NCBI GenBank assembly: GCA_003553485.1 | Contig: PWEJ01000112.1 | Span: 1 to 64,000, forward strand | DNA: 64,000 nt | Source of the DNA: Halanaerobiaceae bacterium | GTDB lineage: Bacteria > Bacillota > Halanaerobiia > Halanaerobiales > Halarsenatibacteraceae | Direction of reading: 5' to 3' | Shown: positions 1 to 64,000 of the stretch, piece after piece | Layout of the letters: each line of letters starts with the position of its first letter | Numbering within the stretch: position 1 is the first letter of the stretch | Translations under genes and position numbers: made by a program | Notes under the pieces: generated by a model | What the model saw: the letters and a program-made list of their open reading frames with translations, nothing else | Databases searched by the model: none | What the model was told of the DNA's origin: nothing

Positions 1-1023
1 GTCAGTTCTTTTCTTCCTTAAGTCTTCCGCCACAGCTAAATAAATAAACTCCTGCAAAGAAAATTTTTCTCTTTTAATCCTGTCAACCATATCCACCAGT
101 TCAACTGCTTCAACTCTTTGCCAGTTGCGCAGAGTATTTAAATTATCTACTGCCAATCTGACTGCTCTTATCCAGGCCCCGGGTATAGTTATATTTTCAT
201 CCCATTTTGCTATATAAGCCATATTTTCCTGAGCCATCTCCCAGGTCAGGGCGGCAAAGAGTAAATCCAGGCGAGAACTTAGTCTTTGTAAATTAGCAAC
301 CCTTTGTCCTGACTTTGAGTAATACTCAGCCAGGCCAGGAAAATGGTAATTAATAACTCCACGGGACTCAAGTATGGCAAAGAATTTTTCTGGTCTCGGG
401 GCTAACAAAACATAGTGTAATTCCTGATAAACTCTTTCCTTTGCGATATTTAGCAAATTCTCGCCCTCAACTGCGCTAAAATAACTACAGGTCAGTTTAG
501 TTAAGTTAAAATCAGGTTTTTCGGCCACTATCCTGGCTCCTCTATATAGACGGCAGGGATCTTCTTTTAAGGCGCCTGGCATAACCTGTATTTTGTTAGT
601 CTGTAAATCCATTAATCCCCCCTGAGGATCACGCAATTGCTTATCGGCAAGATTCAAGGCCAGAGCATTAATTGTAAAGTCCCGCCTGCTCAGTTCTGTT
701 AATAATAAATTCTGCTGTGAGATAAGGGTGATCTCCACCCCTTTGTAGAGAAAAACAGCAAAACATTTTCCCCCTTTTTTTACCTCGGGTAATTTTTCTT
801 TAAGTTCACGGGCAGTAATCCCGGCAAAAAGCAAATCATAATCTTTAGGTCTGTTATTTAGTAATATATCCCTGATGGTTCCCCCTACCAGCCAACAATT
901 GGCCCTTCTCTCCTCGATAAAGCCCAACAATTTTTCAGGCAGCTCCCGTTTCATATTTTTAAGAAAGGCAGTCAACTGGGCTAAATCTATAAAATCAGTT
1001 ACTGGATAAAGTTTATAGGCCAT
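1..1023 (-). CDS. CCA tRNA nucleotidyltransferase / poly(A) polymerase family protein (3' end cut off by window)
   Basis: The reading frame starts at an ATG at 1023 and runs open for 341 codons off the left edge. The N-terminal class II nucleotidyltransferase head is clear: VGGTIRD at residues 46-52, the metal-binding DYD at 61-63 and the RRDFTINAL motif at 113-121. The family adds or repairs CCA at tRNA 3' ends, or in some bacteria adds poly(A) or only part of CCA; the visible half cannot separate these. The 13 tRNAs in this window all encode CCA, so a repair role is likely. It reads away from the AbrB gene and is separated from it by a terminator. Confidence 0.85.
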   Translation of the reverse strand, partial: MAYKLYPVTDFIDLAQLTAFLKNMKRELPEKLLGFIEERRANCWLVGGTIRDILLNNRPKDYDLLFAGITARELKEKLPEVKKGGKCFAVFLYKGVEITLISQQNLLLTELSRRDFTINALALNLADKQLRDPQGGLMDLQTNKIQVMPGALKEDPCRLYRGARIVAEKPDFNLTKLTCSYFSAVEGENLLNIAKERVYQELHYVLLAPRPEKFFAILESRGVINYHFPGLAEYYSKSGQRVANLQRLSSRLDLLFAALTWEMAQENMAYIAKWDENITIPGAWIRAVRLAVDNLNTLRNWQRVEAVELVDMVDRIKREKFSLQEFIYLAVAEDLRKKRTD

Positions 1024-1062
1024 TTTTCACTCCCCCTGAAATAATGGCACAAAAAATATAAC

Positions 1063-1088
1063 AAAAAAAAGAGGGGTTTTCGCCCCCT
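1063..1088 (-). terminator. Intrinsic terminator after the AbrB gene
   Basis: On the minus strand AGGGG (1088-1084) and CCCCT (1076-1072) form a GC stem, followed by a run of eight T (1070-1063). It lies 45 bases after the AbrB stop and separates that gene from the nucleotidyltransferase. Confidence 0.75.
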
Positions 1089-1132
1089 AAATTTGAACTA
1101 TTATTTTGTAAAATTTCTCGCTGCTCTACTTT

Positions 1133-1378
1133 CTACTTAAGATTTTCTATTTCACTGATACAGGACTCACAGATATATTTATCTTTAAAGAGGATTTTAT
1201 TTTCCACGCTTTCACAAAAATAGCAAGAGGGGTGATATTTACTGAGAATAATTTTATCACCTTCAACATAAAACTCCAGAGGGTCTTTTACATCAATATC
1301 CATAGTATCTCTCAACTCTTTAGGCAAGACTACCCTTCCCAGGTCATCAACCTTTCTAACAATACCAGTGGTTTTCAC
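1133..1378 (-). CDS. AbrB/SpoVT-type transition regulator with zinc-ribbon tail
   Basis: An 81-residue protein. Residues 1-50 are a classic AbrB swapped-hairpin DNA-binding domain (GIVRKVDDLGRVVLPKELR). Residues about 52-77 carry two CxxC pairs (CYFC and CESC), a likely small zinc ribbon, as seen in several clostridial AbrB homologues. The start is a GTG preceded by a GGGGGTG ribosome site. The gene has its own promoter with a perfect inverted repeat over the -10, suggesting autoregulation. These regulators usually control growth-phase genes; the targets here are unknown. Confidence 0.9.
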   Translation of the reverse strand: MKTTGIVRKVDDLGRVVLPKELRDTMDIDVKDPLEFYVEGDKIILSKYHPSCYFCESVENKILFKDKYICESCISEIENLK

Positions 1379-1418
1379 TTTAACACCCCCTAATTTAGAC
1401 TAAATCCTATTAAGCTAA

Positions 1419-1440
1419 GTTAATTTAACCATAAATTAAC
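1419..1440. promoter_or_regulatory. Palindromic operator candidate over the abrB promoter
   Basis: GTTAATTTA and TAAATTAAC form a perfect 9-bp inverted repeat with a 4-base spacer. It covers the -10 hexamer and part of the spacer of the promoter at 1423-1451. The position suggests repression, perhaps by the AbrB product itself; that is inference. Confidence 0.55.
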
Positions 1441-1451
1441 TCTATTGTCAA
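1423..1451 (-). promoter_or_regulatory. abrB promoter
   Basis: Minus-strand TTGACA (1451-1446), 17-base spacer, TTAAAT (1428-1423). The -35 is consensus and the -10 is weaker. It lies about 45 bases upstream of the GTG start. Confidence 0.6.
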
Positions 1452-1522
1452 TAGCTTTTTAAAGAAAATAATTTAGTAATATAAGCTGGTGCAAAAATCA
1501 GGGGAGAAAATAGTGATTATTT

Positions 1523-2668
1523 TTAAAATAATAGTTCATCCACTGTGACAAATTCATAACCTTTATCCTTTAACTCCTCAATAAGAGCAGGTAATAACTC
1601 TACTGTATTCGTTCTATCTCCTCCAGCGTCGTGGAGAAGAACAATGCCGCCCGGGTGAATTGTCTGTTTTATTCTGGTGAGCATCTGGTTTTTTTCATTA
1701 AACTCTTCATTCCAATCTAAAGAGTCAACGGACCAGTTTATAAAGCGATATCCCTCATTAATTAGTGTTTCCAACTGGTCATTAATTATTCTTCCATAGG
1801 GAGGACGAATCAATTCCGGTTCATAGCCGATCTCATTTTTAATCACCTGATTGGTCCTTTCTATTTCTCTTTCTACTTCCGCCATTTCCAGTCTAGAAAA
1901 ATCCTGGTGGCTATAAGAATGATTGCCAATCAAATGACCTTCCTGTGCTATTCTGGTCACAGCTCCTGGAAAATTTACTACCTGATATCCAACTACAAAA
2001 AAAGTGGCTTCAATATCATAGGCTGCCAGTATATCTAATATCTGCTCTGTATAGGGGCCTGGACCATCATCAAAGGTTAAGGCTATCTTATTGGTCTCGG
2101 AAAAGCTCCTGACGAAAAAATGGTCAGGATATTTTTCCACCTGTTCTCTTATCCTTTCCACAAATTCTGGTTCTGCCTTTACTCCCATCGATTCTTCAGA
2201 AAGAGACTCTTCTAGTTTTTCCTCATCAATATCCTTAGACTGCTCCTCTTCCTCTGAAATGTTTTCCTCCACTTCTCTCTCTGCCTCTCTCTCTGGTCTT
2301 GCTAGCTGATAATCATTAAATAGCAGTTCTTCTGAAGAAATAGTATAATTTAGATCTTCTGAAGGCAGTTGATTCTCAGGATTATCTGACGATTTTTCCT
2401 CTGTATTAATCGCTGTATCCCCGTTTGGAGTCGTCTCACGGTCCTGGGTATCTGGAGAATCAAAAAAGGTCTCAAGAGCCATGATAAACTCACTATTTTC
2501 TATGAGATTAATAGCTCGTTGAGTGGCAGCAGCCCCCTCTTCTAAAAGGTTTTCTTGAAAACTCTCATCATTATGCCAGCGATACATCTGAAGAGAATAC
2601 GTAGTAGCTGCAGTAATTATTACTGTAAGAGCTAATATTAAAATTATAAAAATTGGTTTTTTGTTCAT
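1523..2668 (-). CDS. Polysaccharide deacetylase (NodB domain), membrane-anchored
   Basis: A 381-residue protein with an N-terminal membrane anchor (about 5-27), a long acidic, E/S-rich linker (about 70-170) and a C-terminal NodB deacetylase domain. All family motifs are present: TFDDGP near residue 196, NHSYSH (zinc histidines), RPPYG, WSVDSLDW and LLHDAG. It likely de-N-acetylates peptidoglycan or another N-acetylglucosamine polymer outside the cytoplasmic membrane. The acidic linker fits a saline habitat. It sits 62 bases downstream of the nitroreductase gene, with no terminator evident between them. Confidence 0.9.
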   Translation of the reverse strand: MNKKPIFIILILALTVIITAATTYSLQMYRWHNDESFQENLLEEGAAATQRAINLIENSEFIMALETFFDSPDTQDRETTPNGDTAINTEEKSSDNPENQLPSEDLNYTISSEELLFNDYQLARPEREAEREVEENISEEEEQSKDIDEEKLEESLSEESMGVKAEPEFVERIREQVEKYPDHFFVRSFSETNKIALTFDDGPGPYTEQILDILAAYDIEATFFVVGYQVVNFPGAVTRIAQEGHLIGNHSYSHQDFSRLEMAEVEREIERTNQVIKNEIGYEPELIRPPYGRIINDQLETLINEGYRFINWSVDSLDWNEEFNEKNQMLTRIKQTIHPGGIVLLHDAGGDRTNTVELLPALIEELKDKGYEFVTVDELLF

Positions 2669-2730
2669 AATTCTCTTCCTTCCAGTCCAACTAATATGGA
2701 TGTAAGTAAATTAAGCTATCTCTATAATGA

Positions 2731-3360
2731 TTAATATTCTTCCACTATCTCATCATATTTAAATCTGGTCTCGCGCGGCTTTAATTCTTTAGCATCATCA
2801 TGGTAACCAGCAGAAATCATCATGGTTATAACAAAATTGTCCCCTAAACCAAAGAGCTCCTTCGTCGCCTCAGCATCAAAACCACTCATGGGATGGGTAT
2901 TGACTCCATAACTTTCAGCTGTAAGCATTATGCTCATGGCTAATAAAGAACTATTTCTCACGGCAAAAGTTGTCGCTTTAATAGGATCTTTCTTATCTTT
3001 TTCATTAGATTTGATAACTTTTATAGCCTTTTCCTCAGTTATCTTGCCTAACCTGATTTTTTCATCCCAGATGGGATTATCTCGGTTGTAGCCTTTTTTA
3101 TTCCCAAGAATAATTAAGAGTACCGGAGCATCTAGAACCTTCTGTTGTTGACAGGCTTTTTCATATACTTCCTTTCTTTTAGCCTGACTCTTTACAGCAA
3201 TGATTTTCCAGGGCTGTAAGTTATATGCTGATGGCGCTAAAACTGCTTGATTTATAATTTTCTCTAATAACTCATCAGCCAGGGGTTTGTCAGGATCAAA
3301 GTGATAAACCGATCTTCGCTTCTGGGCAGTCTCAAGAAAGTCAACACACTCTCTAGTCAT
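2731..3360 (-). CDS. Nitroreductase family protein
   Basis: A 209-residue flavin-dependent nitroreductase-fold protein. The N-terminal RRSVYHFDPDKP segment is the typical FMN phosphate-binding start, APSAYNLQPWKI the flavin/substrate motif, and the C-terminal DNFVITMMISAGY segment is also family-typical. These enzymes reduce nitro-aromatics, quinones or flavins with NAD(P)H; the physiological substrate cannot be read from sequence. The start is an ATG with an upstream GGAGG. It may be cotranscribed with the downstream deacetylase. Confidence 0.85.
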   Translation of the reverse strand: MTRECVDFLETAQKRRSVYHFDPDKPLADELLEKIINQAVLAPSAYNLQPWKIIAVKSQAKRKEVYEKACQQQKVLDAPVLLIILGNKKGYNRDNPIWDEKIRLGKITEEKAIKVIKSNEKDKKDPIKATTFAVRNSSLLAMSIMLTAESYGVNTHPMSGFDAEATKELFGLGDNFVITMMISAGYHDDAKELKPRETRFKYDEIVEEY

Positions 3361-3540
3361 TATATAACCTCCATTATTAACAACAAAGTTTTTCCATTTT
3401 ATAGGATGCCTCTATTATTAATTCTATTTTTTTTCAATTAATCCTGTAAAATTATCTAAATAATTATGATTAATATCCAATCAATTTTGAAAAGCCCCGA
3501 TTTTCTTTAAACTTTATGACTTCCACCAACAAAACCTAAG

Positions 3541-3578
3541 CCCCAAAACTAACTTTTTCAGAATAGCTAGTTTTGGGG
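3541..3578. repeat. 11-bp perfect inverted repeat downstream of the MBL hydrolase
   Basis: CCCCAAAACTA and TAGTTTTGGGG form a hairpin with a 16-base loop. It lies between the hydrolase stop (3621) and the nitroreductase start (3360). A T-run is lacking on either strand, so a terminator role is only tentative. Confidence 0.45.
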
Positions 3579-3620
3579 ATTCATAATAAATCAAGGCAAT
3601 TTATTAATTTATCTTATCAT

Positions 3621-4319
3621 TTATAAGGAACAGGATTCTCCAGGCTCTAACACCACCACTTCAGTAGAGGGCTGCTGCCTGGAGACTAAATCAACAAATT
3701 GGTCTGCTTCAGCAACCAGGATGGGAAAAGTTCCATAATGCATGGGTACCACAATATCTGGCTTTAATAATTCAACAGCCTTAGCTGCTTGCAGCGGATC
3801 CATAGTAAATACACTGCCAATGGGTAGTAGAGCAAGATCAATATCATAGAGCTCATTAAACAATTCCATGGATGAAAATATTCCCGTATCTCCTGCATGG
3901 TATACGGTTTTATCATCATTTAAAGTTATGATATAACCTGCTGGAGCACCATCTTCACCAGAATGAAGAGCCTGCACCATTGTAATCTCTTGTCCCTTAA
4001 GTGAAACGGTGCCACCAATATTCATGCCCAGACCACCATTGAGAAAGTTATCTTCTGTGAGATTTGATGAGTTATTATCCTGGATTTTAGCTAATACTTC
4101 TGGCTGCCCAACAATGACTCCGTCATCAGCAACTTTTTCTTCTACACTTTCCAGATGATCAAAGTGATCATGAGTTATTAAAATAATATCAGCCTCGGCA
4201 GGCTCTTCTTCTGGAGCCGAAGGATTATCTTCCAGATAGGGATCAATCAGGAGCCTAGCACCTTCGCTACTGACAATTTCAAAGGATGCATGTCCCAACC
4301 ATTTAATCTGATGTGCCAC
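3621..4319 (-). CDS. UPF0173 metal-dependent hydrolase (MBL fold)
   Basis: A 232-residue member of the YtkL/UPF0173 branch of the metallo-beta-lactamase fold. The HxHxDH zinc motif is at H50-D-H52-F-D54-H55. Later metal ligands are in HSGE, YHAGDTG and MHYGTF. The N-terminal KWLGHASFE is diagnostic of the family. The substrate is unknown. It lies just downstream of the grd genes but behind a strong terminator, so it is probably a separate unit. Confidence 0.9.
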   Translation of the reverse strand: MAHQIKWLGHASFEIVSSEGARLLIDPYLEDNPSAPEEEPAEADIILITHDHFDHLESVEEKVADDGVIVGQPEVLAKIQDNNSSNLTEDNFLNGGLGMNIGGTVSLKGQEITMVQALHSGEDGAPAGYIITLNDDKTVYHAGDTGIFSSMELFNELYDIDLALLPIGSVFTMDPLQAAKAVELLKPDIVVPMHYGTFPILVAEADQFVDLVSRQQPSTEVVVLEPGESCSL

Positions 4320-4412
4320 AAAAACCCCTCCTTTAATATTTGGCCCTGGGGCCAGGTTTTGTCTCTCATAAATTTAGTTCTTGATTTAAATAAATTTTCC
4401 TTCCTCTAATGC

Positions 4413-4444
4413 CAAAAGCCCCGGAGGAGTAACCGGGGCTTTTG
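4413..4444 (-). terminator. Strong intrinsic terminator of the grd operon
   Basis: A 12-bp perfect stem, CAAAAGCCCCGG / CCGGGGCTTTTG, with an 8-base loop and A/T tracts on both sides. It is 50 bases after the selenoprotein stop codon and ends the grdX-E-B transcript. Confidence 0.85.
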
Positions 4445-4493
4445 TAAGCTTAAAATATCTAGAGCATAAAAATACAGGTATATTTATGGAAAA

Positions 4494-5801
4494 TTAAAAT
4501 TCTGTGACGGTTTCAACATCAGACTCCAGGGCTGTCAAACAACGCTTGACAAGCTCTTTCCTTAGATCTCTTTCTTCACTGCCCTCTAATTCAGGATCTC
4601 CTGCAGGGTAGGGAATAGCAATAGCAGGTACTATTCTATTGGCACCAACTGAGCGAGCAATGGTTGTAATAGAGCATAATTGGACAACAGGGATTCCGAT
4701 TCTATCTATTTCTTTGGCCATCGTTGCACCGCAACGAGTACAGGTGCCTCAGGTTGAGGTCAAGATTACAGCCTGCACTCCAGAATCCTTTAACTCCTGG
4801 GCTATATCCTCGCCCATTTTTTTAGCATTTGCCACTGAGGTGCCAGTTCCGGTAGTTACATAGTAATAATCATGTAACTTACCAACCTCACCTCTTTCCT
4901 CCAATTCTCTCATCACATCCAAAGGAACAACTCTATTGCCATCTTCATTAGCATAAACAGAATCATAGCCACCATGAATGGAGCGATAATCTAACTGACG
5001 CATATCATTGTGGCCTTTAAGAGAATAGCGGCCATATTTGGTAGCGCTGGCTGATTCAATACTGTCGGGGTTTTTAGCTGGAACAATTCCGCCAGAACTA
5101 ACTAAAGCCACTGTTGATTTATTAATTTCTCGCACTGCCGGAGCCGGTTCTACTTCATCAAAGACAGGCATGGGTAATTCGGTCTCAATATCTTCGCCAG
5201 CCAGTCTTTTCAACAGCATTTCAACAGCTCTTAAAGAACCTCTTTTATCGGCAAAGAGAGTTTTTCTCTGTCCCCGGGGGAAATAACCCTCTTCCTCTGG
5301 AGGCCCCAATTCTTCGTTCTTTAAAATTTTAGTGATAAGACCGGCCATTTGAGGTAAAGCTTTTCTCATTCCAGCTGCCGAATCTGGAGTAGGCACGATA
5401 TAGGCATATCTTTTAGCCGGGTCAAGACCAGGATTTTCTTCATACATACCGCTGACAGCTGGTATATTTAATTCTTCTCCTGCTACTTCACAGGCCTTAG
5501 CGCAGGCCATGCCATACCTGCCGGCATTAAAGGCCGGACCAGCTACAACTAAATCAGGTTCTGCTGAGTTAATCAAATCGGCTACCTGACTATAAGCTTT
5601 ATCCTTCTCATTGATATAATTATCTCCACATATTACTGTGGCTACTACATTAGCCACATCTCCTAGTTCGGTATCTAAAGCCCCGGCTGGACCTACAGCT
5701 TTCATCTCTATGTGGGGAGGAGTATCGGCTTTATCTTCTCCTCCTATCTGACCAAAAAATTGATTTAGATAACAGACTACACGGGGTTTTTTTTCTGACA
5801 T
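4494..5801 (-). CDS. Glycine/betaine/sarcosine reductase component B selenoprotein (GrdB/GrdH/GrdF type), UGA-decoded
   Basis: A 435-residue protein if the in-frame UGA at 4751-4749 is read as selenocysteine (residue 351). The frame before it (RVVCYLNQFFGQIGGEDKAD..., VAGPAFNAGRYG) and after it (GTCTRCGATMAKEI...) together give the normal GrdB length and motif, including the U-G-T-C-T-R-C active-site region. Component B binds the amine substrate and passes it as a Schiff base to selenoprotein A, yielding acetyl phosphate through component C. It follows the alpha/beta precursor gene by 25 bases. Which substrate (glycine, sarcosine or betaine) is used cannot be decided here; betaine would suit a halophile. 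Components A and C are not in the window. Confidence 0.9.
4721..4737 (-). promoter_or_regulatory. Candidate bacterial SECIS hairpin
   Basis: Starting 12 bases after the UGA, the mRNA can fold a 7-bp stem (UCGUUGC / GCAACGA) closed by a GGU triloop. The distance and a small G/U-containing apical loop are those expected for SelB-binding elements inside coding sequence. Folding and function are inferred. Confidence 0.6.
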
Positions 5802-5826
5802 TTACAGTCACCTCCCAGAATTCATA

Positions 5827-7113
5827 TTAATACTGACGAGCAGTTAAATTATGATATCCAATCTCTGAAGTTGAACCAATAATTGCATTCAATTCACAAA
5901 CAATAGAACCATCATCACAGAAACTATCTCCAGAACCACCAGCCAAATTGGCTAAGCTTCCTATATTGCCAATAACTCTTTCGGCGGGGTCTAATTTTAC
6001 CATATGACTCACATTACCTGTGCTGATAACAGCCTTAGCCACCGATGAGGTATCGGCAAGAGACTGGGAAAAACCATCATTGCCGGCACATTCATCAGTT
6101 ATTAAGACAGTTTTAATGCCATCCTCTTCTAATAATTTGCAGTTTTGTAATAAATCAGAATCAGGATTGCCATAACCTTCTTCAGAAATTATTACGCCAT
6201 CAGCACCCATTGTTTTAATCAAACCGGTAGCATGTTCACAGGCCCGAACTTTGCCGGTAAAAGTAGTCAATTCTGGAGTTAAAACCACTCCTAAAAAGTT
6301 TAAGTCCTTACCGTGGCGATCGTATAAATCCAGTATAATCGAATTATTCTGATGCTGATAGGTGGTTATTTTATCACAGGCTGCCACACAATTACCACTG
6401 ACCAGAGCACCATCAAGTATTTCATTGGGATGGATCCAGGTCGGTAGAGTCTCTTTAGCATCTATTCCATAAATATAACTATCGTGTAATAAACCCTGAG
6501 CAATGAGCATCTTCAAATAGGCCACTCGAGGTAAACCTTCAACTTCTTCTCCTCTTTTATTCATAGCCGGTAAATCATAGGTGTTAATATTATCAGGTTC
6601 CATATTTTCGGCAGCTTTACCTAAATACTCTGCAGCCTTCAAGCCTGCTTCCCGAACAGCCTCCTCATGCTGATGGGCCTCTAGATTTCTTCTAGGGGTA
6701 AAGGTAAGCACCAGGTTGCAGGTCTGGGAAAAGGGAGTATATTTGGCTCCTTCGCCCCACATATCGATAAGCCCCTCCTGAATGGCCACAATATCACCAG
6801 TCGTTACCACGGCTGCTCCTTTAAGGGCTAGAGTCCTGCCAGCTCCGACCCGGCCCATTTTATCAGTCACACCTGGGTAACCAGTAATCTCATTATCAAG
6901 TCTTACCCTCGGCTCAATAACGTCTTTCACCGGAATTATTCTGGTTTTATCACCTGGTCTAGCAACTGTCATTTCTACTGCTGCCAGCCTTTTGTCCTCT
7001 AATAATAGCTTTCTAAGTTCTGCTCTGGAAACATGAAGCAGACCATCTTCAATTTTGGTTTGCTCACCTAATTTAATATCTTCAATTTGCACTTCACCAA
7101 TTTCCAATTTCAA
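5827..7113 (-). CDS. Glycine/betaine/sarcosine reductase component B precursor, alpha and beta subunits (GrdE/GrdI/GrdG type)
   Basis: A 428-residue proprotein. It carries SGNCVAACDK with the cysteine at residue 242, the position where this family autocleaves between Asn and Cys to leave a pyruvoyl group on the beta subunit. The pyruvoyl carbonyl forms the Schiff base with the substrate amine. The domain start MKLEIGEVQIEDI and the GRVGAGRTLALKG stretch are family-typical. It starts two bases after grdX ends and is followed closely by the selenoprotein subunit, so the three form one operon. The substrate class is unresolved, as for its partner. Confidence 0.9.
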   Translation of the reverse strand: MKLEIGEVQIEDIKLGEQTKIEDGLLHVSRAELRKLLLEDKRLAAVEMTVARPGDKTRIIPVKDVIEPRVRLDNEITGYPGVTDKMGRVGAGRTLALKGAAVVTTGDIVAIQEGLIDMWGEGAKYTPFSQTCNLVLTFTPRRNLEAHQHEEAVREAGLKAAEYLGKAAENMEPDNINTYDLPAMNKRGEEVEGLPRVAYLKMLIAQGLLHDSYIYGIDAKETLPTWIHPNEILDGALVSGNCVAACDKITTYQHQNNSIILDLYDRHGKDLNFLGVVLTPELTTFTGKVRACEHATGLIKTMGADGVIISEEGYGNPDSDLLQNCKLLEEDGIKTVLITDECAGNDGFSQSLADTSSVAKAVISTGNVSHMVKLDPAERVIGNIGSLANLAGGSGDSFCDDGSIVCELNAIIGSTSEIGYHNLTARQY

Positions 7114-7115
7114 TT

Positions 7116-7556
7116 TTATGCACCTCCCAATTGCTCAAAAATTTTTAATTCTTTTAATGAACTCTCCAGGGCCCAGAGATCCAGTTTTTGATAGGCTTTA
7201 ACTTTATCAGCATTATTAATCTCTGTGGGGGCCTGATACTTTTTCCGCCATCTCTCTTCAGCTTCATCCAAAAGCTTCTGAGTCCTATAGCCAGCATTCT
7301 CTGCTTTTTGATAGGCTAAAATCAAACTTCTAAAGGGGGAACCTATCAAGCCTCCATTGGCTGGAAGGGGATGAGTTAATAATTTCCAGTCTTGCTGAAG
7401 TAAGCTCCTAACCTCAGAAAATAACTCCCAAATATCATTGAATTCCCGGCAAACCTGCCAGTTATCTCCCTGCTTATCATTGGAGCTGTTATTGGAGAGC
7501 AATACAGCCTGTTTCTCAATAACTAGGGGATTATTTGTAATGAGCATATAATTCAC
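7116..7556 (-). CDS. grdX: GrdX family protein
   Basis: A 146-residue protein. The start MLITNNPLV, the central KLLTHPLPANGGLIGSPFRS and its position directly before the component B precursor match GrdX, a small protein commonly found in grd operons. Its function is not established. No membrane segment, signal or metal motif is visible; it is probably cytoplasmic. It is the first gene of the operon, with an AGGAAAAAA ribosome site and a palindrome-covered promoter upstream. Confidence 0.75.
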   Translation of the reverse strand: MNYMLITNNPLVIEKQAVLLSNNSSNDKQGDNWQVCREFNDIWELFSEVRSLLQQDWKLLTHPLPANGGLIGSPFRSLILAYQKAENAGYRTQKLLDEAEERWRKKYQAPTEINNADKVKAYQKLDLWALESSLKELKIFEQLGGA

Positions 7557-7609
7557 TTTTTTTCCTCCCCAGAGTTCTTAATCAAGGGTTGATATCAATT
7601 TCACTATCT

Positions 7610-7640
7610 CTAATCATGATTTTATCATAATCGTGATTAG
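7610..7640. promoter_or_regulatory. Palindromic operator candidate at the grd promoter
   Basis: CTAATCATGATT and AATCGTGATTAG are 12-base arms matching at all but one position, separated by 7 bases. The palindrome overlaps the -10 and most of the spacer of the promoter at 7619-7647. A dimeric regulator binding here would block or control grdX-E-B transcription. The regulator is not identified. Confidence 0.6.
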
Positions 7641-7647
7641 CGCGCAA
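7619..7647 (-). promoter_or_regulatory. grdX-E-B promoter
   Basis: Minus-strand TTGCGC (7647-7642), 17-base spacer, TAAAAT (7624-7619). The -35 is imperfect, as expected for a regulated promoter. The start of grdX is about 60 bases downstream. Confidence 0.5.
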
Positions 7648-7729
7648 GTAATAAAACAATAATTTTTAAAAGTATTTCCACAATTGAGGTAAAAGGTTTA
7701 TCCTCCCGGGCTCTTTAGCAGTTAAATTA

Positions 7730-10700
7730 TTAAACTCGCAGGCCAGTGATAAATTCAGTCAATAGTCCAACCAGGGAGCCCGACCAACCATAGAGCTTGA
7801 GCTTGGTGAGATAGGGGCCAGCAAAAGAGTTAAATAAATCTTCTATGGCAGCTGGTTCCATGTTTTCTACCTGTTTAATTGCTATTTTTTTAATTTCCAG
7901 GGTATGCAGCAAAGCCTGGAAATGGTCTTCTAAACCGGCTATAGAATTAGTCAATAGCAGATTAAAGATAAATTCCAGGCTTTCCTGGTTTATGGCCTGA
8001 GAATAATCTCTGGTTGAACGAGATATGTGACAGTCTAATATGTCTTTTAACTCCTCCAGGAATTTATCCTCCTGCGATAAAGAAAGTATAAAATTATGCA
8101 AATCCCGGGATAAAACTTCAGGTCCTAATATGTCTTTAAGCTTGATAGATTCCTTTCTTTCCAGTAGGAAATTCTGCCCCAGGGCAAAGATTGAGAATAA
8201 CTTATCCTCTATTTTAGCTTTTTCCCCTCTGGTCAGGACAGAGTTATTTTTTTCAGCAGAAGGTTTTAATCCTGTAAAGCTCTGCCATATATTAGCGGGA
8301 CTTATAACATATAAACTAGTTTCAACAAGGAATTTCAAACCAGGTTCAATGATTTGTGAAAGTTTTTTGTTTTCTTTATCATCTAAAACTGTTATAAAAC
8401 TAGATATTTGTCTATCAAATATCTCTTCCCCGGCCAGAAAACCTTTTTGCCCATATTTAAAATCAGCCAGGCTGAGTTCTAAATTCCAGCCTATCTCGAA
8501 GAAGCGCCGGAAAAAACGTTGAAAGTTTCTGGCAACATCGTCTTTTTCCAGTAAAATAACAATCAACTGCTGCCAGTCTTCACTTTTAGCTCTTTTAAGT
8601 ACCTCTTCCGCTGTTCCCTGGCTAATTTTAATAATAAAGGGCTGTAAAATACTTTTCAAGGCCCGGCGATTGGCATTTAAAAATTCAGGCAATTCATCAT
8701 CCAATAATATATCAATTATTTCATCTAAGGTACCCCTGCCATCTGTTAAATAATAAGCCCCCCTAAAGAGGGCAGAGCTTATCCAGCCCTGTTGAAATTC
8801 CCCAGATTTCATCTCCTCTTCTAGTATATAGCTGGCAGCATCTTTGATTTCAGCTCGATTTTTTTGAAAATAATCCTCTAACCTAACAATAAAGAAGTCT
8901 AAAATAGAGTTGAAATTTTCTTCCAACAGGAAAATCAAATTTTCTCCCCAATCACCTTCAGTCTTCTTATATCTTTGTAAATAATCCTGAAAAACCTTGC
9001 TGACTTTCGGTATTGCCCTGCCTTCCTTTAGGCTACCTAACAAACCTTCCACAGAGGCTGTGGTAATTCTACTCCTGCTTGAGGTTGGAATAAGTTCTTT
9101 GATATTTCTTGCAGATAACTCCTCTACCAGAAGCCCCTGGCCTAAAGAAATAATTTGTTCCAGGCTCTTTTGCTTGTAATTAGCTAACTTTTTGTCTTCC
9201 TTATCTCCCGAAGCTTTAAATAGTCGTTGCCCGTAATCTATTGATTTATCTAGCAAAAATTCCACCAGGTTATCTTTTTGGTCAGAGGAAATATAGTTAT
9301 TTAGAGCTTGATCTTTGGTTAGAAAATAGTCATTTATTTTCAGTATAATATCACTTAAAATATTTTCCTCTATCTCTATCTCCTGATATACCTCGATTAT
9401 ATTTTCTTTGATTTTAAGCAATAAATCTGAAGTAATTTCCCAGTTTTCTATATTTCCCACAAGTCCCTCTGATATTTTTTCGCTATCCTGATAAATAAAA
9501 TCCGCCAGCCAATCTACGGTTTTGGTTGCAATTAAAGTGCTGCTGACCCTTGTTAGGGCTCTAACTCTGCGATAATTGTTTTTGCTCATTTCTGCATGGA
9601 TTAAATTCTCAATTTCTGAGCGCTTCTGTTGGAACAGAGAGCTGATCCGATAAGGCTCTAACAGGTCATCCTGGACAAAATCCCCTACAGCTATAGCAAA
9701 TCTTTCCTGATTGCGAGCAAATAAGCCCGGGGTCAGGGGCACCTGTAAACCAGCAATCTTCTTGGGTTGGTAGGGTCTGAAAATCATTTTTATTGCCAGG
9801 ACATTAGTGAGAAATCCTACAAAACCATAGACTAACATAGCTATTAGCAACCGACCAGGTCCAGCAGTTGCTGCCAGCAGACCTCCTCCTAAAATTTCTA
9901 ACATCAGGCCAGCAATAAAACCTAACAAACCACCAAAATAAGTTAGAGGTTTCAACTCTGTCCCCATAAAGCTTTCCACTACCTTGCGCATATCCTCAAC
10001 AGAAAGTTGGAATAAATTATCTGCCACTGCCTGACTAACTCTATCGCGTAACAACTCGGGAAGGTTGTTTTCAATAAGTTCCAGAAAGAAAGCAGTCATC
10101 CGCTCCTGATAATCATCCTGCAGCTCCAGCCGGTCAATTATCTTAACCGGGCTTTCTTCTTTCCATTGAGCCAACCAACTCTCAATACTTAACTCTAAAA
10201 AATCAGAGAGCCGGTCAGCCAACAAGGCATTTAATTGATATTCTTTAAAGCCTAAAGATCTATCAGTTAATTTATCAGTGGTAAAGAGTAAAATTATTTT
10301 TCTCAAAGAACTGGCAAAGTTATCATCCTGAGCTGCTGCTGAAAATAACTCAACCAGTGCTTTGTTAGCTTTTTGCTCTGCTGAAAAATTATGTATCAAT
10401 GTTGCTAATTTATAACTAACCTCTTCTGCTGCTCTAGGAGAAATTATTATTTTTTTGCTTATATTGCATAAAATATAGGGTAATTCCCTGGCCAATCTGC
10501 CAGCAAATTCTTCGCCGACTAAGTCTTCCAATGAGAGGTCATTTAATTCCCCGGAAAGTTTAACAATAAATTCACCAGGGGAAAAATCTTTAGTGAAATA
10601 ATCTTTAAATTTTGCCAGCAAAAATTCATACCAGGCAGTTTTATCGAAGAATTCTAGCTCAGAGATTCGGTAAAAAAACCAGCCCAGGCTTTTCTTTTCA

Positions 10701-11878
10701 AAAATTTCTGTTAATTCCTGCGATAAATCACTGGCCAGGCGGTCAATATTCTCTCCTGCAGCCAGGTCAGACATCACACCGCCGATTATGCCATAACGCT
10801 GGGCAACATTTCCCTGTAAGGCTTTGTAGAGGACCTGTTTTATGCTATTGCGTAGTCCCCTCCCCTGGGCCAGCACTTCTCCAATGGCTTTGTCCACTCT
10901 CTCCTCCAGTTCATCTCGATTATTCTCCAGCCAGGTTAACAAGCGGGAAATCACCTGAGGCAGTTCTTTCTGCAAAAGAGGAAAAAGAACCTCCTGCCAG
11001 TTCTCCCCCAAAAGTTCAGGCAGGGTTAAATCGATGCTCTGAAGAGAGGTGAAGAGGGCCTCCAGCAGATCTTCTCCAATACTTTTGCCGGTATTGGTCT
11101 CTAAAAAAGAGAGGATTTCTTCAGCCAGATTATTTTTGGCCGCTAATCTCTCAGTGGAAAGTAAAACCTCGGACAGTGGCTTGCGAAAAATACCAGTTAA
11201 TCTTTCCTGGAAATAATCTTCCAGCTCTAACTGAGCAAATAAATCTAAGAGAACTTCGTTTAATTTACCCTCTCTAGCCTGCAGTTCGTGCTGCCCTTTT
11301 TGCAGCAAGTTTTGGATATTTTCAGTTAATTGCTCCTGATCCTGTAACTCAGCTAAAATAGCCAGTAATAATTCAATGAATTCTGCAACTTTTTCTGGAT
11401 CCTGAAAAAACTCCTGACCCAGCTGCACCAGGTTTTCACTAATGATTTCTAACTGTTCAGGACTTATGGCCTCAGCCAGGTCATTATTTGAGGCCAGGGC
11501 AGTTAATATATCAGCCACAAAATCCTTCTGGCTGCCAAAGCTAGCTAACCCTTCAATTGACTGCTGAAATCCAGCAATATCCTGCCAATTAAGTCCCTGC
11601 AGCTCTTCTCGCATGCGGACAGATACTATATCATCTAAAAGTTTAGAGAGTTCCTTTTTAAACTCAGGGCTTTCAAGTTCACCAGAGATGGTCTTATAGT
11701 TAATAATTTTTTCTTCCACCAGGTTGCTTAAATTAAAAATAAATTCTTCTCTTGTCTCCTCTAAAACTCCACCAAAGGGACCAATCTTGCGAAATAACAT
11801 TCTAACTGCTATATCATTGGTAATATAGCCAGTAGCAGCACCGGCTAATCCATTTAATATCAAATTAAGTAAGTTCAT
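7730..11878 (-). CDS. Giant double DUF445-type membrane protein
   Basis: A 1,382-residue protein, several times longer than single-copy DUF445/YheB proteins (about 400 residues). The DUF445 hallmark appears twice: GYITNDIAVRMLFR at about 17-30, and GFLTNVLAIKMIFRP at about 688-702, next to a hydrophobic stretch (about 640-690). A last membrane segment (GWSGSLVGLLTEFITG) is at the extreme C terminus. Between the membrane parts are long, E/Q/L-rich helical regions likely to form extended coils. This looks like duplication or fusion of two modules. The function of the family is unknown. It follows aspartate kinase by 45 bases. Confidence 0.75.
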   Translation of the reverse strand: MNLLNLILNGLAGAATGYITNDIAVRMLFRKIGPFGGVLEETREEFIFNLSNLVEEKIINYKTISGELESPEFKKELSKLLDDIVSVRMREELQGLNWQDIAGFQQSIEGLASFGSQKDFVADILTALASNNDLAEAISPEQLEIISENLVQLGQEFFQDPEKVAEFIELLLAILAELQDQEQLTENIQNLLQKGQHELQAREGKLNEVLLDLFAQLELEDYFQERLTGIFRKPLSEVLLSTERLAAKNNLAEEILSFLETNTGKSIGEDLLEALFTSLQSIDLTLPELLGENWQEVLFPLLQKELPQVISRLLTWLENNRDELEERVDKAIGEVLAQGRGLRNSIKQVLYKALQGNVAQRYGIIGGVMSDLAAGENIDRLASDLSQELTEIFEKKSLGWFFYRISELEFFDKTAWYEFLLAKFKDYFTKDFSPGEFIVKLSGELNDLSLEDLVGEEFAGRLARELPYILCNISKKIIISPRAAEEVSYKLATLIHNFSAEQKANKALVELFSAAAQDDNFASSLRKIILLFTTDKLTDRSLGFKEYQLNALLADRLSDFLELSIESWLAQWKEESPVKIIDRLELQDDYQERMTAFFLELIENNLPELLRDRVSQAVADNLFQLSVEDMRKVVESFMGTELKPLTYFGGLLGFIAGLMLEILGGGLLAATAGPGRLLIAMLVYGFVGFLTNVLAIKMIFRPYQPKKIAGLQVPLTPGLFARNQERFAIAVGDFVQDDLLEPYRISSLFQQKRSEIENLIHAEMSKNNYRRVRALTRVSSTLIATKTVDWLADFIYQDSEKISEGLVGNIENWEITSDLLLKIKENIIEVYQEIEIEENILSDIILKINDYFLTKDQALNNYISSDQKDNLVEFLLDKSIDYGQRLFKASGDKEDKKLANYKQKSLEQIISLGQGLLVEELSARNIKELIPTSSRSRITTASVEGLLGSLKEGRAIPKVSKVFQDYLQRYKKTEGDWGENLIFLLEENFNSILDFFIVRLEDYFQKNRAEIKDAASYILEEEMKSGEFQQGWISSALFRGAYYLTDGRGTLDEIIDILLDDELPEFLNANRRALKSILQPFIIKISQGTAEEVLKRAKSEDWQQLIVILLEKDDVARNFQRFFRRFFEIGWNLELSLADFKYGQKGFLAGEEIFDRQISSFITVLDDKENKKLSQIIEPGLKFLVETSLYVISPANIWQSFTGLKPSAEKNNSVLTRGEKAKIEDKLFSIFALGQNFLLERKESIKLKDILGPEVLSRDLHNFILSLSQEDKFLEELKDILDCHISRSTRDYSQAINQESLEFIFNLLLTNSIAGLEDHFQALLHTLEIKKIAIKQVENMEPAAIEDLFNSFAGPYLTKLKLYGWSGSLVGLLTEFITGLRV

Positions 11879-11923
11879 TAAATCCCCCCGGTTATTTCAC
11901 AGGACAATTAAGCCGTCATTTTA

Positions 11924-13144
11924 TTAGTTCTGATCAGCAACCAGACCAAAATCTTCCCCCACCAGGGCAGCCGCTTTTTCTTTCTGCGCTGCTGGCACTA
12001 ACCAGCTTATTTTGATTTCAGAAGTAGTAACCAGCAGAATATCTATCTCCTTTTCAGCCAGCAGGGCAAAAACTCTAGCTGCTACACCTGGTTGTGATCT
12101 CATACCTGGTCCAACTACGGATATTTTACTTACATCCTGGCGGTACCACCATTCTTCAATATCCCACTGTTGTCTGGATTGAGAAATAATTTCTTTGGCC
12201 TGAGATAAATCTCCTTCAGCGATGGTAAAACTGAGATGCATCCGCCCCTGTCGATCTTTTAGCTGAGATATCATATCGACATTTATTTCTGCTCTGGCCA
12301 GGTTAGAGAAGACAGCAGCTAAAGTTTTAGAATTACCAGGGACATTGCGCAGGGTTATCTCAATATCCTCATCAGAGACAGCTAAACCAGTTACAATACT
12401 GGCTTCTAAATAATCCACCCCGCCATTTATAACTGTACCCTGATAACCTGAACAACTACGTCCAACATAAAGGGGAACTTCATATTTTTGGGCCAGTTCT
12501 ACAGCTCGAGGATGGATTACCTCAGCTCCCAAGCTGGCCATCTCTAACATCTCTTCATAGGATATTCTATCAAGTTTACGAGCTCGAGGCAAAATTCCAG
12601 GGTCACAGGTATAAATACCGTCGACATCAGTGTATATCTCACAGCGAGCTTCCAGCTTGGCAGCCAGGGCTACCGCTGAAGTATCACTGCCTCCTCTGCC
12701 TAAGGTGGTATATTCATCATTCTCAGCTACACCTTGATAACCGGCCACCACTGGTATATTACCCCTCTGTAATTCCTGATGAAGACGGCTGGTATCAATG
12801 TCTATAATCCGGGCTTTCTGATGGCTATTGGTGGTAGTAAGATTTAACTGAGCCCCTGTAAAGGAGACAGCCTCTTTCCCTAACTCCTGTAAGGCCATCG
12901 ATAATAAAGCTATTGAAACCTGCTCACCGGTATTGAGCAGCATATCAAGCTCTCTGGGGTCAGGTTCGTCACTGACAGAATGAGCCAGGGATAGCAGTTC
13001 ATCTGTGGTGTCCCCCATGGCTGAAACTATAACTACAATACCTACTTCTTCACTCCAGCGTTCTTTTATCTGTCTGGCCACCTCTTTGATTTTATCAACA
13101 GTTGCTAGAGAGCTACCACCAAATTTCTGAACAATAATTTCCAT
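11924..13144 (-). CDS. lysC: Aspartate kinase
   Basis: A 406-residue monofunctional aspartate kinase, catalysing the first step from aspartate to lysine, threonine and methionine. VQKFGGSSLA at 5-14 is the kinase signature; GRGGSDTSAVALAAKL is the substrate loop. The C-terminal third (from about 260) holds the two ACT regulatory domains, so allosteric control by end products is expected. The start is an ATG with an upstream GGCGGAGGATA. It lies 95 bases after pyrE and may be partly cotranscribed with the pyr operon; no terminator is evident between them. Confidence 0.93.
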   Translation of the reverse strand: MEIIVQKFGGSSLATVDKIKEVARQIKERWSEEVGIVVIVSAMGDTTDELLSLAHSVSDEPDPRELDMLLNTGEQVSIALLSMALQELGKEAVSFTGAQLNLTTTNSHQKARIIDIDTSRLHQELQRGNIPVVAGYQGVAENDEYTTLGRGGSDTSAVALAAKLEARCEIYTDVDGIYTCDPGILPRARKLDRISYEEMLEMASLGAEVIHPRAVELAQKYEVPLYVGRSCSGYQGTVINGGVDYLEASIVTGLAVSDEDIEITLRNVPGNSKTLAAVFSNLARAEINVDMISQLKDRQGRMHLSFTIAEGDLSQAKEIISQSRQQWDIEEWWYRQDVSKISVVGPGMRSQPGVAARVFALLAEKEIDILLVTTSEIKISWLVPAAQKEKAAALVGEDFGLVADQN

Positions 13145-13239
13145 TACAAATATCCTCCGCCTATCTATATAAAAATAATTTTATGGTGCTGCTAAAATTC
13201 CTTAGATTCTTTAATACTTTATCATATCTGGATAAAAAT

Positions 13240-13812
13240 TTAAAGTAATTCTTTGCTTCCAGGCTTCTGCAAAGCTAATCCAGCCTGGCACTGCTTGCAA
13301 TCAGTTGCTGGAATCGCAGAAACCTTTAGCTCCAGGAGGGGTTTGAAATCATAAGAAAAGTCGACCTTTCCTCCACTGCGATCAATAATAGAGGTTATGC
13401 CAATAATATCTACGTTATATTGTTCTAATAATCGTAAAACTTCTTTGACAGATCCTCCGGTAGTAACGACATCCTCAACTACCAACACCCTTTCTCCAGG
13501 CTGCAAAGAAAATCCCCGGCGGAGTTCCATCTGACCCGATTTTCTTTCGCTAAAGATGCTTCTCACCTCAAGGGCAGCAGCAGTGACATAAGAAAAAACA
13601 ATCCCTCCCGTGGCTGGACCAATAACCACATCAATATCTTCCTGCCAGCATTGAGCCGCTATTTCTCCCAGCCTGGCTGCCCTAGCAGGGTATTGCAATA
13701 CTTTAGCACACTGAATATACTTATTGGCATGTAAACCGGAACTCAACTCAAAATGTCCAGTTAAAAGAGCCTCACTTTTTTGCAACATATCCTGTACTTC
13801 ATTAGCTGTCAT
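13240..13812 (-). CDS. pyrE: Orotate phosphoribosyltransferase
   Basis: A 190-residue enzyme that joins orotate and PRPP to give OMP. The type I PRPP loop is VLVVEDVVTTGGS at about 108-120, and the FSERK segment is also typical. The C-terminal DCKQCQAG variant with two cysteines is seen in the Firmicute branch. It is the last gene of the pyr cluster, 86 bases after pyrD. A good AGGAGG-type site precedes the ATG. Confidence 0.93.
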   Translation of the reverse strand: MTANEVQDMLQKSEALLTGHFELSSGLHANKYIQCAKVLQYPARAARLGEIAAQCWQEDIDVVIGPATGGIVFSYVTAAALEVRSIFSERKSGQMELRRGFSLQPGERVLVVEDVVTTGGSVKEVLRLLEQYNVDIIGITSIIDRSGGKVDFSYDFKPLLELKVSAIPATDCKQCQAGLALQKPGSKELL

Positions 13813-13898
13813 TATATAACCTCCTGTAGTTGTTTAAAAATGTTTTATATAGAATCAATAATATCAGTAGCAAAGCCTGGCTGATGAGTTAATAAGCT

Positions 13899-14816
13899 CT
13901 ATTGCTGCGCCTTGCCAATAATCTCTTGCAGAGAGGAATAATTATGGTGGGCTAAATAATCTGCAATACCTTCCTTGATTTTCAGGGCTGCCTGAGGGTC
14001 TAACAAGGTAGCTGTCCCTACGGCAATGGCTTTAGCTCCGGCCAGGAGGAATTTAACTGCATCTTCTCCTGTCATGATTCCTCCTACTCCTAAAATAGGC
14101 AAGATATCGGCAGCGGCCAATTGGTATACCAATTTTAAAGCAACCGGTCTAATAGCCGGGCCAGATAAACCGCCATAGATATTACCCAGTTCAGGTTTCT
14201 GTCTCTTAAGATCTATATCCAGGGCCGGTAAAGTATTTGCAACAGCTAAAGATTTTGCCCCTCCCTCTTTAGCAGCCTGAGCTACTGCTTCAATATCACT
14301 AACCACAGGGGTTAGCTTCACCATAATCCAGCCGGGATAATTTTTAGCGACCTTGCTGGTAACTTCATAAACCATAGCCGGATCAGTTCCAAAGGCTAAT
14401 CCTCCTTCACCTATATTGGGACAGGAGACATTTATCTCTAAACCAGTTATCCCGGGCTCATCTTTAAGTTCAGCAGCTAATTTAGCAAAGTCAGCAATGC
14501 TGTGGCCAGAAATATTGGCCAAAATTTTAGTTTCTTGCCGGGCCAGCCAGGGAAGTTGCTCTTTTTTGAAATTAGCTATGCCAGGATTTTCTAAACCTAT
14601 GGAATTTATTATCCCAGCTGGAGTTTCAACAATTCTAGGAGGAGGGTTGCCTGTGCTGGGCTCCACCGTTATGCCTTTGACTATTAAACCGCCTAACTCA
14701 GAAAGTTGGAATTCACTGGCCAGCTCCTGGCCAAAACCACAGGTACCAGAAGCGGTAAGTACTGGATTGGATAATTCTAGTTCCCCAAGGGCAGTGGATA
14801 AATCGATTTTAGCCAT
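13899..14816 (-). CDS. pyrD: Dihydroorotate dehydrogenase B, catalytic subunit
   Basis: A 305-residue FMN enzyme of the class 1B type. LTASGTCGFG near the N terminus, the NVSCPN active-site motif with its cysteine, and GVGGIMTGEDAVKFLLAGA for FMN phosphate binding are visible. It partners with PyrK to pass electrons to NAD+. Its start overlaps the pyrK stop by 8 bases, indicating translational coupling. Confidence 0.95.
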   Translation of the reverse strand: MAKIDLSTALGELELSNPVLTASGTCGFGQELASEFQLSELGGLIVKGITVEPSTGNPPPRIVETPAGIINSIGLENPGIANFKKEQLPWLARQETKILANISGHSIADFAKLAAELKDEPGITGLEINVSCPNIGEGGLAFGTDPAMVYEVTSKVAKNYPGWIMVKLTPVVSDIEAVAQAAKEGGAKSLAVANTLPALDIDLKRQKPELGNIYGGLSGPAIRPVALKLVYQLAAADILPILGVGGIMTGEDAVKFLLAGAKAIAVGTATLLDPQAALKIKEGIADYLAHHNYSSLQEIIGKAQQ

Positions 14817-15588
14817 TAGAGAAGATCACCTCCTGAGAAGAAAAGACCGGGCCCTCATGGCAGACCCTTTTGTTCCCTTTAGAGGTTGAACAGACACAGG
14901 AGAGACAGACCCCCGTGCCACAGGCCATTCTTTCTTCTAAAGAAAACTCCCCGGCAATATTTTGGGCAGCCATTATTTTCTGGATCTTCTCCAGCATAGG
15001 ATCAGGCCCACAACTAACTAACCAATCTATATCTATTTCTTCAGAGGATAAAAATTTTTGTAAAAGCTCAACAGCTGTACCAGCAAAACCTGTTAGGCCA
15101 TCTTCACTGGCCAATTTTAAGTTGAAATCGAGGTTTTTAAAATCCGCCGATAAAACCTGTATTTGCTCGCTATTTTGCGCTCCTAAAAAGAGATAAAGCT
15201 CATTTTCTTTAACCAGTTGAGAGGTTAAAAAATAAAGGGGGATTATTCCCAGTCCGCCTCCCAGCAAAACTACTTTTTGCCTGGAAATATCAGTGGTGAA
15301 ACCAGAGCCTAAAGGGCCTAAAAAGTCTATTGTATCTCCGGGGCGAAAAGTGGTCATAATCTTTGTGCCTCGTCCTCTAACCTGATAAACAAAGGTTAAT
15401 ATACTCCTATCTTCATCAGCACTATAGATGCTAAAGGGGCGACGCAAAAGAGGATCCCAGCTTTCTTTCTTTCTCACAGAGAAGTGACAGAACTGCCCTG
15501 GCTGAGCCTCCCGGGCTGCCTTTTCTTCCTTTACTTCCAGGCGAAAAAGTTCAGGGCCAATCTGGCTGTTAGCAATAACCTTTGCCAT
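14809..15588 (-). CDS. pyrK: Dihydroorotate dehydrogenase B, electron transfer subunit
   Basis: A 259-residue FAD and 2Fe-2S subunit. RRPFSIYSAD binds FAD, LLGGGLGIIPLYFL is the pyridine-nucleotide motif, and the C-terminal CGTGVCLSCVC with a later cysteine holds the iron-sulfur cluster. It starts directly at the pyrF stop and overlaps pyrD, giving the 1:1 stoichiometry expected for the PyrDK complex. Confidence 0.95.
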   Translation of the reverse strand: MAKVIANSQIGPELFRLEVKEEKAAREAQPGQFCHFSVRKKESWDPLLRRPFSIYSADEDRSILTFVYQVRGRGTKIMTTFRPGDTIDFLGPLGSGFTTDISRQKVVLLGGGLGIIPLYFLTSQLVKENELYLFLGAQNSEQIQVLSADFKNLDFNLKLASEDGLTGFAGTAVELLQKFLSSEEIDIDWLVSCGPDPMLEKIQKIMAAQNIAGEFSLEERMACGTGVCLSCVCSTSKGNKRVCHEGPVFSSQEVIFSNG

Positions 15589-16551
15589 TTATTTTTTACC
15601 TCCTACCCGCACTTCATTGATTTCCTCTTTCATCTGCCGGGCGGCAAATTCAGCTGCCTCAGCATAATTTGCGGTTGAAAATTTTTCAGCTATTTCTGGA
15701 CGCTGCCAGGCAAAAATAATGGAACGAGCTGCATTGACTATGCCCCCCAGTCCCCTTTCATCAAAGCCACCAGCTGTTTCAGCTGCTCCTCCTCCCTGAG
15801 CTCCGTAACCAGGGATAAGAAAGAAGGTAGATTCCAATTGAGCTCGCAGGTGAGCCAGTTCTTCTGGACGGGTCGCCCCTACAACTGCCCCTAAATTACT
15901 ATAACCACTTTCTCCCTGATATTCACTACCCCATTCAGCAATTAAACTTCCCAGTTTTAAATAAAAGGGTGTATCATCTGCTAAGAGAAGATCCTGCAGG
16001 GCTCCTGCTCCAGGGTTAGAGGTTCTAACTAGAGCAAAGGCTCCCTTATCTGGATAATTCAAAAAAGGAGCTATTCCCTCCTGGCCTAAAAAGGGGTTAA
16101 TAGTTAAGGCATCAGCTTTTCCCAGCCCAGAGAGAGAATCTGTTTTGAGATAGGCATCAGCATATCCCCGGGCTGAACTGCCAATATCATTTCTTTTACC
16201 ATCAAACAGCACTAAAAGACCTTCTTTTTGAGCAATATCAATAGTTTGTTTTAGAGCCTCTATTCCAGCCAGGCCTAATTGCTCATAAAGAGCCAGTTGC
16301 GGTTTAACTATTACTGCAGTTTTAGCCACAGCAGCTATAATTTCACTATTAAATTCTATAATAACATCTCGTAGTCTAGCAGTTTTCTCACTTCTATCAG
16401 GGGCTGAATTGACCTGATATTTCTCCAGGAGAAAATCTGGCAATCTGTCTAAATGGGGATCTAAGCCAACACAAACAACACTATTCTTTTTCTCAATCTC
16501 GGCAATTAACTTATCAATAAAGAATTTCAGCCTCATCACCTCTATCATCAT
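15589..16551 (-). CDS. pyrF: Orotidine 5'-phosphate decarboxylase
   Basis: A 320-residue decarboxylase of the long (type 2) group. VVCVGLDPHLDRLP lies near the N terminus, VLFDGKRNDIGSSARGYA contains the catalytic D-K-D set, and the C-terminal IPGYGAQGG is the phosphate gripper. The start is uncertain: the longest frame gives ATG at 16551, but the ATG at 16536 lies directly after an AGAGG and gives an N terminus closer to the family. Either start overlaps pyrC. Confidence 0.93.
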   Translation of the reverse strand: MMIEVMRLKFFIDKLIAEIEKKNSVVCVGLDPHLDRLPDFLLEKYQVNSAPDRSEKTARLRDVIIEFNSEIIAAVAKTAVIVKPQLALYEQLGLAGIEALKQTIDIAQKEGLLVLFDGKRNDIGSSARGYADAYLKTDSLSGLGKADALTINPFLGQEGIAPFLNYPDKGAFALVRTSNPGAGALQDLLLADDTPFYLKLGSLIAEWGSEYQGESGYSNLGAVVGATRPEELAHLRAQLESTFFLIPGYGAQGGGAAETAGGFDERGLGGIVNAARSIIFAWQRPEIAEKFSTANYAEAAEFAARQMKEEINEVRVGGKK

Positions 16552-17824
16552 AAATAATTTGGCCCTCTTTAATGGTTAAGAGGATTTTGCCAGTGCAATC
16601 TTTTCCTGCATAGGGAGAATGTTTGCCAAGAGATTTAAACTTGCCGGGATCTATCTGCCATTTTTTCTTAGGATTAAAGACTGTTAAGTCAGCTGGGGTT
16701 CCCTCTTTTAGGCCCTCAACTTCCAATTGTAGGATTTCAGCTGGATTATAATACATCAATTCCACCAATTTATCCCAGTGGAGTTTTTGCTGACTGATTA
16801 AGTCTTCATGCAGCACAGCCACTGCTGTCTCCAGACCAGAGATGCCAAAGGCGGCAGAGTCAAAAGTACCCATCTTTTCTTCTATCGTATGAGGGGCATG
16901 ATCAGTAGCTATTACTGCAATCTCATCCTCCTTTAGAGCTTGCTGTAAGGCCTGGCGGTCCTCTTCACTTCGCAAAGGTGGATTTACCTTTGTAGCTGTG
17001 TCATAACCCAGGACAGCTTTGTCGTTCAGAGTCAGATGGTGCGGTGTAACTTCAGCCGTTACTTTAATCCCTTTATTAATCGCCTCTAAAACCATTTCTA
17101 AGCCTCTTTTGGTGCTTAAATGGGCAATATGGAGGCTAGCCCCAGTTAATTCTGCCAGGGCTATATCTCGGGCTATCATGATCTCTTCTGCTGCTGCTGG
17201 AATAGGCTTTAGCCCTAAAATCGAGGAGTAATATCCTTCATGCATAACCCCCTCTGCTGCCAATTTTAAATCTTCGCAGTGACTAATTATTGGCAGGTTA
17301 AAATCAGAAGCATATTCCATCGCCCGCCGCATAACTTCACTATTCATAACTGGCTGCCCATCATCTGTTAGTCCAAGAACGCCTGACTGAGCTAAAAAAC
17401 CTATTTCTGCTAATTCATTACCGGCACTGCCTTTGGTAATACTTCCCAGAGGCTTTACATCAACGGGAACCTCAGCTGCTCTGGCCTTTATAAGCTCTAT
17501 AGTGGCTGGATTATCGGCCACAGGCCTGGTATTGGGCATAACAACCACGGTAGTAAATCCTCCAGCAGCTGCTGCTTCACTGCCAGTTCTTATGGTTTCC
17601 TTTTCTTCAAAGCCAGGTTCTCTAAAATGAGCATGCATATCTATTAAGCCTGGCAGCAACATTGCTCCCTTTAAATCCAGAGTTTTATCATTCTGATTAT
17701 TATTTTTTCCAGTCTGTGAATTTGTTATCTTTGCTATCTGGCCATCTTCCAGCAAAATATCAGCTCTATCAGGAAGTTCATTTTTCGGATCTACTGGAGT
17801 GCAATTTTTAAGCAAGGTTCTCAT
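16514..17824 (-). CDS. pyrC: Dihydroorotase
   Basis: A 436-residue amidohydrolase that closes carbamoyl aspartate to dihydroorotate. GLIDMHAHFREPG carries the first zinc ligands, ISHCED and HIAHLST further ligands, and ATDHAPHT the catalytic aspartate. It is the type I, PyrC/AllB-like form. It overlaps pyrB by 17 bases and pyrF by 38 or fewer, so the pyr genes are tightly coupled. Confidence 0.95.
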   Translation of the reverse strand: MRTLLKNCTPVDPKNELPDRADILLEDGQIAKITNSQTGKNNNQNDKTLDLKGAMLLPGLIDMHAHFREPGFEEKETIRTGSEAAAAGGFTTVVVMPNTRPVADNPATIELIKARAAEVPVDVKPLGSITKGSAGNELAEIGFLAQSGVLGLTDDGQPVMNSEVMRRAMEYASDFNLPIISHCEDLKLAAEGVMHEGYYSSILGLKPIPAAAEEIMIARDIALAELTGASLHIAHLSTKRGLEMVLEAINKGIKVTAEVTPHHLTLNDKAVLGYDTATKVNPPLRSEEDRQALQQALKEDEIAVIATDHAPHTIEEKMGTFDSAAFGISGLETAVAVLHEDLISQQKLHWDKLVELMYYNPAEILQLEVEGLKEGTPADLTVFNPKKKWQIDPGKFKSLGKHSPYAGKDCTGKILLTIKEGQIIYDDRGDEAEILY

Positions 17825-18749
17825 GTTGAACCTCCTTTCCAGCTAAAAGGTATAAAAGAGCCATTCTTATGGCAACACCATTGGTTACCTGTTCATTGAT
17901 CACGGCTTTTCTTCCATCAGCAACGCTAGATTCTATCTCTACCCCTCGATTCATAGGCCCGGGATGCATCACTAGGGCCTCCTCTTTTAAGTTGTTCTGT
18001 CGCTCTTCATTAATTCCATAAAGAAAACGATACTCACGTAAGGATGGGAAAAGACCACTTTCCTGTCTTTCAAGTTGAATTCGCAAAATATTAATTGCAT
18101 CAACATCCTCGATAGCCCGATCAATGTTATTGTAAATTTTTACGCCAGTCTTCTCCAGTCTATTGGGTATTAACGTGCTGGGGCCGCAGACTCTAACTTC
18201 AGCTCCTAAATTTAATAAGCCCCAGATATTAGAACGAGCTACTCGAGAGTGAGCTATATCTCCAATGATTAAAACTTTCTTGCCCTTAATCTCACCAAAT
18301 TTTTCCCAAATCGTATAAATATCTAACAGGCCCTGGGTGGGATGAGCGTGGGCCCCATCTCCTGCATTAAGGACAGCAGCCTGCAAATTATTTGCTAGAT
18401 AGCGGGCAGCACCAGGATGACTGTGGCGGACCACCACAATATCCGCACCCATTCTTTCCATAGTGCGAGCAGTATCAAGGAGAGTTTCTCCTTTTACCAC
18501 ACTACTGGATTTTTTTGAAATACTCATTACATCGGCACTTAACCTCTTAGCTGCCAGATCAAAGGATGATTTAGTCCTGGTACTGGGTTCAAAGAAAAGA
18601 TTAACCACTGTCTTTCCTCTCAAAGTAGGAACTTTTTTGATGGAGCGGGTAAAAATATCTTTCATGGATTGAGCGGTGGTTAAAATTTCTTTGATATCTT
18701 CCCCAGGAACATCATATAACCCCAGAAAATCTTTGCGCTGTTTTAACAT
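17808..18749 (-). CDS. pyrB: Aspartate carbamoyltransferase catalytic subunit
   Basis: A 313-residue transferase. FFEPSTRTKSSF is the carbamoyl phosphate loop, HPTQGLLD and MHPGPMNRGVEI the later active-site motifs. No pyrI regulatory subunit is present, as in Firmicutes, where control is by PyrR instead. It is the first gene of the pyrB-C-F-K-D-E operon. carAB and pyrP are not in the window. GGGAGG precedes the ATG. Confidence 0.95.
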   Translation of the reverse strand: MLKQRKDFLGLYDVPGEDIKEILTTAQSMKDIFTRSIKKVPTLRGKTVVNLFFEPSTRTKSSFDLAAKRLSADVMSISKKSSSVVKGETLLDTARTMERMGADIVVVRHSHPGAARYLANNLQAAVLNAGDGAHAHPTQGLLDIYTIWEKFGEIKGKKVLIIGDIAHSRVARSNIWGLLNLGAEVRVCGPSTLIPNRLEKTGVKIYNNIDRAIEDVDAINILRIQLERQESGLFPSLREYRFLYGINEERQNNLKEEALVMHPGPMNRGVEIESSVADGRKAVINEQVTNGVAIRMALLYLLAGKEVQHENLA

Positions 18750-18776
18750 GCAGTAACCTCCCTATTATTTTGAAAT

Positions 18777-18814
18777 AAAAAAATGCCTTCCAGCCAGCAA
18801 GGCATAAGAAGGCA
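18777..18814 (-). terminator. pyr attenuator terminator
   Basis: On the minus strand TGCCTTC (18814-18808) pairs with GAAGGCA (18790-18784), followed by seven T (18783-18777). It lies between the PyrR-binding loop and pyrB, so it is the regulated stop of the attenuator. Confidence 0.85.
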
Positions 18815-18844
18815 ATAATATACAAAAATCCCTGAGTATATCTT

Positions 18845-18879
18845 CCCTTTTCTGGCCTCACTGGACCAGTTTAAAAGGT
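18845..18879 (-). promoter_or_regulatory. pyr leader: PyrR-binding loop (anti-antiterminator) in the pyr leader
   Basis: The RNA reads CUGG-UCCAGUGAGG-CCAG at 18869-18852, matching the known PyrR target (UCCNGNGAGG with closing stem). An outer CCTTTT / AAAAGG stem flanks it with an internal bulge. When UMP is high, PyrR stabilises this loop and the terminator at 18777-18814 forms. Confidence 0.88.
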
Positions 18880-18933
18880 GCTTTTATTGAATTTGTTTAA
18901 CTAGCTAAATTGCTACTTTTTTTGAGCTAATTA

Positions 18934-18962
18934 ACTATATCAAAATTAGGGCTGATTGTCAA
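18934..18962 (-). promoter_or_regulatory. pyr operon promoter
   Basis: Minus-strand TTGACA (18962-18957), 17-base spacer, TATAGT (18939-18934): near-consensus housekeeping promoter. The leader of about 175 bases before pyrB contains the PyrR site and the attenuator. Confidence 0.8.
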
Positions 18963-18998
18963 AAAATAATTGAGCTAAAAAATAACCAGCCCAAGCAG

Positions 18999-19928
18999 TT
19001 AAGTGATCTGCAATTGAAAGATATCAGGACGAGAATAATGCCCATTTACATCAAAATCCAGGCGGCTTTTAGGAATTAAATCAAGATCTAAATCGGCAAA
19101 TAAAATGCCTTCCTCCCCATAAAGGGGGCCAGCCAGGTAATTGCCCAGGGGATCGATAATCGCACTTCCCCCTCTACACATCACTTCAGGTTGCTCCTCA
19201 AGCTCATCTATGTAGTTTAAGTCCTCAGGATACATAGCTTTAGTAACAAATTGATTGCTGGCCAGCACAAAGGTCCGCCCTTCTAAAGCAATATGCTGGA
19301 GCGTTGATTGCCATTCATCCCTCGCATCAGCAGTAGGGGCCACATAAAATTTAACCCCCTGCTTGTAAATAGCAGCTCTAGCCAGAGGCATGTAGTTTTC
19401 CCAGCAGATCAAGCCTCCTAAAGTGCCATAGGGGGTTGAGATTGTCGACAGAGTGGAACTATCTCCTTCACCCCAGATTAGCCTCTCAGAACCAGTGGGT
19501 TTTAACTTTTGATGCCTGGCTATTAATTCCCCCTGAGGACTAAAATAAAGAATTGAACAATAAATGGTGCTATTATTCTGACTCTGGTCCAGTTCATTGA
19601 CGCCCATGACTAAATAAATTTTTGCTTCCTGAGCTGCAGAGGCCAGCTTGGCTGTTATGGGCCCCGGAACTTTAACAGAACTGCGATAAAATTTTAGATA
19701 ATCTTCCCGGCCCGCTTGTGTTCTGCTACCTATCCGACAGCCAAAGTTAAGACCTCTGGGATATGCAGAAAAATAAGCTTCGGGGAAGACCACAATTTTT
19801 GCTCCCTTTGCCGCTGCTTTTTCGATAAGATCTAATGATTTTTGCAGAGTCTTTTCTTTATTCATTATAACTGGCGAAGCCTGAACTACGGCCACCTTTA
19901 CTGTCTCTTGTTCCCTGTCAATATCCAT
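18999..19928 (-). CDS. Nitrilase family carbon-nitrogen hydrolase
   Basis: A 309-residue protein with the Glu-Lys-Cys triad of the nitrilase superfamily: FPEAYFSAYPRG (Glu), RHQKLKPTGSER (Lys) and GGLICWENYMPLAR (Cys). The CWENYMPL form is that of branch 1, true nitrilases, which convert nitriles to acids and ammonia. The substrate is unknown. A strong GGAGGA site precedes the ATG. An extended -10 (TATGCTATACT) lies near 20007-20017. The gene stands alone, upstream of the pyr promoter. Confidence 0.85.
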   Translation of the reverse strand: MDIDREQETVKVAVVQASPVIMNKEKTLQKSLDLIEKAAAKGAKIVVFPEAYFSAYPRGLNFGCRIGSRTQAGREDYLKFYRSSVKVPGPITAKLASAAQEAKIYLVMGVNELDQSQNNSTIYCSILYFSPQGELIARHQKLKPTGSERLIWGEGDSSTLSTISTPYGTLGGLICWENYMPLARAAIYKQGVKFYVAPTADARDEWQSTLQHIALEGRTFVLASNQFVTKAMYPEDLNYIDELEEQPEVMCRGGSAIIDPLGNYLAGPLYGEEGILFADLDLDLIPKSRLDFDVNGHYSRPDIFQLQIT

Positions 19929-20091
19929 TAAGATTCCTCCTGATTTTTCCCTTAATAAAATTCCAGTAAGCTAATATTTATCCTTTTGATTTGAACTTCC
20001 CTGATAAGTATAGCATAGTTAAAAAATTATTGCATTTTTTTAAGCCAGAATAGACTCAAAAACAGGGTTCTTAAGGGGTATTTAATAACAA

Positions 20092-20114
20092 AACTGACCC
20101 CTGAAGGGTCAGTT
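20092..20114 (-). terminator. Terminator after dps
   Basis: A 9-bp perfect stem, AACTGACCC / GGGTCAGTT, with a 5-base loop, followed on the minus strand by a T-rich stretch. It lies 35 bases after the Dps stop. Confidence 0.8.
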
Positions 20115-20148
20115 CTGGCAATAATTGATAGTTTTTATTTTTTTATAG

Positions 20149-20583
20149 TTAGGAGTTCATACTTTCTATAAACCATAAGTTTTTGCTGTAAAAAGCTACA
20201 TGGTCTTCCATTTCTCCTACAATTTCAAAATCATCAACTTCATCAGCCTCTTCTCTGATCTTAACGGCCAAATCCTTCATTTTGTTAAGATCTTCTTTTA
20301 CAGCCTCCATTACCTCATCATAATCAAAGGTTCTGGCTGGCAATTCATCAATGGTGGCTTTTTCGGCATAATCTTCTATTTTGACCAGGGGCATTTCGCC
20401 TTTCATCTTTAAGAGCTCAGCAATATCATCAAACATAACAAAGAACTCATCATAGAGCTCCTCAGTATATTCATGTAATTGCATAAACTGCTTGCCCTCT
20501 ATATTCCAGTGCAGATTGTGTAGTTTGGTATTTAAAACCGCTAAGTTAGCCAGATAAACCTGTACATCATCGTAATCTTTCAT
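20149..20583 (-). CDS. dps: Dps/ferritin-like DNA-protection protein
   Basis: A 144-residue four-helix protein. LHNLHWNIEGKQFMQLHEYTEE and DEFFVMFDDIAE contain the conserved His, Asp and Glu of the inter-subunit ferroxidase site. Family members store iron and detoxify peroxide as dodecamers. No basic N-terminal tail is present, so DNA binding is uncertain. It has its own promoter, an AGGAGG site and a terminator, so it is a single-gene unit. Confidence 0.9.
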   Translation of the reverse strand: MKDYDDVQVYLANLAVLNTKLHNLHWNIEGKQFMQLHEYTEELYDEFFVMFDDIAELLKMKGEMPLVKIEDYAEKATIDELPARTFDYDEVMEAVKEDLNKMKDLAVKIREEADEVDDFEIVGEMEDHVAFYSKNLWFIESMNS

Positions 20584-20669
20584 TTATATTACCTCCTATT
20601 GTAATTAGTTGATTACTGGGCTTATCTTTAATTGATTAGCCCTTATCAGTAATTTTTACTGTTAAGTAT

Positions 20670-20698
20670 ATGATATAGTAAAATTATGCATCTGTCAA
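20670..20698 (-). promoter_or_regulatory. dps promoter
   Basis: Minus-strand TTGACA (20698-20693), 17-base spacer, TATCAT (20675-20670). About 90 bases upstream of the dps start. No clear PerR or Fur box recognised. Confidence 0.75.
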
Positions 20699-20765
20699 GG
20701 GTTGATTTTATAAATCTTATAAGAAAGGGTGAAAGTTCTTGACCAATCACTTATCAATAACTTAA

Positions 20766-20789
20766 GGGAGAGCTATTGCTAGCTCTCCC
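20766..20789. terminator. Hairpin terminator after folT
   Basis: A 10-bp perfect stem, GGGAGAGCTA / TAGCTCTCCC, with a TTGC loop, 43 bases after the folT stop. T-rich sequence follows on either strand, so it could stop transcription both ways. Confidence 0.65.
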
Positions 20790-20832
20790 TTTATAATTCA
20801 TAAAATTTATTTGACTCTATTTTTGTTAATTA

Positions 20833-21375
20833 TTATTTATTTCGAGCCGGAGCACAGTAATCTGTGCTTTTGATTAAATTATATCCCAGCAGCACTCGAC
20901 ATAGATAGGCGTAAATTGGAATCATAAAGGCCTGAGAGATAACCCTTGCTGGTACTGTAGCTGCATAAGGTACGCCAAAAAGAGTCTCCATAAAATAAGG
21001 AACCATAATAATCGCTGTAAGGAGCTGGGTAACTCCAATGGTTAACAGCAGGTTGCGAAAACTCTTCCTGCCCTTGAAAACATAACAAATCAGGAGTCCC
21101 GGCAGCAAACCCGTCAAAAGAGAGCTAAGGGTAAAATGAGGCATATAAGCTCCCATGGGATTGATAAAATAACCCAGCAAGTCTGCTAAACCGCCTACAA
21201 TCGCTCCAGTTACAGGGCCCAGGGCAATGCCAGCAAAGACTATTGGCAGACCTCCAAAACCAATTCTAACTCCTTCAACTCCCATGAAGGGCACTCTTAA
21301 GCTTAATACTCTAGTGAAAACAATACTTAGAGCAATTAAAAAAGCAGCATAAACCATCTTGCGAGTTCTATCCAA
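20833..21375 (-). CDS. folT: Folate-family ECF transporter S component
   Basis: A 180-residue, six-helix membrane protein. The N-terminal helix with LSIVFTRVLSLR, the GGLPIVFAGIALGPVTGAIVG segment and the GLLPGLL region are typical of FolT-type substrate-binding subunits, which use a shared EcfAA'T energising module encoded elsewhere. The start is TTG at 21375, with GGAGGTG nine bases before it. The identification as a folate transporter is strongly supported by the THF riboswitch directly upstream. Confidence 0.9.
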   Translation of the reverse strand: MDRTRKMVYAAFLIALSIVFTRVLSLRVPFMGVEGVRIGFGGLPIVFAGIALGPVTGAIVGGLADLLGYFINPMGAYMPHFTLSSLLTGLLPGLLICYVFKGRKSFRNLLLTIGVTQLLTAIIMVPYFMETLFGVPYAATVPARVISQAFMIPIYAYLCRVLLGYNLIKSTDYCAPARNK

Positions 21376-21443
21376 GGCAAACTACACCTCCTTCCCCTTT
21401 GGTCCATGGCAGATACCTGCACCAAAGAGAAAGGCTCTTTGGC

Positions 21444-21541
21444 GACAGCGGACGCAATAACTGCACCGCAGCTTGAGCTTTCGTCATCGGGCAACGTCCC
21501 ATCCCGGATGCACTTTTAGACGCGCAGTTATTTACTCTGCC
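21444..21541 (-). ncRNA. THF (tetrahydrofolate) riboswitch
   Basis: The leader matches the THF aptamer in order: GGCAGAGUA, GCGU, GUGCAUC...GGGAUG, GACGAAAGC, GCGGUGCA, UUGCGUCCGCUGUC. P1 is GGCAG (21541-21537) with CUGUC (21448-21444). Downstream, CTCTTTGG can pair with the preceding CCAAAGAG (21442-21422) or, alternatively, CTTTGGT (21427-21421) with ACCAAAG (21404-21398), which is next to the ribosome site. No T-run follows, so control is probably translational. Confidence 0.9.
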
Positions 21542-21554
21542 ACTTACTGTTATA

Positions 21555-21583
21555 AGTGTAACACAATTAATTTATAGTGACAA
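21555..21583 (-). promoter_or_regulatory. folT/THF riboswitch promoter
   Basis: Minus-strand TTGTCA (21583-21578), 17-base spacer, TACACT (21560-21555). Transcription would begin just before the aptamer. Confidence 0.65.
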
Positions 21584-21614
21584 GAGGTTTGCTGACTTCT
21601 TTAGAAAATTATTT

Positions 21615-23153
21615 TTAGCATGTTTCTAATTTAATTCCTTCCTTTTCCAGTGAATTTACTACTGTACCCTGCTCTATTAAAGCAGCCAGGGCAGCTATAT
21701 CTGGAGCTAGAACCCTATCCTGACCTAAATAATCTATGTTATCTCTAATAACCTTGTAAACTATCGCTGTCCCTCTTCCTAAATCTGATTGCGGATTTGC
21801 TGTCCTCAAATCCACAGCCTGAGCAGCTGTTAAAAACTCGATTGCCAAAATATTGGTTAAATTTTTTACCAGCTGATAAACTTTACGGGCACTTATAGAG
21901 CCCATGCTGACATGGTCTTCCTGATTGGCTGATGTTGTTATCGAATCAACACTTGCTGAGTTGGCCAGTAATTTGTTTTCACTTACCAGGGAGGCAGCCG
22001 TATACTGAGCAATCATGTGGCCGGAATTTAATCCGCCATGTTCTGTTAAAAACATCGGCAGGCCAAAATTTAAGTTTCCATCAACCAGACGAGCTATCCG
22101 TCTTTCAGAAATATTTCCTAATTCTGCCAGGGCCAGAGCTAAATAATCCAGGCTTAAGGCCAAGGGCTGGCCATGAAAATTCCCTCCAGATATAACTTCC
22201 TCGGCCTCGGCAAATAACAATGGATTATCACTGGCCGAATTTATTTCTCTAATTATAACTTCTTGAACATGCTTAATACTATCATAACTAGCCCCGTGAA
22301 CCTGGGGAGCACAGCGTAAAGTGTAAGGATCTTGGACCCTATCCTCTCTCTTGGTCAAAACAAGAGAACTGTTGGCCACTAATTTTCTCACATTTTTAGC
22401 CACCTGCTGCTGACCCGGGTGAGGCCGGACCTCATGGACTAGATTGTTAAAGGGATCTAATAAACCTTTTAGAGCTTCTAAAGTTAAGGTCAAAGAAATA
22501 TCAGCATGGAGCATTAAATTTATGGCATCTGCCAGGGCCAGGCTGCCATAAGCTGACATCATCTGAGTGCCATTAATAAGGGCCAGTCCCTCTTTTCCCA
22601 GCAGCTGAATTGGTTTAAGGTTACACTTTGCTAAAGCCTCCTTGCCAGCAAGTTCTTCGCCTTTAAAATTTGCTTTACCCTCTCCCATTAAGACCAGTGA
22701 CATATGGGCTAAAGGAACTAAATCACCACTGGCACCTACAGAACCCTGGGAAGGGATAAGGGGATGGATGCCACAGTTAAGCATATTTTTTAGCAGATTT
22801 ATAGTTGATAAACGGATGCCTGAGTATCCCTTAGCCAGAGCATTTAATCTTAATAACATCATTGCCCTTACCACTTCTTCAGGAATCGCTTTGCCTACTC
22901 CAGCTGAATGACTGCGAATTAAGTTTTCCTGCAGCTGCAAAACTTCCTGGGGCGAAATTTTGGTATCACTGAAGTGGCCAAAGCCCGTTGTAATTCCATA
23001 GACAACAGACTTATTTTCTATTAAGTCTTCCACCTGCTTTCTGGATTTTACTATTTTCTCTTCTGCCTCTGCTGTCAGCTCCACTTCTTCTCTTTCTCGG
23101 GCACAACTTTTCACTTCTTGAATTGTTAAATTATCCCCATTTATCTTAATCAT
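21615..23153 (-). CDS. hutH: Histidine ammonia-lyase
   Basis: A 512-residue lyase that deaminates histidine to urocanate. The MIO prosthetic group forms from A141-S142-G143 in GSVGASGDLVPLAHM, matching the family position. YGITTGFGHF and NGTQMMSAYGSLAL are further signatures. I chose the ATG at 23153 because GTAGGAGGAG lies six bases before it and the protein then starts MIKINGDNLTI as usual; an in-frame GTG at 23186 has no ribosome site. hutU, hutI and other hut genes are not nearby. Confidence 0.93.
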   Translation of the reverse strand: MIKINGDNLTIQEVKSCAREREEVELTAEAEEKIVKSRKQVEDLIENKSVVYGITTGFGHFSDTKISPQEVLQLQENLIRSHSAGVGKAIPEEVVRAMMLLRLNALAKGYSGIRLSTINLLKNMLNCGIHPLIPSQGSVGASGDLVPLAHMSLVLMGEGKANFKGEELAGKEALAKCNLKPIQLLGKEGLALINGTQMMSAYGSLALADAINLMLHADISLTLTLEALKGLLDPFNNLVHEVRPHPGQQQVAKNVRKLVANSSLVLTKREDRVQDPYTLRCAPQVHGASYDSIKHVQEVIIREINSASDNPLLFAEAEEVISGGNFHGQPLALSLDYLALALAELGNISERRIARLVDGNLNFGLPMFLTEHGGLNSGHMIAQYTAASLVSENKLLANSASVDSITTSANQEDHVSMGSISARKVYQLVKNLTNILAIEFLTAAQAVDLRTANPQSDLGRGTAIVYKVIRDNIDYLGQDRVLAPDIAALAALIEQGTVVNSLEKEGIKLETC

Positions 23154-23228
23154 TTTTCTCCTCCTACCCCTGCTAAAGTTCTGCACTAAATGATTTTTGG
23201 CAGTTGATTAGTCTGCTAAAACACTAAA

Positions 23229-23256
23229 GGGATGCAGTTTAAGTAACCTGCATCCC
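23229..23256 (-). terminator. Probable terminator after ftsH
   Basis: A 9-bp perfect stem, GGGATGCAG / CTGCATCCC, followed on the minus strand by TTTAGTGTTTT. It lies between ftsH and hutH. The T-tract is interrupted, so strength is uncertain. Confidence 0.55.
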
Positions 23257-23381
23257 AAGTCTTTACTCGAATATTAATAACTAATTTTTGATATAAAGAG
23301 GCAAAGTAATGAATTGCCATAAATTTTATCTCCAGCTAAAAATTATTAACCCTAATTAAAATTAGCTCTCCTGAATTATTA

Positions 23382-25490
23382 TTAAAAGTCAACGTCTAAT
23401 TCTCTATTATCTTCAGAAGGTTTCTGTTTTTGCTTTTGCTCTTCTTTTTCCTCAGAATCATTATTGGCTGATTTGCCATCAGGCTCCTCATCAGCATGAT
23501 TATTACTTTCTCCTACAGAAAAATTAGCGGAATCAACAGAAGAATTTTTTTGATTGAGATGAGCTTCAGGCTCAGCAGTTCCATTTGAATCAGAGGAAAT
23601 AGTCTGGGTTGCTGGTTCAGATTGCTGCTCCTGAAAATCTTTATCTTCTGATTCTGAAGCAGTTTTTTCCTGTTCTGGAGGAGACTCCAACTCCTCACCC
23701 TGAAGTATTTTTTTGATTTGATCGGCATTGAGTGTTTCATGCTCCTTAAGAGCTTTGACTATTCTTTCCACGGCATCAGCATGTTCCTTTAAAAGTGTTT
23801 CTGCTTTACGATAGCACTGGTCTACCATCGAACTCACTTCTTCGTCTATTTCAGCAGCCACACTTTCGCTGTAATTTCGTTGACGAGAAATATCTCTACC
23901 CAGAAAGACCTGTTCATCGTGTTTTTGCCCTAAAGTCAGGGGTCCTAATTTTTCACTCATACCATATTCTGTAATCATAGCCCTGACAATCCTGGTAGCT
24001 CGTTCTAAATCATTTTGGGCTCCAGTACTTATATCATCTAAAAATATAGCCTCAGCCACTCGCCCGCCAAGTAAAGCCGATACTCTATCTAAAAGCTCTC
24101 TTTTGGTCATGAAATTGCGATCATCTTCAGGTAAAGGTATGGTGAAGCCACCAGCTCTTCCTCTGGGGATAATAGATACCTTATGGGTTCTATCAGCATG
24201 TTCCAATAATTCACCTAAAAGTGCATGGCCAGTTTCATGGTAGGCCACTAAATTTCGTTCCTTATCAGAGATAACTCGGCTCTTCTTAGCAGGACCGGCT
24301 ATGACTCTATCGATGGCATCGTCAAATTCCAGCATACTTATACTGTCTTTACCCCGCCTGGCTGCCAGAATGGCAGCTTCATTAGCCAGGTTTTCCATGT
24401 CAGCCCCAGAAAATCCAGGTGTTCTCTTAGCCAGGGTTTCTACATCCACATCATCAGTGGTGGGTTTGTTTTTCATATGAATTTCCAGGATAAGCTCACG
24501 TCCCCGGCGATCAGGTTTATCTACCATTACCTGACGATCAAACCTTCCTGGACGGAGCAAAGCAGGGTCAAGTACATCGGGACGGTTAGTGGCTGCTATA
24601 AGAATTATTCCTTCATTGGGTTCAAAACCATCCATTTCATTTAAGAGCTGATTTAAGGTCTGTTCCCGCTCATCATGACCGCCTCCGAGACCGGCGCCCC
24701 GCTGACGTCCCACAGAATCAAGTTCGTCAACAAAGATTATACAGGGAGAGTTTTTCTTTCCCTTTTCAAAGAGATCTCTAACTCGAGAAGCTCCAACTCC
24801 AACAAACATTTCCACAAAGTCCGAACCGGATATAAAGAAGAAAGGTACTCCGGCTTCTCCAGCTACTGCCTTGGCCATCAAAGTTTTACCTGTGCCTGGA
24901 GGTCCAACTAATAAAATACCTTTGGGGACTTCAGCTCCAAGGCGAGCAAATTTGCGCGGATTCTTCAAAAATTCTACTACTTCCTGCAGCTCTTCTTTTA
25001 CTTCTTCGTAATTTGCCACATCATCAAAGGTTTTATTTTTATCGCTTTCAGTCATCTGGGTAGCTTTGCTTTTACCAAAGGACATCATTTGACTTCCGCC
25101 GCCCTGCATCCGTCGCATAATAAATACCCAAACAACTATCAATATCAGTATTGGGAACATATAACCAAAGATATTCAACCACCAGGGTGCCGATGGTTCC
25201 GGTTCGGTATTTATTTCCACATTTTGGGTTCTAAGTTGTTGTAACAAATAAGTCATATCATCAGGTGGGATATTTACTGTAAACTCCCGCCCATCATAAA
25301 TTCCTTCAGCTTCTTCTCCACCGATTAAAGTTACCTCATCAATATTTCCTGCTTCAATCTGTCTAATAAAATCAGAATAGGTGAACTCCTCAATCTCTTG
25401 CGGAGTTTGTTGCATAAAAAATTGAGCAATTAAAATTGATAAGGCAATTAGCAAGAGATAAAAGCCAATATTTTTTGCAAATTTTTTCAA
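23382..25490 (-). CDS. ftsH: ATP-dependent zinc metalloprotease FtsH
   Basis: A 702-residue membrane AAA protease. TM1 is about 8-25 and TM2 about 107-126, with an external domain between. Walker A GPPGTGKT is at 196-203, Walker B IIFVDELD at 251-258, the SRH arginines are in [18 protein letters not shown], and HETGH at 418-422 is the zinc site. From about residue 600 a roughly 100-residue tail rich in E, S, Q and D is added, longer than in most bacterial FtsH. It degrades unfolded membrane proteins and regulators. It lies 237 bases after hpt in the usual tilS-hpt-ftsH order. Confidence 0.96.
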
Positions 25491-25727
25491 ATTGCTAATC
25501 CTCCCCTCCTAAAATAGAACAAAATTTAAGAAGTATAATATGATTACATAATAATTAACTATAATAGATATAATAATTTTATTTTAAAAAAATAAGGCCA
25601 GACTATAAACCGGTCCTGGAAAAATCCTCTATTACACAGTAAACCATTATAGCATAAGAAATATCCTTTGTAAATATAGTTATGTCATTTTATTTATCAA
25701 AACAACAATAAAGCCTGCTTTTTATTT

Positions 25728-26285
25728 TTAATTATATAATTCTTCTTTAAGCACACCTATATAAGGCAGGTTGCGATATTTCTCAGCAAAGTCAAGGCCG
25801 TAGCCAACTACAAATTTATCGGGAATTTCAAAGCCATTATAAGCAACTTCAACATGTTTCATCTCTCGCCTTTCAGGTTTATCAAGCAAGGTAACAGCTC
25901 TAACCGAAGCAGGGTCTCTAGTTTCTAATAATTTAATCACATGCTTTAATGTTAAGCCAGTATCAATAATATCTTCCACAATCAATACATGGCGGCCACC
26001 AATATCATCTTCCAGGTCTTTTATTATTCTAACTGTACCGGAAGATTCTGTGCCACTACCATAGCTGGAAACATCCATAAAGTCAAAGGTCACTGGAAGA
26101 TTAATATTACGGGCCAGATCTGCCATAAACATTACCGCACCTCGCAGTATACAGATTAAAATCAATTCAGTATCTTCATCGTAATCCTGTGAAATTTGTT
26201 CTCCCAGTTCTCTAATTCGCTGTTGAAGTTCTTCCTCAGTGATAATAACCTCAGCTATATCTTCATTTAGTACCTTTAATTTCAT
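25728..26285 (-). CDS. hpt: Hypoxanthine phosphoribosyltransferase
   Basis: A 185-residue purine salvage enzyme that joins hypoxanthine or guanine with PRPP. VLIVEDIIDTGLTL is the PRPP loop, LICILRGAVMFMADL and DFMDVSSYG are substrate and flap regions, and KFVVGYGLDFAEKYRNLPYIG is the C-terminal signature. It is 63 bases after tilS and precedes ftsH, the conserved Firmicute order. Confidence 0.94.
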   Translation of the reverse strand: MKLKVLNEDIAEVIITEEELQQRIRELGEQISQDYDEDTELILICILRGAVMFMADLARNINLPVTFDFMDVSSYGSGTESSGTVRIIKDLEDDIGGRHVLIVEDIIDTGLTLKHVIKLLETRDPASVRAVTLLDKPERREMKHVEVAYNGFEIPDKFVVGYGLDFAEKYRNLPYIGVLKEELYN

Positions 26286-26348
26286 CTTTTTTCCCCTTCC
26301 TTCTTGTCTAAAGGTAAAATAGTTTTGGCTAAAGCAATAAAATATACT

Positions 26349-27785
26349 TTAGTCATTTTTGACCAACTTAAGTTGTAATACTTTTTCAGTTTTTTCGGTG
26401 ACCTTAACCCGTTCATCTATTCTTTCACCAGCTAACCAAAGAATTTTTCCATCCTTATCAACTAACACCGGCAATCTATCTCGTTGATCCAGAGGGATTT
26501 TATTATTTATCAAATAATCTTTAACCTTCTGGCTTCCCCCTAAACCTAAAGGATAAAAATAATCCCCCTCTTCTCGGTTCCGGACAAATACTGGAAAGGC
26601 AATTTCAGCATAATCTAATAAAGCAGTATTTCTTTTAAAGGCCAGAGTCTTCCAGTTAGAGGGTAGTTTTCTAATCTGAGCTGAGATAAACTGTGAGTCA
26701 AAAAGCTTAACCTTGCTTCCCGGCACGATTTTTTTGCAATAATTGGTTCTTTCAGCCTGGAGAGCCTGCCAGATACTGTCCCGAAAAGATATTTGGCCAT
26801 ACTCTACTCTTACTAATAAATTTTTAGGGAAATGATAATCCCGGGCTGGCCTATTTTTTCCCTCTTGAGCTGCCTGAGAGATTATGGCAACAATTTCATC
26901 GTAATGTTTTTGGTAAAAGCCCTGCTTTGATGATAATAACTGCTTGATTATAAATCTAATTAATCTTTTCTGCAAGACCGGGTCTAAAGAAGCAATATCC
27001 TTACAATTAAAGTCCAAACGATGTTCCTCTGCCCTTTGTATTAAATTATGATATAAGTTTTTGCTGATTTTAACCATGAATTGATTTTCACCGGTAATAA
27101 TTTCAGCAGTAGAAGCAAGGCTACTTATAATTTCTGGATTAAAATGGGTCTCCAGATAGGGAAGCAATTCATTACGAATGCGGTTTCTGGAATATTTTAA
27201 AGACTTATTGCTTTTATCTCTTCTGGGTTCTAAATTCCTCTCCTGGCAGTAATATTCAATAGTTGAGCGCTTAAATTTTAATAAAGGCCTAATTATTTTT
27301 AACTCCCGATAATAACTAGTCGGTTTTATTCCCTGTAACCCCTCAATACCACTGCCGCGAAAAAGATTAAAAAGCAAAGTCTCTATGCGGTCATTTAGTT
27401 GATGACCCAGAGCTAAAATTGGCAGTTCAAGTTCACGGGAATATTTATAATAAAAAGCCCGGCGAATTCTGCGGGCCAATTCCTCTGTCCCCGCCTGAGT
27501 TTTCTCAGCTATTTCAGGCAAATTAATCTCTTCAATTATACAGGTTACATCTCTTTCCTGACAGAAGGCCTGAACAAACTTTGCTTCCTCTGAAGAAGCT
27601 TGCCTTATACCATGATCAAGATGAAAAACAGTTAATTCAAACTCTTTTTCTTCACTATAACGATAAAAAAGATCCAGTAACGCTAATGAATCAGGCCCAC
27701 CTGAAACTCCTAATAAAATACCACTGCTGGAGGAAAAAAAATTTTGTTCCTGACAGTAGGATTTAAATTCATTAAATAAATTCAC
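26349..27785 (-). CDS. tilS: tRNA(Ile)-lysidine synthetase
   Basis: A 478-residue N-type ATP pyrophosphatase. SGGPDS at 28-33 is the ATP loop. The C-terminal domains (LDYAEIAFPVFVRNREEGDYFYP..., VKDYLINNKIP) are those of the long, Bacillus-like TilS. It converts C34 of tRNA-Ile(CAU) to lysidine so that AUA is read as Ile. The start is GTG with GGGAGAG upstream. The one tRNA with CAU and a T-T-C-A-T-A-C loop in this window looks like elongator Met rather than its substrate. Confidence 0.93.
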   Translation of the reverse strand: MNLFNEFKSYCQEQNFFSSSSGILLGVSGGPDSLALLDLFYRYSEEKEFELTVFHLDHGIRQASSEEAKFVQAFCQERDVTCIIEEINLPEIAEKTQAGTEELARRIRRAFYYKYSRELELPILALGHQLNDRIETLLFNLFRGSGIEGLQGIKPTSYYRELKIIRPLLKFKRSTIEYYCQERNLEPRRDKSNKSLKYSRNRIRNELLPYLETHFNPEIISSLASTAEIITGENQFMVKISKNLYHNLIQRAEEHRLDFNCKDIASLDPVLQKRLIRFIIKQLLSSKQGFYQKHYDEIVAIISQAAQEGKNRPARDYHFPKNLLVRVEYGQISFRDSIWQALQAERTNYCKKIVPGSKVKLFDSQFISAQIRKLPSNWKTLAFKRNTALLDYAEIAFPVFVRNREEGDYFYPLGLGGSQKVKDYLINNKIPLDQRDRLPVLVDKDGKILWLAGERIDERVKVTEKTEKVLQLKLVKND

Positions 27786-27941
27786 AAAATTTCTCTCCCT
27801 GGATTAAAATAAATAAACTACTGATATTCTTTTATCATTGTTACTGATAAAATTCTAGATTTCATCTGATTCTCCTGCCTTAAGAGCTGTTATTTATTCG
27901 ATAATTGTTAAATCCCTATTAAAGGAGGAATTTATTATCCA

Positions 27942-28889
27942 TTATTTGTTTATTTGTTCTTGCAGAAGCCCATAAAGAATATCCTGGTCACTGACAGTTA
28001 TCTTACTCACAGCAAAATTTTCCATTAAAGCAGCTAAAATAGCTGCTCCTGCCGGTATAATATCAGCTCTTTTTTCTGGCAGGCCAGGAGTTTCCCTGCG
28101 AGCTATAATATCCCGCTTAGCTATTCTTTCTATTTGTTTATTGACCTCCGTTAAGCTAAGCTGAGTTCCTTCTATTAGTTCTCTTTTATAAGTCGTCATT
28201 TTATTTTTAATAGCAGCTAAAGTCGTAATAGTACCCCCCACTCCAATAACAGCTGATAAATCAAAGTCAAGCCCGGCTGCCTGGTGGATTGTTTCTTCTT
28301 TTATGGCTTTAATCTCCTCTGGAGATATCTCTCTATTGGGATTAGCAATAAATCTTTCAGTTAAGCGGACTGCTCCTACCTGCAAGCTATGGAGTTGAAT
28401 TTCATCTTTTTCTCTGATGATAATTTCCGTACTCCCCCCGCCAATATCAATAACCGCTCCCGGAGTAGTCTTTCTACCTATATTAGCCCCTAAATAGGCT
28501 AAGCGGGCTTCTTCTCTGCCCGAAATAATTTCTAAATTCAAATTCGTTTTTTGTTTAATTTTATCTCTGAGTAAATTATCATTTTCAACATCTCTTAAAG
28601 CGCTGGTCCCCACCATCCGATAACTATTTACCTGATATTCTATCATTTTATTCTTAAAGTATTTAATAGCGGCTATAGTTTTCTTAATAGAACTTTCTTC
28701 TAACATCTTGTTTTTTTCTAATCCCCTGGCCAATCTGGTGGTTTTAAGATCATAAAAAATTGGTTCAATGCTAATCTGTTGCTGAGACTCCCTCTCTATT
28801 GGCTCCCTGCTTTTTATTACTTTGATCTCAGCTATTAATAATCTGCAGGAATTGCTGCCAATATCTATTGCTGCTGATAATTTATTGAT
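27942..28889 (-). CDS. Ppx/GppA family phosphatase with a non-canonical start codon
   Basis: The exopolyphosphatase/ppGppase fold is complete: AAIDIGSNS phosphate-1 motif near the N terminus, GTSALRD, ISGREEARLAYLG, VIDIGGGSTE, VGVGGTITTLAAI and a C-terminal LYGLLQEQ. The frame upstream of DIGSNS contains no ATG, GTG or TTG before an in-frame stop near 28947. A strong GGGGAGGAG (28905-28897) lies just before ATA (28892) and ATC (28889), so one of these near-cognate codons is the likely start; the coordinate given uses ATC. A TTG at 28733 would remove the active site. It overlaps the DUF501 stop and is probably translationally coupled to it. The substrate (polyphosphate or pppGpp) is not resolved. 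Confidence 0.8.
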   Translation of the reverse strand: MNKLSAAIDIGSNSCRLLIAEIKVIKSREPIERESQQQISIEPIFYDLKTTRLARGLEKNKMLEESSIKKTIAAIKYFKNKMIEYQVNSYRMVGTSALRDVENDNLLRDKIKQKTNLNLEIISGREEARLAYLGANIGRKTTPGAVIDIGGGSTEIIIREKDEIQLHSLQVGAVRLTERFIANPNREISPEEIKAIKEETIHQAAGLDFDLSAVIGVGGTITTLAAIKNKMTTYKRELIEGTQLSLTEVNKQIERIAKRDIIARRETPGLPEKRADIIPAGAAILAALMENFAVSKITVSDQDILYGLLQEQINK

Positions 28890-29451
28890 TATTATTCTCC
28901 TCCCCGGATAAATACTTTTGACACAGATTACAATCTTGCGATATTATCAATCTCTTACTAACCTCAGCACCTACAGGGTTATCATAATCAGCATAGTAAT
29001 GGGCAAAATGAGTGTGCAAACACTTTAAACCAGCTTTATCTTTTATGCCCCCTACGCCAGAATACAGAAGAGTTTTTAGTAAATTTGCTGAAATTTCCCG
29101 GGCCTTACTTTTATCTTCTTTAGATAATAATTGTCGTCGCAGAGCTGCATATTCTTTATGGGATTGCTGTAGTTTTTTCGCAAACTTCAAGTCTTGTTGA
29201 TATTTATCTGTTAACTCCTTCAATAAGCCCTGATCTTCCAAGCGACCTATCTCTTTTCGCATTCTAGGACAGGATAACCAAAAAATAGTTGGCGATATCA
29301 ATTCCCCGGTGAAGGGTTTTAGCAATAGGAGCTGCGGGAAACCTGCCGGGCATTTTTTTATAACTTTAAAAACATTGGTTAAAGCGGAATCAAGCTGGGC
29401 AGCTATTATTGTTTTTTCCCTCTGACCGGGATAGGGAAGCTCTTTATTCAT
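28882..29451 (-). CDS. DUF501 family protein
   Basis: A 189-residue protein. PTIFWLSCPRMRKEIGRLED and LKCLHTHFAHYYADYDNPVGAEV are the hallmark blocks of DUF501, with conserved cysteine and histidine residues that suggest a metal site; a late DCNLCQKYL adds two cysteines. The function is unknown, but the gene commonly adjoins Ppx/GppA genes, as here. I chose the ATG at 29451 because GAGGG lies eight bases before it; a TTG five codons upstream has no such site. Confidence 0.8.
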   Translation of the reverse strand: MNKELPYPGQREKTIIAAQLDSALTNVFKVIKKCPAGFPQLLLLKPFTGELISPTIFWLSCPRMRKEIGRLEDQGLLKELTDKYQQDLKFAKKLQQSHKEYAALRRQLLSKEDKSKAREISANLLKTLLYSGVGGIKDKAGLKCLHTHFAHYYADYDNPVGAEVSKRLIISQDCNLCQKYLSGEENNNQ

Positions 29452-29500
29452 TAATTTATCCCTCAATTCTCTTAAACTTCAAAAAAGATCATAAATTAAA

Positions 29501-29524
29501 AACACCCCCAAAGCCGGGGATGTT
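29501..29524 (-). terminator. Terminator after the S1-domain gene
   Basis: On the minus strand AACATCCCC pairs with GGGGGTGTT, followed by TTTAATTTA. It separates the S1 protein gene from DUF501-ppx. Confidence 0.7.
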
Positions 29525-29596
29525 TTCTAGTTTAATTTAATAATACAAAAAGTTTCATATATTTCGCTATTTATTTAAAAAGGCGGATCTTAAAAA

Positions 29597-29965
29597 TTAT
29601 CCCCGCCCATTACCACCGCGCTTAGCTTCTCTATTTTTTAGATCCTGCTGACGCTCACTGCTTTGTTTAAGAAAATCATCCATCTTATCTTCAAAAGAGC
29701 GTTTAGGGGCATGATCAATACGATCAGAAGGATCCTCCAACTGCTTGATTGAAAGCCCAATCTTTCCATCGTCATCAATGTTGATTACTTTGACTTTTAC
29801 TGTTTCATCTTCCTTTAAATAGTTGCTGATATCCTTCACATAGGTATTAGCAACCTCAGAAATATGAACCAGACCGGTGTCGCCAGTGGGAAGTTCAACA
29901 AAAGCACCAAAATTAGTTATCCCCGTCACTTTACCTTCTACTGTTTCTCCTACCTCAATGGACAT
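29597..29965 (-). CDS. S1 RNA-binding domain protein (YabR/GSP13-like)
   Basis: A 122-residue protein. Residues 1-75 are a single S1 OB-fold (VGETVEGKVTGITNFGAFVEL, GLVHISEV, VKVKVINIDDDGKIGLSI); the rest is a charged, basic tail ending in KRGGNGRG. Relatives associate with ribosomes or RNA. In Firmicutes this gene often lies between divIC and ppx/tilS; here the FtsB/DivIC-like gene has moved to 40.2 kb. The ribosome site is GGAGGA. Confidence 0.88.
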   Translation of the reverse strand: MSIEVGETVEGKVTGITNFGAFVELPTGDTGLVHISEVANTYVKDISNYLKEDETVKVKVINIDDDGKIGLSIKQLEDPSDRIDHAPKRSFEDKMDDFLKQSSERQQDLKNREAKRGGNGRG

Positions 29966-30072
29966 ACGTTAAATATCCTCCTTAATAATTATATTAATAT
30001 AATTATAACCTAACTCAATGGCTCTGTCAAATAAAAACATTTTTTACTAACCCCCATTATGCGGCTTTATAA

Positions 30073-33000
30073 TTATCTGCTGATTAAACCTTTAATGCTT
30101 TCTGCCAGGCCATCTAAGAGAGAATATACCACTGGCAAAAATACCAGGGTTAAAAATGTTGAGCTGAGAAGGCCTCCAACTACCACTACCGCCATTGGAG
30201 CCTGTACCTCAGCCCCTTCTCCCAGGCCCATAGCCATCGGTAACATGGCTAGCATGGTGGTCAGAGCCGTCATAGCAATGGGTCTAAGTCTGACCATCCC
30301 GGCATTAATCAGGGCTTCTCTTTTTTCCTGACCATTATTTCTTAAAATATTAACGTAGTCCACAAAGACAATGGCGTTATTTACCACAATCCCCACCAGC
30401 ATTATCGCTCCAATGAAAGCTATAACACTCAATCTATGTCCGGTTATAAAAAGTCCACCTATGGCACCAATTACTGCCAGGGGTACGGAAAACATAATGG
30501 CAAAGGGATGGATTAAAGATTCAAATTGGGCAGCCATTATCATATATATCAATACCACTGCTAAAATGAAGGCATAACTTAGGTCAGCAAAGGCTTCCTC
30601 CATTTCTTCAGCCTCTCCAGTAATATTAACCAGATAACCCTCGGGAATATTGAAACCAGAGAGTTTAGCCTCAATATCTTCAGCCACAGCCCCTAAATCA
30701 CGACCGTCTAAATCCGAGCTAACTGTACCCGTTCGCTGCTGGTTTTCACGATTGATCTGTACCGGACCAGCAACAATCTCAATTTCAGCCACTTCCTGTA
30801 ATTCAATCAGACCAGCTTCTGGAGTTGCTATCCTCAATCTTTCTAAGTCAGTAATATTTTCCCGGCCAGTCTCTGCCAGGCGAACCCTGATGTCATACTC
30901 ATTTCCTTCAGATCTATACAGACTGGCCACCGTTCCATCAAGGCCCGTATTTACAGTATTGGCAATAGCCGCTGTAGGAATTCCTAATTGAGAACTTTTA
31001 TCCTGATCAACTCTAACCACAACTTCAGGCCGACTTTCTTCAAAACTGGTTTCAACATTCATAGTGCCAGATACTCCTGCAACTAAATCAGCCAGTTGCT
31101 CTGATAATTCTTCCAGAACAGCTAGCTCAGGACCCTGAATTCTTACTTCTACAGGAGAGCCTCCAGCTATTCCCCCAAAATCTGCTGCCATATCAATAAC
31201 TGAAATATCGGCCCGGGGGATTCCAGAGGTTTGCTGTTGTATCTCCCTGATAATATCAATGGTTGTCCTGTCTCTATCAGTGCTGGAGATTAAACTCACC
31301 TCTACATTGGCCTGATTTGAACTACCTCCAAGACCTAGCAGAGCAGCCTGTCCCGCTGCTCCCACTGTTGAGTAAACTGTTTCCACCTCGGGAATTTCAG
31401 CGACTTTTTCTTCAACATCGAGAGCAATTTTATTTGTTTCAGAGAGCCTTGTGCCAACCGGGAGTTCAATCTCAACAATTATCTCTCCTTCATCCATGGG
31501 AGGTATAAACTCAGCCCCAATAAAGGGAACTAAAAAAAGACTGAGACTAAAAAATATTACCACAATAAATACCACTAGAAATCTATGATTTAAAGCAGCT
31601 CCAATCAGGGAGCCGTATAAATTCTTGATTTTAACTCCTGTTGTGGCCAGTAGATTAATTTTATCTTTTTCAGCAAGGACACCATTTAATAATTTAGAGG
31701 CCAGCATTGGAATAAGAGAAAGGGCCACCAGCAGAGAAGCAAATAGGGCAAAGGCAACAGTCATAGCTAGTTCACTAAATAATTCAGAGGCTATACCCTC
31801 AATATAAACTATTGGTAAAAAAACAGCAGCTGTTGTCAGGGTCGAAGCAATAATGGCTGAAGCTACTTCACCACTACCTTCAGTGGCAGCCAGCATTGCC
31901 CCTGAGCCTTCCTGGCGCATTCTATAAATATTTTCAATTACAACAATGGCATTATCAACTAACATCCCTATCCCTAAGGCTATTCCACCTAAAGTCATCA
32001 AATTAAAGGTTAAATCTGCAAAATACATCAGAACAAAAGTTGCTACCACCGATATGGGAATAGCCAGGCCTATTATTATGGTCGTCTTTATATTTCTAAG
32101 AAATACATATAAAACCAGAATAGCCATTAAGGCTCCTAAAGCAGCATTAAGACCTAAGTCGCCTATGGCTTCAATGATAAAGTCAGCTTCATCATAGACA
32201 TAGGATATATTCATATCATCACTGAGGTTGGCCTGAATTTCCTCTATTTCCTCTCTGATGCGCTGAGAGACGATAACAGTATTAGCTCCACTTTCACGCT
32301 GTATCGATAATCCGATTCCTTCAACCCCATTTATTCTGGTATATTGGCTTGTATCAGATTCTCCATCGACCACTTCAGCTACTTCTGATAATTCTAAGCC
32401 AACTTCATTTAACTTCAGGGAGTTAATCTCAGCTACCGAGTCAAACTCACCGGTAGTCCTGGTTAGCATTTCTATCTGGCCATCTCTCACACTACCGCCG
32501 GGCATTCTGATGTTCTCCCCCTGCAGAGTTTCAACTAAATTTGACAGGGTCAAGCCATAACTATTTAATTTATCCTGGTCAACATTAACCTGAATTTCCC
32601 TGGTTAAACCACCTACCACATCAACAGTAGCTACTCCTTCCAGCCTTTCCAGCCGGGGAACTATCATGTCCTCAACCCATTCAGTCAGGGCCAGAATACC
32701 CAGATCACCTGACACACCCAGGGTTACCATGGGTAACATTTCTGGATCAAAGCCGACTACAATAGGGTCTGAGGCATCATCTGGCAGCAGGCCCCGCACC
32801 AGATCAATCTGCTCTCTAACATCAAGCATGGCGAAATCCATATCAGTTCCAAAGGAAAACTCGGCCATCACCATTGATTGATCTGAACTGGAGACTGAGG
32901 AAATTCCTTCTAAGCCATCGACGGTGCCTATTACATCTTCAATCGGCCTTGTTACCATGCTTTCAATCTCTTCTGGAGCTGCCCCTTCATAATCAGTTAA

Positions 33001-33147
33001 AACTGCCACAATAGGAAACTCTAAATCAGGAAGCAGATCCAAACCCAGATCTCCAAAACTAATAAAACCCAGGAAGATAATAATCAAGATGGCCATTATG
33101 GTGAAGATTGGTCTCTTCACCGTGAATTTAGAAAGATTCATACTCAA
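30073..33147 (-). CDS. RND-family efflux pump inner-membrane transporter (HAE1/AcrB type)
   Basis: A 1,024-residue protein with the RND layout: TM1 near 14-30, a large periplasmic loop, TM2-6 about 330-550, a second loop, and TM8-12 at the end. ALGIGMLVDNAIVVIENIYR carries the proton-relay aspartate in TM4. The two large loops with Pn/Pc subdomains mark the drug/hydrophobe (HAE) class rather than a SecDF-type. It overlaps the adaptor gene by 20 bases. With the adaptor and TolC it would span both membranes and export drugs, detergents or lipids. Confidence 0.92.
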   Translation of the reverse strand: MSMNLSKFTVKRPIFTIMAILIIIFLGFISFGDLGLDLLPDLEFPIVAVLTDYEGAAPEEIESMVTRPIEDVIGTVDGLEGISSVSSSDQSMVMAEFSFGTDMDFAMLDVREQIDLVRGLLPDDASDPIVVGFDPEMLPMVTLGVSGDLGILALTEWVEDMIVPRLERLEGVATVDVVGGLTREIQVNVDQDKLNSYGLTLSNLVETLQGENIRMPGGSVRDGQIEMLTRTTGEFDSVAEINSLKLNEVGLELSEVAEVVDGESDTSQYTRINGVEGIGLSIQRESGANTVIVSQRIREEIEEIQANLSDDMNISYVYDEADFIIEAIGDLGLNAALGALMAILVLYVFLRNIKTTIIIGLAIPISVVATFVLMYFADLTFNLMTLGGIALGIGMLVDNAIVVIENIYRMRQEGSGAMLAATEGSGEVASAIIASTLTTAAVFLPIVYIEGIASELFSELAMTVAFALFASLLVALSLIPMLASKLLNGVLAEKDKINLLATTGVKIKNLYGSLIGAALNHRFLVVFIVVIFFSLSLFLVPFIGAEFIPPMDEGEIIVEIELPVGTRLSETNKIALDVEEKVAEIPEVETVYSTVGAAGQAALLGLGGSSNQANVEVSLISSTDRDRTTIDIIREIQQQTSGIPRADISVIDMAADFGGIAGGSPVEVRIQGPELAVLEELSEQLADLVAGVSGTMNVETSFEESRPEVVVRVDQDKSSQLGIPTAAIANTVNTGLDGTVASLYRSEGNEYDIRVRLAETGRENITDLERLRIATPEAGLIELQEVAEIEIVAGPVQINRENQQRTGTVSSDLDGRDLGAVAEDIEAKLSGFNIPEGYLVNITGEAEEMEEAFADLSYAFILAVVLIYMIMAAQFESLIHPFAIMFSVPLAVIGAIGGLFITGHRLSVIAFIGAIMLVGIVVNNAIVFVDYVNILRNNGQEKREALINAGMVRLRPIAMTALTTMLAMLPMAMGLGEGAEVQAPMAVVVVGGLLSSTFLTLVFLPVVYSLLDGLAESIKGLISR

Positions 33148-34765
33148 CCACCTCTAGCGACTGGCCATCCTCTAACCTCGCCTGGTCATAAAGCACAACC
33201 TTTTCTCCCCTACTTAAACCAGAGGTGATTTCCAATAGATCATCGGTTTCCAGGCCAAGCTTAACGGGCTGCAGGCTGGCTTTATCATCTTCAATTACAA
33301 AGACCTGGCCTTTATCATTTTCCCGGGCAAAGACTCCGTCCCGGGGGATAACTAAAGCATCAGCTACCTCTTCAGTAACAAACTCCACTTTTCCTCGCAT
33401 GCCGGCTCTAATTTTACCTTCCAGATTGGGCACTGTAACCTCCACTGGAAAACCTCCCTGCTCTCCGGCCATGGGAGGTATAAAACTAATCCTGCCGGTA
33501 AAATCATCCTCTGGAAGGCCATTTACATTAACCTCAGCACTTTCACCGGTCTCCAATAGGCCTACATACTGAGCATTAACATTAGCGGTGGCCACAACTT
33601 CAGCCAGATTAATTATAAAGAACAACGGATTTCCTGGAGCCACCAATTCCCCGGCCTCCATCTCAATTTGAGCTATAGTGCCTTCAGCCGGTGCTATTAT
33701 TTCCACATCATCATATACAGTCCTTGCCATATCCAAACCAATCCTGGCCTGCTCCACCTGGGCCTGAGCAGCTTTTAAATCTTCTTCGGTTGGACCTCTT
33801 TCCACTTCAGCCAGCATAGCTTCTGCCCCTTCCAGGGCAGCCATTGCTGCCTTATACTGGGTATTGGTCTGACTTAACATTCTTTCCTCTTCAACTCTAA
33901 AATCATAGAGGTCGACAGTCATATCACGGAAAGATTTAGCACCGTCAACAGCAATTTCTGCCTGACGCAGCCCGGTTTTAGCCATTTCCAATTGAGTCTC
34001 TGCCTGCTCTCGACCGGTTTTTATCTCCTGATACTGCTGCTCACTGATAGCTCCCGCGGCAAAAAGACTGGCCATTCTCTGATAATTATCCTCAGCTTCC
34101 TGATAGGCTAACTCAGCCTGCTCCACTTCTTTTTCAGTTAGCTCAAGCTGAATTTTAGCCTGCTCCAGCTCATTTTTCACCTGCTCTAACTCCATATCAT
34201 CGGGTGTTCTCTCATCATATATATCTTCTGCAAAACCAACTTCATCTCTGGCCCCAGCAACAGAAATCCTGGCCTCCTCAACCTGAGCAGCAACCTGTGC
34301 CAATTCCTCGTCGGTTGCCCCGCCCTCTAACCGGGCAAACTCTGCCTCTGCAGCTTTTAACTGAGCCCGGGCCTGTTCCAATTCAAAGTGGTACATTTCA
34401 GCATCTATTTTAGCCAGAAGTTGACCTTTTTTAACCTGGTCACCAACTTCAACTTCTAAAGTCTCCAGCTCCCCCTCCAGACGAGGCATAACAGCATATT
34501 CACTCCCTGGCTGCATAACAGCATTGAAACTATTTTTTTGCTGAAGAGCTCTTTTATCCACCTCTGCAGCTATTACTCTAAGGCCATTATTTTCTTCAAC
34601 AATCTGGCTCTCAGCTTTAACTTCCTGTTCACCTATTAAATCACTATATTGATCTACAGAATTATTGGTTAAATATAATCCACCAGCTAAACTTAAAGCT
34701 ACTACAATAAAAATCAATAAAACTTTTTTGCTCTGTTTTTTGATTTTAAATATAAAACTTCCCAT
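33128..34765 (-). CDS. RND efflux periplasmic adaptor (HlyD/MFP)
   Basis: A 545-residue membrane fusion protein. It has an N-terminal anchor (about 13-32), a lipoyl half-motif VGDQVKKGQLLAKID, an unusually long alpha-helical hairpin rich in E, Q and A (about 125-360), the second lipoyl half and a beta-barrel (GNPLFFIINLAEV..., IRAGMRGKVEFV) and a C-terminal membrane-proximal domain. The long hairpin suits direct contact with a TolC channel. It follows the tolC gene by three bases. Confidence 0.9.
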   Translation of the reverse strand: MGSFIFKIKKQSKKVLLIFIVVALSLAGGLYLTNNSVDQYSDLIGEQEVKAESQIVEENNGLRVIAAEVDKRALQQKNSFNAVMQPGSEYAVMPRLEGELETLEVEVGDQVKKGQLLAKIDAEMYHFELEQARAQLKAAEAEFARLEGGATDEELAQVAAQVEEARISVAGARDEVGFAEDIYDERTPDDMELEQVKNELEQAKIQLELTEKEVEQAELAYQEAEDNYQRMASLFAAGAISEQQYQEIKTGREQAETQLEMAKTGLRQAEIAVDGAKSFRDMTVDLYDFRVEEERMLSQTNTQYKAAMAALEGAEAMLAEVERGPTEEDLKAAQAQVEQARIGLDMARTVYDDVEIIAPAEGTIAQIEMEAGELVAPGNPLFFIINLAEVVATANVNAQYVGLLETGESAEVNVNGLPEDDFTGRISFIPPMAGEQGGFPVEVTVPNLEGKIRAGMRGKVEFVTEEVADALVIPRDGVFARENDKGQVFVIEDDKASLQPVKLGLETDDLLEITSGLSRGEKVVLYDQARLEDGQSLEVVEYESF

Positions 34766-34768
34766 TAA

Positions 34769-36229
34769 TTACTGGACCTCCTCAACTAATTTATCGGCTT
34801 CTCCTAAGACTAAATAAAGGTCGGCTAAAGCTTCCACTTTACTATTTCTGGCCTCTTTTGCTGTCAGCCTGGCCTGACTATAACCGGAGTGGGCGTCTAA
34901 CACCTCGGTGCTGGTGCCAACACCTTCAGAATACCTTAATTCAGCTAAATTCAGCTGTTTCTTAGCCTGCAAAATCATTTCTTCTCTGAGTTCTTCCTGA
35001 CTTTTAGCATCATATAAAGCATTTAAAGCTCTATTAGCTTCTATATATAATCCATCCTCAGCTTCCTGCCTGTTATACTCCAATTCCTTTATTTCAGCTT
35101 CAGACTGTTTGATCTCAGCCTGCCGCTGCCCTCCAGTAAAAATATCAAAGTTGACATTAACTCCTAAGCTCCAGGAACTATCAGAAAAACCAAAACCTTC
35201 ATCTTCCCAGCTATAATTAGCCATCATTGTGATTGTGGGAAATCTTTCAGCTTCAGCCATTGTTAAACTGGATTCCGCTACTTCCTGCTGATAGGATAAA
35301 GCTTCTAGTTGAGGATTATCAGCTACATCTATAAGTTCACTGTCTTCAGCCTTTGACAATACTTCTTTTTCCAGACTGGCAAAACTCTGGTCTTCCCCCT
35401 TAGAGAGACTTATATCACTTTCCCGCGAAATTCCCAGCAGGCTTCTAAAGCCTTCCCGGGCTAAATTTAGATTACTTCTAGCCTCAATTATCTCCTGTTC
35501 AGCTTCAGATAAAGCAATTTTAGCCTCATGGCGGTCTAACTCAGTAATCATTCCCGCCTCAAGATTGGCTTCGACAACTTCAAGATGACCCTTTAATTGT
35601 TCATTAATATCATATTGGAGGTTAAGGAGCTCCCGGGCCAGCAAAACATTATTGTAGTTAATAATGACTTCATGTATCAAATTCTGTCTATTGCTAATGT
35701 AATCTGCTTCTGCGGCCTGATAACCGGCTTCAGCCTGAGCTATGCCACTACTTATTCTACCAAAGGTATAGAGGGGCTGTTGCAGGGATAGTTCCGTCTG
35801 CATTACGCTATCCGGTTGTTCAAAGCCTTCTCCCAGCATAGAAAAAATATCATTAGAAAAGTCAGCCAGATCCTCAGCCCATTCTTCCGGGATATCGGCA
35901 AAATAATCTTCCATGGTACTGGCTTCCAGTTCAAAATCAAATTGGTCCATGTCTCCGCCCAATCTCAAATAGTTGCTGGAGATAGAGAGACTGGGATATT
36001 TAGCTGATTCTGCTATTCTAACCGTGCTTTCTATACTCTTAAGACTCTGGCCGGTGGCCAGTAGACTTCTGTTATTCTCCAGGGCTATTGCCAGACTATC
36101 AGCTAATGTTAAGTCGGTAAAATTCTCAGCTCCTAAAGTTGAGGGGCTTAAAACTATAGAACCTATAAAAAGCAAAAATAGAAAAATTGATATTATGGTT
36201 AAATCAAAAAATTTATCTCTCTTCACCAT
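34769..36229 (-). CDS. TolC family outer-membrane efflux protein
   Basis: A 486-residue protein with an N-terminal signal region (about 10-33) and the duplicated OEP repeat: LTLADSLAIALENN and SLQQPLYTFGRISSG in the first half, NPQLEALSYQ and VNFDIFTGGQRQAEI in the second, each with a long coiled-coil helix pair. It forms the outer-membrane exit duct. Its presence in an otherwise Firmicute-like genome indicates an outer membrane. It overlaps the tetR end by 17 bases and leads the pump genes. Confidence 0.92.
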   Translation of the reverse strand: MVKRDKFFDLTIISIFLFLLFIGSIVLSPSTLGAENFTDLTLADSLAIALENNRSLLATGQSLKSIESTVRIAESAKYPSLSISSNYLRLGGDMDQFDFELEASTMEDYFADIPEEWAEDLADFSNDIFSMLGEGFEQPDSVMQTELSLQQPLYTFGRISSGIAQAEAGYQAAEADYISNRQNLIHEVIINYNNVLLARELLNLQYDINEQLKGHLEVVEANLEAGMITELDRHEAKIALSEAEQEIIEARSNLNLAREGFRSLLGISRESDISLSKGEDQSFASLEKEVLSKAEDSELIDVADNPQLEALSYQQEVAESSLTMAEAERFPTITMMANYSWEDEGFGFSDSSWSLGVNVNFDIFTGGQRQAEIKQSEAEIKELEYNRQEAEDGLYIEANRALNALYDAKSQEELREEMILQAKKQLNLAELRYSEGVGTSTEVLDAHSGYSQARLTAKEARNSKVEALADLYLVLGEADKLVEEVQ

Positions 36230-36794
36230 TGCTTACCCCCTCGAGGAATAGTCCTAAAGCATGGTCTACTAACTCTTCCACCGTATAATCCTTTTCTAAA
36301 AGGGACATGCCATAGGAAGTTGTCAGGGCCAAAAAACTGTGAGTCATGAGTCTTATGTTCTTATCTTTAAACTGCTTATTTTTTATACCTTCCTCCATAA
36401 CCCTGGCCACAATCTGATTAAACTTCTGATTCCATCTCCATAATTCCTGCTGACAATCAGCATCTATTTTTTGCCCTTCCATAAAAATTGAATAAGCTAA
36501 TTCATAGTTTCTTTTATAAAACCGGGCATGGACAGTCAACATCTCTTTTAATTTGCTCTTAGCTTCTATGTCCTGAGCCGCAATCCTCTCATAGCGCTGA
36601 TAAATTCTATTTATGACATTATTTATCATAGTTTCAAAGAGTTCCAGTTTATTTTCAAAATAATAATAGAGAGTTCCCTTGCTGGTATTAGATTTTTCCA
36701 CAATATCACTCATCGTAGTCTCGTGATAACCTTTGCTGGCAAAAAGTTCCATGGCAGCCTTAATTATTATTGTCTTAGTGTCATTCTGCTCCAT
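36213..36794 (-). CDS. TetR/AcrR family repressor of the efflux operon
   Basis: A 193-residue regulator. The N-terminal helix-turn-helix (AAMELFASKGYHETTMSDIVEKSNTSKGTLYYYF, about 14-47) is textbook TetR; the C-terminal ligand domain is variable. It is the first gene of the tetR-tolC-hlyD-rnd operon, and a near-palindrome lies at its own transcription start, so it most likely represses the whole operon until a toxic ligand binds. Confidence 0.92.
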   Translation of the reverse strand: MEQNDTKTIIIKAAMELFASKGYHETTMSDIVEKSNTSKGTLYYYFENKLELFETMINNVINRIYQRYERIAAQDIEAKSKLKEMLTVHARFYKRNYELAYSIFMEGQKIDADCQQELWRWNQKFNQIVARVMEEGIKNKQFKDKNIRLMTHSFLALTTSYGMSLLEKDYTVEELVDHALGLFLEGVSNGEER

Positions 36795-36832
36795 TCTTAC
36801 TTTCCCCCTTTAATGATTCAGCAAATATGTAA

Positions 36833-36846
36833 ACCGACCAGTCAGT
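36833..36846. promoter_or_regulatory. TetR operator candidate
   Basis: ACCGACCAGTCAGT is a near-palindrome of the kind bound by TetR/AcrR proteins (ACYGAC...GTCRGT). It lies 15-28 bases downstream of the -10, over the transcription start, where repression is efficient. Confidence 0.65.
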
Positions 36847-36860
36847 CTACAATAACTAAA

Positions 36861-36889
36861 ATTTTATCATCTGCCGGGCTCCCTGTCAA
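36861..36889 (-). promoter_or_regulatory. Promoter of the tetR-tolC-hlyD-rnd operon
   Basis: Minus-strand TTGACA (36889-36884), 17-base spacer, TAAAAT (36866-36861). The tetR start is about 65 bases downstream. Confidence 0.75.
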
Positions 36890-36899
36890 ATAATTTATC

Positions 36900-37916
36900 T
36901 TAAAGAACTTTAGCGACAAGTAAGACTTTAAAGATGATAATGGATAATGGGGCAAGGATAATGCCTTGAAAACCCAGGAGATTAAAACCTACAAAGAGCC
37001 CAAAAAGAAGTACTAAGGGATGGACCCCGATATTGCTTCCCAAAATTCTAGCTTCCATAAAGTAACGAAATCCTATTACAAAGACATATATTGCAAAAAA
37101 GATAAAAGAATATAAGGGATTTAAGAAAAGGTGCAATACCATTAAGGGCCAGAGAACTCCCCCAGGACCAACCACCGGTATCAAATCTAAAATTCCAGCT
37201 GCCAGGGCTAATAAAATAGCATAGGGAAAATCCATAATGGTAAGAGTTAGCCCCACCCAGAAAGTGGTGTTGGTGATAATTGTTAATTGAACTTTAATGT
37301 AAGTACCAAAATCCCTTAATAACTTGGCTCTCTCCTCGCCAGTGAGGTTGACCCTCTGCGAAAGATAGTCTAACAATTCCTGTCTGTCTTTAGTGAGATA
37401 AAATGAACTTAAAACAGTAAAAATAATAAAGACAAAGAACATGGGTACATTAAAAGTGAAATTCACTATTCGATCTACCAGTTGAGTGAAGAGGATATTT
37501 GCTCGCTGATAAATAGACTCTATCGCTTCAGTTATTAATTCGGAAAATTCATCGGGGATTAATTCATAAAACTCTTCCTGTAATTGAATAAAGTTTTCAA
37601 AGCCGCCAATTATTTGTTCCCTATACTGAGGTAACAGGCGACCTAACTCTATTAATTCTCCGACAAAATTAGATAATAAAATTAATAAAAGAAAGATCAC
37701 CAGAAAAAAGAAAATAGCCAGTACAAAAAAGACAGCCGGTAGGCGAGGGATTTTCTTGGTCAGTAGGGAAATGGGCTTCTCAACTACAAGAGCAATTAGC
37801 AGAGCTAAAAAGAAGGGGGTCAAATGGAAAATCAATAACTTTAAGGTTATAACAATTAGCAGAAATACCAGTATTCTTTTTATGATGTCATAATAAGAAA
37901 GTTCAAGTTTAAACAC
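36900..37916 (-). CDS. AI-2E family transporter (PerM/YtvI-like)
   Basis: A 338-residue protein with about eight membrane helices: a double-helix start, a soluble segment (about 90-145), then helices including FVFIIFTVLSSFYLTKDRQEL and the family signature LDLIPVVGPGGVLWP. The members have been linked to autoinducer export or Na+/H+ exchange; sequence alone does not tell which. It lies 32 bases after tex and shares its direction. Confidence 0.85.
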   Translation of the reverse strand: MFKLELSYYDIIKRILVFLLIVITLKLLIFHLTPFFLALLIALVVEKPISLLTKKIPRLPAVFFVLAIFFFLVIFLLLILLSNFVGELIELGRLLPQYREQIIGGFENFIQLQEEFYELIPDEFSELITEAIESIYQRANILFTQLVDRIVNFTFNVPMFFVFIIFTVLSSFYLTKDRQELLDYLSQRVNLTGEERAKLLRDFGTYIKVQLTIITNTTFWVGLTLTIMDFPYAILLALAAGILDLIPVVGPGGVLWPLMVLHLFLNPLYSFIFFAIYVFVIGFRYFMEARILGSNIGVHPLVLLFGLFVGFNLLGFQGIILAPLSIIIFKVLLVAKVL

Positions 37917-37948
37917 TTTTCCACCTCAATTTATATTGCTGATATTAG

Positions 37949-40132
37949 TTACAGGGCCTTGCAGCTTAAAGAGATTCTCTCCCTTCTTTCATCCACATCA
38001 AGCACTTTAACTTTGATGATATCACCTGGTCTCAATATCTGAGAGGGATCTTCTACATAATGATCTGCTAATTCTGAAATATGCACCAGGCCATCAATTT
38101 TTAATCCTATATCAACAAAGGCACCAAAATCCCCTACGTTTCTTACTGTGCCCTGCATTATGCTGCCCACTTCTAAATCAGTTAAATCCATAACTCCTGT
38201 TCGAAAGATAGGTGGGGGCACTTCATCTCGAGGATCTCGGTCAGGAGCCTGTAAAGCAGCTAAAATATCTTTTAAAGTGGGTAAACCCACCTCTAATTCC
38301 TGGGCCAGGTTTCCAGGATTACCCTTAAGCTCACTTAACTTTTCTGTAAATTCCTGTTCCTGAGCAACAGTTAATAAATCTGGCGGTTCAAAATCAACTT
38401 TAGCTAACACTCTTTCAGCAATAGAATAGGATTCGGGATGAATCGGCGTTCTGGCTAAAGGGTCTTCCTCACTGTAAATTCTCAAAAAACCTGCTGCCTG
38501 CTTAAAGGTTGCTGGTCCAACCCCCTTAACGGAGCGAAGTTGTTCTCTGGTGGTAAAGGCTCCTTTCTTTTCCCGAAAATCACAAATTTTCTTGCTCTGC
38601 CCAGAATTAATACCAGCTACATAGGCTAAAAGAGCAGGAGAAGCGGTATTTAAATTTACTCCCACTCTATTAACCACCGATTCAACCACAACTTCGAGTT
38701 CTTCTAAGAGAGCTTTATTATCAAGATCATGCTGATATAAACCAACTCCTACTGAGCGAGGATCAATTTTAACGTGTTCAGCCAGGGGATCCTGCAGCCG
38801 CCTGGCAATAGAAACAGCCCCGCGCAGGCTAACATCAAGATCCGGTAATTCCTCGCTGGCAAGTTCACTGGCAGAGTAAACCGAGGCTCCCGCTTCATCA
38901 ACTATAGTATAGGGAATCTTTTGAGAAGCATCCAGGTTGAGCTCATTGAGTAATTCTTCAGTCTCCTGCGAAGCAGTTCCATTACCGCAGGCAATTACAT
39001 CTACCTCATGGTCAGCAACTAATTCTTTTATTGTCTTTTTGGCCTGGTCCCATTTTTTCTGCGGGGCATGGGGATAAATTTCTGTGGTCTTTAAAACATT
39101 GCTCTCCCTATCGACAATGGCTATTTTGCAACCTGTGCGAAAAGCTGGATCGATACCCATGATAACTTTATCCGGTAAGGGGCGCTGTAATAAAAGGGCC
39201 TCTAAGTTATCGGCAAATACTTTTCTGGCATGTTCGGCCGCTTTTTCTGTCAGCTCGCTGCGTGCTTCTCTCTCTAAAGCCGGTCCTAAGAGGCGATTGA
39301 AGGCATCATCAATGATCTCCTTGAGCAGATTTTTTAAAGGTGAGTTTTTCTTGATAATCTCTCTACTCAAACGCTTAATAATACTCTCCTCTGGTGGATC
39401 GATTTTAACTTTTAAAACTCCCTCTTCTTCTCCTCTATTCATGGCTAACACTCTAAAGGGGGGGATATTCTTTATAGGCTGGGTGAAATCATAATATTGT
39501 TCATAAACACCTTTCTCGTCAATCTCTGCCTCTTTAACTTCACTGGTTATGCTGGCCTGCTGCCAGTACCTCTGACGAGAAAGGGCTTTCAGTTCGGGGT
39601 CTGAGGCTATTTTATCAGCTAATATATCTTTAGCCCCAGTGAGAGCTTCTTTAAGAGAAGAGACGTCCTGGTCAGGGTCAACGAATTTCTCAGCTTTATT
39701 CTTTAAGTCTGTCAAGTTAAGCTCCTGTTTCCAGATAACTTTGGCCAGTGGTTTTAAACCCCTTGCTTCAGCTTTATCGGCTCTAGTCTCTCGCCGGGGT
39801 TTATAGGGATAATAAATATCTTCGACTTCCTGTAAAGACTTTGCTTCTTCCAGTTTTTTCTCTAATTCCGGGGTTAGTTTATCCTGGGCGGCTATTTTTT
39901 CTTTGGTAGTATCTATTTTTTCTTCCAGTTTAGCATGATAGCTAATTTTCTCTGCTAAATCTCGCAGTTGATTTTCATCGAGACCACCTGTCTTTTCTTT
40001 GCGGTATCTAGCAATAAAAGGGATGGTATTGCCAGAATCTAAAAGGCTTATCACCGATTTTATCTGCTCTATTGATATTTCAAGTTCCTGTGAAATCTGC
40101 CTAATTGATTTTGAAGAAACATTATAGTTCAC
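37949..40132 (-). CDS. tex: Tex RNA-binding transcription accessory protein
   Basis: A 727-residue protein of full length. The order is an N-terminal helical Tex domain, a YqgF-like RNase H fold (IMGIDPAFRTGCKIAIVD near 325), tandem helix-hairpin-helix motifs (about 490-560; VKGVGPATFKQAAGFLRI) and a C-terminal S1 domain (about 650-725). It binds nucleic acid and the transcription machinery. The start is GTG with GAGGAAG eight bases before it. Confidence 0.94.
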   Translation of the reverse strand: MNYNVSSKSIRQISQELEISIEQIKSVISLLDSGNTIPFIARYRKEKTGGLDENQLRDLAEKISYHAKLEEKIDTTKEKIAAQDKLTPELEKKLEEAKSLQEVEDIYYPYKPRRETRADKAEARGLKPLAKVIWKQELNLTDLKNKAEKFVDPDQDVSSLKEALTGAKDILADKIASDPELKALSRQRYWQQASITSEVKEAEIDEKGVYEQYYDFTQPIKNIPPFRVLAMNRGEEEGVLKVKIDPPEESIIKRLSREIIKKNSPLKNLLKEIIDDAFNRLLGPALEREARSELTEKAAEHARKVFADNLEALLLQRPLPDKVIMGIDPAFRTGCKIAIVDRESNVLKTTEIYPHAPQKKWDQAKKTIKELVADHEVDVIACGNGTASQETEELLNELNLDASQKIPYTIVDEAGASVYSASELASEELPDLDVSLRGAVSIARRLQDPLAEHVKIDPRSVGVGLYQHDLDNKALLEELEVVVESVVNRVGVNLNTASPALLAYVAGINSGQSKKICDFREKKGAFTTREQLRSVKGVGPATFKQAAGFLRIYSEEDPLARTPIHPESYSIAERVLAKVDFEPPDLLTVAQEQEFTEKLSELKGNPGNLAQELEVGLPTLKDILAALQAPDRDPRDEVPPPIFRTGVMDLTDLEVGSIMQGTVRNVGDFGAFVDIGLKIDGLVHISELADHYVEDPSQILRPGDIIKVKVLDVDERRERISLSCKAL

Positions 40133-40200
40133 TTTTAAAACTTCCTCTCTTTATCTTCTTTCTATCTAATAATGGTTTTCGATAAAATATTTCTAAGCTG

Positions 40201-40503
40201 CTAATCCTGTTCTTCCTCTTCAAAGGGGATTATTAGTTCTTCCCCTGGTTTTACTAATCCTAAGCGCTGCCGGGCTAGTTTTTCTAAGTATTCCGGGTCA
40301 TCGAGTTTCTGCAATTCTTCTTCTAATTTATGCTGATATTCCTTAGCTTCTCTTATCTGCTGTTGTTTTTCCTGGACTTCTGACTCCAGACTGCGAATTT
40401 CTAAATAATTATTAATTAACTGTAGACCCATTAAAATTAATAACAGCAGTAAAAATATCGGCAAAACTTTATAAAGAAGGATTCTTTTTAGAGAAAAATC
40501 CAT
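40201..40503 (-). CDS. FtsB/DivIC-like septum formation initiator
   Basis: A 100-residue, single-pass membrane protein. A TM segment (about 10-30) follows a short cytoplasmic tail, then a coiled coil (about 32-68) and the typical DDPEYLEKLARQRLGLVKPGE block. It belongs to the DivIC/FtsB family that links FtsL and FtsQ/DivIB in the divisome. It lies upstream of tex, away from its usual S1-gene neighbour. Confidence 0.88.
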   Translation of the reverse strand: MDFSLKRILLYKVLPIFLLLLLILMGLQLINNYLEIRSLESEVQEKQQQIREAKEYQHKLEEELQKLDDPEYLEKLARQRLGLVKPGEELIIPFEEEEQD

Positions 40504-40589
40504 AATACCCCTCCTAAAATACTGCAGAGTCCTGTTGTTATATTTATAATTCTGGATAAGGGGGCTATTTCCTTCACCGAAAATATAAA

Positions 40590-40621
40590 GAGGCCCTTAC
40601 CACCACTCAGGTAGGAGCCTC
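40590..40621 (-). terminator. Terminator after the sugar ABC ATPase gene
   Basis: On the minus strand GAGGCTCCTACC and GGTAAGGGCCTC form a 12-position stem with one mismatch and one wobble, followed by TTTATATTTT. It closes the lacI-ATPase unit. Confidence 0.65.
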
Positions 40622-40663
40622 CTTTTTATTTAAAAGGCTATTTAGTTTTTAAATAATACCTCT

Positions 40664-41794
40664 TTAATCACTCTGGGTAATAAAAGCTTCTTCAGTTTCA
40701 GCATCAAAGAGACGCATTTTGGCCTGGTCAACACCCAGTTTAATAATATCGCCGACTTCGGCCTCACTTTCTGCATCTACTCGAGCTATCATATTATGTT
40801 CTCCTGTGGCTAGATAAAGATAAATTTCTGAACCCATGGGCTCAACAACCTCTACCTCAGCCTCAAAAGAATTATCTTCTGTTACTTCAAAGTCCTGTTT
40901 TAAGCTTGTATCAGAAAGATCTTCTGGTCTAATGCCAAAGACTATATCTCCTCCGGCTGCCTCAGTTATATCGGGATAGTTATTGATCATCTCTTCAGAT
41001 ATTTTGAGTTTAAAGGCACCATTGCCCTCTAGATAATACTCATTTCCTTCCTTAACTAACTCGGCGTCTAAAAAATTCATAGCCGGGCTGCCAATAAAAC
41101 CAGCAACAAACATATTCTCCGGATAATTATAGAGGGATAAGGGGTCATCTACCTGTTGTATGAAGCCATCTTTAAGAACTACAATTCTATCCCCCATGGT
41201 CATAGCCTCAGTCTGGTCATGGGTAACATATATAACAGTGGTCTGTAACCTATCGTGGAGTTTAGATAATTCTGCTCTCATCTGTACTCTAAGTTTAGCA
41301 TCGAGATTGGAGAGGGGTTCATCCATGAGGAAGACCTTGGGCTCTCTAACTATCGCTCTACCCAGAGCTACCCTCTGTCGCTGACCTCCAGAGAGCTGTT
41401 TGGGCTTTCTCTCTAAAAGATTTTCAATACCCAAAATTTCAGCCGCTTCTTCCACCCTACGTCTTATTTCATCTTTGGGAAATTTACGGAGTTTTAAACC
41501 AAAGGCCATATTGTCATAAACATTCATATGAGGATAAAGGGCATAATTTTGAAAGACCATGGCAATATCTCTATCTTTAGGCGGCACATCATTGACAACT
41601 TCGTCGCCAATTTTGATTGTACCTTCGGTTATTTCTTCCAGGCCAGCTACCATCCTCAAAGTGGTGGATTTACCACAACCAGAGGGTCCTACCAGGACAA
41701 GAAATTCTTTGTCTCTTACTTTTAAGTCCGCGCTATTTACCGCTACCACATCGTCAAAACGCTTAGTTACATTTTCCAGGGTTACATTAGCCAT
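40664..41794 (-). CDS. Sugar ABC transporter ATP-binding protein (MalK/UgpC/MsmX type)
   Basis: A 376-residue ATPase. Walker A GPSGCGKST, signature LSGGQRQRV, Walker B VFLMDEPLSNLD and the H-loop VTHDQTEAMTM are intact, and residues from about 240 form the MalK-type OB regulatory domains (FGIRPEDL). No permease or binding protein lies next to it, so it may serve several sugar transporters, as MsmX does. It follows the LacI gene and likely shares its promoter. Confidence 0.9.
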   Translation of the reverse strand: MANVTLENVTKRFDDVVAVNSADLKVRDKEFLVLVGPSGCGKSTTLRMVAGLEEITEGTIKIGDEVVNDVPPKDRDIAMVFQNYALYPHMNVYDNMAFGLKLRKFPKDEIRRRVEEAAEILGIENLLERKPKQLSGGQRQRVALGRAIVREPKVFLMDEPLSNLDAKLRVQMRAELSKLHDRLQTTVIYVTHDQTEAMTMGDRIVVLKDGFIQQVDDPLSLYNYPENMFVAGFIGSPAMNFLDAELVKEGNEYYLEGNGAFKLKISEEMINNYPDITEAAGGDIVFGIRPEDLSDTSLKQDFEVTEDNSFEAEVEVVEPMGSEIYLYLATGEHNMIARVDAESEAEVGDIIKLGVDQAKMRLFDAETEEAFITQSD

Positions 41795-41834
41795 TAATTA
41801 AACCTCCTAAAGTTTAATTTGTTTTTAAAACTCA

Positions 41835-42827
41835 TCAAGTGGTACCGCCTGCGATTATTTCAGGGTCATAAACCTTAATTTCGCTGTCTATCTCCTCTTC
41901 TGCCAGCATTTTTAATAATTTTTCTGTGGCTTCTTCAGCCATCTTGGCTAAAGGTTCATCAACTACTGTTAACTTAGGGCTGATAATATCTGCAATAAAA
42001 TCACTTCCTGTGCCAATGACTTGAAAATCTTCTGGCACAAGATATCCCCCAGTCTTTATGGCTTCTATCAGACCTAGAGCAGCGAAATTTTCTGTTACGT
42101 ATATAGCCAGGGGAGGTTGGTTTTTTTCCACAATATTAAAGAAAACCTGATAGCCCTCTGCTCTATCTGTTACTCCAGAAAAAATTTCCCCTGAGCTACC
42201 GAGATGTTGCTGGCAGGTCGTAATAAATCCTTCTTTTCTTTCCATCTCAGCATACTCCTGCTCATTACCTAAAACTAAAAGCGGTGGCTTAACATTGTTC
42301 TCCTCTAGCAAATGTTCAGCAGCTAAAATTCCCTCAGCCTGATAATCAATTAAATGCGAGGGAAGCAATAACTCCTCTAATAACATATTAATCAAAACCA
42401 TATTGTTCTTGTTTTCTAAAGCTAAACGTAAAAATTTACCCTCGGCAGGAGTGCCACCTACAATTATCGCTCCATCAAATTGATTGCGCTGTAACAGGTC
42501 TAAATAACCAGCAGCTTTTTGAGAGCTACCAGCGGTATTACAAAGGACCACCTGATAACCAGCTTTGTTGGCGGCTTTCTCCACCGAGGCAATTAAACCA
42601 GGGTAGCTCAAATCCTTTAAATCCGGCAATAGTAGGGCAATAACACTGGTTTTATTTTTAGCCAGCCCCTGGGCCAACCTATTGGGTTGATAATTATGTT
42701 TGTCAGCCAGTTTTAAAATTTTTTCCTTGGTCTCTTCGCTAACTCCAGGCTTATCATTTAAAGCTCTAGAAACCGTTGACTCAGCCACACCTGCCATCCT
42801 GGCCAAATCTTTAAGAGTTATTGCCAC
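41835..42827 (-). CDS. LacI family transcriptional regulator
   Basis: A 330-residue regulator. The start (TLKDLARMAGVAESTVSRALNDKPGVSEETKEKI) is the LacI helix-turn-helix and hinge helix, the rest a periplasmic-binding-like sugar-sensing domain. It begins at a GTG with AGGAG nine bases before it. A perfect LacI-type palindrome lies 18 bases upstream, suggesting autoregulation. Its neighbours (sugar ABC ATPase, beta-phosphoglucomutase) suggest control of maltose, trehalose or related disaccharide use. Confidence 0.92.
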   Translation of the reverse strand: MAITLKDLARMAGVAESTVSRALNDKPGVSEETKEKILKLADKHNYQPNRLAQGLAKNKTSVIALLLPDLKDLSYPGLIASVEKAANKAGYQVVLCNTAGSSQKAAGYLDLLQRNQFDGAIIVGGTPAEGKFLRLALENKNNMVLINMLLEELLLPSHLIDYQAEGILAAEHLLEENNVKPPLLVLGNEQEYAEMERKEGFITTCQQHLGSSGEIFSGVTDRAEGYQVFFNIVEKNQPPLAIYVTENFAALGLIEAIKTGGYLVPEDFQVIGTGSDFIADIISPKLTVVDEPLAKMAEEATEKLLKMLAEEEIDSEIKVYDPEIIAGGTT

Positions 42828-42844
42828 CGTTAACAGCTCCTAAC

Positions 42845-42856
42845 GCAAGCGCTTGC
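42845..42856. promoter_or_regulatory. LacI/CcpA-type operator
   Basis: GCAAGCGCTTGC is a perfect 12-bp palindrome with the central CG seen in LacI-family sites. It lies just upstream of the lacI ribosome site. Confidence 0.75.
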
Positions 42857-42871
42857 AAAGGGCTTTAAAAA

Positions 42872-42907
42872 AATAGCATTAATATTTATATCTCTATTAA
42901 TACTATT
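42872..42907 (-). terminator. Terminator after pyrR
   Basis: On the minus strand AATAGTATTAAT pairs with ATTAATGCTATT (12 bp, one wobble), followed by a TTTTTT run. It lies 40 bases after the pyrR stop. The stem is AT-rich, so readthrough into lacI is possible. Confidence 0.65.
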
Positions 42908-42948
42908 TCTAGTCGGAGATAAAAAGTCCTGCTTAAAATTTAATTTTT

Positions 42949-43494
<546 letters not shown>

Positions 43495-44142
43495 CTAATC
43501 TGCCTCCTCTAATATCACATCTAATTTTACATCAGCTGTACTGGCAAAAACTAAATCTCCATGACCAACTCTCTCCGCCGGACCTATACCAACGGCAAAC
43601 ATATCAGCTGCCAGGGCGGCATCGATACCAGCTTCAGCATCCTCCAGGACAGCACATTCCTCTGGTTCTACATTGAGCTTTTCCGCTGTGTGGAGGAACA
43701 GATCAGGAGCTGGTTTAGGATTTTCCACACTATGTCCATCAGAAATTGTATCGAACAAATCACCAATTTCCAGAGCCGAAATGACAGTCCTGGCATTACG
43801 ACTTGCTGAAGCCACAGCAGTTTTTAAGTTTCGATTTTTAACCTCTAAAATTAATTCTTCAGCTCCTGGCAACATATCCTCGGTTGTCATTTGCTTTAAT
43901 TTTTCTTGATAATAACCGTTTTTCTTATCCATCAACCGCTGCATCTCTTCTTCAGGTAATTCCTGGCCATCAAGGATAATTTCCAGCGATCTGCGACGGG
44001 AAACACCGCGGAGCTGTTCATTTTTTTCCCGGGAAAAATCAAGACCCTCTTCATCGGCCATTCTCTGCCAGCTTTGATAATGAAACTCTGCCGTATCAGT
44101 AATTACCCCATCGAGATCAAAAATAATAGCTTTAATGGACAT
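43495..44142 (-). CDS. pgmB: Beta-phosphoglucomutase
   Basis: A 215-residue HAD phosphatase-fold enzyme. FDLDGVITDTAEFHYQSWQ contains the nucleophile D9 and acid/base D11 and the cap-domain start typical of PgmB; LRGVSRRRSLE, ASASRNA and ENPKPAPDLFL complete the set. It converts beta-glucose 1-phosphate, made by maltose or trehalose phosphorylases, to glucose 6-phosphate. This fits the nearby LacI regulator and sugar ABC ATPase, although no phosphorylase is in the window. pyrR follows without a gap. Confidence 0.9.
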   Translation of the reverse strand: MSIKAIIFDLDGVITDTAEFHYQSWQRMADEEGLDFSREKNEQLRGVSRRRSLEIILDGQELPEEEMQRLMDKKNGYYQEKLKQMTTEDMLPGAEELILEVKNRNLKTAVASASRNARTVISALEIGDLFDTISDGHSVENPKPAPDLFLHTAEKLNVEPEECAVLEDAEAGIDAALAADMFAVGIGPAERVGHGDLVFASTADVKLDVILEEAD

Positions 44143-44184
44143 TTTATTCTCCTTTCTGTCATAAAAAATAAATTAAATTTTACC

Positions 44185-44763
44185 TCAGATTAGCTTTTTT
44201 GAAAAGGCAATTTTTTCTTTCTTAACAAGGTTTGGCCGCCAAATTTCAATTTTGCTGGCCTTACCCTTCTCCTGCTGTGGAAAGCCATCAACTAACTCAC
44301 AGATTTTACCAAAATCAAAGTCAGATATAGGGTGATCAATAAAATGATTATTTATTAACGTTATGTGAAATTGCCAATCATTATAATTTTCCAGGGAAGA
44401 TATATTTTCATCCCTCAATTTTAGATGTAATTGATCAGCAAAGTCCGTTAAGCTGGCAGTAGCTTTAAGCTTTAAAACCAGATAGCTGCTGCCTATTTGC
44501 TGTAAACAGGTTAAATCATCTAATTTTAAAATAATATTTTGAGAAAAGTTCTCTGCCTGTTTTTTAATAACCTGACTGGCTAGAGTAACTCTTTCTTTTT
44601 TTATCCTATCAATAGTTATATGGAGTTGAGGGAAGTCACTCTTTTGCTCCAGGCCCAGATATTCAAATAATTTTCGTTGCAGCACCTTTATTGCCTTCTC
44701 CAGATTTTCATCTGGTAACAGAACTACAAATAATTCCCGCTTGAGATCAGCTGGCCTAACCAT
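44185..44763 (-). CDS. 2'-5' RNA ligase / RNA 2',3'-cyclic phosphodiesterase family (ThpR-like)
   Basis: A 192-residue 2H phosphoesterase. The two HxT motifs are LHITIDRIK (about 47-55) and WQFHITLIN (about 128-136). The family opens or closes 2',3'-cyclic and 2'-5' RNA bonds; the natural substrate is not known. The closing WRPNLV segment is typical. It lies between pgmB and the iron-type ABC ATPase and appears to be a separate unit. Confidence 0.82.
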   Translation of the reverse strand: MVRPADLKRELFVVLLPDENLEKAIKVLQRKLFEYLGLEQKSDFPQLHITIDRIKKERVTLASQVIKKQAENFSQNIILKLDDLTCLQQIGSSYLVLKLKATASLTDFADQLHLKLRDENISSLENYNDWQFHITLINNHFIDHPISDFDFGKICELVDGFPQQEKGKASKIEIWRPNLVKKEKIAFSKKLI

Positions 44764-44858
44764 AGTGTACCCCCTGAGATTTATTCATAAGTAGCAGGCA
44801 TAGTTAAAAAATATCATTTTTTTAAGAGATTTGTTAGTAATTATATCAGGGGTGATAT

Positions 44859-46154
44859 CTAATCGCAAATATCTTCCTCTGCAACTTTATTTTCTTCAGC
44901 TATATTTTCCACTGCAACCAGCAAATTATTTTTACTGGCAAAGACCTCAACTTCTGGCTTTTTGATAAGTTTTTGCCAGACTCTTTCCGCCTCACCCCTG
45001 GTATAATCACGCTCTTCTATTTTTCGCTCCTCTAACAATAATATTTTTTTATCAGTGAAGTCCAGCAGTTGTTTCAGATTGTTTACATTGCCATGACCAA
45101 AGGGCAGGTCAGAAACAACTACTATATCAGCAGCTGCAATTTTATCTTTATTTTGGTCCAAATCTTGCTCTTCAATATAGGAAAAGGCCTTTATATCCAC
45201 AACCTCGTATCCTAATCTTCTAGCTAGCTCCCAATCACTATCACCCTGATTTAAGATTCCACAGCTTAATTGATAGTTTCTTTCATAAAATTCTTTAATT
45301 AGTTGCTGGCCCGTGCCACCACCACTTATTAGATGAATTTTCAAATTGGTTTTTAACTTTTCAGGCACACATTCTGCTCTGCCAGGCATTAAAACAACAT
45401 AGGGACGGCCTGTTAGATAGTTTTTTCTTACCTTAACCTGGGTATTATATACCTGGCCAATATTATCTTCAGTCAGTACCTCCTCTGGCTCACCGCTGGC
45501 AAAAATTTTTCCCCTATGCAACAGCACTAATCTGCTGCAATACTGGCCAGAAAGATTTAAATCATGGGAAACAACGAGGATAGTCAAATTCCTTTCCTGA
45601 TTAAGATATGCCAATAAATCAAAAATCTCCCGCTGATAATTGATATCTAAACTGGAGGTGGGTTCATCTAATAATATTATCTCTGGATCCTGTGCTAAAG
45701 CCCTGGCGATAATAACCCGCTGTTTCTCTCCCCCACTTAAACTATTAAAATCCCTATCGCGAAAATTCCTGGTATCGGTAAGAGTTAAAGCTTCTTCCAC
45801 TATTTTTCGATCATCATCTTTAATCTGGCCCCAGCGCCCCTGGTAGGGATGTCTCCCCATCATCACTATATCATAAACCGAAAAATTAAAACCAATATTT
45901 GTCTCCTGAGGCACTACCGACATCTTTTGAGCTAACTCCTTATTAGGGATTTTTAGTAAATCACTTCCCTCCAGATAGACCACCCCACTATCCGGGGTAA
46001 AGAGATTGCTGATATTCTTCAATAAAGTTGATTTCCCAGAACCATTAGGACCAATAATAGCGGTAAATTCCTGCTCTTTTATGGCTAAATTAATCTCATC
46101 TATAATAGTATTTTCCTTATTATAGCCAAACTTTAACTTATCTATATTGAGCAT
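44859..46154 (-). CDS. Iron/cobalamin-type ABC transporter ATPase with extra C-terminal domain
   Basis: A 431-residue protein. Residues 1-255 are a FecE/BtuD ATPase with Walker [10 protein letters not shown], signature LSGGEKQRV and Walker [13 protein letters not shown]. Residues about 270-420 form an additional Rossmann-like domain ([11 protein letters not shown]..., [52 protein letters not shown]) whose function I do not know; it may sense a nucleotide or a corrinoid. It begins six bases after the permease gene. Confidence 0.88.
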
Positions 46155-46160
46155 TTATTT

Positions 46161-47201
46161 TCACCAACTTTCAGACTTGCGCTTCCGTAATAAATATATA
46201 AAGTAAGGCCCACCTACCAGCGCCGTTATTATACCTACCGGTATCTCTAAAGGAGGCATTAATGAACGGGCCAGCATATCAGATAGAACCAGAAAAACTC
46301 CTCCTAAAACAGCCGCCAGTGGAAGTAATTTTCGGTGATCAGGGCCAATGAGCAGGCGAGCAATATGAGGAACTACCAGACCAATAAATCCGATACTGCC
46401 ACTAACTGCCACCACTGCAGCAGTAACTAAGGTGGCACCGGCAATCAACATTTTTTTCACCTTTTCCACATTCAAACCCAGATGATGGGCACTCTCCTCA
46501 CCCATAAGAATAAGGTTTAAATCATTGGCAAAAAATATAATAGGAATTAAACCCAGAAAATAATAGGGAAGGATCATTCGGATATCTGACCAGCTACTAC
46601 CAGAAAGGCTGCCCATCAACCAGAAAACAACTCGCTGTAAATCCTGAGTGCCCAGCACCATCACAAAAGATCTAATAGCATCCAGCATAAAAGCTGTTGC
46701 TACACCAGCCAGCAAAAATGTCATTACAGGTATTTTGTTGTTGACCCGGGCTAAATTATAAACCAAAATAACGGTCAGCAAAGCTCCCACAAAGGCAAAT
46801 AGCGGGATAGTGTTGAAATATAAAAATGTAAAGCTTAAATTATAGACAATGGCAAAGGTGACAGCGGTACCTGCCCCGGCAGAAATGCCAACAATATAGG
46901 GATCCACCATGGGGTTTCGAATAACCCCCTGAAAAACAACCCCTGCAATAGCCAGTCCTGAACCCACCAGAAAGCTTAAGGCGATACGTGGTAGGCGGAT
47001 ATTGCGAATTATCACGGCATAGCGGGCCATCTCCCCTTCATCAGTAATCAAAGCCTGTATAACAGTCCGCAGGGGAATATCGGTGCTACCCAGTATGAGA
47101 GCTAAAAAAAATGTGAAGACCATTACCAAAAATGTAATTACTACAACCAGAATATTTTTATGTTTTACTAGCAAAAATATCACCCTATCAATGAACATCA
47201 C
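46161..47201 (-). CDS. FecCD-family ABC permease (iron-siderophore/heme/cobalamin)
   Basis: A 346-residue permease of the BtuC/FhuB family with about ten membrane helices. IPLRTVIQAL, GIIRNPMVDPYIVGISAGAGT-type motif (GVIRNPMVDPYIVG), GFIGLVVPHIARLLIGPDHR and the final PVGIITALVGGPYFIYLL are all present. The start is GTG at 47201 with ATG as the next codon; the ribosome site is weak. No substrate-binding protein is next to it, so the ligand cannot be named. Confidence 0.88.
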   Translation of the reverse strand: MMFIDRVIFLLVKHKNILVVVITFLVMVFTFFLALILGSTDIPLRTVIQALITDEGEMARYAVIIRNIRLPRIALSFLVGSGLAIAGVVFQGVIRNPMVDPYIVGISAGAGTAVTFAIVYNLSFTFLYFNTIPLFAFVGALLTVILVYNLARVNNKIPVMTFLLAGVATAFMLDAIRSFVMVLGTQDLQRVVFWLMGSLSGSSWSDIRMILPYYFLGLIPIIFFANDLNLILMGEESAHHLGLNVEKVKKMLIAGATLVTAAVVAVSGSIGFIGLVVPHIARLLIGPDHRKLLPLAAVLGGVFLVLSDMLARSLMPPLEIPVGIITALVGGPYFIYLLRKRKSESW

Positions 47202-47256
47202 TTAATCTGCTGGTTCCAACAGCAAGTTGAAATCACAGGAGCACTTCTCTAAGGTA

Positions 47257-47285
47257 ATTTTATGTTAAGATTGATATTAAGTCAA
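47257..47285 (-). promoter_or_regulatory. Promoter of the FecCD-type transporter operon
   Basis: Minus-strand TTGACT (47285-47280), 17-base spacer, TAAAAT (47262-47257). It directly follows the tRNA-operon terminator. No Fur box or cobalamin riboswitch is recognised in the 55 bases before the gene. Confidence 0.65.
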
Positions 47286-47287
47286 AT

Positions 47288-47312
47288 AAAAAACCCCCGA
47301 ATAATCGGGGTT
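47288..47312 (-). terminator. Terminator of the 5S-tRNA operon
   Basis: On the minus strand AACCCCGA and TCGGGGGTT form a stem with a TTAT loop, followed by TTTTATTT. It lies 18 bases after the last tRNA. Confidence 0.85.
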
Positions 47313-47329
47313 GTCGTCTAGTATAAAAA

Positions 47330-47404
47330 TGGAGCGGGAAACGGGATTTGAACCCGCGACATTCACGTTGGCAACGTGACGCTCTACCGCTGAGCTATTC
47401 CCGC
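47330..47404 (-). tRNA. tRNA-Gly(GCC)
   Basis: Acceptor GCGGGAA/TTCCCGC with encoded CCA. The anticodon loop is TTGCCAA on a TCACG/CGTGA stem. The last tRNA of the operon. Confidence 0.95.
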
Positions 47405-47461
47405 CTGTTATCAGTTAGATTAGCAGTATTCTGCAAAAAATCTTGCCGGTAAATTAATAAG

Positions 47462-47548
47462 TGGTGGAGGGGAAAGGATTTGAACCTTTGAAGGCATCGC
47501 CGGCAGATTTACAGTCTGCTCCCTTTAGCCAGACTCGGGCACCCCTCC
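47462..47548 (-). tRNA. tRNA-Tyr(GTA)
   Basis: Acceptor GGAGGGG/CCCCTCC with encoded CCA. Anticodon loop CTGTAAA on GCAGA/TCTGC. The long variable arm (GCCGGCGATGCC region) is normal for bacterial tRNA-Tyr. Confidence 0.95.
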
Positions 47549-47585
47549 ACAAAAATATTTCCCTCTTGTAGAAATAAAATGAATA

Positions 47586-47661
47586 TGGTGGAGATAAGGG
47601 GATTCGAACCCCTGACCTCTACACTGCCAGTGTAGCGCTCTCCCAGCTGAGCTATATCCCC
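47586..47661 (-). tRNA. tRNA-Ala(GGC)
   Basis: Acceptor GGGGATA/TATCTCC keeps the G3-U70 pair that identifies alanine tRNAs. Anticodon loop CTGGCAG. CCA is encoded. Confidence 0.95.
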
Positions 47662-47669
47662 ACTTTAAA

Positions 47670-47746
47670 TGGAGCCGATGACCGGACTCGAACCGGTGAC
47701 CTCTTCCTTACCATGGAAGCGCTGCTACCACCTGAGCTACATCGGC
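47670..47746 (-). tRNA. tRNA-Thr(GGT)
   Basis: Acceptor GCCGATG/CATCGGC, anticodon loop ATGGTAA on CTTCC/GGAAG, encoded CCA. Confidence 0.95.
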
Positions 47747-47829
47747 AGATCAATAGATTATATTTTTTATTTAATTTTAGCAGCTTTGATTAAATCTAAT
47801 TCAAACAATAAGTTTATTAAATGAAAAAG

Positions 47830-47906
47830 TGGCGGGGGCGACGGGATTTGAACCCGCGATCTCCGGCGTGACAGGCCGGCGCGTTAAGCCACTTCGCTAC
47901 CCCCCC
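47830..47906 (-). tRNA. tRNA-Asp(GTC) with acceptor-stem mismatch
   Basis: Anticodon loop CTGTCAC on CCGGC/GCCGG; T-stem GCGGG/CCCGT; discriminator G and encoded CCA. The 5' acceptor strand is seven G, while the 3' strand is CGCCCCC, leaving a G6-G67 mismatch. Otherwise the cloverleaf is complete. Confidence 0.88.
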
Positions 47907-47910
47907 AAAA

Positions 47911-47986
47911 TGGTGGGCGAAACAGGGCTCGAACCTGTGACCCCCTGCTTGTAAGGCAGGTGCTCTCCCAGCTGAGCTATTCGCCC
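47911..47986 (-). tRNA. tRNA-Val(TAC)
   Basis: Acceptor GGGCGAA/TTCGCCC, anticodon loop CTTACAA on CCTGC/GCAGG, encoded CCA. Confidence 0.95.
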
Positions 47987-47992
47987 GAAAAA

Positions 47993-48068
47993 TGGCACCC
48001 TCAAGGGGATTCGAACCCCTGTCGCCAGGATGAAAACCTGGTATCCTAGACCACTAGACGATGAGGGC
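47993..48068 (-). tRNA. tRNA-Glu(TTC)
   Basis: Acceptor GCCCTCA/TGAGGGT with a G1-U72 wobble, anticodon loop TTTTCAT on CCAGG/CCTGG, encoded CCA. Confidence 0.95.
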
Positions 48069-48087
48069 GCAACTATTAACTCTCTCT

Positions 48088-48183
<96 letters not shown>

Positions 48184-48188
48184 AGGTT

Positions 48189-48265
48189 TGGTGGGTCTAA
48201 GAGGACTCGAACCTCTGACACCGTGGGTATGAACCACGTGCTCTAGCCAGCTGAGCTATAGACCC
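48189..48265 (-). tRNA. tRNA-Met(CAT), elongator
   Basis: Acceptor GGGTCTA/TAGACCC, anticodon loop TTCATAC on CGTGG/CCACG. The TTCATAC loop matches Firmicute elongator tRNA-Met; a lysidine-modified tRNA-Ile2 usually has CTCATAA. Encoded CCA. Confidence 0.88.
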
Positions 48266-48272
48266 AGGAAAA

Positions 48273-48349
48273 TGGAGCGGGAAACGGGATTCGAACCCGC
48301 GGCCCTCAGCTTGGAAGGCTGATGCTCTAGCCAGCTGAGCTACTCCCGC
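48273..48349 (-). tRNA. tRNA-Gly(TCC)
   Basis: Acceptor GCGGGAG/TTCCCGC, anticodon loop CTTCCAA on TCAGC/GCTGA, encoded CCA. Second glycine tRNA of the operon. Confidence 0.95.
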
Positions 48350-48401
48350 CCAAAAATACTTTATACTACTCTACTGCTTATCTTATTAAATTAAAGAGAA
48401 A

Positions 48402-48478
48402 TGGTTGCGGGGGCCGGATTCGAACCGACGACCTTCAGGTTATGAGCCTGATGAGCTACCAGACTGCTCCACCCCGCG
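48402..48478 (-). tRNA. Initiator tRNA-fMet(CAT) with an A29-U41 pair
   Basis: The unpaired C1-A72 end (CGCGGGG ... CCCCGCA) and CTCATAA loop mark the initiator. The anticodon stem reads TCAGG/CCTGA, so the usual three G-C pairs are reduced to two, with A29-U41 in the first position. Encoded CCA. Confidence 0.95.
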
Positions 48479-48486
48479 ACAATAAG

Positions 48487-48562
48487 TGGTGAGCCATGGA
48501 GGAATCGAACCTCCGACAACCTGATTAAAAGTCAGGTGCTCTACCAACTGAGCTAATGGCTC
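48487..48562 (-). tRNA. tRNA-Lys(TTT)
   Basis: Acceptor GAGCCAT/ATGGCTC, anticodon loop CTTTTAA on CCTGA/TCAGG, encoded CCA. Confidence 0.95.
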
Positions 48563-48568
48563 ATCTAT

Positions 48569-48643
48569 TGGCTGGGGCGGCAGGATTCGAACCTGCGCGT
48601 CCTGGGACCAAAACCCAGTGCCTTACCGCTTGGCTACACCCCA
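48569..48643 (-). tRNA. tRNA-Gln(TTG)
   Basis: Acceptor TGGGGTG/CGCCCCA with the weak U1-A72 pair typical of glutamine tRNAs, anticodon loop TTTTGGT on CTGGG/CCCAG, encoded CCA. It starts 12 bases after the 5S gene. Confidence 0.95.
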
Positions 48644-48655
48644 GCTTAATAAGGA

Positions 48656-48771
48656 TCCGGCGGCGACCTACTCTCCCACAAAGTCTCCTTTGCAGTACCA
48701 TAGGCGCTGGAGGACTTAACTGCTGTGTTCGAAATGGGAACAGGTGTTGCCCCTCCGCTATTACCACCGGA
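48656..48771 (-). rRNA. rrf: 5S ribosomal RNA
   Basis: About 116 bases. Terminal stem TCCGGTGG/CGCCGGA, conserved CCCATTTCGAACACAGCAG and the loop E side GCCTATGGTACTGC are present. It is the first gene of a 5S-tRNA operon; no 23S or 16S lies upstream. Confidence 0.95.
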
Positions 48772-48792
48772 AATTTATTAGCGACATTTTTT

Positions 48793-48821
48793 ATTATAAC
48801 AGATAATAATATCTTTGTAAA
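48793..48821 (-). promoter_or_regulatory. Proximal promoter P2 of the 5S-tRNA operon
   Basis: Minus-strand TTTACA (48821-48816), 17-base spacer, TATAAT (48798-48793) with an extended TG before it. Transcription would start about 15 bases before 5S. Confidence 0.82.
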
Positions 48822-48936
48822 GATTTAATTTCAATTTGTTAGCCAGTAATCTATCTGCTAATTCATCTATCGAAAGCTGGATAAAAACTGAGCTATAAAG
48901 AAGCTGTTTCCCTCTATCTCAACTCCAGCATGATGT

Positions 48937-48965
48937 ATTATAGCAGATATTTTTTTGTTTGTAAA
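48937..48965 (-). promoter_or_regulatory. Distal promoter P1 of the 5S-tRNA operon
   Basis: Minus-strand TTTACA (48965-48960), 17-base spacer, TATAAT (48942-48937) with an extended TG. The ATATCTG before the -10 resembles P2 (TTATCTG). Tandem promoters of this kind are typical of rRNA operons. Confidence 0.78.
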
Positions 48966-49080
48966 GGGTTTTGGCAAATTAATTTTATCTATCTTTCACC
49001 AGTTCAATTATCAGTAAATAAGCAATTTTATTTAAACTATTTATTAACCTCCGCTTTAGTCAGGGGCTAATATAACTAAT

Positions 49081-49141
49081 CAAAACCCTGCTTTCTATCA
49101 GCTTAACTTTGTGAGGAGGCAAGACTGAAAGCAGGGTTTTG
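49081..49141. repeat. 15-bp perfect inverted repeat, possible structured RNA or terminator
   Basis: CAAAACCCTGCTTTC and GAAAGCAGGGTTTTG enclose 31 bases that can pair further (CAG/CTG, CTT/AAG) and expose GAGGAGG in the loop. It lies in the 580-base stretch between the 5S promoters and marR, where I find no protein gene. Short T-tracts follow on both strands, so it could stop transcription either way. Confidence 0.5.
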
Positions 49142-49225
49142 TGGGGATGGCTTTATGGCTTTTAAATAAAACTTATCATTTGAATATTATTATACAGTCT
49201 TTTTACTACTTTTTCAAGGGTGAAT

Positions 49226-49254
49226 TTGTTTATTTGTTCTTTTTTCGTTATAAT
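49226..49254 (+). promoter_or_regulatory. marR promoter
   Basis: Plus-strand TTGTTT (49226-49231), 17-base spacer, TATAAT (49249-49254). About 100 bases before the marR start. Confidence 0.55.
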
Positions 49255-49355
49255 TGAATAAAGTTAATTATTTAATTTATACTGGTTCTCTTCATCAAGG
49301 ATATACGGATATTAAGTCTTTTTGGCCACTTATACTATTTAAAAGAGGTGTAAAC

Positions 49356-49796
49356 ATGAAACAACATGATTTAGACATAGTTGTACGTAATCTTCAGGAA
49401 ACCTTCCCTCCTTTAATCAAAAAAATCAATACTGGAGATTATATGCAAAAATACAACCTGACTCCAACTCTTGCTCGTATTTTATTCACTTTAAAATATC
49501 ATAACCGACAATCTTTATCAAAATTGGGTAAAAGGGTAGGATTAACAACTTCAAATTGTAGTAGAGCAGTAGAAAGATTATTCGAGCTGGACTACATAGA
49601 AAGAAATACCGATGAAAATGACAGAAGAAGAACTTTAATCACTCTATCGCAGGAAGGAGATAAATTAATCGCTGAATTAAGGAAATTATACTATCAACAG
49701 CTTAAAAAACATCTTTCTGAGTTATCTTCTGAGGATATAAAAAAATTAAAAGAATCCTCTGAACAGATCCATGCTATTTTATCTAAATTGCATTAG
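49356..49796 (+). CDS. MarR family transcriptional regulator
   Basis: A 146-residue winged-helix regulator, one of only two plus-strand genes. LTPTLARILFTLKYHNRQSLSKLGKRVGLTTSNCSRAVERLFELDYIER is the MarR HTH and NTDENDRRRTLITLSQEG the wing. I chose the ATG at 49356 because AAGAGGTG lies seven bases before it; an upstream in-frame extension to 49254 begins within the -10. It stands alone between two terminators, so its target is not evident from context. Confidence 0.88.
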   Translation: MKQHDLDIVVRNLQETFPPLIKKINTGDYMQKYNLTPTLARILFTLKYHNRQSLSKLGKRVGLTTSNCSRAVERLFELDYIERNTDENDRRRTLITLSQEGDKLIAELRKLYYQQLKKHLSELSSEDIKKLKESSEQIHAILSKLH

Positions 49797-49823
49797 TTTG
49801 AGTTTGATATTTTCTATCCAGTT

Positions 49824-49857
49824 AAAAAACCCGGCTTTAATTTAGCCGGGTTTTTTT
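49824..49857. terminator. Bidirectional terminator between marR and dacA
   Basis: AAAAAACCCGGCT and AGCCGGGTTTTTT form a GC stem with a TTAATTT loop and T-runs on both strands. It ends the convergent marR (+) and dacA (-) transcripts. Confidence 0.9.
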
Positions 49858-49880
49858 GATCTTATTTTTCTCTTATCTCT

Positions 49881-51023
49881 TTAGAAAGGCAACAAGTTTC
49901 TAAACCAGCGGAAAAGGCGGCGGAAAATTCCAGCCCTTTCAATATCTTCTGCTGCTATAATATCAGCTCTTTGCCTTATTTCATCTCTTTCTTTAACTAC
50001 CACCTCTCCTATTTTTTCTTCAGCTAAAATAGGAAACTCCAACTCATTATCAAGGCTTATTGCTGTAGTTAACTCTACCTCTTCAGCCCGGGGCAGAATA
50101 ATTTTTAGATTTTCAGCCAAAAGGCCCTGCACTGATTGCTTTTTGCTCTCAGGAATAAAGATCCCTTCAAGGGTATCTCCTTTAGCAAATATTTTTTCCT
50201 GCCGATAATGATCAAAACCATAATCCAGCAATTTAGTCGTTAACCTTTGCCGCTCTTGCTGATTCTCAGCGCCTAAAACTACTGATATCAATCTCATTCC
50301 ATCTCTTTTTGCTGTTGCCGACAGGTTAAAACCGGCCTCCCGGGTATATCCTGTCTTTAAACCATCCATCCCTGTATAATTAAAGGCTAAATGATTGGTA
50401 TTAGTTAACATAGCCTGCCTGTCTGGCAGGTCGAGGTACTTAAGCCAGGTCTGCCCCCAATCCAATACTTCCTGATATTTAACTAATTCTCTGGACATCT
50501 TGCTAATATCACGAGCAGTGGAATAATGATCAGAGTCTGGAAGGCCAGTGGCATTGGCAAAATTAGTATTCTCCATCCCCAGCTCTTGAGCCCGCTCATT
50601 CATCATATCTATAAAGGCATCATAATCTCCACCAATTTTTTCTGCCAGAGCATAGCTAGCATCATTGGCTGAGGCAATAATAATTGCTTTAAGTAACTCT
50701 CTTACCTTCAGGCTATCACCTGAAGCTAAATAAATCTGCGAACCACCCATGCCCGATGCTGCACTGCTTACGGTGACCTGGTCATCAAGAGATAGTTCGC
50801 CAGCTTCAATAGCCTCCATTGCTAAAAGAGAAGTCATTATTTTAGTTATACTTGCTGGAGGCAGCTTTTTATCAATATTATTTTCATAAAGTATTTCTCC
50901 AGTATGACTATCAAGCAAAATAACAGGACGATTATTTTCAATTTCTAACCCCTTTACAGGGCTAGCAGTGATGGGGAGCAATATTAGCAGTATAATGATA
51001 AAAACAAAACCTTTAGACCGCAT
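49881..51023 (-). CDS. D-alanyl-D-alanine carboxypeptidase (PBP5/DacA type)
   Basis: A 380-residue penicillin-binding protein with a signal peptide (about 5-25). The serine peptidase motifs are S58-I-T-K61, S118-A-N120 and KTG near 225 (DGLKTGYTREAGFN). A beta-rich C-terminal domain and an amphipathic end (FRRLFRWFRNLLPF) follow, the latter a likely membrane anchor. It trims the terminal D-Ala of peptidoglycan stem peptides. It begins exactly at the mazG stop. Confidence 0.93.
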   Translation of the reverse strand: MRSKGFVFIIILLILLPITASPVKGLEIENNRPVILLDSHTGEILYENNIDKKLPPASITKIMTSLLAMEAIEAGELSLDDQVTVSSAASGMGGSQIYLASGDSLKVRELLKAIIIASANDASYALAEKIGGDYDAFIDMMNERAQELGMENTNFANATGLPDSDHYSTARDISKMSRELVKYQEVLDWGQTWLKYLDLPDRQAMLTNTNHLAFNYTGMDGLKTGYTREAGFNLSATAKRDGMRLISVVLGAENQQERQRLTTKLLDYGFDHYRQEKIFAKGDTLEGIFIPESKKQSVQGLLAENLKIILPRAEEVELTTAISLDNELEFPILAEEKIGEVVVKERDEIRQRADIIAAEDIERAGIFRRLFRWFRNLLPF

Positions 51024-51857
51024 TTACTGCTCACCTTCTTTAGCTGTTTTTGCTTCTTCCCAGAGAGCATCAAGTTCTGTTAAAGACATAGCAGATAGGT
51101 TTTTGGCCTGGTCTAAAGCTGTTTCTTCAATAAAGGAAAATCTATCCTTAAATCTTTTTATGGTTCCCAGAAGTGCTACCTCGGGATTGACCTCTAGAAA
51201 TCGGCTTAAATTTACCACCGCAAAAAGCAAATCCCCTATTTCTGCAGCCACCTCTTCCTGGTCCTCCTTAGCCGCTGCCTCTTCTACTTCAGCTAATTCT
51301 TCTTTTACCTTCTCAAAAACAGGAGAAATGTCATCCCAGTCAAAGCCAACCTCTGCAGCTAATTCCTGGACTTCATGGGATTGTAAAAGAGCCGGCAAAT
51401 TTTGCTGACAGTCAGAAAAAACAGAGCCGGAATTAGCGCATTTATTGTCAGCTGATTTATTAGCAGTTGAATTTTTCTCTGACTCTTTGATTTTCTGCCA
51501 GGTGAGCTTCACCTCAGCCGGGGTATCGGCTAATTCTTCTCCAAAAACATGAGGATGACGGCGTATTAACTTTTCTATTAAATTATTTATGATATCTGCC
51601 AGATCAAAATCTCCCTTTTCCTCAGCAATCTGAGCTTGGAAGACCACCTGTAATAAAAGATCTCCCAACTCTTCTTTTATTAATCTTTTTTCCTCAGTAT
51701 TTATTGCTTCAATAACTTCATAGGCTTCTTCTAATATATAGGGACATAAAGATTTATGGGTCTGCTCTCTATCCCAGGGGCAACCTTCTTCGGAGCGAAG
51801 TAGGGTCATTATCTGATGTAGTTTTATTATTTCTTTGCTTAAGAGTCCTTCATCCAT
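51024..51857 (-). CDS. mazG: Nucleoside triphosphate pyrophosphohydrolase MazG
   Basis: A 277-residue all-alpha hydrolase with two MazG domains. The first holds CPWDREQTHKSL and EELGDLLLQVVFQ (metal-binding EExxD), the second WDDISPVFEKVKEELAEVEEA and EIGDLLFAVVN. An S/N/K-rich linker (about 118-130) with three cysteines joins them. It hydrolyses NTPs, including aberrant ones, to NMPs. It starts six bases after the spoVB stop. Confidence 0.93.
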   Translation of the reverse strand: MDEGLLSKEIIKLHQIMTLLRSEEGCPWDREQTHKSLCPYILEEAYEVIEAINTEEKRLIKEELGDLLLQVVFQAQIAEEKGDFDLADIINNLIEKLIRRHPHVFGEELADTPAEVKLTWQKIKESEKNSTANKSADNKCANSGSVFSDCQQNLPALLQSHEVQELAAEVGFDWDDISPVFEKVKEELAEVEEAAAKEDQEEVAAEIGDLLFAVVNLSRFLEVNPEVALLGTIKRFKDRFSFIEETALDQAKNLSAMSLTELDALWEEAKTAKEGEQ

Positions 51858-51863
51858 GATTTA

Positions 51864-53504
51864 TTATAAAACACCCCAATCCTGTAATTTTCTGGCTAAA
51901 TTAGAGCCAATTCCAGGAATCAATTTAACCTCCTGAACCCCAATTTCACCTGAGTACAACAACATCAAGCTATATACCATGATACCAAAAGCCACTGCTC
52001 CAAGCAAACTGAAAAAACTGGAATATTTAATAATATTTGCTGTCAGGTAAAGCATCAGGGGGTGGAAAAGATAAACCAATAATCCCATGATAAGTGCTGA
52101 TAGCGCTGGATAGATAATCTGTCCCTTAGCAGCCACAAGAATTCCGCTCAATTTTTTAACCTGAATGATATTTAAGACTGCTGCTATAGCAAAGCCAATC
52201 ACCGTACCCACGGCAGCCCCGTGGATATTAAAAAGAGGCATCCCCGTCAAGGTAAAATTTATGACTGCATTAACTATAGCTCCAAGGAATAAATTTTTAG
52301 CAGGCAAATCAGTCCGCCCTATCCCCTGTAAAACCGCAGAAGAGGTCTGCTGCAGGGTTATAAAAACCACTCCAAAGGCAGAAATCTTTAAGATGCTGGC
52401 AGCCTGAGGCTCAGCAAAAATCACTTCAGTAAGAGGTTCAGCTAAAACCAGCAATCCAATAGCAGCCGGCAGGCCTAACATAACAGTCAATCTCAAAGCA
52501 GTGGAGATCCTTTCTTTTATCATATATTCATCTTCGCGGGCAAAGGCCTCAGAAATTGCAGGAACTAAGCTGGTGGCCATGGAGACAGTTATAATAGTGG
52601 GAAATTGAACTAAAGGCATAACCACTGTGGTAAATTGACCGTAAAGAGTAGTTGCTCTTTCCATGACAAAACCTGCCGCCTGCAATCTTTGAGGTACAAA
52701 AATCCAATCTACAAAACTCATCAAAGGCATTACTAAAGCCCCTAAAGTTATTGGAAAACCCAGACTAAAAAACTCCTGCAATACTTTTTTTGTCTTTAAG
52801 TTAGAAATGGTAGTATCCTGGGAAAGAAAAATAAAAATATCATCTTTTCTCTTATAATATATATAGACCACCAATATAAGTCCGGCAATAGCACCTGTAA
52901 AGGCACCAAAGGAAGCTCCGGCAGCTGCGTATCTTAAACCCATGGGCAGCAGCAGATAAGCCAGTAAGATCATGGTAACTGTTCTTACGAATTGTTCAAT
53001 TATTTGGGAAAAGGCTGTGGGCTTCATGTCCTGCAGTCCCTGAAAAAAGCCTCTAAAACTTGCCATCACTGAAACCACAAAAATAGCCGGAGATATCGCC
53101 AGCAAAGCATAATAGGCCCTGGGATCTAATTGTAATAAAGAAATAATTGGCCTGGCTAATAATGCCATGGTTATGGACGCCAGTAGACCAATTACTACAC
53201 TTAAAATTCTGGCCAGAGCAAATATTCGATAGGCATCTTTTCTTTCTTCCTTGGCAATCCTCTCTGAAATCATCTTGGCAAGTGTTACCGGTATGCCTGA
53301 CCTGGAGACCACCAGCATTATTGTATAGAGAGGGTAGGCCATCTGGTAAAGACCCATTCCCTCTGCTCCAATTAAACGGATTAATACTACTCTATAGCCC
53401 AACCCCATAAAACGAGAAAGTATGCCTGCTATACTTAATATAGCAGCCCCCAGGACAAAATGTTGAGAATTCCCTTCGGAGGTGTTATCGAGATTACTAT
53501 CCAT
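51864..53504 (-). CDS. SpoVB-like polysaccharide/lipid flippase (MOP superfamily)
   Basis: A 546-residue membrane protein with about 14 helices of the MurJ/SpoVB/Wzx superfamily. HFVLGAAILSIAGILSRFMGLGYRVVLIRLIGAEGMGLYQMAYP is the family N terminus (given here in parts: LSRFMGLGYR, IGAEGMGLYQ). The last 22 residues (VKLIPGIGSNLARKL...) resemble a helix-hairpin-helix. It may flip lipid II or a spore/capsule precursor. The ATG at 53504 overlaps the mfd stop by eight bases; a longer frame to 53549 lacks the family start. Confidence 0.88.
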   Translation of the reverse strand: MDSNLDNTSEGNSQHFVLGAAILSIAGILSRFMGLGYRVVLIRLIGAEGMGLYQMAYPLYTIMLVVSRSGIPVTLAKMISERIAKEERKDAYRIFALARILSVVIGLLASITMALLARPIISLLQLDPRAYYALLAISPAIFVVSVMASFRGFFQGLQDMKPTAFSQIIEQFVRTVTMILLAYLLLPMGLRYAAAGASFGAFTGAIAGLILVVYIYYKRKDDIFIFLSQDTTISNLKTKKVLQEFFSLGFPITLGALVMPLMSFVDWIFVPQRLQAAGFVMERATTLYGQFTTVVMPLVQFPTIITVSMATSLVPAISEAFAREDEYMIKERISTALRLTVMLGLPAAIGLLVLAEPLTEVIFAEPQAASILKISAFGVVFITLQQTSSAVLQGIGRTDLPAKNLFLGAIVNAVINFTLTGMPLFNIHGAAVGTVIGFAIAAVLNIIQVKKLSGILVAAKGQIIYPALSALIMGLLVYLFHPLMLYLTANIIKYSSFFSLLGAVAFGIMVYSLMLLYSGEIGVQEVKLIPGIGSNLARKLQDWGVL

Positions 53505-56500
53505 CCTCAGCACCAACTTTATCAGGAAGATTTTGAGCTCTTTCCTCATTAAATTCCAGCAGAGAGTCCAGGACTTTTAATAATAGTTGATTATGATTAG
53601 TTTTAGAAGATTTTCTGATGCTAATTTTTGGTTTATCAGCTGACCTGATTTTGATCTCCCTTTGATATTCACGGGCTAATTTCATAATAGCCTGACCATC
53701 AACACTATTCTTGCTGGCAAACAAACAGCTCACCAGATTTTTATCTTCTTTTACTTCAATAATTTTTAATTTCTCAGCCCTTACCTTAACTTTGCTTATT
53801 ATCAGTAAATTCCTAACTTTTTCCGGTAATTCTCCATATCTATCCCGTAATTCTTGAGAAATATCTTCTAATTTTGCATCAGAATTGGCAGCCATTATCC
53901 GCTGATAAAGGTCAATCTTTTGCCTGGAATCTGCAATATAATCATCTGGAATATAGGCATCCAATTGTAGTTTTATCTCGGATTCAACCGCTTCTTCTTC
54001 TTTCTCTCCCTTCAACTCTTCCATGGCCTGTTCTAAAAGTTTACAGTAAAGAGAATAACCAACACTGGCTATGTGACCATGCTGCTCTGGCCCTAAAATA
54101 TTACCTGCACCCCTTATTTCCATATCTCTCATGGCAATTTTAAAGCCGGAACCCAGACTGCTAAATTCTTTGATGGCCTCCAGTCTTTTCTCAGCAACTT
54201 CCGATAAAATTTTATCTTCTTTGTACATTAAATAGGCATAGGCCACTCTATTGGTCCGCCCTACTCTTCCCCGTAATTGATAAAGCTGAGCCAGGCCTAA
54301 TCTTTCAGCTCGATTTATTATAATGGAATTTACATTGGCTATATCAAGACCATTCTCTATAATAGTGGTGCAGACTAAAACATCATATTCCTGCTCATAA
54401 AAGTCCAGCATAATTTTTTCCAGTTTTCTTTCCCTCATCTGCCCGTGAGCCACGGCTATTCTAACTTCAGGAACCAACTCCTTGATCATTGACGCCTGTT
54501 TATCTATATCCTCAACTCTATTATGGACATAATAAGTCTGACCATCTCTGGCCATTTCTCTTCTAATGGCATCCCGGATGGTCTCTTCACTGAATTTTTT
54601 AACATAAGTTCTAATAGGATAACGGTTTTCAGGTGGAGTCTCGATAACGCTCATATCCCTAACTCCCACCAGAGCCATGTGCAGGGTGCGAGGTATGGGA
54701 GTGGCTGTTAAGGTCAAAACATCGACCTTCTTCTTTAAGTTTTTTAATTTCTCTTTATGAGCTACCCCAAAGCGCTGTTCCTCATCTATTATCAAAAGGC
54801 CCAAATCATTGAAATTAATATCAGAAGAAAAGAGACGATGGGTGCCGATAATAATATCAATACGCCCTGAAGCTAATTGTTCTTTTATACTCTTTTGTTC
54901 TGAGGGACTGCGAAAACGGCTGATCATCCCCACTTTCAGGGGGTAATCAGCTAACCTTTCTCTAAAGGTATTATAATGTTGTTGAGCTAAAATGGTAGTG
55001 GGGACCAACATAGCTGTCTGTTTACCATCCATGGCTGCTTTAAAAGCTGCTCTAATAGCAACCTCAGTCTTTCCATAGCCTACATCACCACAGAGTAACC
55101 GGTCCATGGGGTTGGAGCTTTCCATATCTTCTTTTACTTCTTCAATGGCTTTTTGCTGATCTGGAGTCTCCTCATAGGGAAATTCATCTTCAAACTCCTG
55201 CTGCCAGACTGTATCTTCCGAGAAAGAATAGCCCTGAATGGCTTCCCGGGAGGCATATAATTCTATCAAGTTAATAGCCAGCTCTTTTACAGACTCTTTA
55301 ACCCTTTGTTTTACTTTCTGCCATTCACTACCACCTAGACGATATAACTTAGGCTGCTGGCTTTCCCCACCAATATATTTTTGCACTAAATTGATCTGGT
55401 CTGTGGGTACATATAATTTATCATCATCAGCATACTCCAAGAGGAGATAATCCTGATGCTGACCCTGAATTTCTAAGGTTTTTATGCCCAGGTATTTACC
55501 AATACCATGATTTTCATGAACTACATAACTGCCTGGAGTCAGCTCCGTAAAGGATGATATTTCTTCACTTTCTTCTAATTCAACCAGTTTACGCTTTTTC
55601 CGTTTTTTCTGACCTAAAATTTCTTTTTCCGTAAAGAGAGCTAGCTTAAAATCCTCTAAAATAAAACCCTGGTCCAGGGTCTCTACTCCAGCAAAAATAC
55701 CAGACTGGTCAATTTTTACTTCGGTCGCTTTATTTATATTGAGTTCCTTGCTGAGATGGTCAGCCACCCGGATCATCTTATTCTCCGAACTAAAGGTCAA
55801 TAGTACAGTGAGATTTTGTTCTCGTAACTCCTTTATTCTATCAGTTAAGAGATCAAAACGGGCATGATAGGGCTCTAAAGCCTGACCGGTAAAAGTTAAA
55901 TCAATTTCCGTCTCCGGGCCAGTATGAGAGAGAAATTCAATATTATAATTTGAATAAATTTCACTTTCTAATTCTGCCGGAGGGAGAAAGTTATCCAGAT
56001 AATATGATAAGACTTCTCCTTTCTCTAGCAGTTTTTTATACATATCAGAAATTTCCTGAAAACTGCGTTGATAAGAGGGAAAAATCTTATCCGGGTTAGC
56101 TAGCAGCAAAACGGATTGGCGGGGGAAGTATGAAAATACAGTAGCTAGATTGTTATAAAAAAAGGGAAGGTACTCCTGTAGAACATCGACTTTTTTATTC
56201 TCTAAACCCTCATGCATTAATTGCTGATGCTTTTCCTCACTTCTTTGCGCAGCTTCTTCTTTACCCTGGGAAAATAAATCATTCTGATGTTTTTCCCAGG
56301 CAGCAGCCACAGCTTTACTGCGACCGGAAAAATCTTCTGGCAATAAAAATTCTCGGGCAGGAATTAAAAAAGCTGAATTACAATTCTCGATAGAGCGCTG
56401 GTCCTCAATTCTGAATTTTCGAATTGAGTCAACTTCATCTCCGAAAAATTCTATGCGGTAAGGATGCTCTGCATCAGGCGGAAAAACATCTAATATTCCT

Positions 56501-57024
56501 CCTCGAAGACTAAAATCCCCTCTTTTAGCTACCATGGACTCACGATTATAACCGCTTTCAAGCAGGGCAGTTGTTAATTCTGCAAAACTATAAGTTTTCC
56601 CTAACTTAATATTTTGGCTTAAATCCTGCCAGCGCCAGACTGGAGGGAGATATTGCATTAGCGACTGCACGGGCATAATATATATGCCCTCTACTTCTCT
56701 TTTAAGATCTGCCAAGACCTTGATCCGTTGAATTTCTTTGTTGCGATCCAGCGGTATTTCTTCATGAGGATATACATCCTGCTGGGGCAAAATACTTATA
56801 GCATCTTCAGAGACAAGCCTAACTAAATCTTCATAAAGAGTCTCAGCCTGATATTCATCAGCAGTAATAAGTATTAAGACCTCATCGATTTGCTGCTGTA
56901 AAAGAGACAATACCAGAGATAAGCGAGAACCTCGCAGACCTGAAATCCTCATTTTTTCTCTTTTGCGCAGAGCTTTTGTAAGTTGAGATATCTTTTTATT
57001 ATCTTTATCTAAATAGACCTTCAT
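53497..57024 (-). CDS. mfd: Transcription-repair coupling factor
   Basis: A 1,175-residue SF2 translocase of full length. Order: UvrB-like domains (about 1-340), the RNA polymerase-interacting domain (GSYVVHENHGIGKYLG near 500), the RecG-like motor with Walker A CGDVGYGKTEVA and DEEQ box, motif VI QLRGRVGRTNRVAYAY, and the C-terminal TRCF domain. It removes stalled RNA polymerase and recruits UvrA. It is 71 bases after pth, and translationally coupled to spoVB. Confidence 0.96.
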   Translation of the reverse strand: MKVYLDKDNKKISQLTKALRKREKMRISGLRGSRLSLVLSLLQQQIDEVLILITADEYQAETLYEDLVRLVSEDAISILPQQDVYPHEEIPLDRNKEIQRIKVLADLKREVEGIYIMPVQSLMQYLPPVWRWQDLSQNIKLGKTYSFAELTTALLESGYNRESMVAKRGDFSLRGGILDVFPPDAEHPYRIEFFGDEVDSIRKFRIEDQRSIENCNSAFLIPAREFLLPEDFSGRSKAVAAAWEKHQNDLFSQGKEEAAQRSEEKHQQLMHEGLENKKVDVLQEYLPFFYNNLATVFSYFPRQSVLLLANPDKIFPSYQRSFQEISDMYKKLLEKGEVLSYYLDNFLPPAELESEIYSNYNIEFLSHTGPETEIDLTFTGQALEPYHARFDLLTDRIKELREQNLTVLLTFSSENKMIRVADHLSKELNINKATEVKIDQSGIFAGVETLDQGFILEDFKLALFTEKEILGQKKRKKRKLVELEESEEISSFTELTPGSYVVHENHGIGKYLGIKTLEIQGQHQDYLLLEYADDDKLYVPTDQINLVQKYIGGESQQPKLYRLGGSEWQKVKQRVKESVKELAINLIELYASREAIQGYSFSEDTVWQQEFEDEFPYEETPDQQKAIEEVKEDMESSNPMDRLLCGDVGYGKTEVAIRAAFKAAMDGKQTAMLVPTTILAQQHYNTFRERLADYPLKVGMISRFRSPSEQKSIKEQLASGRIDIIIGTHRLFSSDINFNDLGLLIIDEEQRFGVAHKEKLKNLKKKVDVLTLTATPIPRTLHMALVGVRDMSVIETPPENRYPIRTYVKKFSEETIRDAIRREMARDGQTYYVHNRVEDIDKQASMIKELVPEVRIAVAHGQMRERKLEKIMLDFYEQEYDVLVCTTIIENGLDIANVNSIIINRAERLGLAQLYQLRGRVGRTNRVAYAYLMYKEDKILSEVAEKRLEAIKEFSSLGSGFKIAMRDMEIRGAGNILGPEQHGHIASVGYSLYCKLLEQAMEELKGEKEEEAVESEIKLQLDAYIPDDYIADSRQKIDLYQRIMAANSDAKLEDISQELRDRYGELPEKVRNLLIISKVKVRAEKLKIIEVKEDKNLVSCLFASKNSVDGQAIMKLAREYQREIKIRSADKPKISIRKSSKTNHNQLLLKVLDSLLEFNEERAQNLPDKVGAEDG

Positions 57025-57095
57025 TAGAGAACCTCCAACACTCTTTGATTGACAGCAGATCTTATAATATAAAACAGGGGTCGTTTCTAGTAAAC

Positions 57096-57653
57096 TTAAT
57101 TAAATTTATTCATCGTTGCCTTTGGGCCCTTCTCAAGATAAACTTCCACAGCCCGAGCTGCCTCTTTTAAACTCGATTCTATGATTTCCTTCTCCTCTGA
57201 GCTAAATTCTTCTAGAACATACCCAGAAGCATCTATTCCTGGCAAAGGATTGCCAATACCAATACGCAATCTGGCAAATTCATCAGTCCCTAAATTATCA
57301 ATAATTGATTTCATGCCATTGTGTCCACCGCTACTGCCTGATAAACGCAGTCGCAGTTGACCCAGTTCTAAATTTAAATCATCATAGATAAGCAAAAGGT
57401 CAGCTTCGCTTAAATTATGTTCCCGTAATAAACAGCTTACTGCCCTACCACTGCGATTCATGAAGGTTAGAGGCTGAGCTAAAATTATCTCTTTTTGAGC
57501 AATGCTGCCTTGACTTATCAGGGCTCGACAGCAATCCTCTGGTTTAGCAAAGTTATTTCTTTTAGCTAAAATCTTTATCACTTTAAAACCCACATTATGT
57601 CTGGTATTGGCATATTTCCGGCCTGGATTGCCTAAACCAACAATTAATTTCAT
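57096..57653 (-). CDS. pth: Peptidyl-tRNA hydrolase
   Basis: A 185-residue hydrolase releasing peptides from tRNAs dropped by ribosomes. MKLIVGLGNPGRKYANTRHNVGF gives the substrate Asn and catalytic His; QPLTFMNRSG and YDDLNLELGQLRLRLSGSSGGHNGMKSI complete the site. I start at the ATG at 57653, which has GGTGGTGA upstream and gives the family N terminus; a TTG five codons earlier is less likely. It follows ctc, the conserved order. Confidence 0.94.
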   Translation of the reverse strand: MKLIVGLGNPGRKYANTRHNVGFKVIKILAKRNNFAKPEDCCRALISQGSIAQKEIILAQPLTFMNRSGRAVSCLLREHNLSEADLLLIYDDLNLELGQLRLRLSGSSGGHNGMKSIIDNLGTDEFARLRIGIGNPLPGIDASGYVLEEFSSEEKEIIESSLKEAARAVEVYLEKGPKATMNKFN

Positions 57654-57804
57654 CTTAATCACCACCAAAACCGGTTAAATAACAGGTAAGCGCAACCTCG
57701 GATTAAGGCCCGAAGTTACGCTGCTGAATTAAAGTCACTTATAGGAATTATAAAGTTAGATCTAGGGCAATGAGAGCATATCCTATTGCTAAGAGTAGAA
57801 TTTA

Positions 57805-58515
57805 TTACATATAATCTCTCTGTTCAGGTTCCTCTTCCTCTTCTTCTGGCAGCTCTTCCCCTTCTTCTAGCTCTTCTTCTAGTTCTTCTGTTTCTTCACC
57901 GATAACTTCTGGCTCCAGCTCTTCAACATCAAGTAGAGCTTCTTCTTCCTCTTCGGTGATTTCACTTGGTGTTACTATAGTAACTATTACATCATCTGGA
58001 GAACTAACTAAATCAATATCATCACTGATATCAAGATCTCCAACAGAAAGAGAGTCTCCTACATCAAGTTCAGTTATATCCAGTTCAACTTTTTCTGGTA
58101 TATCGCCAGGGAGACATTCAATCTCTAACTCCCTCATCAATTGCTGAAGTACTCCACCTTCCTGTACACCAAAAGCCTTACCAGTAAGTTTTATAGGTAT
58201 GGTAACAGCAATTTTTTCATCCATTGAAATCTGATGAAAATCAACATGCAGTAGCATCTCTTTTATGACATGCTTTTGGTAATCTTTAATCATAGCTGTT
58301 TCTTTAGTTTCCTCATCACCATCTTTAATCGTTAGGTCTACAATAACATTACTGTCAAGATAGCCCTGTATTTCCACAGGATCGAGGGTCAAAGGCTGAG
58401 GTTCACGATCACGTCCATAAATCACGGCAGGTATTTTGCCTTCTCTTCTAAGTTGTCGGGCTGTTCCTTTACCTGTCTTGGCTCTTGCTTTTGCTTCCAC
58501 TGCTAATCTTTCCAT
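57805..58515 (-). CDS. Ribosomal protein L25 / general stress protein Ctc
   Basis: A 236-residue long-type L25 (TL5/Ctc). The N-terminal 5S-binding domain (GTARQLRREGKIPAVIYGRD, HVDFHQISMDEKI) is followed by the C-terminal beta domain (IPEKVELDITELDVGDS) and, from about 185, a 50-residue tail almost entirely acidic. It binds loop E of 5S rRNA. The acidic tail fits a salt-adapted proteome. It has its own promoter and a structured leader. Confidence 0.93.
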   Translation of the reverse strand: MERLAVEAKARAKTGKGTARQLRREGKIPAVIYGRDREPQPLTLDPVEIQGYLDSNVIVDLTIKDGDEETKETAMIKDYQKHVIKEMLLHVDFHQISMDEKIAVTIPIKLTGKAFGVQEGGVLQQLMRELEIECLPGDIPEKVELDITELDVGDSLSVGDLDISDDIDLVSSPDDVIVTIVTPSEITEEEEEALLDVEELEPEVIGEETEELEEELEEGEELPEEEEEEPEQRDYM

Positions 58516-58583
58516 AAACTATCCTCTCCTTGAAAAATTCTCTCAAATTAGTTTGTTAATAAGCTTTAATAAGCTAATAATTA

Positions 58584-58624
58584 GCAAATAACTTTAGACC
58601 ATCTCTGTTCCTGCTGTTATTTGC
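58584..58624 (-). repeat. 9-bp hairpin in the ctc leader
   Basis: GCAAATAAC and GTTATTTGC enclose 23 bases in the transcribed leader between the ctc promoter and start. The loop contains GAGATGGTC, loosely like the ATGGTA of 5S loop E. It could be a control element; this is inference. Confidence 0.4.
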
Positions 58625-58681
58625 CGGATTTTTACCCTGAAACAATAGAACCTTATTTTAATTTAAACCTTAACCTTAATA

Positions 58682-58710
58682 ATTATAACATCAATCTGGC
58701 AGTTAATCAA
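58682..58710 (-). promoter_or_regulatory. ctc (L25) promoter
   Basis: Minus-strand TTGATT (58710-58705), 17-base spacer, TATAAT (58687-58682) with an extended TG. It leaves a leader of about 160 bases before ctc. Confidence 0.72.
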
Positions 58711-58731
58711 TTAGAACAATTTTTTATAGGC

Positions 58732-59682
58732 CTATTTAAACAATACACTGACTGAAACATCTTTGAAAATTCTATCTATAGCCTCCCCTAATAAAGGAGC
58801 AATGGAAAGTACTTTTAAATTATCAAGTTCCTCCTGGTGGTCCTGCTGGGGAATACTATTGGTTACCACAATTTTTTCTAAGGGGGCAGCCTTTAAACGT
58901 TCAATGGCCGGGCCTGAAAAAAGGGCATGGGAGCCAGCTGCAAAAACTTTATTAGCTCCACTGGATTTTAAGGCTCTAGCGGCAGCTGTCATGGTGCCTG
59001 CCGTGTCAATTATGTCGTCAAAGAGTATTACGTTTTTGCCCTCTACATCACCAATTATATGCATAACCTCAGCAACATTAGCCTGAGGACGCCTTTTATC
59101 AATTATAGCCATGGGGATATCTAACTGTTTGGCAAAAGTTCTAACTCTGCGGACTGAGCCAACATCCGGGGCTACTGCGGTGAAATTGGCTAAATCCATT
59201 TCAGCAAAGTATTCCACCATTATTGGAAAGGCATAGAGGTGGTCTACTGGTATATCAAAAAAACCCTGAATCTGTGGGGCATGCATATCAATTGACAGGA
59301 GTCGCCTGGCACCTGCCGTAGTTAATAAATTAGCCACCAGCTTCGCCGTTATAGGGTCACGGGGGCGAGCTTTTCTATCCTGTCTGGCATAACCATAGTA
59401 GGGAACCACAGCTGTAATCCTTCTGGCTGAAGCCCTTCTTAGGGCATCTATCATTACCAGCAATTCCATTATATTTTCATTGACCGGAGGACTGGTGGGT
59501 TGAATCACAAATACATCTGCACCTCTAACAGTCTCTTCTATTTTTACTGAAATCTCGCCATCTTTAAACCTGCCAATCTCTTTGCTGACCAATTCTGTCC
59601 CTAAATAATCACAGATATCATTTGCCAGTTCAGGATGGCAATTTCCCGTCAATATTTTCATCTTCTCACCATAGGTAGTCAT
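58732..59682 (-). CDS. prs: Ribose-phosphate pyrophosphokinase
   Basis: A 316-residue PRPP synthetase. SIDMHAPQIQGFFDIPVDHL holds metal and ATP residues (D-M-H), VVPYYGYARQDRK the flexible loop, and VILFDDIIDTAGTM the PRPP loop. It supplies PRPP to the pyrE, pyrR and hpt products in this window. It is 18 bases after glmU, the usual Firmicute pair. Confidence 0.95.
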   Translation of the reverse strand: MTTYGEKMKILTGNCHPELANDICDYLGTELVSKEIGRFKDGEISVKIEETVRGADVFVIQPTSPPVNENIMELLVMIDALRRASARRITAVVPYYGYARQDRKARPRDPITAKLVANLLTTAGARRLLSIDMHAPQIQGFFDIPVDHLYAFPIMVEYFAEMDLANFTAVAPDVGSVRRVRTFAKQLDIPMAIIDKRRPQANVAEVMHIIGDVEGKNVILFDDIIDTAGTMTAAARALKSSGANKVFAAGSHALFSGPAIERLKAAPLEKIVVTNSIPQQDHQEELDNLKVLSIAPLLGEAIDRIFKDVSVSVLFK

Positions 59683-59700
59683 TAATCCCGGGCCTCCTAA

Positions 59701-61050
59701 TTATTTCTTTTTATAAAATCTTGCCGGCACACCTAAAACCACTGAATTCTTCTCAACATCCTTTGTGACTACTGAGCCAGCTCCAGTGCTACTATTTTTT
59801 CCCACTTTCACCGGGGCTACCAGAGTGGTATTGCTGCCAATAAAGACATTATCAGCTAAGGAAGTCTGATGTTTTTTCTCGCCATCATAGTTAGCAAAAA
59901 TTGTGCCTGCGCCTATATTACAATTCCGTCCAAGGTTTGCATCCCCCACATAACTTAAATGGGGCACTTTACTCCCCTCCCCCACCTGCGATTTCTTTAG
60001 CTCAACAAAATTGCCAATACGACAGGATTTAGCTATTTTAGTACCTGGTCTTAAATAGGCATAGGGGCCTACAGTGGTGGCAGAATCTACTTCACTATCC
60101 ATTATTATACTGCCCTGTCTAACTTCAACTCCAGCTGAAAGAACAGCATTTTTAAGCTGGCAATTGCTGCCAATAATACTATCCCGTCCAATCCTGGTTT
60201 CTCCTCTTAGATAACTGCCAGGATAAATTGTTACATCTGGAGCAATTTTTACCCCTGCTTCTATATAAGTTCTAGTGGGATCTTTAATGGTTACTCCCTT
60301 ATCTAAATGCTCATTTATAATCCTTCTCTGGAGAATCCTTTCTGCCTGAGCTAAATCTCTTCTGTCATTTATTCCCAGTATATCTTCAGTTCTTTCGGTA
60401 AAAAGAGGTAATAGAGGAGCTTTCTTTGCTATGTAATGCATGGTCTCTGGCAAATAATATTCTCCCTGATTATTGTCATTTTCTAGTTGGGCCAGAGATT
60501 TTAAAAGTAATTTACTAGAAAAACAATAAATCCCACTATTCACTTCTTTAATTTGAGCTGTCTTGTCATCGGTATCATGTTCTTCCACAATTTTTTCAAT
60601 TTCACCAGTATCTTTTCTCACTATTCTTCCATAACCAGCAGGGTCATCCAGTTCAGCTGTTAAAATTGTCATACCAGCATTTTTTTCACCATGACCAGCA
60701 ATCAACCTGGATATTGTCTCCTGACTCATCAACGGCGTATCTCCATATAAAATTAATACCGGGCCCTGGTGAGAGGAAATATATTCCCGGGCCTGAAGCA
60801 CAGCATGACCAGTGCCTAACTGGTTCTCTTGATACACAAACTCGGCTGTGCCATAGTTTAACATAGTTTCCTTTACCATCTCTGCTTGATGGCCAATTAC
60901 ACAGACTGTTTGCCGGGAAATCTCATTAGCCAGTTCAACTACATGGCCTATCAATGGTTTTCCAGTCAGTTCATGTAAAACTTTGTTGCGCTTTGAATTC
61001 ATTCTAGTACCTTCACCAGCTGCTAATATAATAGTTAAAACTTCAGCCAC
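59701..61050 (-). CDS. glmU: Bifunctional GlmU: GlcN-1-P acetyltransferase / GlcNAc-1-P uridylyltransferase
   Basis: A 449-residue enzyme. The N-terminal uridylyltransferase has LAAGEGTRM and the conserved YGDTPL; from about 250 a left-handed beta-helix of hexapeptide repeats carries the acetyltransferase (LRPGTKI, GNFVELKKS, FANYDG, NTTLVAPVKVG). It makes UDP-GlcNAc for peptidoglycan and, in this diderm, probably lipid A. It heads the operon with prs. Confidence 0.95.
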   Translation of the reverse strand: MAEVLTIILAAGEGTRMNSKRNKVLHELTGKPLIGHVVELANEISRQTVCVIGHQAEMVKETMLNYGTAEFVYQENQLGTGHAVLQAREYISSHQGPVLILYGDTPLMSQETISRLIAGHGEKNAGMTILTAELDDPAGYGRIVRKDTGEIEKIVEEHDTDDKTAQIKEVNSGIYCFSSKLLLKSLAQLENDNNQGEYYLPETMHYIAKKAPLLPLFTERTEDILGINDRRDLAQAERILQRRIINEHLDKGVTIKDPTRTYIEAGVKIAPDVTIYPGSYLRGETRIGRDSIIGSNCQLKNAVLSAGVEVRQGSIIMDSEVDSATTVGPYAYLRPGTKIAKSCRIGNFVELKKSQVGEGSKVPHLSYVGDANLGRNCNIGAGTIFANYDGEKKHQTSLADNVFIGSNTTLVAPVKVGKNSSTGAGSVVTKDVEKNSVVLGVPARFYKKK

Positions 61051-61095
61051 CTTAAATTCCTCCTAATTTCCAGGCTTAACTTGAATAACGAAAGA

Positions 61096-61124
61096 ATATT
61101 ATCAAAAATAAAGACCAATGTCAA
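61096..61124 (-). promoter_or_regulatory. glmU-prs promoter
   Basis: Minus-strand TTGACA (61124-61119), 17-base spacer, TAATAT (61101-61096). It directly follows the spoVG terminator. Confidence 0.75.
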
Positions 61125-61126
61125 GG

Positions 61127-61187
61127 ACAAAATATCCGAGAAGCGGATAAATTTTAAAACCAAATTTAAAGCTCCCGGATATTTTGT
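61127..61187 (-). terminator. Terminator after spoVG
   Basis: ACAAAATATCCG and its complement CGGATATTTTGT form a 12-bp stem with a further GAGC/GCTT part and a large loop; TTTTGT follows. It lies 25 bases after the spoVG stop. Confidence 0.65.
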
Positions 61188-61211
61188 TCATTTTTAGTTC
61201 TCTCCTGGTTT

Positions 61212-61475
61212 CTAGCCGACTTTTTTCATTGTATTGTGGTAAGCATTGATGACCTCATCCTGTAATAACTTACTAAATTCTTTAGTAATAGGGAAGAAAA
61301 TATCATAATATTCATCTTTCCACTTCCGGGCTGGCATCGAGGCAAATAAACCATTGCGGCCATCGATTATTCTAATTCCTCTTGCCACCAACTCATCATT
61401 CAATGTAACTGAGGCATACCCCTTCAACTTGCCTTCACCTTCAAAAAGAGTGATTTTAATATCAGTGATTTTCAT
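61212..61475 (-). CDS. spoVG: Septation regulator SpoVG
   Basis: An 87-residue protein. MKITDIKI, LKGYASVTLNDELVARGIRIIDG and GLFASMPARKWKDEYYDIFFPI are the SpoVG signature. It is a small RNA- and DNA-binding regulator of cell division, sporulation and other processes. It has its own promoter and terminator. Confidence 0.96.
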   Translation of the reverse strand: MKITDIKITLFEGEGKLKGYASVTLNDELVARGIRIIDGRNGLFASMPARKWKDEYYDIFFPITKEFSKLLQDEVINAYHNTMKKVG

Positions 61476-61510
61476 CTCCTATACTTACCCCCTTATAATG
61501 TAATAACTAT

Positions 61511-61539
61511 ATTATAAATGGTAAATATAGGGAAGTCAA
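61511..61539 (-). promoter_or_regulatory. spoVG promoter
   Basis: Minus-strand TTGACT (61539-61534), 17-base spacer, TATAAT (61516-61511): a sigma-A type, not the sigma-H type known from Bacillus. It lies 36 bases before the start. Confidence 0.75.
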
Positions 61540-61548
61540 GTTATTTTT

Positions 61549-62550
61549 TTATATATATTCTAAAAAATTCCATAACTCATCTTCTCCGTCCCAGTCAAAG
61601 TCTTTAATCTCATCGTCGATGGTTATTAGATTTTTCTTCTCCGCAATTATTCTACCGACTTTGAAGGATTTTATGCCAATTTTTTCTAGCTTGTCCTGGA
61701 GGGCTTCAGCTTCGGGAAGGGTGATGAGCATGCTACCAGAGGAAATTAAAGCCAGGGGATTCAAATCAAGTTTAGAACAGATTTCCGCCACCGCTGGCCT
61801 TACTATTTCTGCTGATGGCATTAAATGAAAACCACAATCTGCTGCCCTGGCCACCTCTTTAATGGCACCGTAAAGCCCCCCTTCAGTTATATCATGAAGG
61901 GAATTCACCCCATGAGAGGCTGCCAGTAACCCCTCTGGAAGAACGCTGAGTTCATGCTGGTAATCCAGGGCCTCTTTAATAGCCTGGGGACTTACCCCCT
62001 GCTCCAATAAGTGTTTGCCATAATCACCTGCTAAAATCATCGCCCCCTCTAAGCCCACCCCTTTAGTGAGCAGGATTTCATCACCGGCTTTGGCTCCCCC
62101 AGTAGCCACATATTTCTCTTTATCAGCTCTGCCAATAGCGGTAATAACTATAATGGCCTTGCTCACTTCGCTTAAGACTTCTGTATGGCCACCTAAAACC
62201 TGAACATCAAGGCTGCAGGCTGTTTCATTGATCTCAGTCATCAAAGAACTAATCATTTCATCGGTAGTTTCTGGAGGAAGTAATAAGACCACCTGGATGC
62301 CTATCGGCGAAGCCCCGGCCGCTGCTAAATCATTGCAGGCTACATGGACGGCGAGATAACCAGCATTTTGCCCTGCCCCGGTAATGGGGTCAGAGGAAAT
62401 TGCTAAAACTTCATCACCAAAATCCACCACCGCACTATCCTCTCCGACTCCAGAATTAACTAAAATATCTTTGCGATGATGAGAGATTTTATTCAGTACT
62501 GTTTTTTCCAGTCTTGCCGCTGATACTTTGCCAATCTTCATTCTGTTCAC
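61549..62550 (-). CDS. AIR synthase-related protein (PurM/HypE-like)
   Basis: A 333-residue PurM-fold protein. GVGEDSAVVDFGD and VACNDLAAAGASPIGIQVVLLLPP are the ATP-binding AIRS signature, LHDITEGGLYGAIKEVA the C-terminal one. It is closer to the HypE/AIRS-related group than to purine PurM; no hyp or pur genes adjoin it. The substrate is unknown. The GTG start at 62550 has AAGGA five bases before it. It follows ispE by eight bases and probably shares its transcript. Confidence 0.82.
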   Translation of the reverse strand: MNRMKIGKVSAARLEKTVLNKISHHRKDILVNSGVGEDSAVVDFGDEVLAISSDPITGAGQNAGYLAVHVACNDLAAAGASPIGIQVVLLLPPETTDEMISSLMTEINETACSLDVQVLGGHTEVLSEVSKAIIVITAIGRADKEKYVATGGAKAGDEILLTKGVGLEGAMILAGDYGKHLLEQGVSPQAIKEALDYQHELSVLPEGLLAASHGVNSLHDITEGGLYGAIKEVARAADCGFHLMPSAEIVRPAVAEICSKLDLNPLALISSGSMLITLPEAEALQDKLEKIGIKSFKVGRIIAEKKNLITIDDEIKDFDWDGEDELWNFLEYI

Positions 62551-62558
62551 TCGCTTCC

Positions 62559-63476
62559 TTAATTATGTAAATATTTTCTTGCTGTAAATTTAGTGATTAT
62601 TAATCGTTCTTCTCCTGGCCAGTTCTGGTAGGTATCCTGTAATTTTCTTTTGTCATTAAAATAAGCGATCAATGTCGGGCCACTGCCACTCATCTGTACA
62701 TGGTCAGCACCAAAACTATATAATTTTGCTTCTAAATCAACCAGGGCTGGAGCTAATTTTTTGCTGACTGGCTGCAGAATATTATACCAGCCTTCCTGCC
62801 AGGTAATTTCTTTTTTCTCCTTGAGCAAAGATACTAACTCCTCTAAAGAATAATCTTTAAAACGATCAGGGAGAGTAGAATTTGGCTCTTTTTCCTCCTG
62901 CTGGGCTAAAAACATGTTATCATAGAGTTTATATACTTCTGCTGTTGATATCTTTAAGTTTGGATTTAATAACAACACCTCTTGCTGTAAAAGATCAGGC
63001 AGAAAAAGTAATTCTTCACCTCGCCCGGTAGCTAGAGCTGTCCCTCCTGTCAGACAAAAGGGGACATCCATGCCAAGTTTTTGACCAAAATTCTGTAACT
63101 CAACTAAGCTCAATTCTAAGTTGAACAATCTATTCAGGCCTCGCAAAACCGCTGCGGCATCAGTGCTACCGCCAGCCAGTCCCGCTGCCAGGGGAATGTT
63201 TTTCTGTAAATATATCTTCACTCCCGGTATTTTTTGAGGAAAATGCTCTTGTAAAAGTTTAGCCGCCTGCCAGGCTAGATTATCTTTTCCTCCTGGCAGT
63301 TCATCTTCAACTTCACCTTTAAGATTAATCAATTTTATCCCCTGAGGTACCGGGGCTAAAATTATTTTATCGGCTAAAGATACAGATTGCATTATCATTT
63401 CAACTTCATGATAACCATCATCAAGGAGACCTAAAATATTCAAAGCCAGATTGATCTTAGCCCTGGCTTTTTCCAC
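62559..63476 (-). CDS. ispE: 4-diphosphocytidyl-2-C-methyl-D-erythritol kinase
   Basis: A 305-residue GHMP kinase. AKINLALNILGLLDDGYHEVEMIMQSVSLAD is the family start, PLAAGLAGGSTDAAAVLRGLN the ATP loop, and VQMSGSGPTLIAYF the third motif. It acts in the MEP isoprenoid pathway. The start is GTG at 63476. It is the first gene of a unit with the AIR synthase-related protein. Confidence 0.94.
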   Translation of the reverse strand: MEKARAKINLALNILGLLDDGYHEVEMIMQSVSLADKIILAPVPQGIKLINLKGEVEDELPGGKDNLAWQAAKLLQEHFPQKIPGVKIYLQKNIPLAAGLAGGSTDAAAVLRGLNRLFNLELSLVELQNFGQKLGMDVPFCLTGGTALATGRGEELLFLPDLLQQEVLLLNPNLKISTAEVYKLYDNMFLAQQEEKEPNSTLPDRFKDYSLEELVSLLKEKKEITWQEGWYNILQPVSKKLAPALVDLEAKLYSFGADHVQMSGSGPTLIAYFNDKRKLQDTYQNWPGEERLIITKFTARKYLHN

Positions 63477-63573
63477 AATTTTGCCTTTAACTTCAGGATG
63501 ATTGGCGATTTTTCAACACCACCCTCAAATTAGTTAAAACTATAAAACCCAAAAACTTTTCTTTACCTCTGTT

Positions 63574-63602
63574 ATTATAACATTAAAAAGATATTAAGTT
63601 AA
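63574..63602 (-). promoter_or_regulatory. ispE promoter
   Basis: Minus-strand TTAACT (63602-63597), 17-base spacer, TATAAT (63579-63574), extended by TG. It is divergent from the promoter at 63626. Confidence 0.65.
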
Positions 63603-63625
63603 GGATAAATATTCAGGACAAAAAA

Positions 63626-63654
63626 TTGCTAAAGAAAAAAGCTAATGCTATAAT
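63626..63654 (+). promoter_or_regulatory. Promoter of the right-end MBL-fold gene
   Basis: Plus-strand TTGCTA (63626-63631), 17-base spacer, TATAAT (63649-63654) with an extended TG. The gene starts 21 bases later after a GAGGAGGG site. Confidence 0.75.
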
Positions 63655-63674
63655 TATAGAGAGGAGGGATAATT

Positions 63675-64000
63675 ATGGCCGAGAGCCGGATAAAATGCTG
63701 GCACATAAACCATAGTGCTGTAGCCATATATCATAAAAACACTGGAATATTAATGGTATTTGATTATTTTCAACACCCCAGAGATTCTCAGTCCTTAAAT
63801 TTTCCTGCTTGCTGGGAAGAACTCCCTGAGCTCAAAGAAGCTTTTTTCTTTGTTACTCATAGTCATCAGGATCATTTTAATCCTATGATCTTTGATTGGA
63901 AAGATAGATTTCCTCAAACCACCTATATATTGAGTAGTGATGTTAAAACTTCACGAGTAAGAAAAAAACTCTCTAAAACCAGTGCCTATTATTTTGTCTC
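63675..64000 (+). CDS. MBL-fold metal-dependent hydrolase (5' part; cut off by window end)
   Basis: 109 codons are visible from an ATG at 63675 with GAGGAGGG before it. THSHQDHFNP at 61-70 is the HxHxDH zinc site (H62, H64, D66, H67). The N terminus KCWHINHSAVAIYH resembles small bacterial MBL proteins related to UPF0173. The C-terminal metal ligands lie outside the window. The substrate is unknown. Confidence 0.8.
   Translation, partial: MAESRIKCWHINHSAVAIYHKNTGILMVFDYFQHPRDSQSLNFPACWEELPELKEAFFFVTHSHQDHFNPMIFDWKDRFPQTTYILSSDVKTSRVRKKLSKTSAYYFV

Follow-up and report, generated by a model that had tools for sequence, protein, structure and literature searches.

A ppx/GppA-family gene that appears to start at AUC or AUA in a Halanaerobiaceae bacterium, and predicted near-cognate starts in Halanaerobiales

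How is a gene of the ppx/GppA phosphatase family translated when its reading frame offers no ATG, GTG or TTG ahead of the first conserved motif? The question is raised by the minus strand of a stretch of 64,000 nucleotides (the window) from a Halanaerobiaceae bacterium, where a computed open frame at 27942-28946, its upstream TAA included, carries such a gene (27942..28889, minus; 315 amino acids read from ATC 28889, 316 from ATA 28892). The upstream end of the frame is marked by two in-frame stops (28944..28949, minus), TGA (28949-28947) and TAA (28946-28944). As the earlier note had stated, no canonical start lies between them and the motif DIGSNS: none of the 26 codons from TGA-TAA to GAT 28865 of the motif is ATG, GTG or TTG. 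This absence is by itself weak evidence, because a random run of 26 sense codons with the same GC content would be free of all three starts with a probability of 0.255. The missing start is considered real because the first canonical in-frame codon, TTG 28733 (28731..28733, minus), lies inside the conserved domain, 52 codons past ATC 28889 and beyond DIGSNS, and has no Shine-Dalgarno sequence (+0.2 kcal/mol), and because a strong Shine-Dalgarno sequence stands directly before near-cognate codons.

Judged from its sequence, the gene is intact: 307 codons are open from DIGSNS onward and the conserved motifs are preserved. The Ppx-GppA domain (Pfam PF02541) is matched at 7e-51, with 173.8 bits against a cut-off of 27 and thus above the gathering score, and this match is the only one in the bacterium's own genome (G000). 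TIGR03706 (exo_poly_only) is matched at 9.5e-68, but its 228.7 bits stay under the curated cut-off of 307, and therefore the gene is not named an exopolyphosphatase proper; the best solved relatives found by phmmer are exopolyphosphatases (1.5e-29, alignment from residue 6). Upstream, ppx adjoins a DUF501 gene, as it does in relatives (28882..29451, minus, ATG 29451; PF04417, 9.3e-39). The stop of that gene, TAA 28884-28882, overlaps the ppx start, and the ppx frame is shifted by +1 from that of DUF501. The downstream neighbour (26349..27785, minus) looks tilS-like, judged from its sequence. Among the 41 genomes searched, own included, DUF501 was matched in 40 and ppx in 39, with no ppx match in G024 (62% complete) and G039. 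Related to the protein itself, the same-genus Ppx sequences (L018/G002, L024/G001, L027/G003) carry, past roughly query residue 200, about 24-59 additional residues in which S, E, K and P are abundant; the stretch is absent here (lengths counted by eye).

The Shine-Dalgarno sequence, GGGGAGGAG (28897..28905, minus), gives -12.5 kcal/mol against an assumed anti-Shine-Dalgarno sequence. Three candidate start codons follow it (28887..28895, minus), ATA 28895, ATA 28892 and ATC 28889, at GGAGG spacings of 3, 6 and 9 nt, respectively; in the draft assembly the ppx start sequence reads ATAATAATC. An equal or stronger Shine-Dalgarno is present in 20% of 202 genes of the same genome. The GGAGG-to-start spacing, read in 88 of the 202 genes with each start chosen by its Shine-Dalgarno, was 9 nt 12 times, 6 nt 10 times and never 3 nt. 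The energy is -12.5 kcal/mol for ATC 28889 and ATA 28892 alike; narrowing the window leaves ATC at -12.5 and puts ATA 28892 at -11.3. AUC is backed by the precedent of infC, whereas ATA 28892 aligns without a gap with the TTG of relatives; if a one-codon gap is allowed, their TTG-AAT-AAA aligns instead with ATC-AAT-AAA. The predicted ppx start is either one of these two codons, AUC 28889 or AUA 28892. The proposal of the earlier note, initiation at ATC 28889 or ATA 28892, stands as the best reading, given the strength and spacing of the Shine-Dalgarno and the infC gene of the same genome at AUC.

The infC gene was used as a positive control. It was matched in 39 genomes, and among the 30 loci read the computed start after a GGAGG-type site is ATC in 29, own genome included, and ATT in the remaining one. 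No canonical codon at all is present upstream in frame at 10 of these 30 loci; in the own infC frame there are one ATG and one GTG, both inside the Shine-Dalgarno. From these infC starts it is very likely that the lineage initiates at AUC, a use already reported for infC of Streptomyces (PMC5472188).

The picture at the ppx orthologues is a different one. The start region was read at all 39 ppx loci, own included, as the earlier note had proposed in order to see whether orthologues share the near-cognate start. The outcome was negative: at every one of the 38 other loci one or more canonical codons, often TTG, lie between stop and motif, and 0/38 lack one. Two relatives within the family, G005 and G007, have TTG in this region (G007 also GTG); at Halanaerobium loci, positions -9 and -6 relative to the motif are mostly TTG and position -8 is ATG, ATA or ATC; the genomes of the same genus (G001-G003, 52-56% identical) have an ATG farther upstream. 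Among the ppx loci read, the near-cognate start is thus private to this genome. No closer second genome for comparison was found among the 38 genomes of the order. A search for ppx relatives with the single protein found none; a search with an alignment gave 562 loci, of which the best 80, mostly distant, were kept outside the start-codon tally. Since the near-cognate ppx start is unconserved, a base error, a polymorphism or a recent mutation is possible.

Whether ppx is alone in its genome depends on how such genes are sought. A first survey of 396 genes (548,393 bases of the own genome) ranked them by how much coding-like sequence precedes the first canonical start, and ppx came 4th of 396. 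The top three are ORFs following in-frame TAG, TGA and TAG, and they look recoded rather than start-less, so by this coding-potential ranking ppx is alone among true start-less genes. A survey based on Shine-Dalgarno sequences was added because the first ranking missed genes without strong codon bias. It recorded the codons at a strong site (<= -9) in genes having no canonical codon better than -5. A home-made ORF finder, our own thresholds, ORFs of >=80 codons and a sample of each genome were used, which makes any rate derived from it an estimate.

Such genes number 15 out of 396 in the own genome; nine have a strong orphan site, and at seven of these AUU, AUA or AUC (AUH) is found. Over 300 neutral codon triplets the corresponding count averages 2.35, has its 95% value at 4 and peaks at 7. 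The seven cases are infC, ppx, mgtE (ATA), an ORF of unknown family (ATA; no family hit) and three less clear ones, namely ispE and two on C60, one of which has an ATG inside its Shine-Dalgarno. The same comparison gave 2 for G001 (95% value 3), 8 for G005 (maximum 5) and 8 for G023 (95% value 6, maximum 8); G001 by itself, with AUH at 2 of 4 orphan sites and 1.1 expected, carries little signal. When these four genomes of the order are pooled (own, G001, G005 and G023; 1126 genes), AUH is enriched: it occupies 25/32 orphan Shine-Dalgarno sites against 9.4 expected (P 7e-9), and 22/29 against 8.4 when infC is excluded (P 1.1e-7), about 8 of these 22 hits being expected by chance and some being ambiguous. 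The top codons are ATT (14 vs 3.5, P 1e-6), ATA (8 vs 4.2, P 0.05) and ATC (4 vs 1.4, P 0.05), and the excess in the order persists at five threshold pairs, with P from 1.1e-7 to 1.5e-4.

The outgroups were Ilyobacter pILYOP01 (0-400 kb), pCY360 (50 kb) and pSC2 (50 kb), 365 genes together, and gave AUH at 3/7 orphan sites against 2.2 expected (P 0.37); 50 kb of E. coli, outside the pool, gave 1/3 against 1.2. The samples from E. coli (37 genes), pSC2 (19) and pCY360 (48) are too small to say much. An excess specific to the order is suggestive and unproven, because the outgroups are few (7 orphan sites) and also give 3 near-cognate cases. In G039, where two of three RHS-like repeat copies with identical upstream sequence were dropped and the orphan sites went from 8 to 6, AUH is present at 5 of 6 against 1.7 expected (P 0.01). 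It is predicted that about 1-2% of the sampled genes of the order start at AUU, AUA or AUC, a range that comes from about 14/1126 genes above chance without infC and 25/1126 raw. The description of near-cognate starts as rare, made in the earlier note, needs qualifying to that extent.

In some of the surveyed genes the match to a family profile reaches close to the near-cognate start, which speaks for such starts. The mgtE gene of the own genome, read from ATA, aligns its residue 19 to position 15 of TIGR00400, above cut-off; a YneB resolvase of G023, also read from ATA, aligns residue 3 to position 1 of NF049883, above cut-off; a CcpN-like regulator of G023 with ATT aligns residue 1 to position 1 of NF053704, far below cut-off. 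Further candidates were noted in G023 (L220 and L210: YneB resolvase with ATA, GntR-like with ATA, 3H-domain regulator with ATT) and in G005 (L256, L257 and L246: sodium-solute symporter with ATC, Opp/DppB-like permease with ATC, cupin HTH regulator with ATA). Within the window, ispE (62559-63512, minus) was tried as a second case, with ATC 63509 and a Shine-Dalgarno, and was set aside as ambiguous: AAAGG precedes a GTG at codon 12, and in 17 of 18 matched relatives the top match begins at query residues 9-15 (in G010 at 70, near a contig end).

Several other readings of the locus have to be weighed. The most serious of them, though we consider it unlikely, is that the 172-contig draft contains a base error or the polymorphism of a minor strain, so that ATG really stands at 28895, 28892 or 28889 and the start is a normal one. 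A single-base change at any of the three codons would produce ATG, and both the canonical starts of the 38 other loci and the lack of a second close genome in the order search fit this possibility. However, two further genes of this genome, infC and mgtE, likewise lack a canonical start supported by a Shine-Dalgarno, similar genes occur in G023, which is a one-contig genome, and no other gene among the 396 without an in-frame stop ahead scored as high as ppx, so start-destroying base errors appear to be infrequent. It is improbable that the gene is decaying, that is, that its start has been lost on the way to a pseudogene or to trace expression: the missing canonical start agrees with this, and the two genomes out of 41 without a ppx match (G024 and G039) suggest that the gene may be dispensable, but the open frame from the motif onward, the intact motifs and a strong Shine-Dalgarno at the correct spacing argue against it.

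The two remaining alternatives bypass the near-cognate codons altogether. Synthesis of Ppx fused to DUF501 through a +1 frameshift is suggested by the overlapping frames, which differ by +1, and is nonetheless very improbable: the DUF501 stop is preceded by CAA, whose tRNA would not be expected to pair with the +1 codon AAT; the overlap varies in length in relatives, which keep their own start codons; and a fusion would not explain why a strong Shine-Dalgarno stands precisely here. Hardly more credible is a start at TTG 28733, giving a protein of 263 amino acids: this is the first canonical codon, but the DIG[ST]NS-type motif of the relatives would be removed, and the energy already given leaves it without a Shine-Dalgarno ahead. 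Amber or opal read-through into ppx was ruled out, since the nearest stop is TAA and such read-through cannot rescue the gene.

The best explanation, which we regard as probable, is that ppx is a real, translated gene that starts at AUC 28889 or AUA 28892 and represents one case of a wider habit of the order. The 30S subunit would be placed by the strong Shine-Dalgarno and would probably often come from a ribosome that has finished translating DUF501 at the TAA in the overlap, re-initiating within a few bases. Translational coupling between DUF501 and ppx is likely, and we infer it, like initiation itself, from this arrangement. In E. coli, re-initiation is described as using initiator tRNA and IF2 and as being reduced by excess IF3 (PMC2268962). 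On AUC or AUA the initiator tRNA would form two good pairs and one mismatch and would bring in fMet; in vitro, IF3 is reported to favour strong and disfavour weak third-base pairs (PMC10158994). The expression of ppx may thus be low but useful and sensitive to IF3, as for the GTC start of sigR. At the level of the order, the same explanation would cover infC at AUC and the approximately 1-2% of genes that have AUH suitably spaced behind a strong Shine-Dalgarno and no ATG, GTG or TTG supported by one.

Known systems resemble this locus in part. Near-cognate infC starts, ATT in E. coli and ATC in Streptomyces, are described together with autoregulation by IF3 (PMC5472188). As in those systems, ppx has a strong Shine-Dalgarno followed by AUH, and the infC of the order itself is at AUC in 29/30 loci; unlike them, the ppx start is unconserved in orthologues, and no self-loop is expected because ppx does not encode IF3. 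A closer parallel may be sigR of Streptomyces, a gene other than infC that, according to the same source, starts at GTC and is repressed by IF3 (PMC5472188). ppx is likewise a non-infC gene whose start is non-canonical and whose translation would be expected to be low and sensitive to IF3; however, the start of sigR (GUC) is reported as functionally shown, while that of ppx (AUC or AUA) is known from sequence alone. In S. aureus, infC and ccpN are given as starting at AUA and cvfC1 at AUU with an extended Shine-Dalgarno (PMC13009471). That report attributes to the AUA of ccpN up to 30% relative efficiency in rich medium (PMC13009471). The likeness lies in the extended Shine-Dalgarno that accompanies a weak start in ccpN and cvfC1 (PMC13009471), and the difference in that those two starts are described as conserved and mapped by Ribo-Ret, unlike that of ppx (PMC13009471). 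Four non-canonical sites are reported in S. aureus (PMC13009471), fewer per gene than our survey predicts for the order.

The initiator tRNA-Met lies in the same window (48402..48478, minus). It has C1 x A72 and an anticodon stem UCAGG/CCUGA (A29:U41, G30:C40, G31:C39), or AU/GC/GC; A29:U41 replaces the G29:C41 of the three GC pairs. These pairs are described as almost universally conserved and linked to fidelity (PMC7531240, PMC7005279). The AU/GC/GC motif, CAGGCTCATAACCTG, was found in 34/59 genomes of the class and 29/38 of the order, and the canonical motif, CGGGCTCATAACCCG, in 20/59 of the class, with 1/38 in the order (G013) and 19/21 outside it; neither motif is present in nine of the 38 order genomes (G002, G003, G007, G010, G015, G024, G027, G036 and G037). 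With an initiator-arm pattern the AU stem was confirmed in initiators of the own genome and of G001, G004, G011, G013, G016, G022, G025 and G031, and outside the order in G039, G045, G048 and G050. ARAGORN adds G005, so that an AU initiator is confirmed in 10/38 order genomes; in the other motif-bearing ones, Halanaerobium G023 included, the 15-base motif alone was matched and the arm pattern was not. The own genome has one match to the AU motif and none to the canonical motif, in a draft assembly in which other stem variants were sought with one D-arm pattern. Among 119 evenly drawn genomes of the phylum the AU motif occurs in three (own, one of the order and G160), that is, in 1/115 outside the class. 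No description of an AU/GC/GC initiator in Halanaerobium was found in the literature searched. Regarding other families of the class, both genomes of f9 (G039 and G050) have the AU/GC/GC motif only, and three of six in f10 (G040, G045 and G048) have both motifs, as if caught between.

Loss of one conserved GC pair may help to make near-cognate starts tolerated, although any causal role is something that we infer; the tRNA variant may be linked to such starts by a correlation that covers one order and G039. Ayyub et al. in 2018 are said to have found that mycoplasmas with an altered initiator stem favour non-AUG starts. The initiator stem of M. pneumoniae is reported to be AU/GC/GU (PMC10568206), and the Halanaerobiales tRNA is like it in being without the G29:C41 pair. 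Unlike mycoplasmas, Halanaerobiales have AU/GC/GC and make strong use of Shine-Dalgarno sequences. The own IF3 (G000 L075:3612-4124, minus) keeps arginine at the position aligned to R131 of E. coli IF3, whereas IF3 polymorphisms are reported for M. pneumoniae. At the position aligned to E. coli R99 it has glycine, which could mean a change in start-codon checking.

A broader reading is put forward tentatively, as plausible rather than probable: Halanaerobiales would have a relaxed start rule, in which G29:C41 has been lost, AUU, AUA and AUC serve about 1-2% of genes as ordinary weak starts, standard annotation cuts such genes short or overlooks them, and ppx is a recent recruit whose output is tied to the level of IF3. 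The genes concerned would be infC, ppx and mgtE here, and transporters and regulators in relatives. Gene callers are stated to accept mostly ATG, GTG and TTG only (PMC5472188), so it is likely that near-cognate genes of the order are given wrong starts or missed. Should the tRNA variant prove to be linked to the near-cognate starts, Halanaerobiales would offer a natural test, outside mycoplasmas, of the role of the GC pairs in start choice; ppx and about twenty more predicted starts provide concrete codons for ribosome profiling.

Candidates for recoding were also observed elsewhere in this genome. On G000:C90 (L085, minus, about 8500-8900) a frame that looks like an MttB-like methyltransferase contains an in-frame TAG (VAGG-TAG-ADSKVADAQAAHEKS), and PylS is matched above cut-off at G000:C157:34238-34960 (276 bits). 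Together these two observations make it very likely that UAG is decoded as pyrrolysine in this bacterium. On G000:C155 (92300-93500, minus, outside the window) the frame of a protein of unknown family has TAG 18 codons after an ATG (MEIYINGEKQPSAKFSGL-TAG-SDEIISKIQEEW...), where UAG read-through is possible. On G000:C35 (L193, plus, about 4056) a frame that looks MsrA-like starts FWGPDAYFG right after an in-frame TGA, which would stand where the catalytic Cys is expected, and the product is a probable selenoprotein. If true, pyrrolysine and selenocysteine would coexist in this genome.
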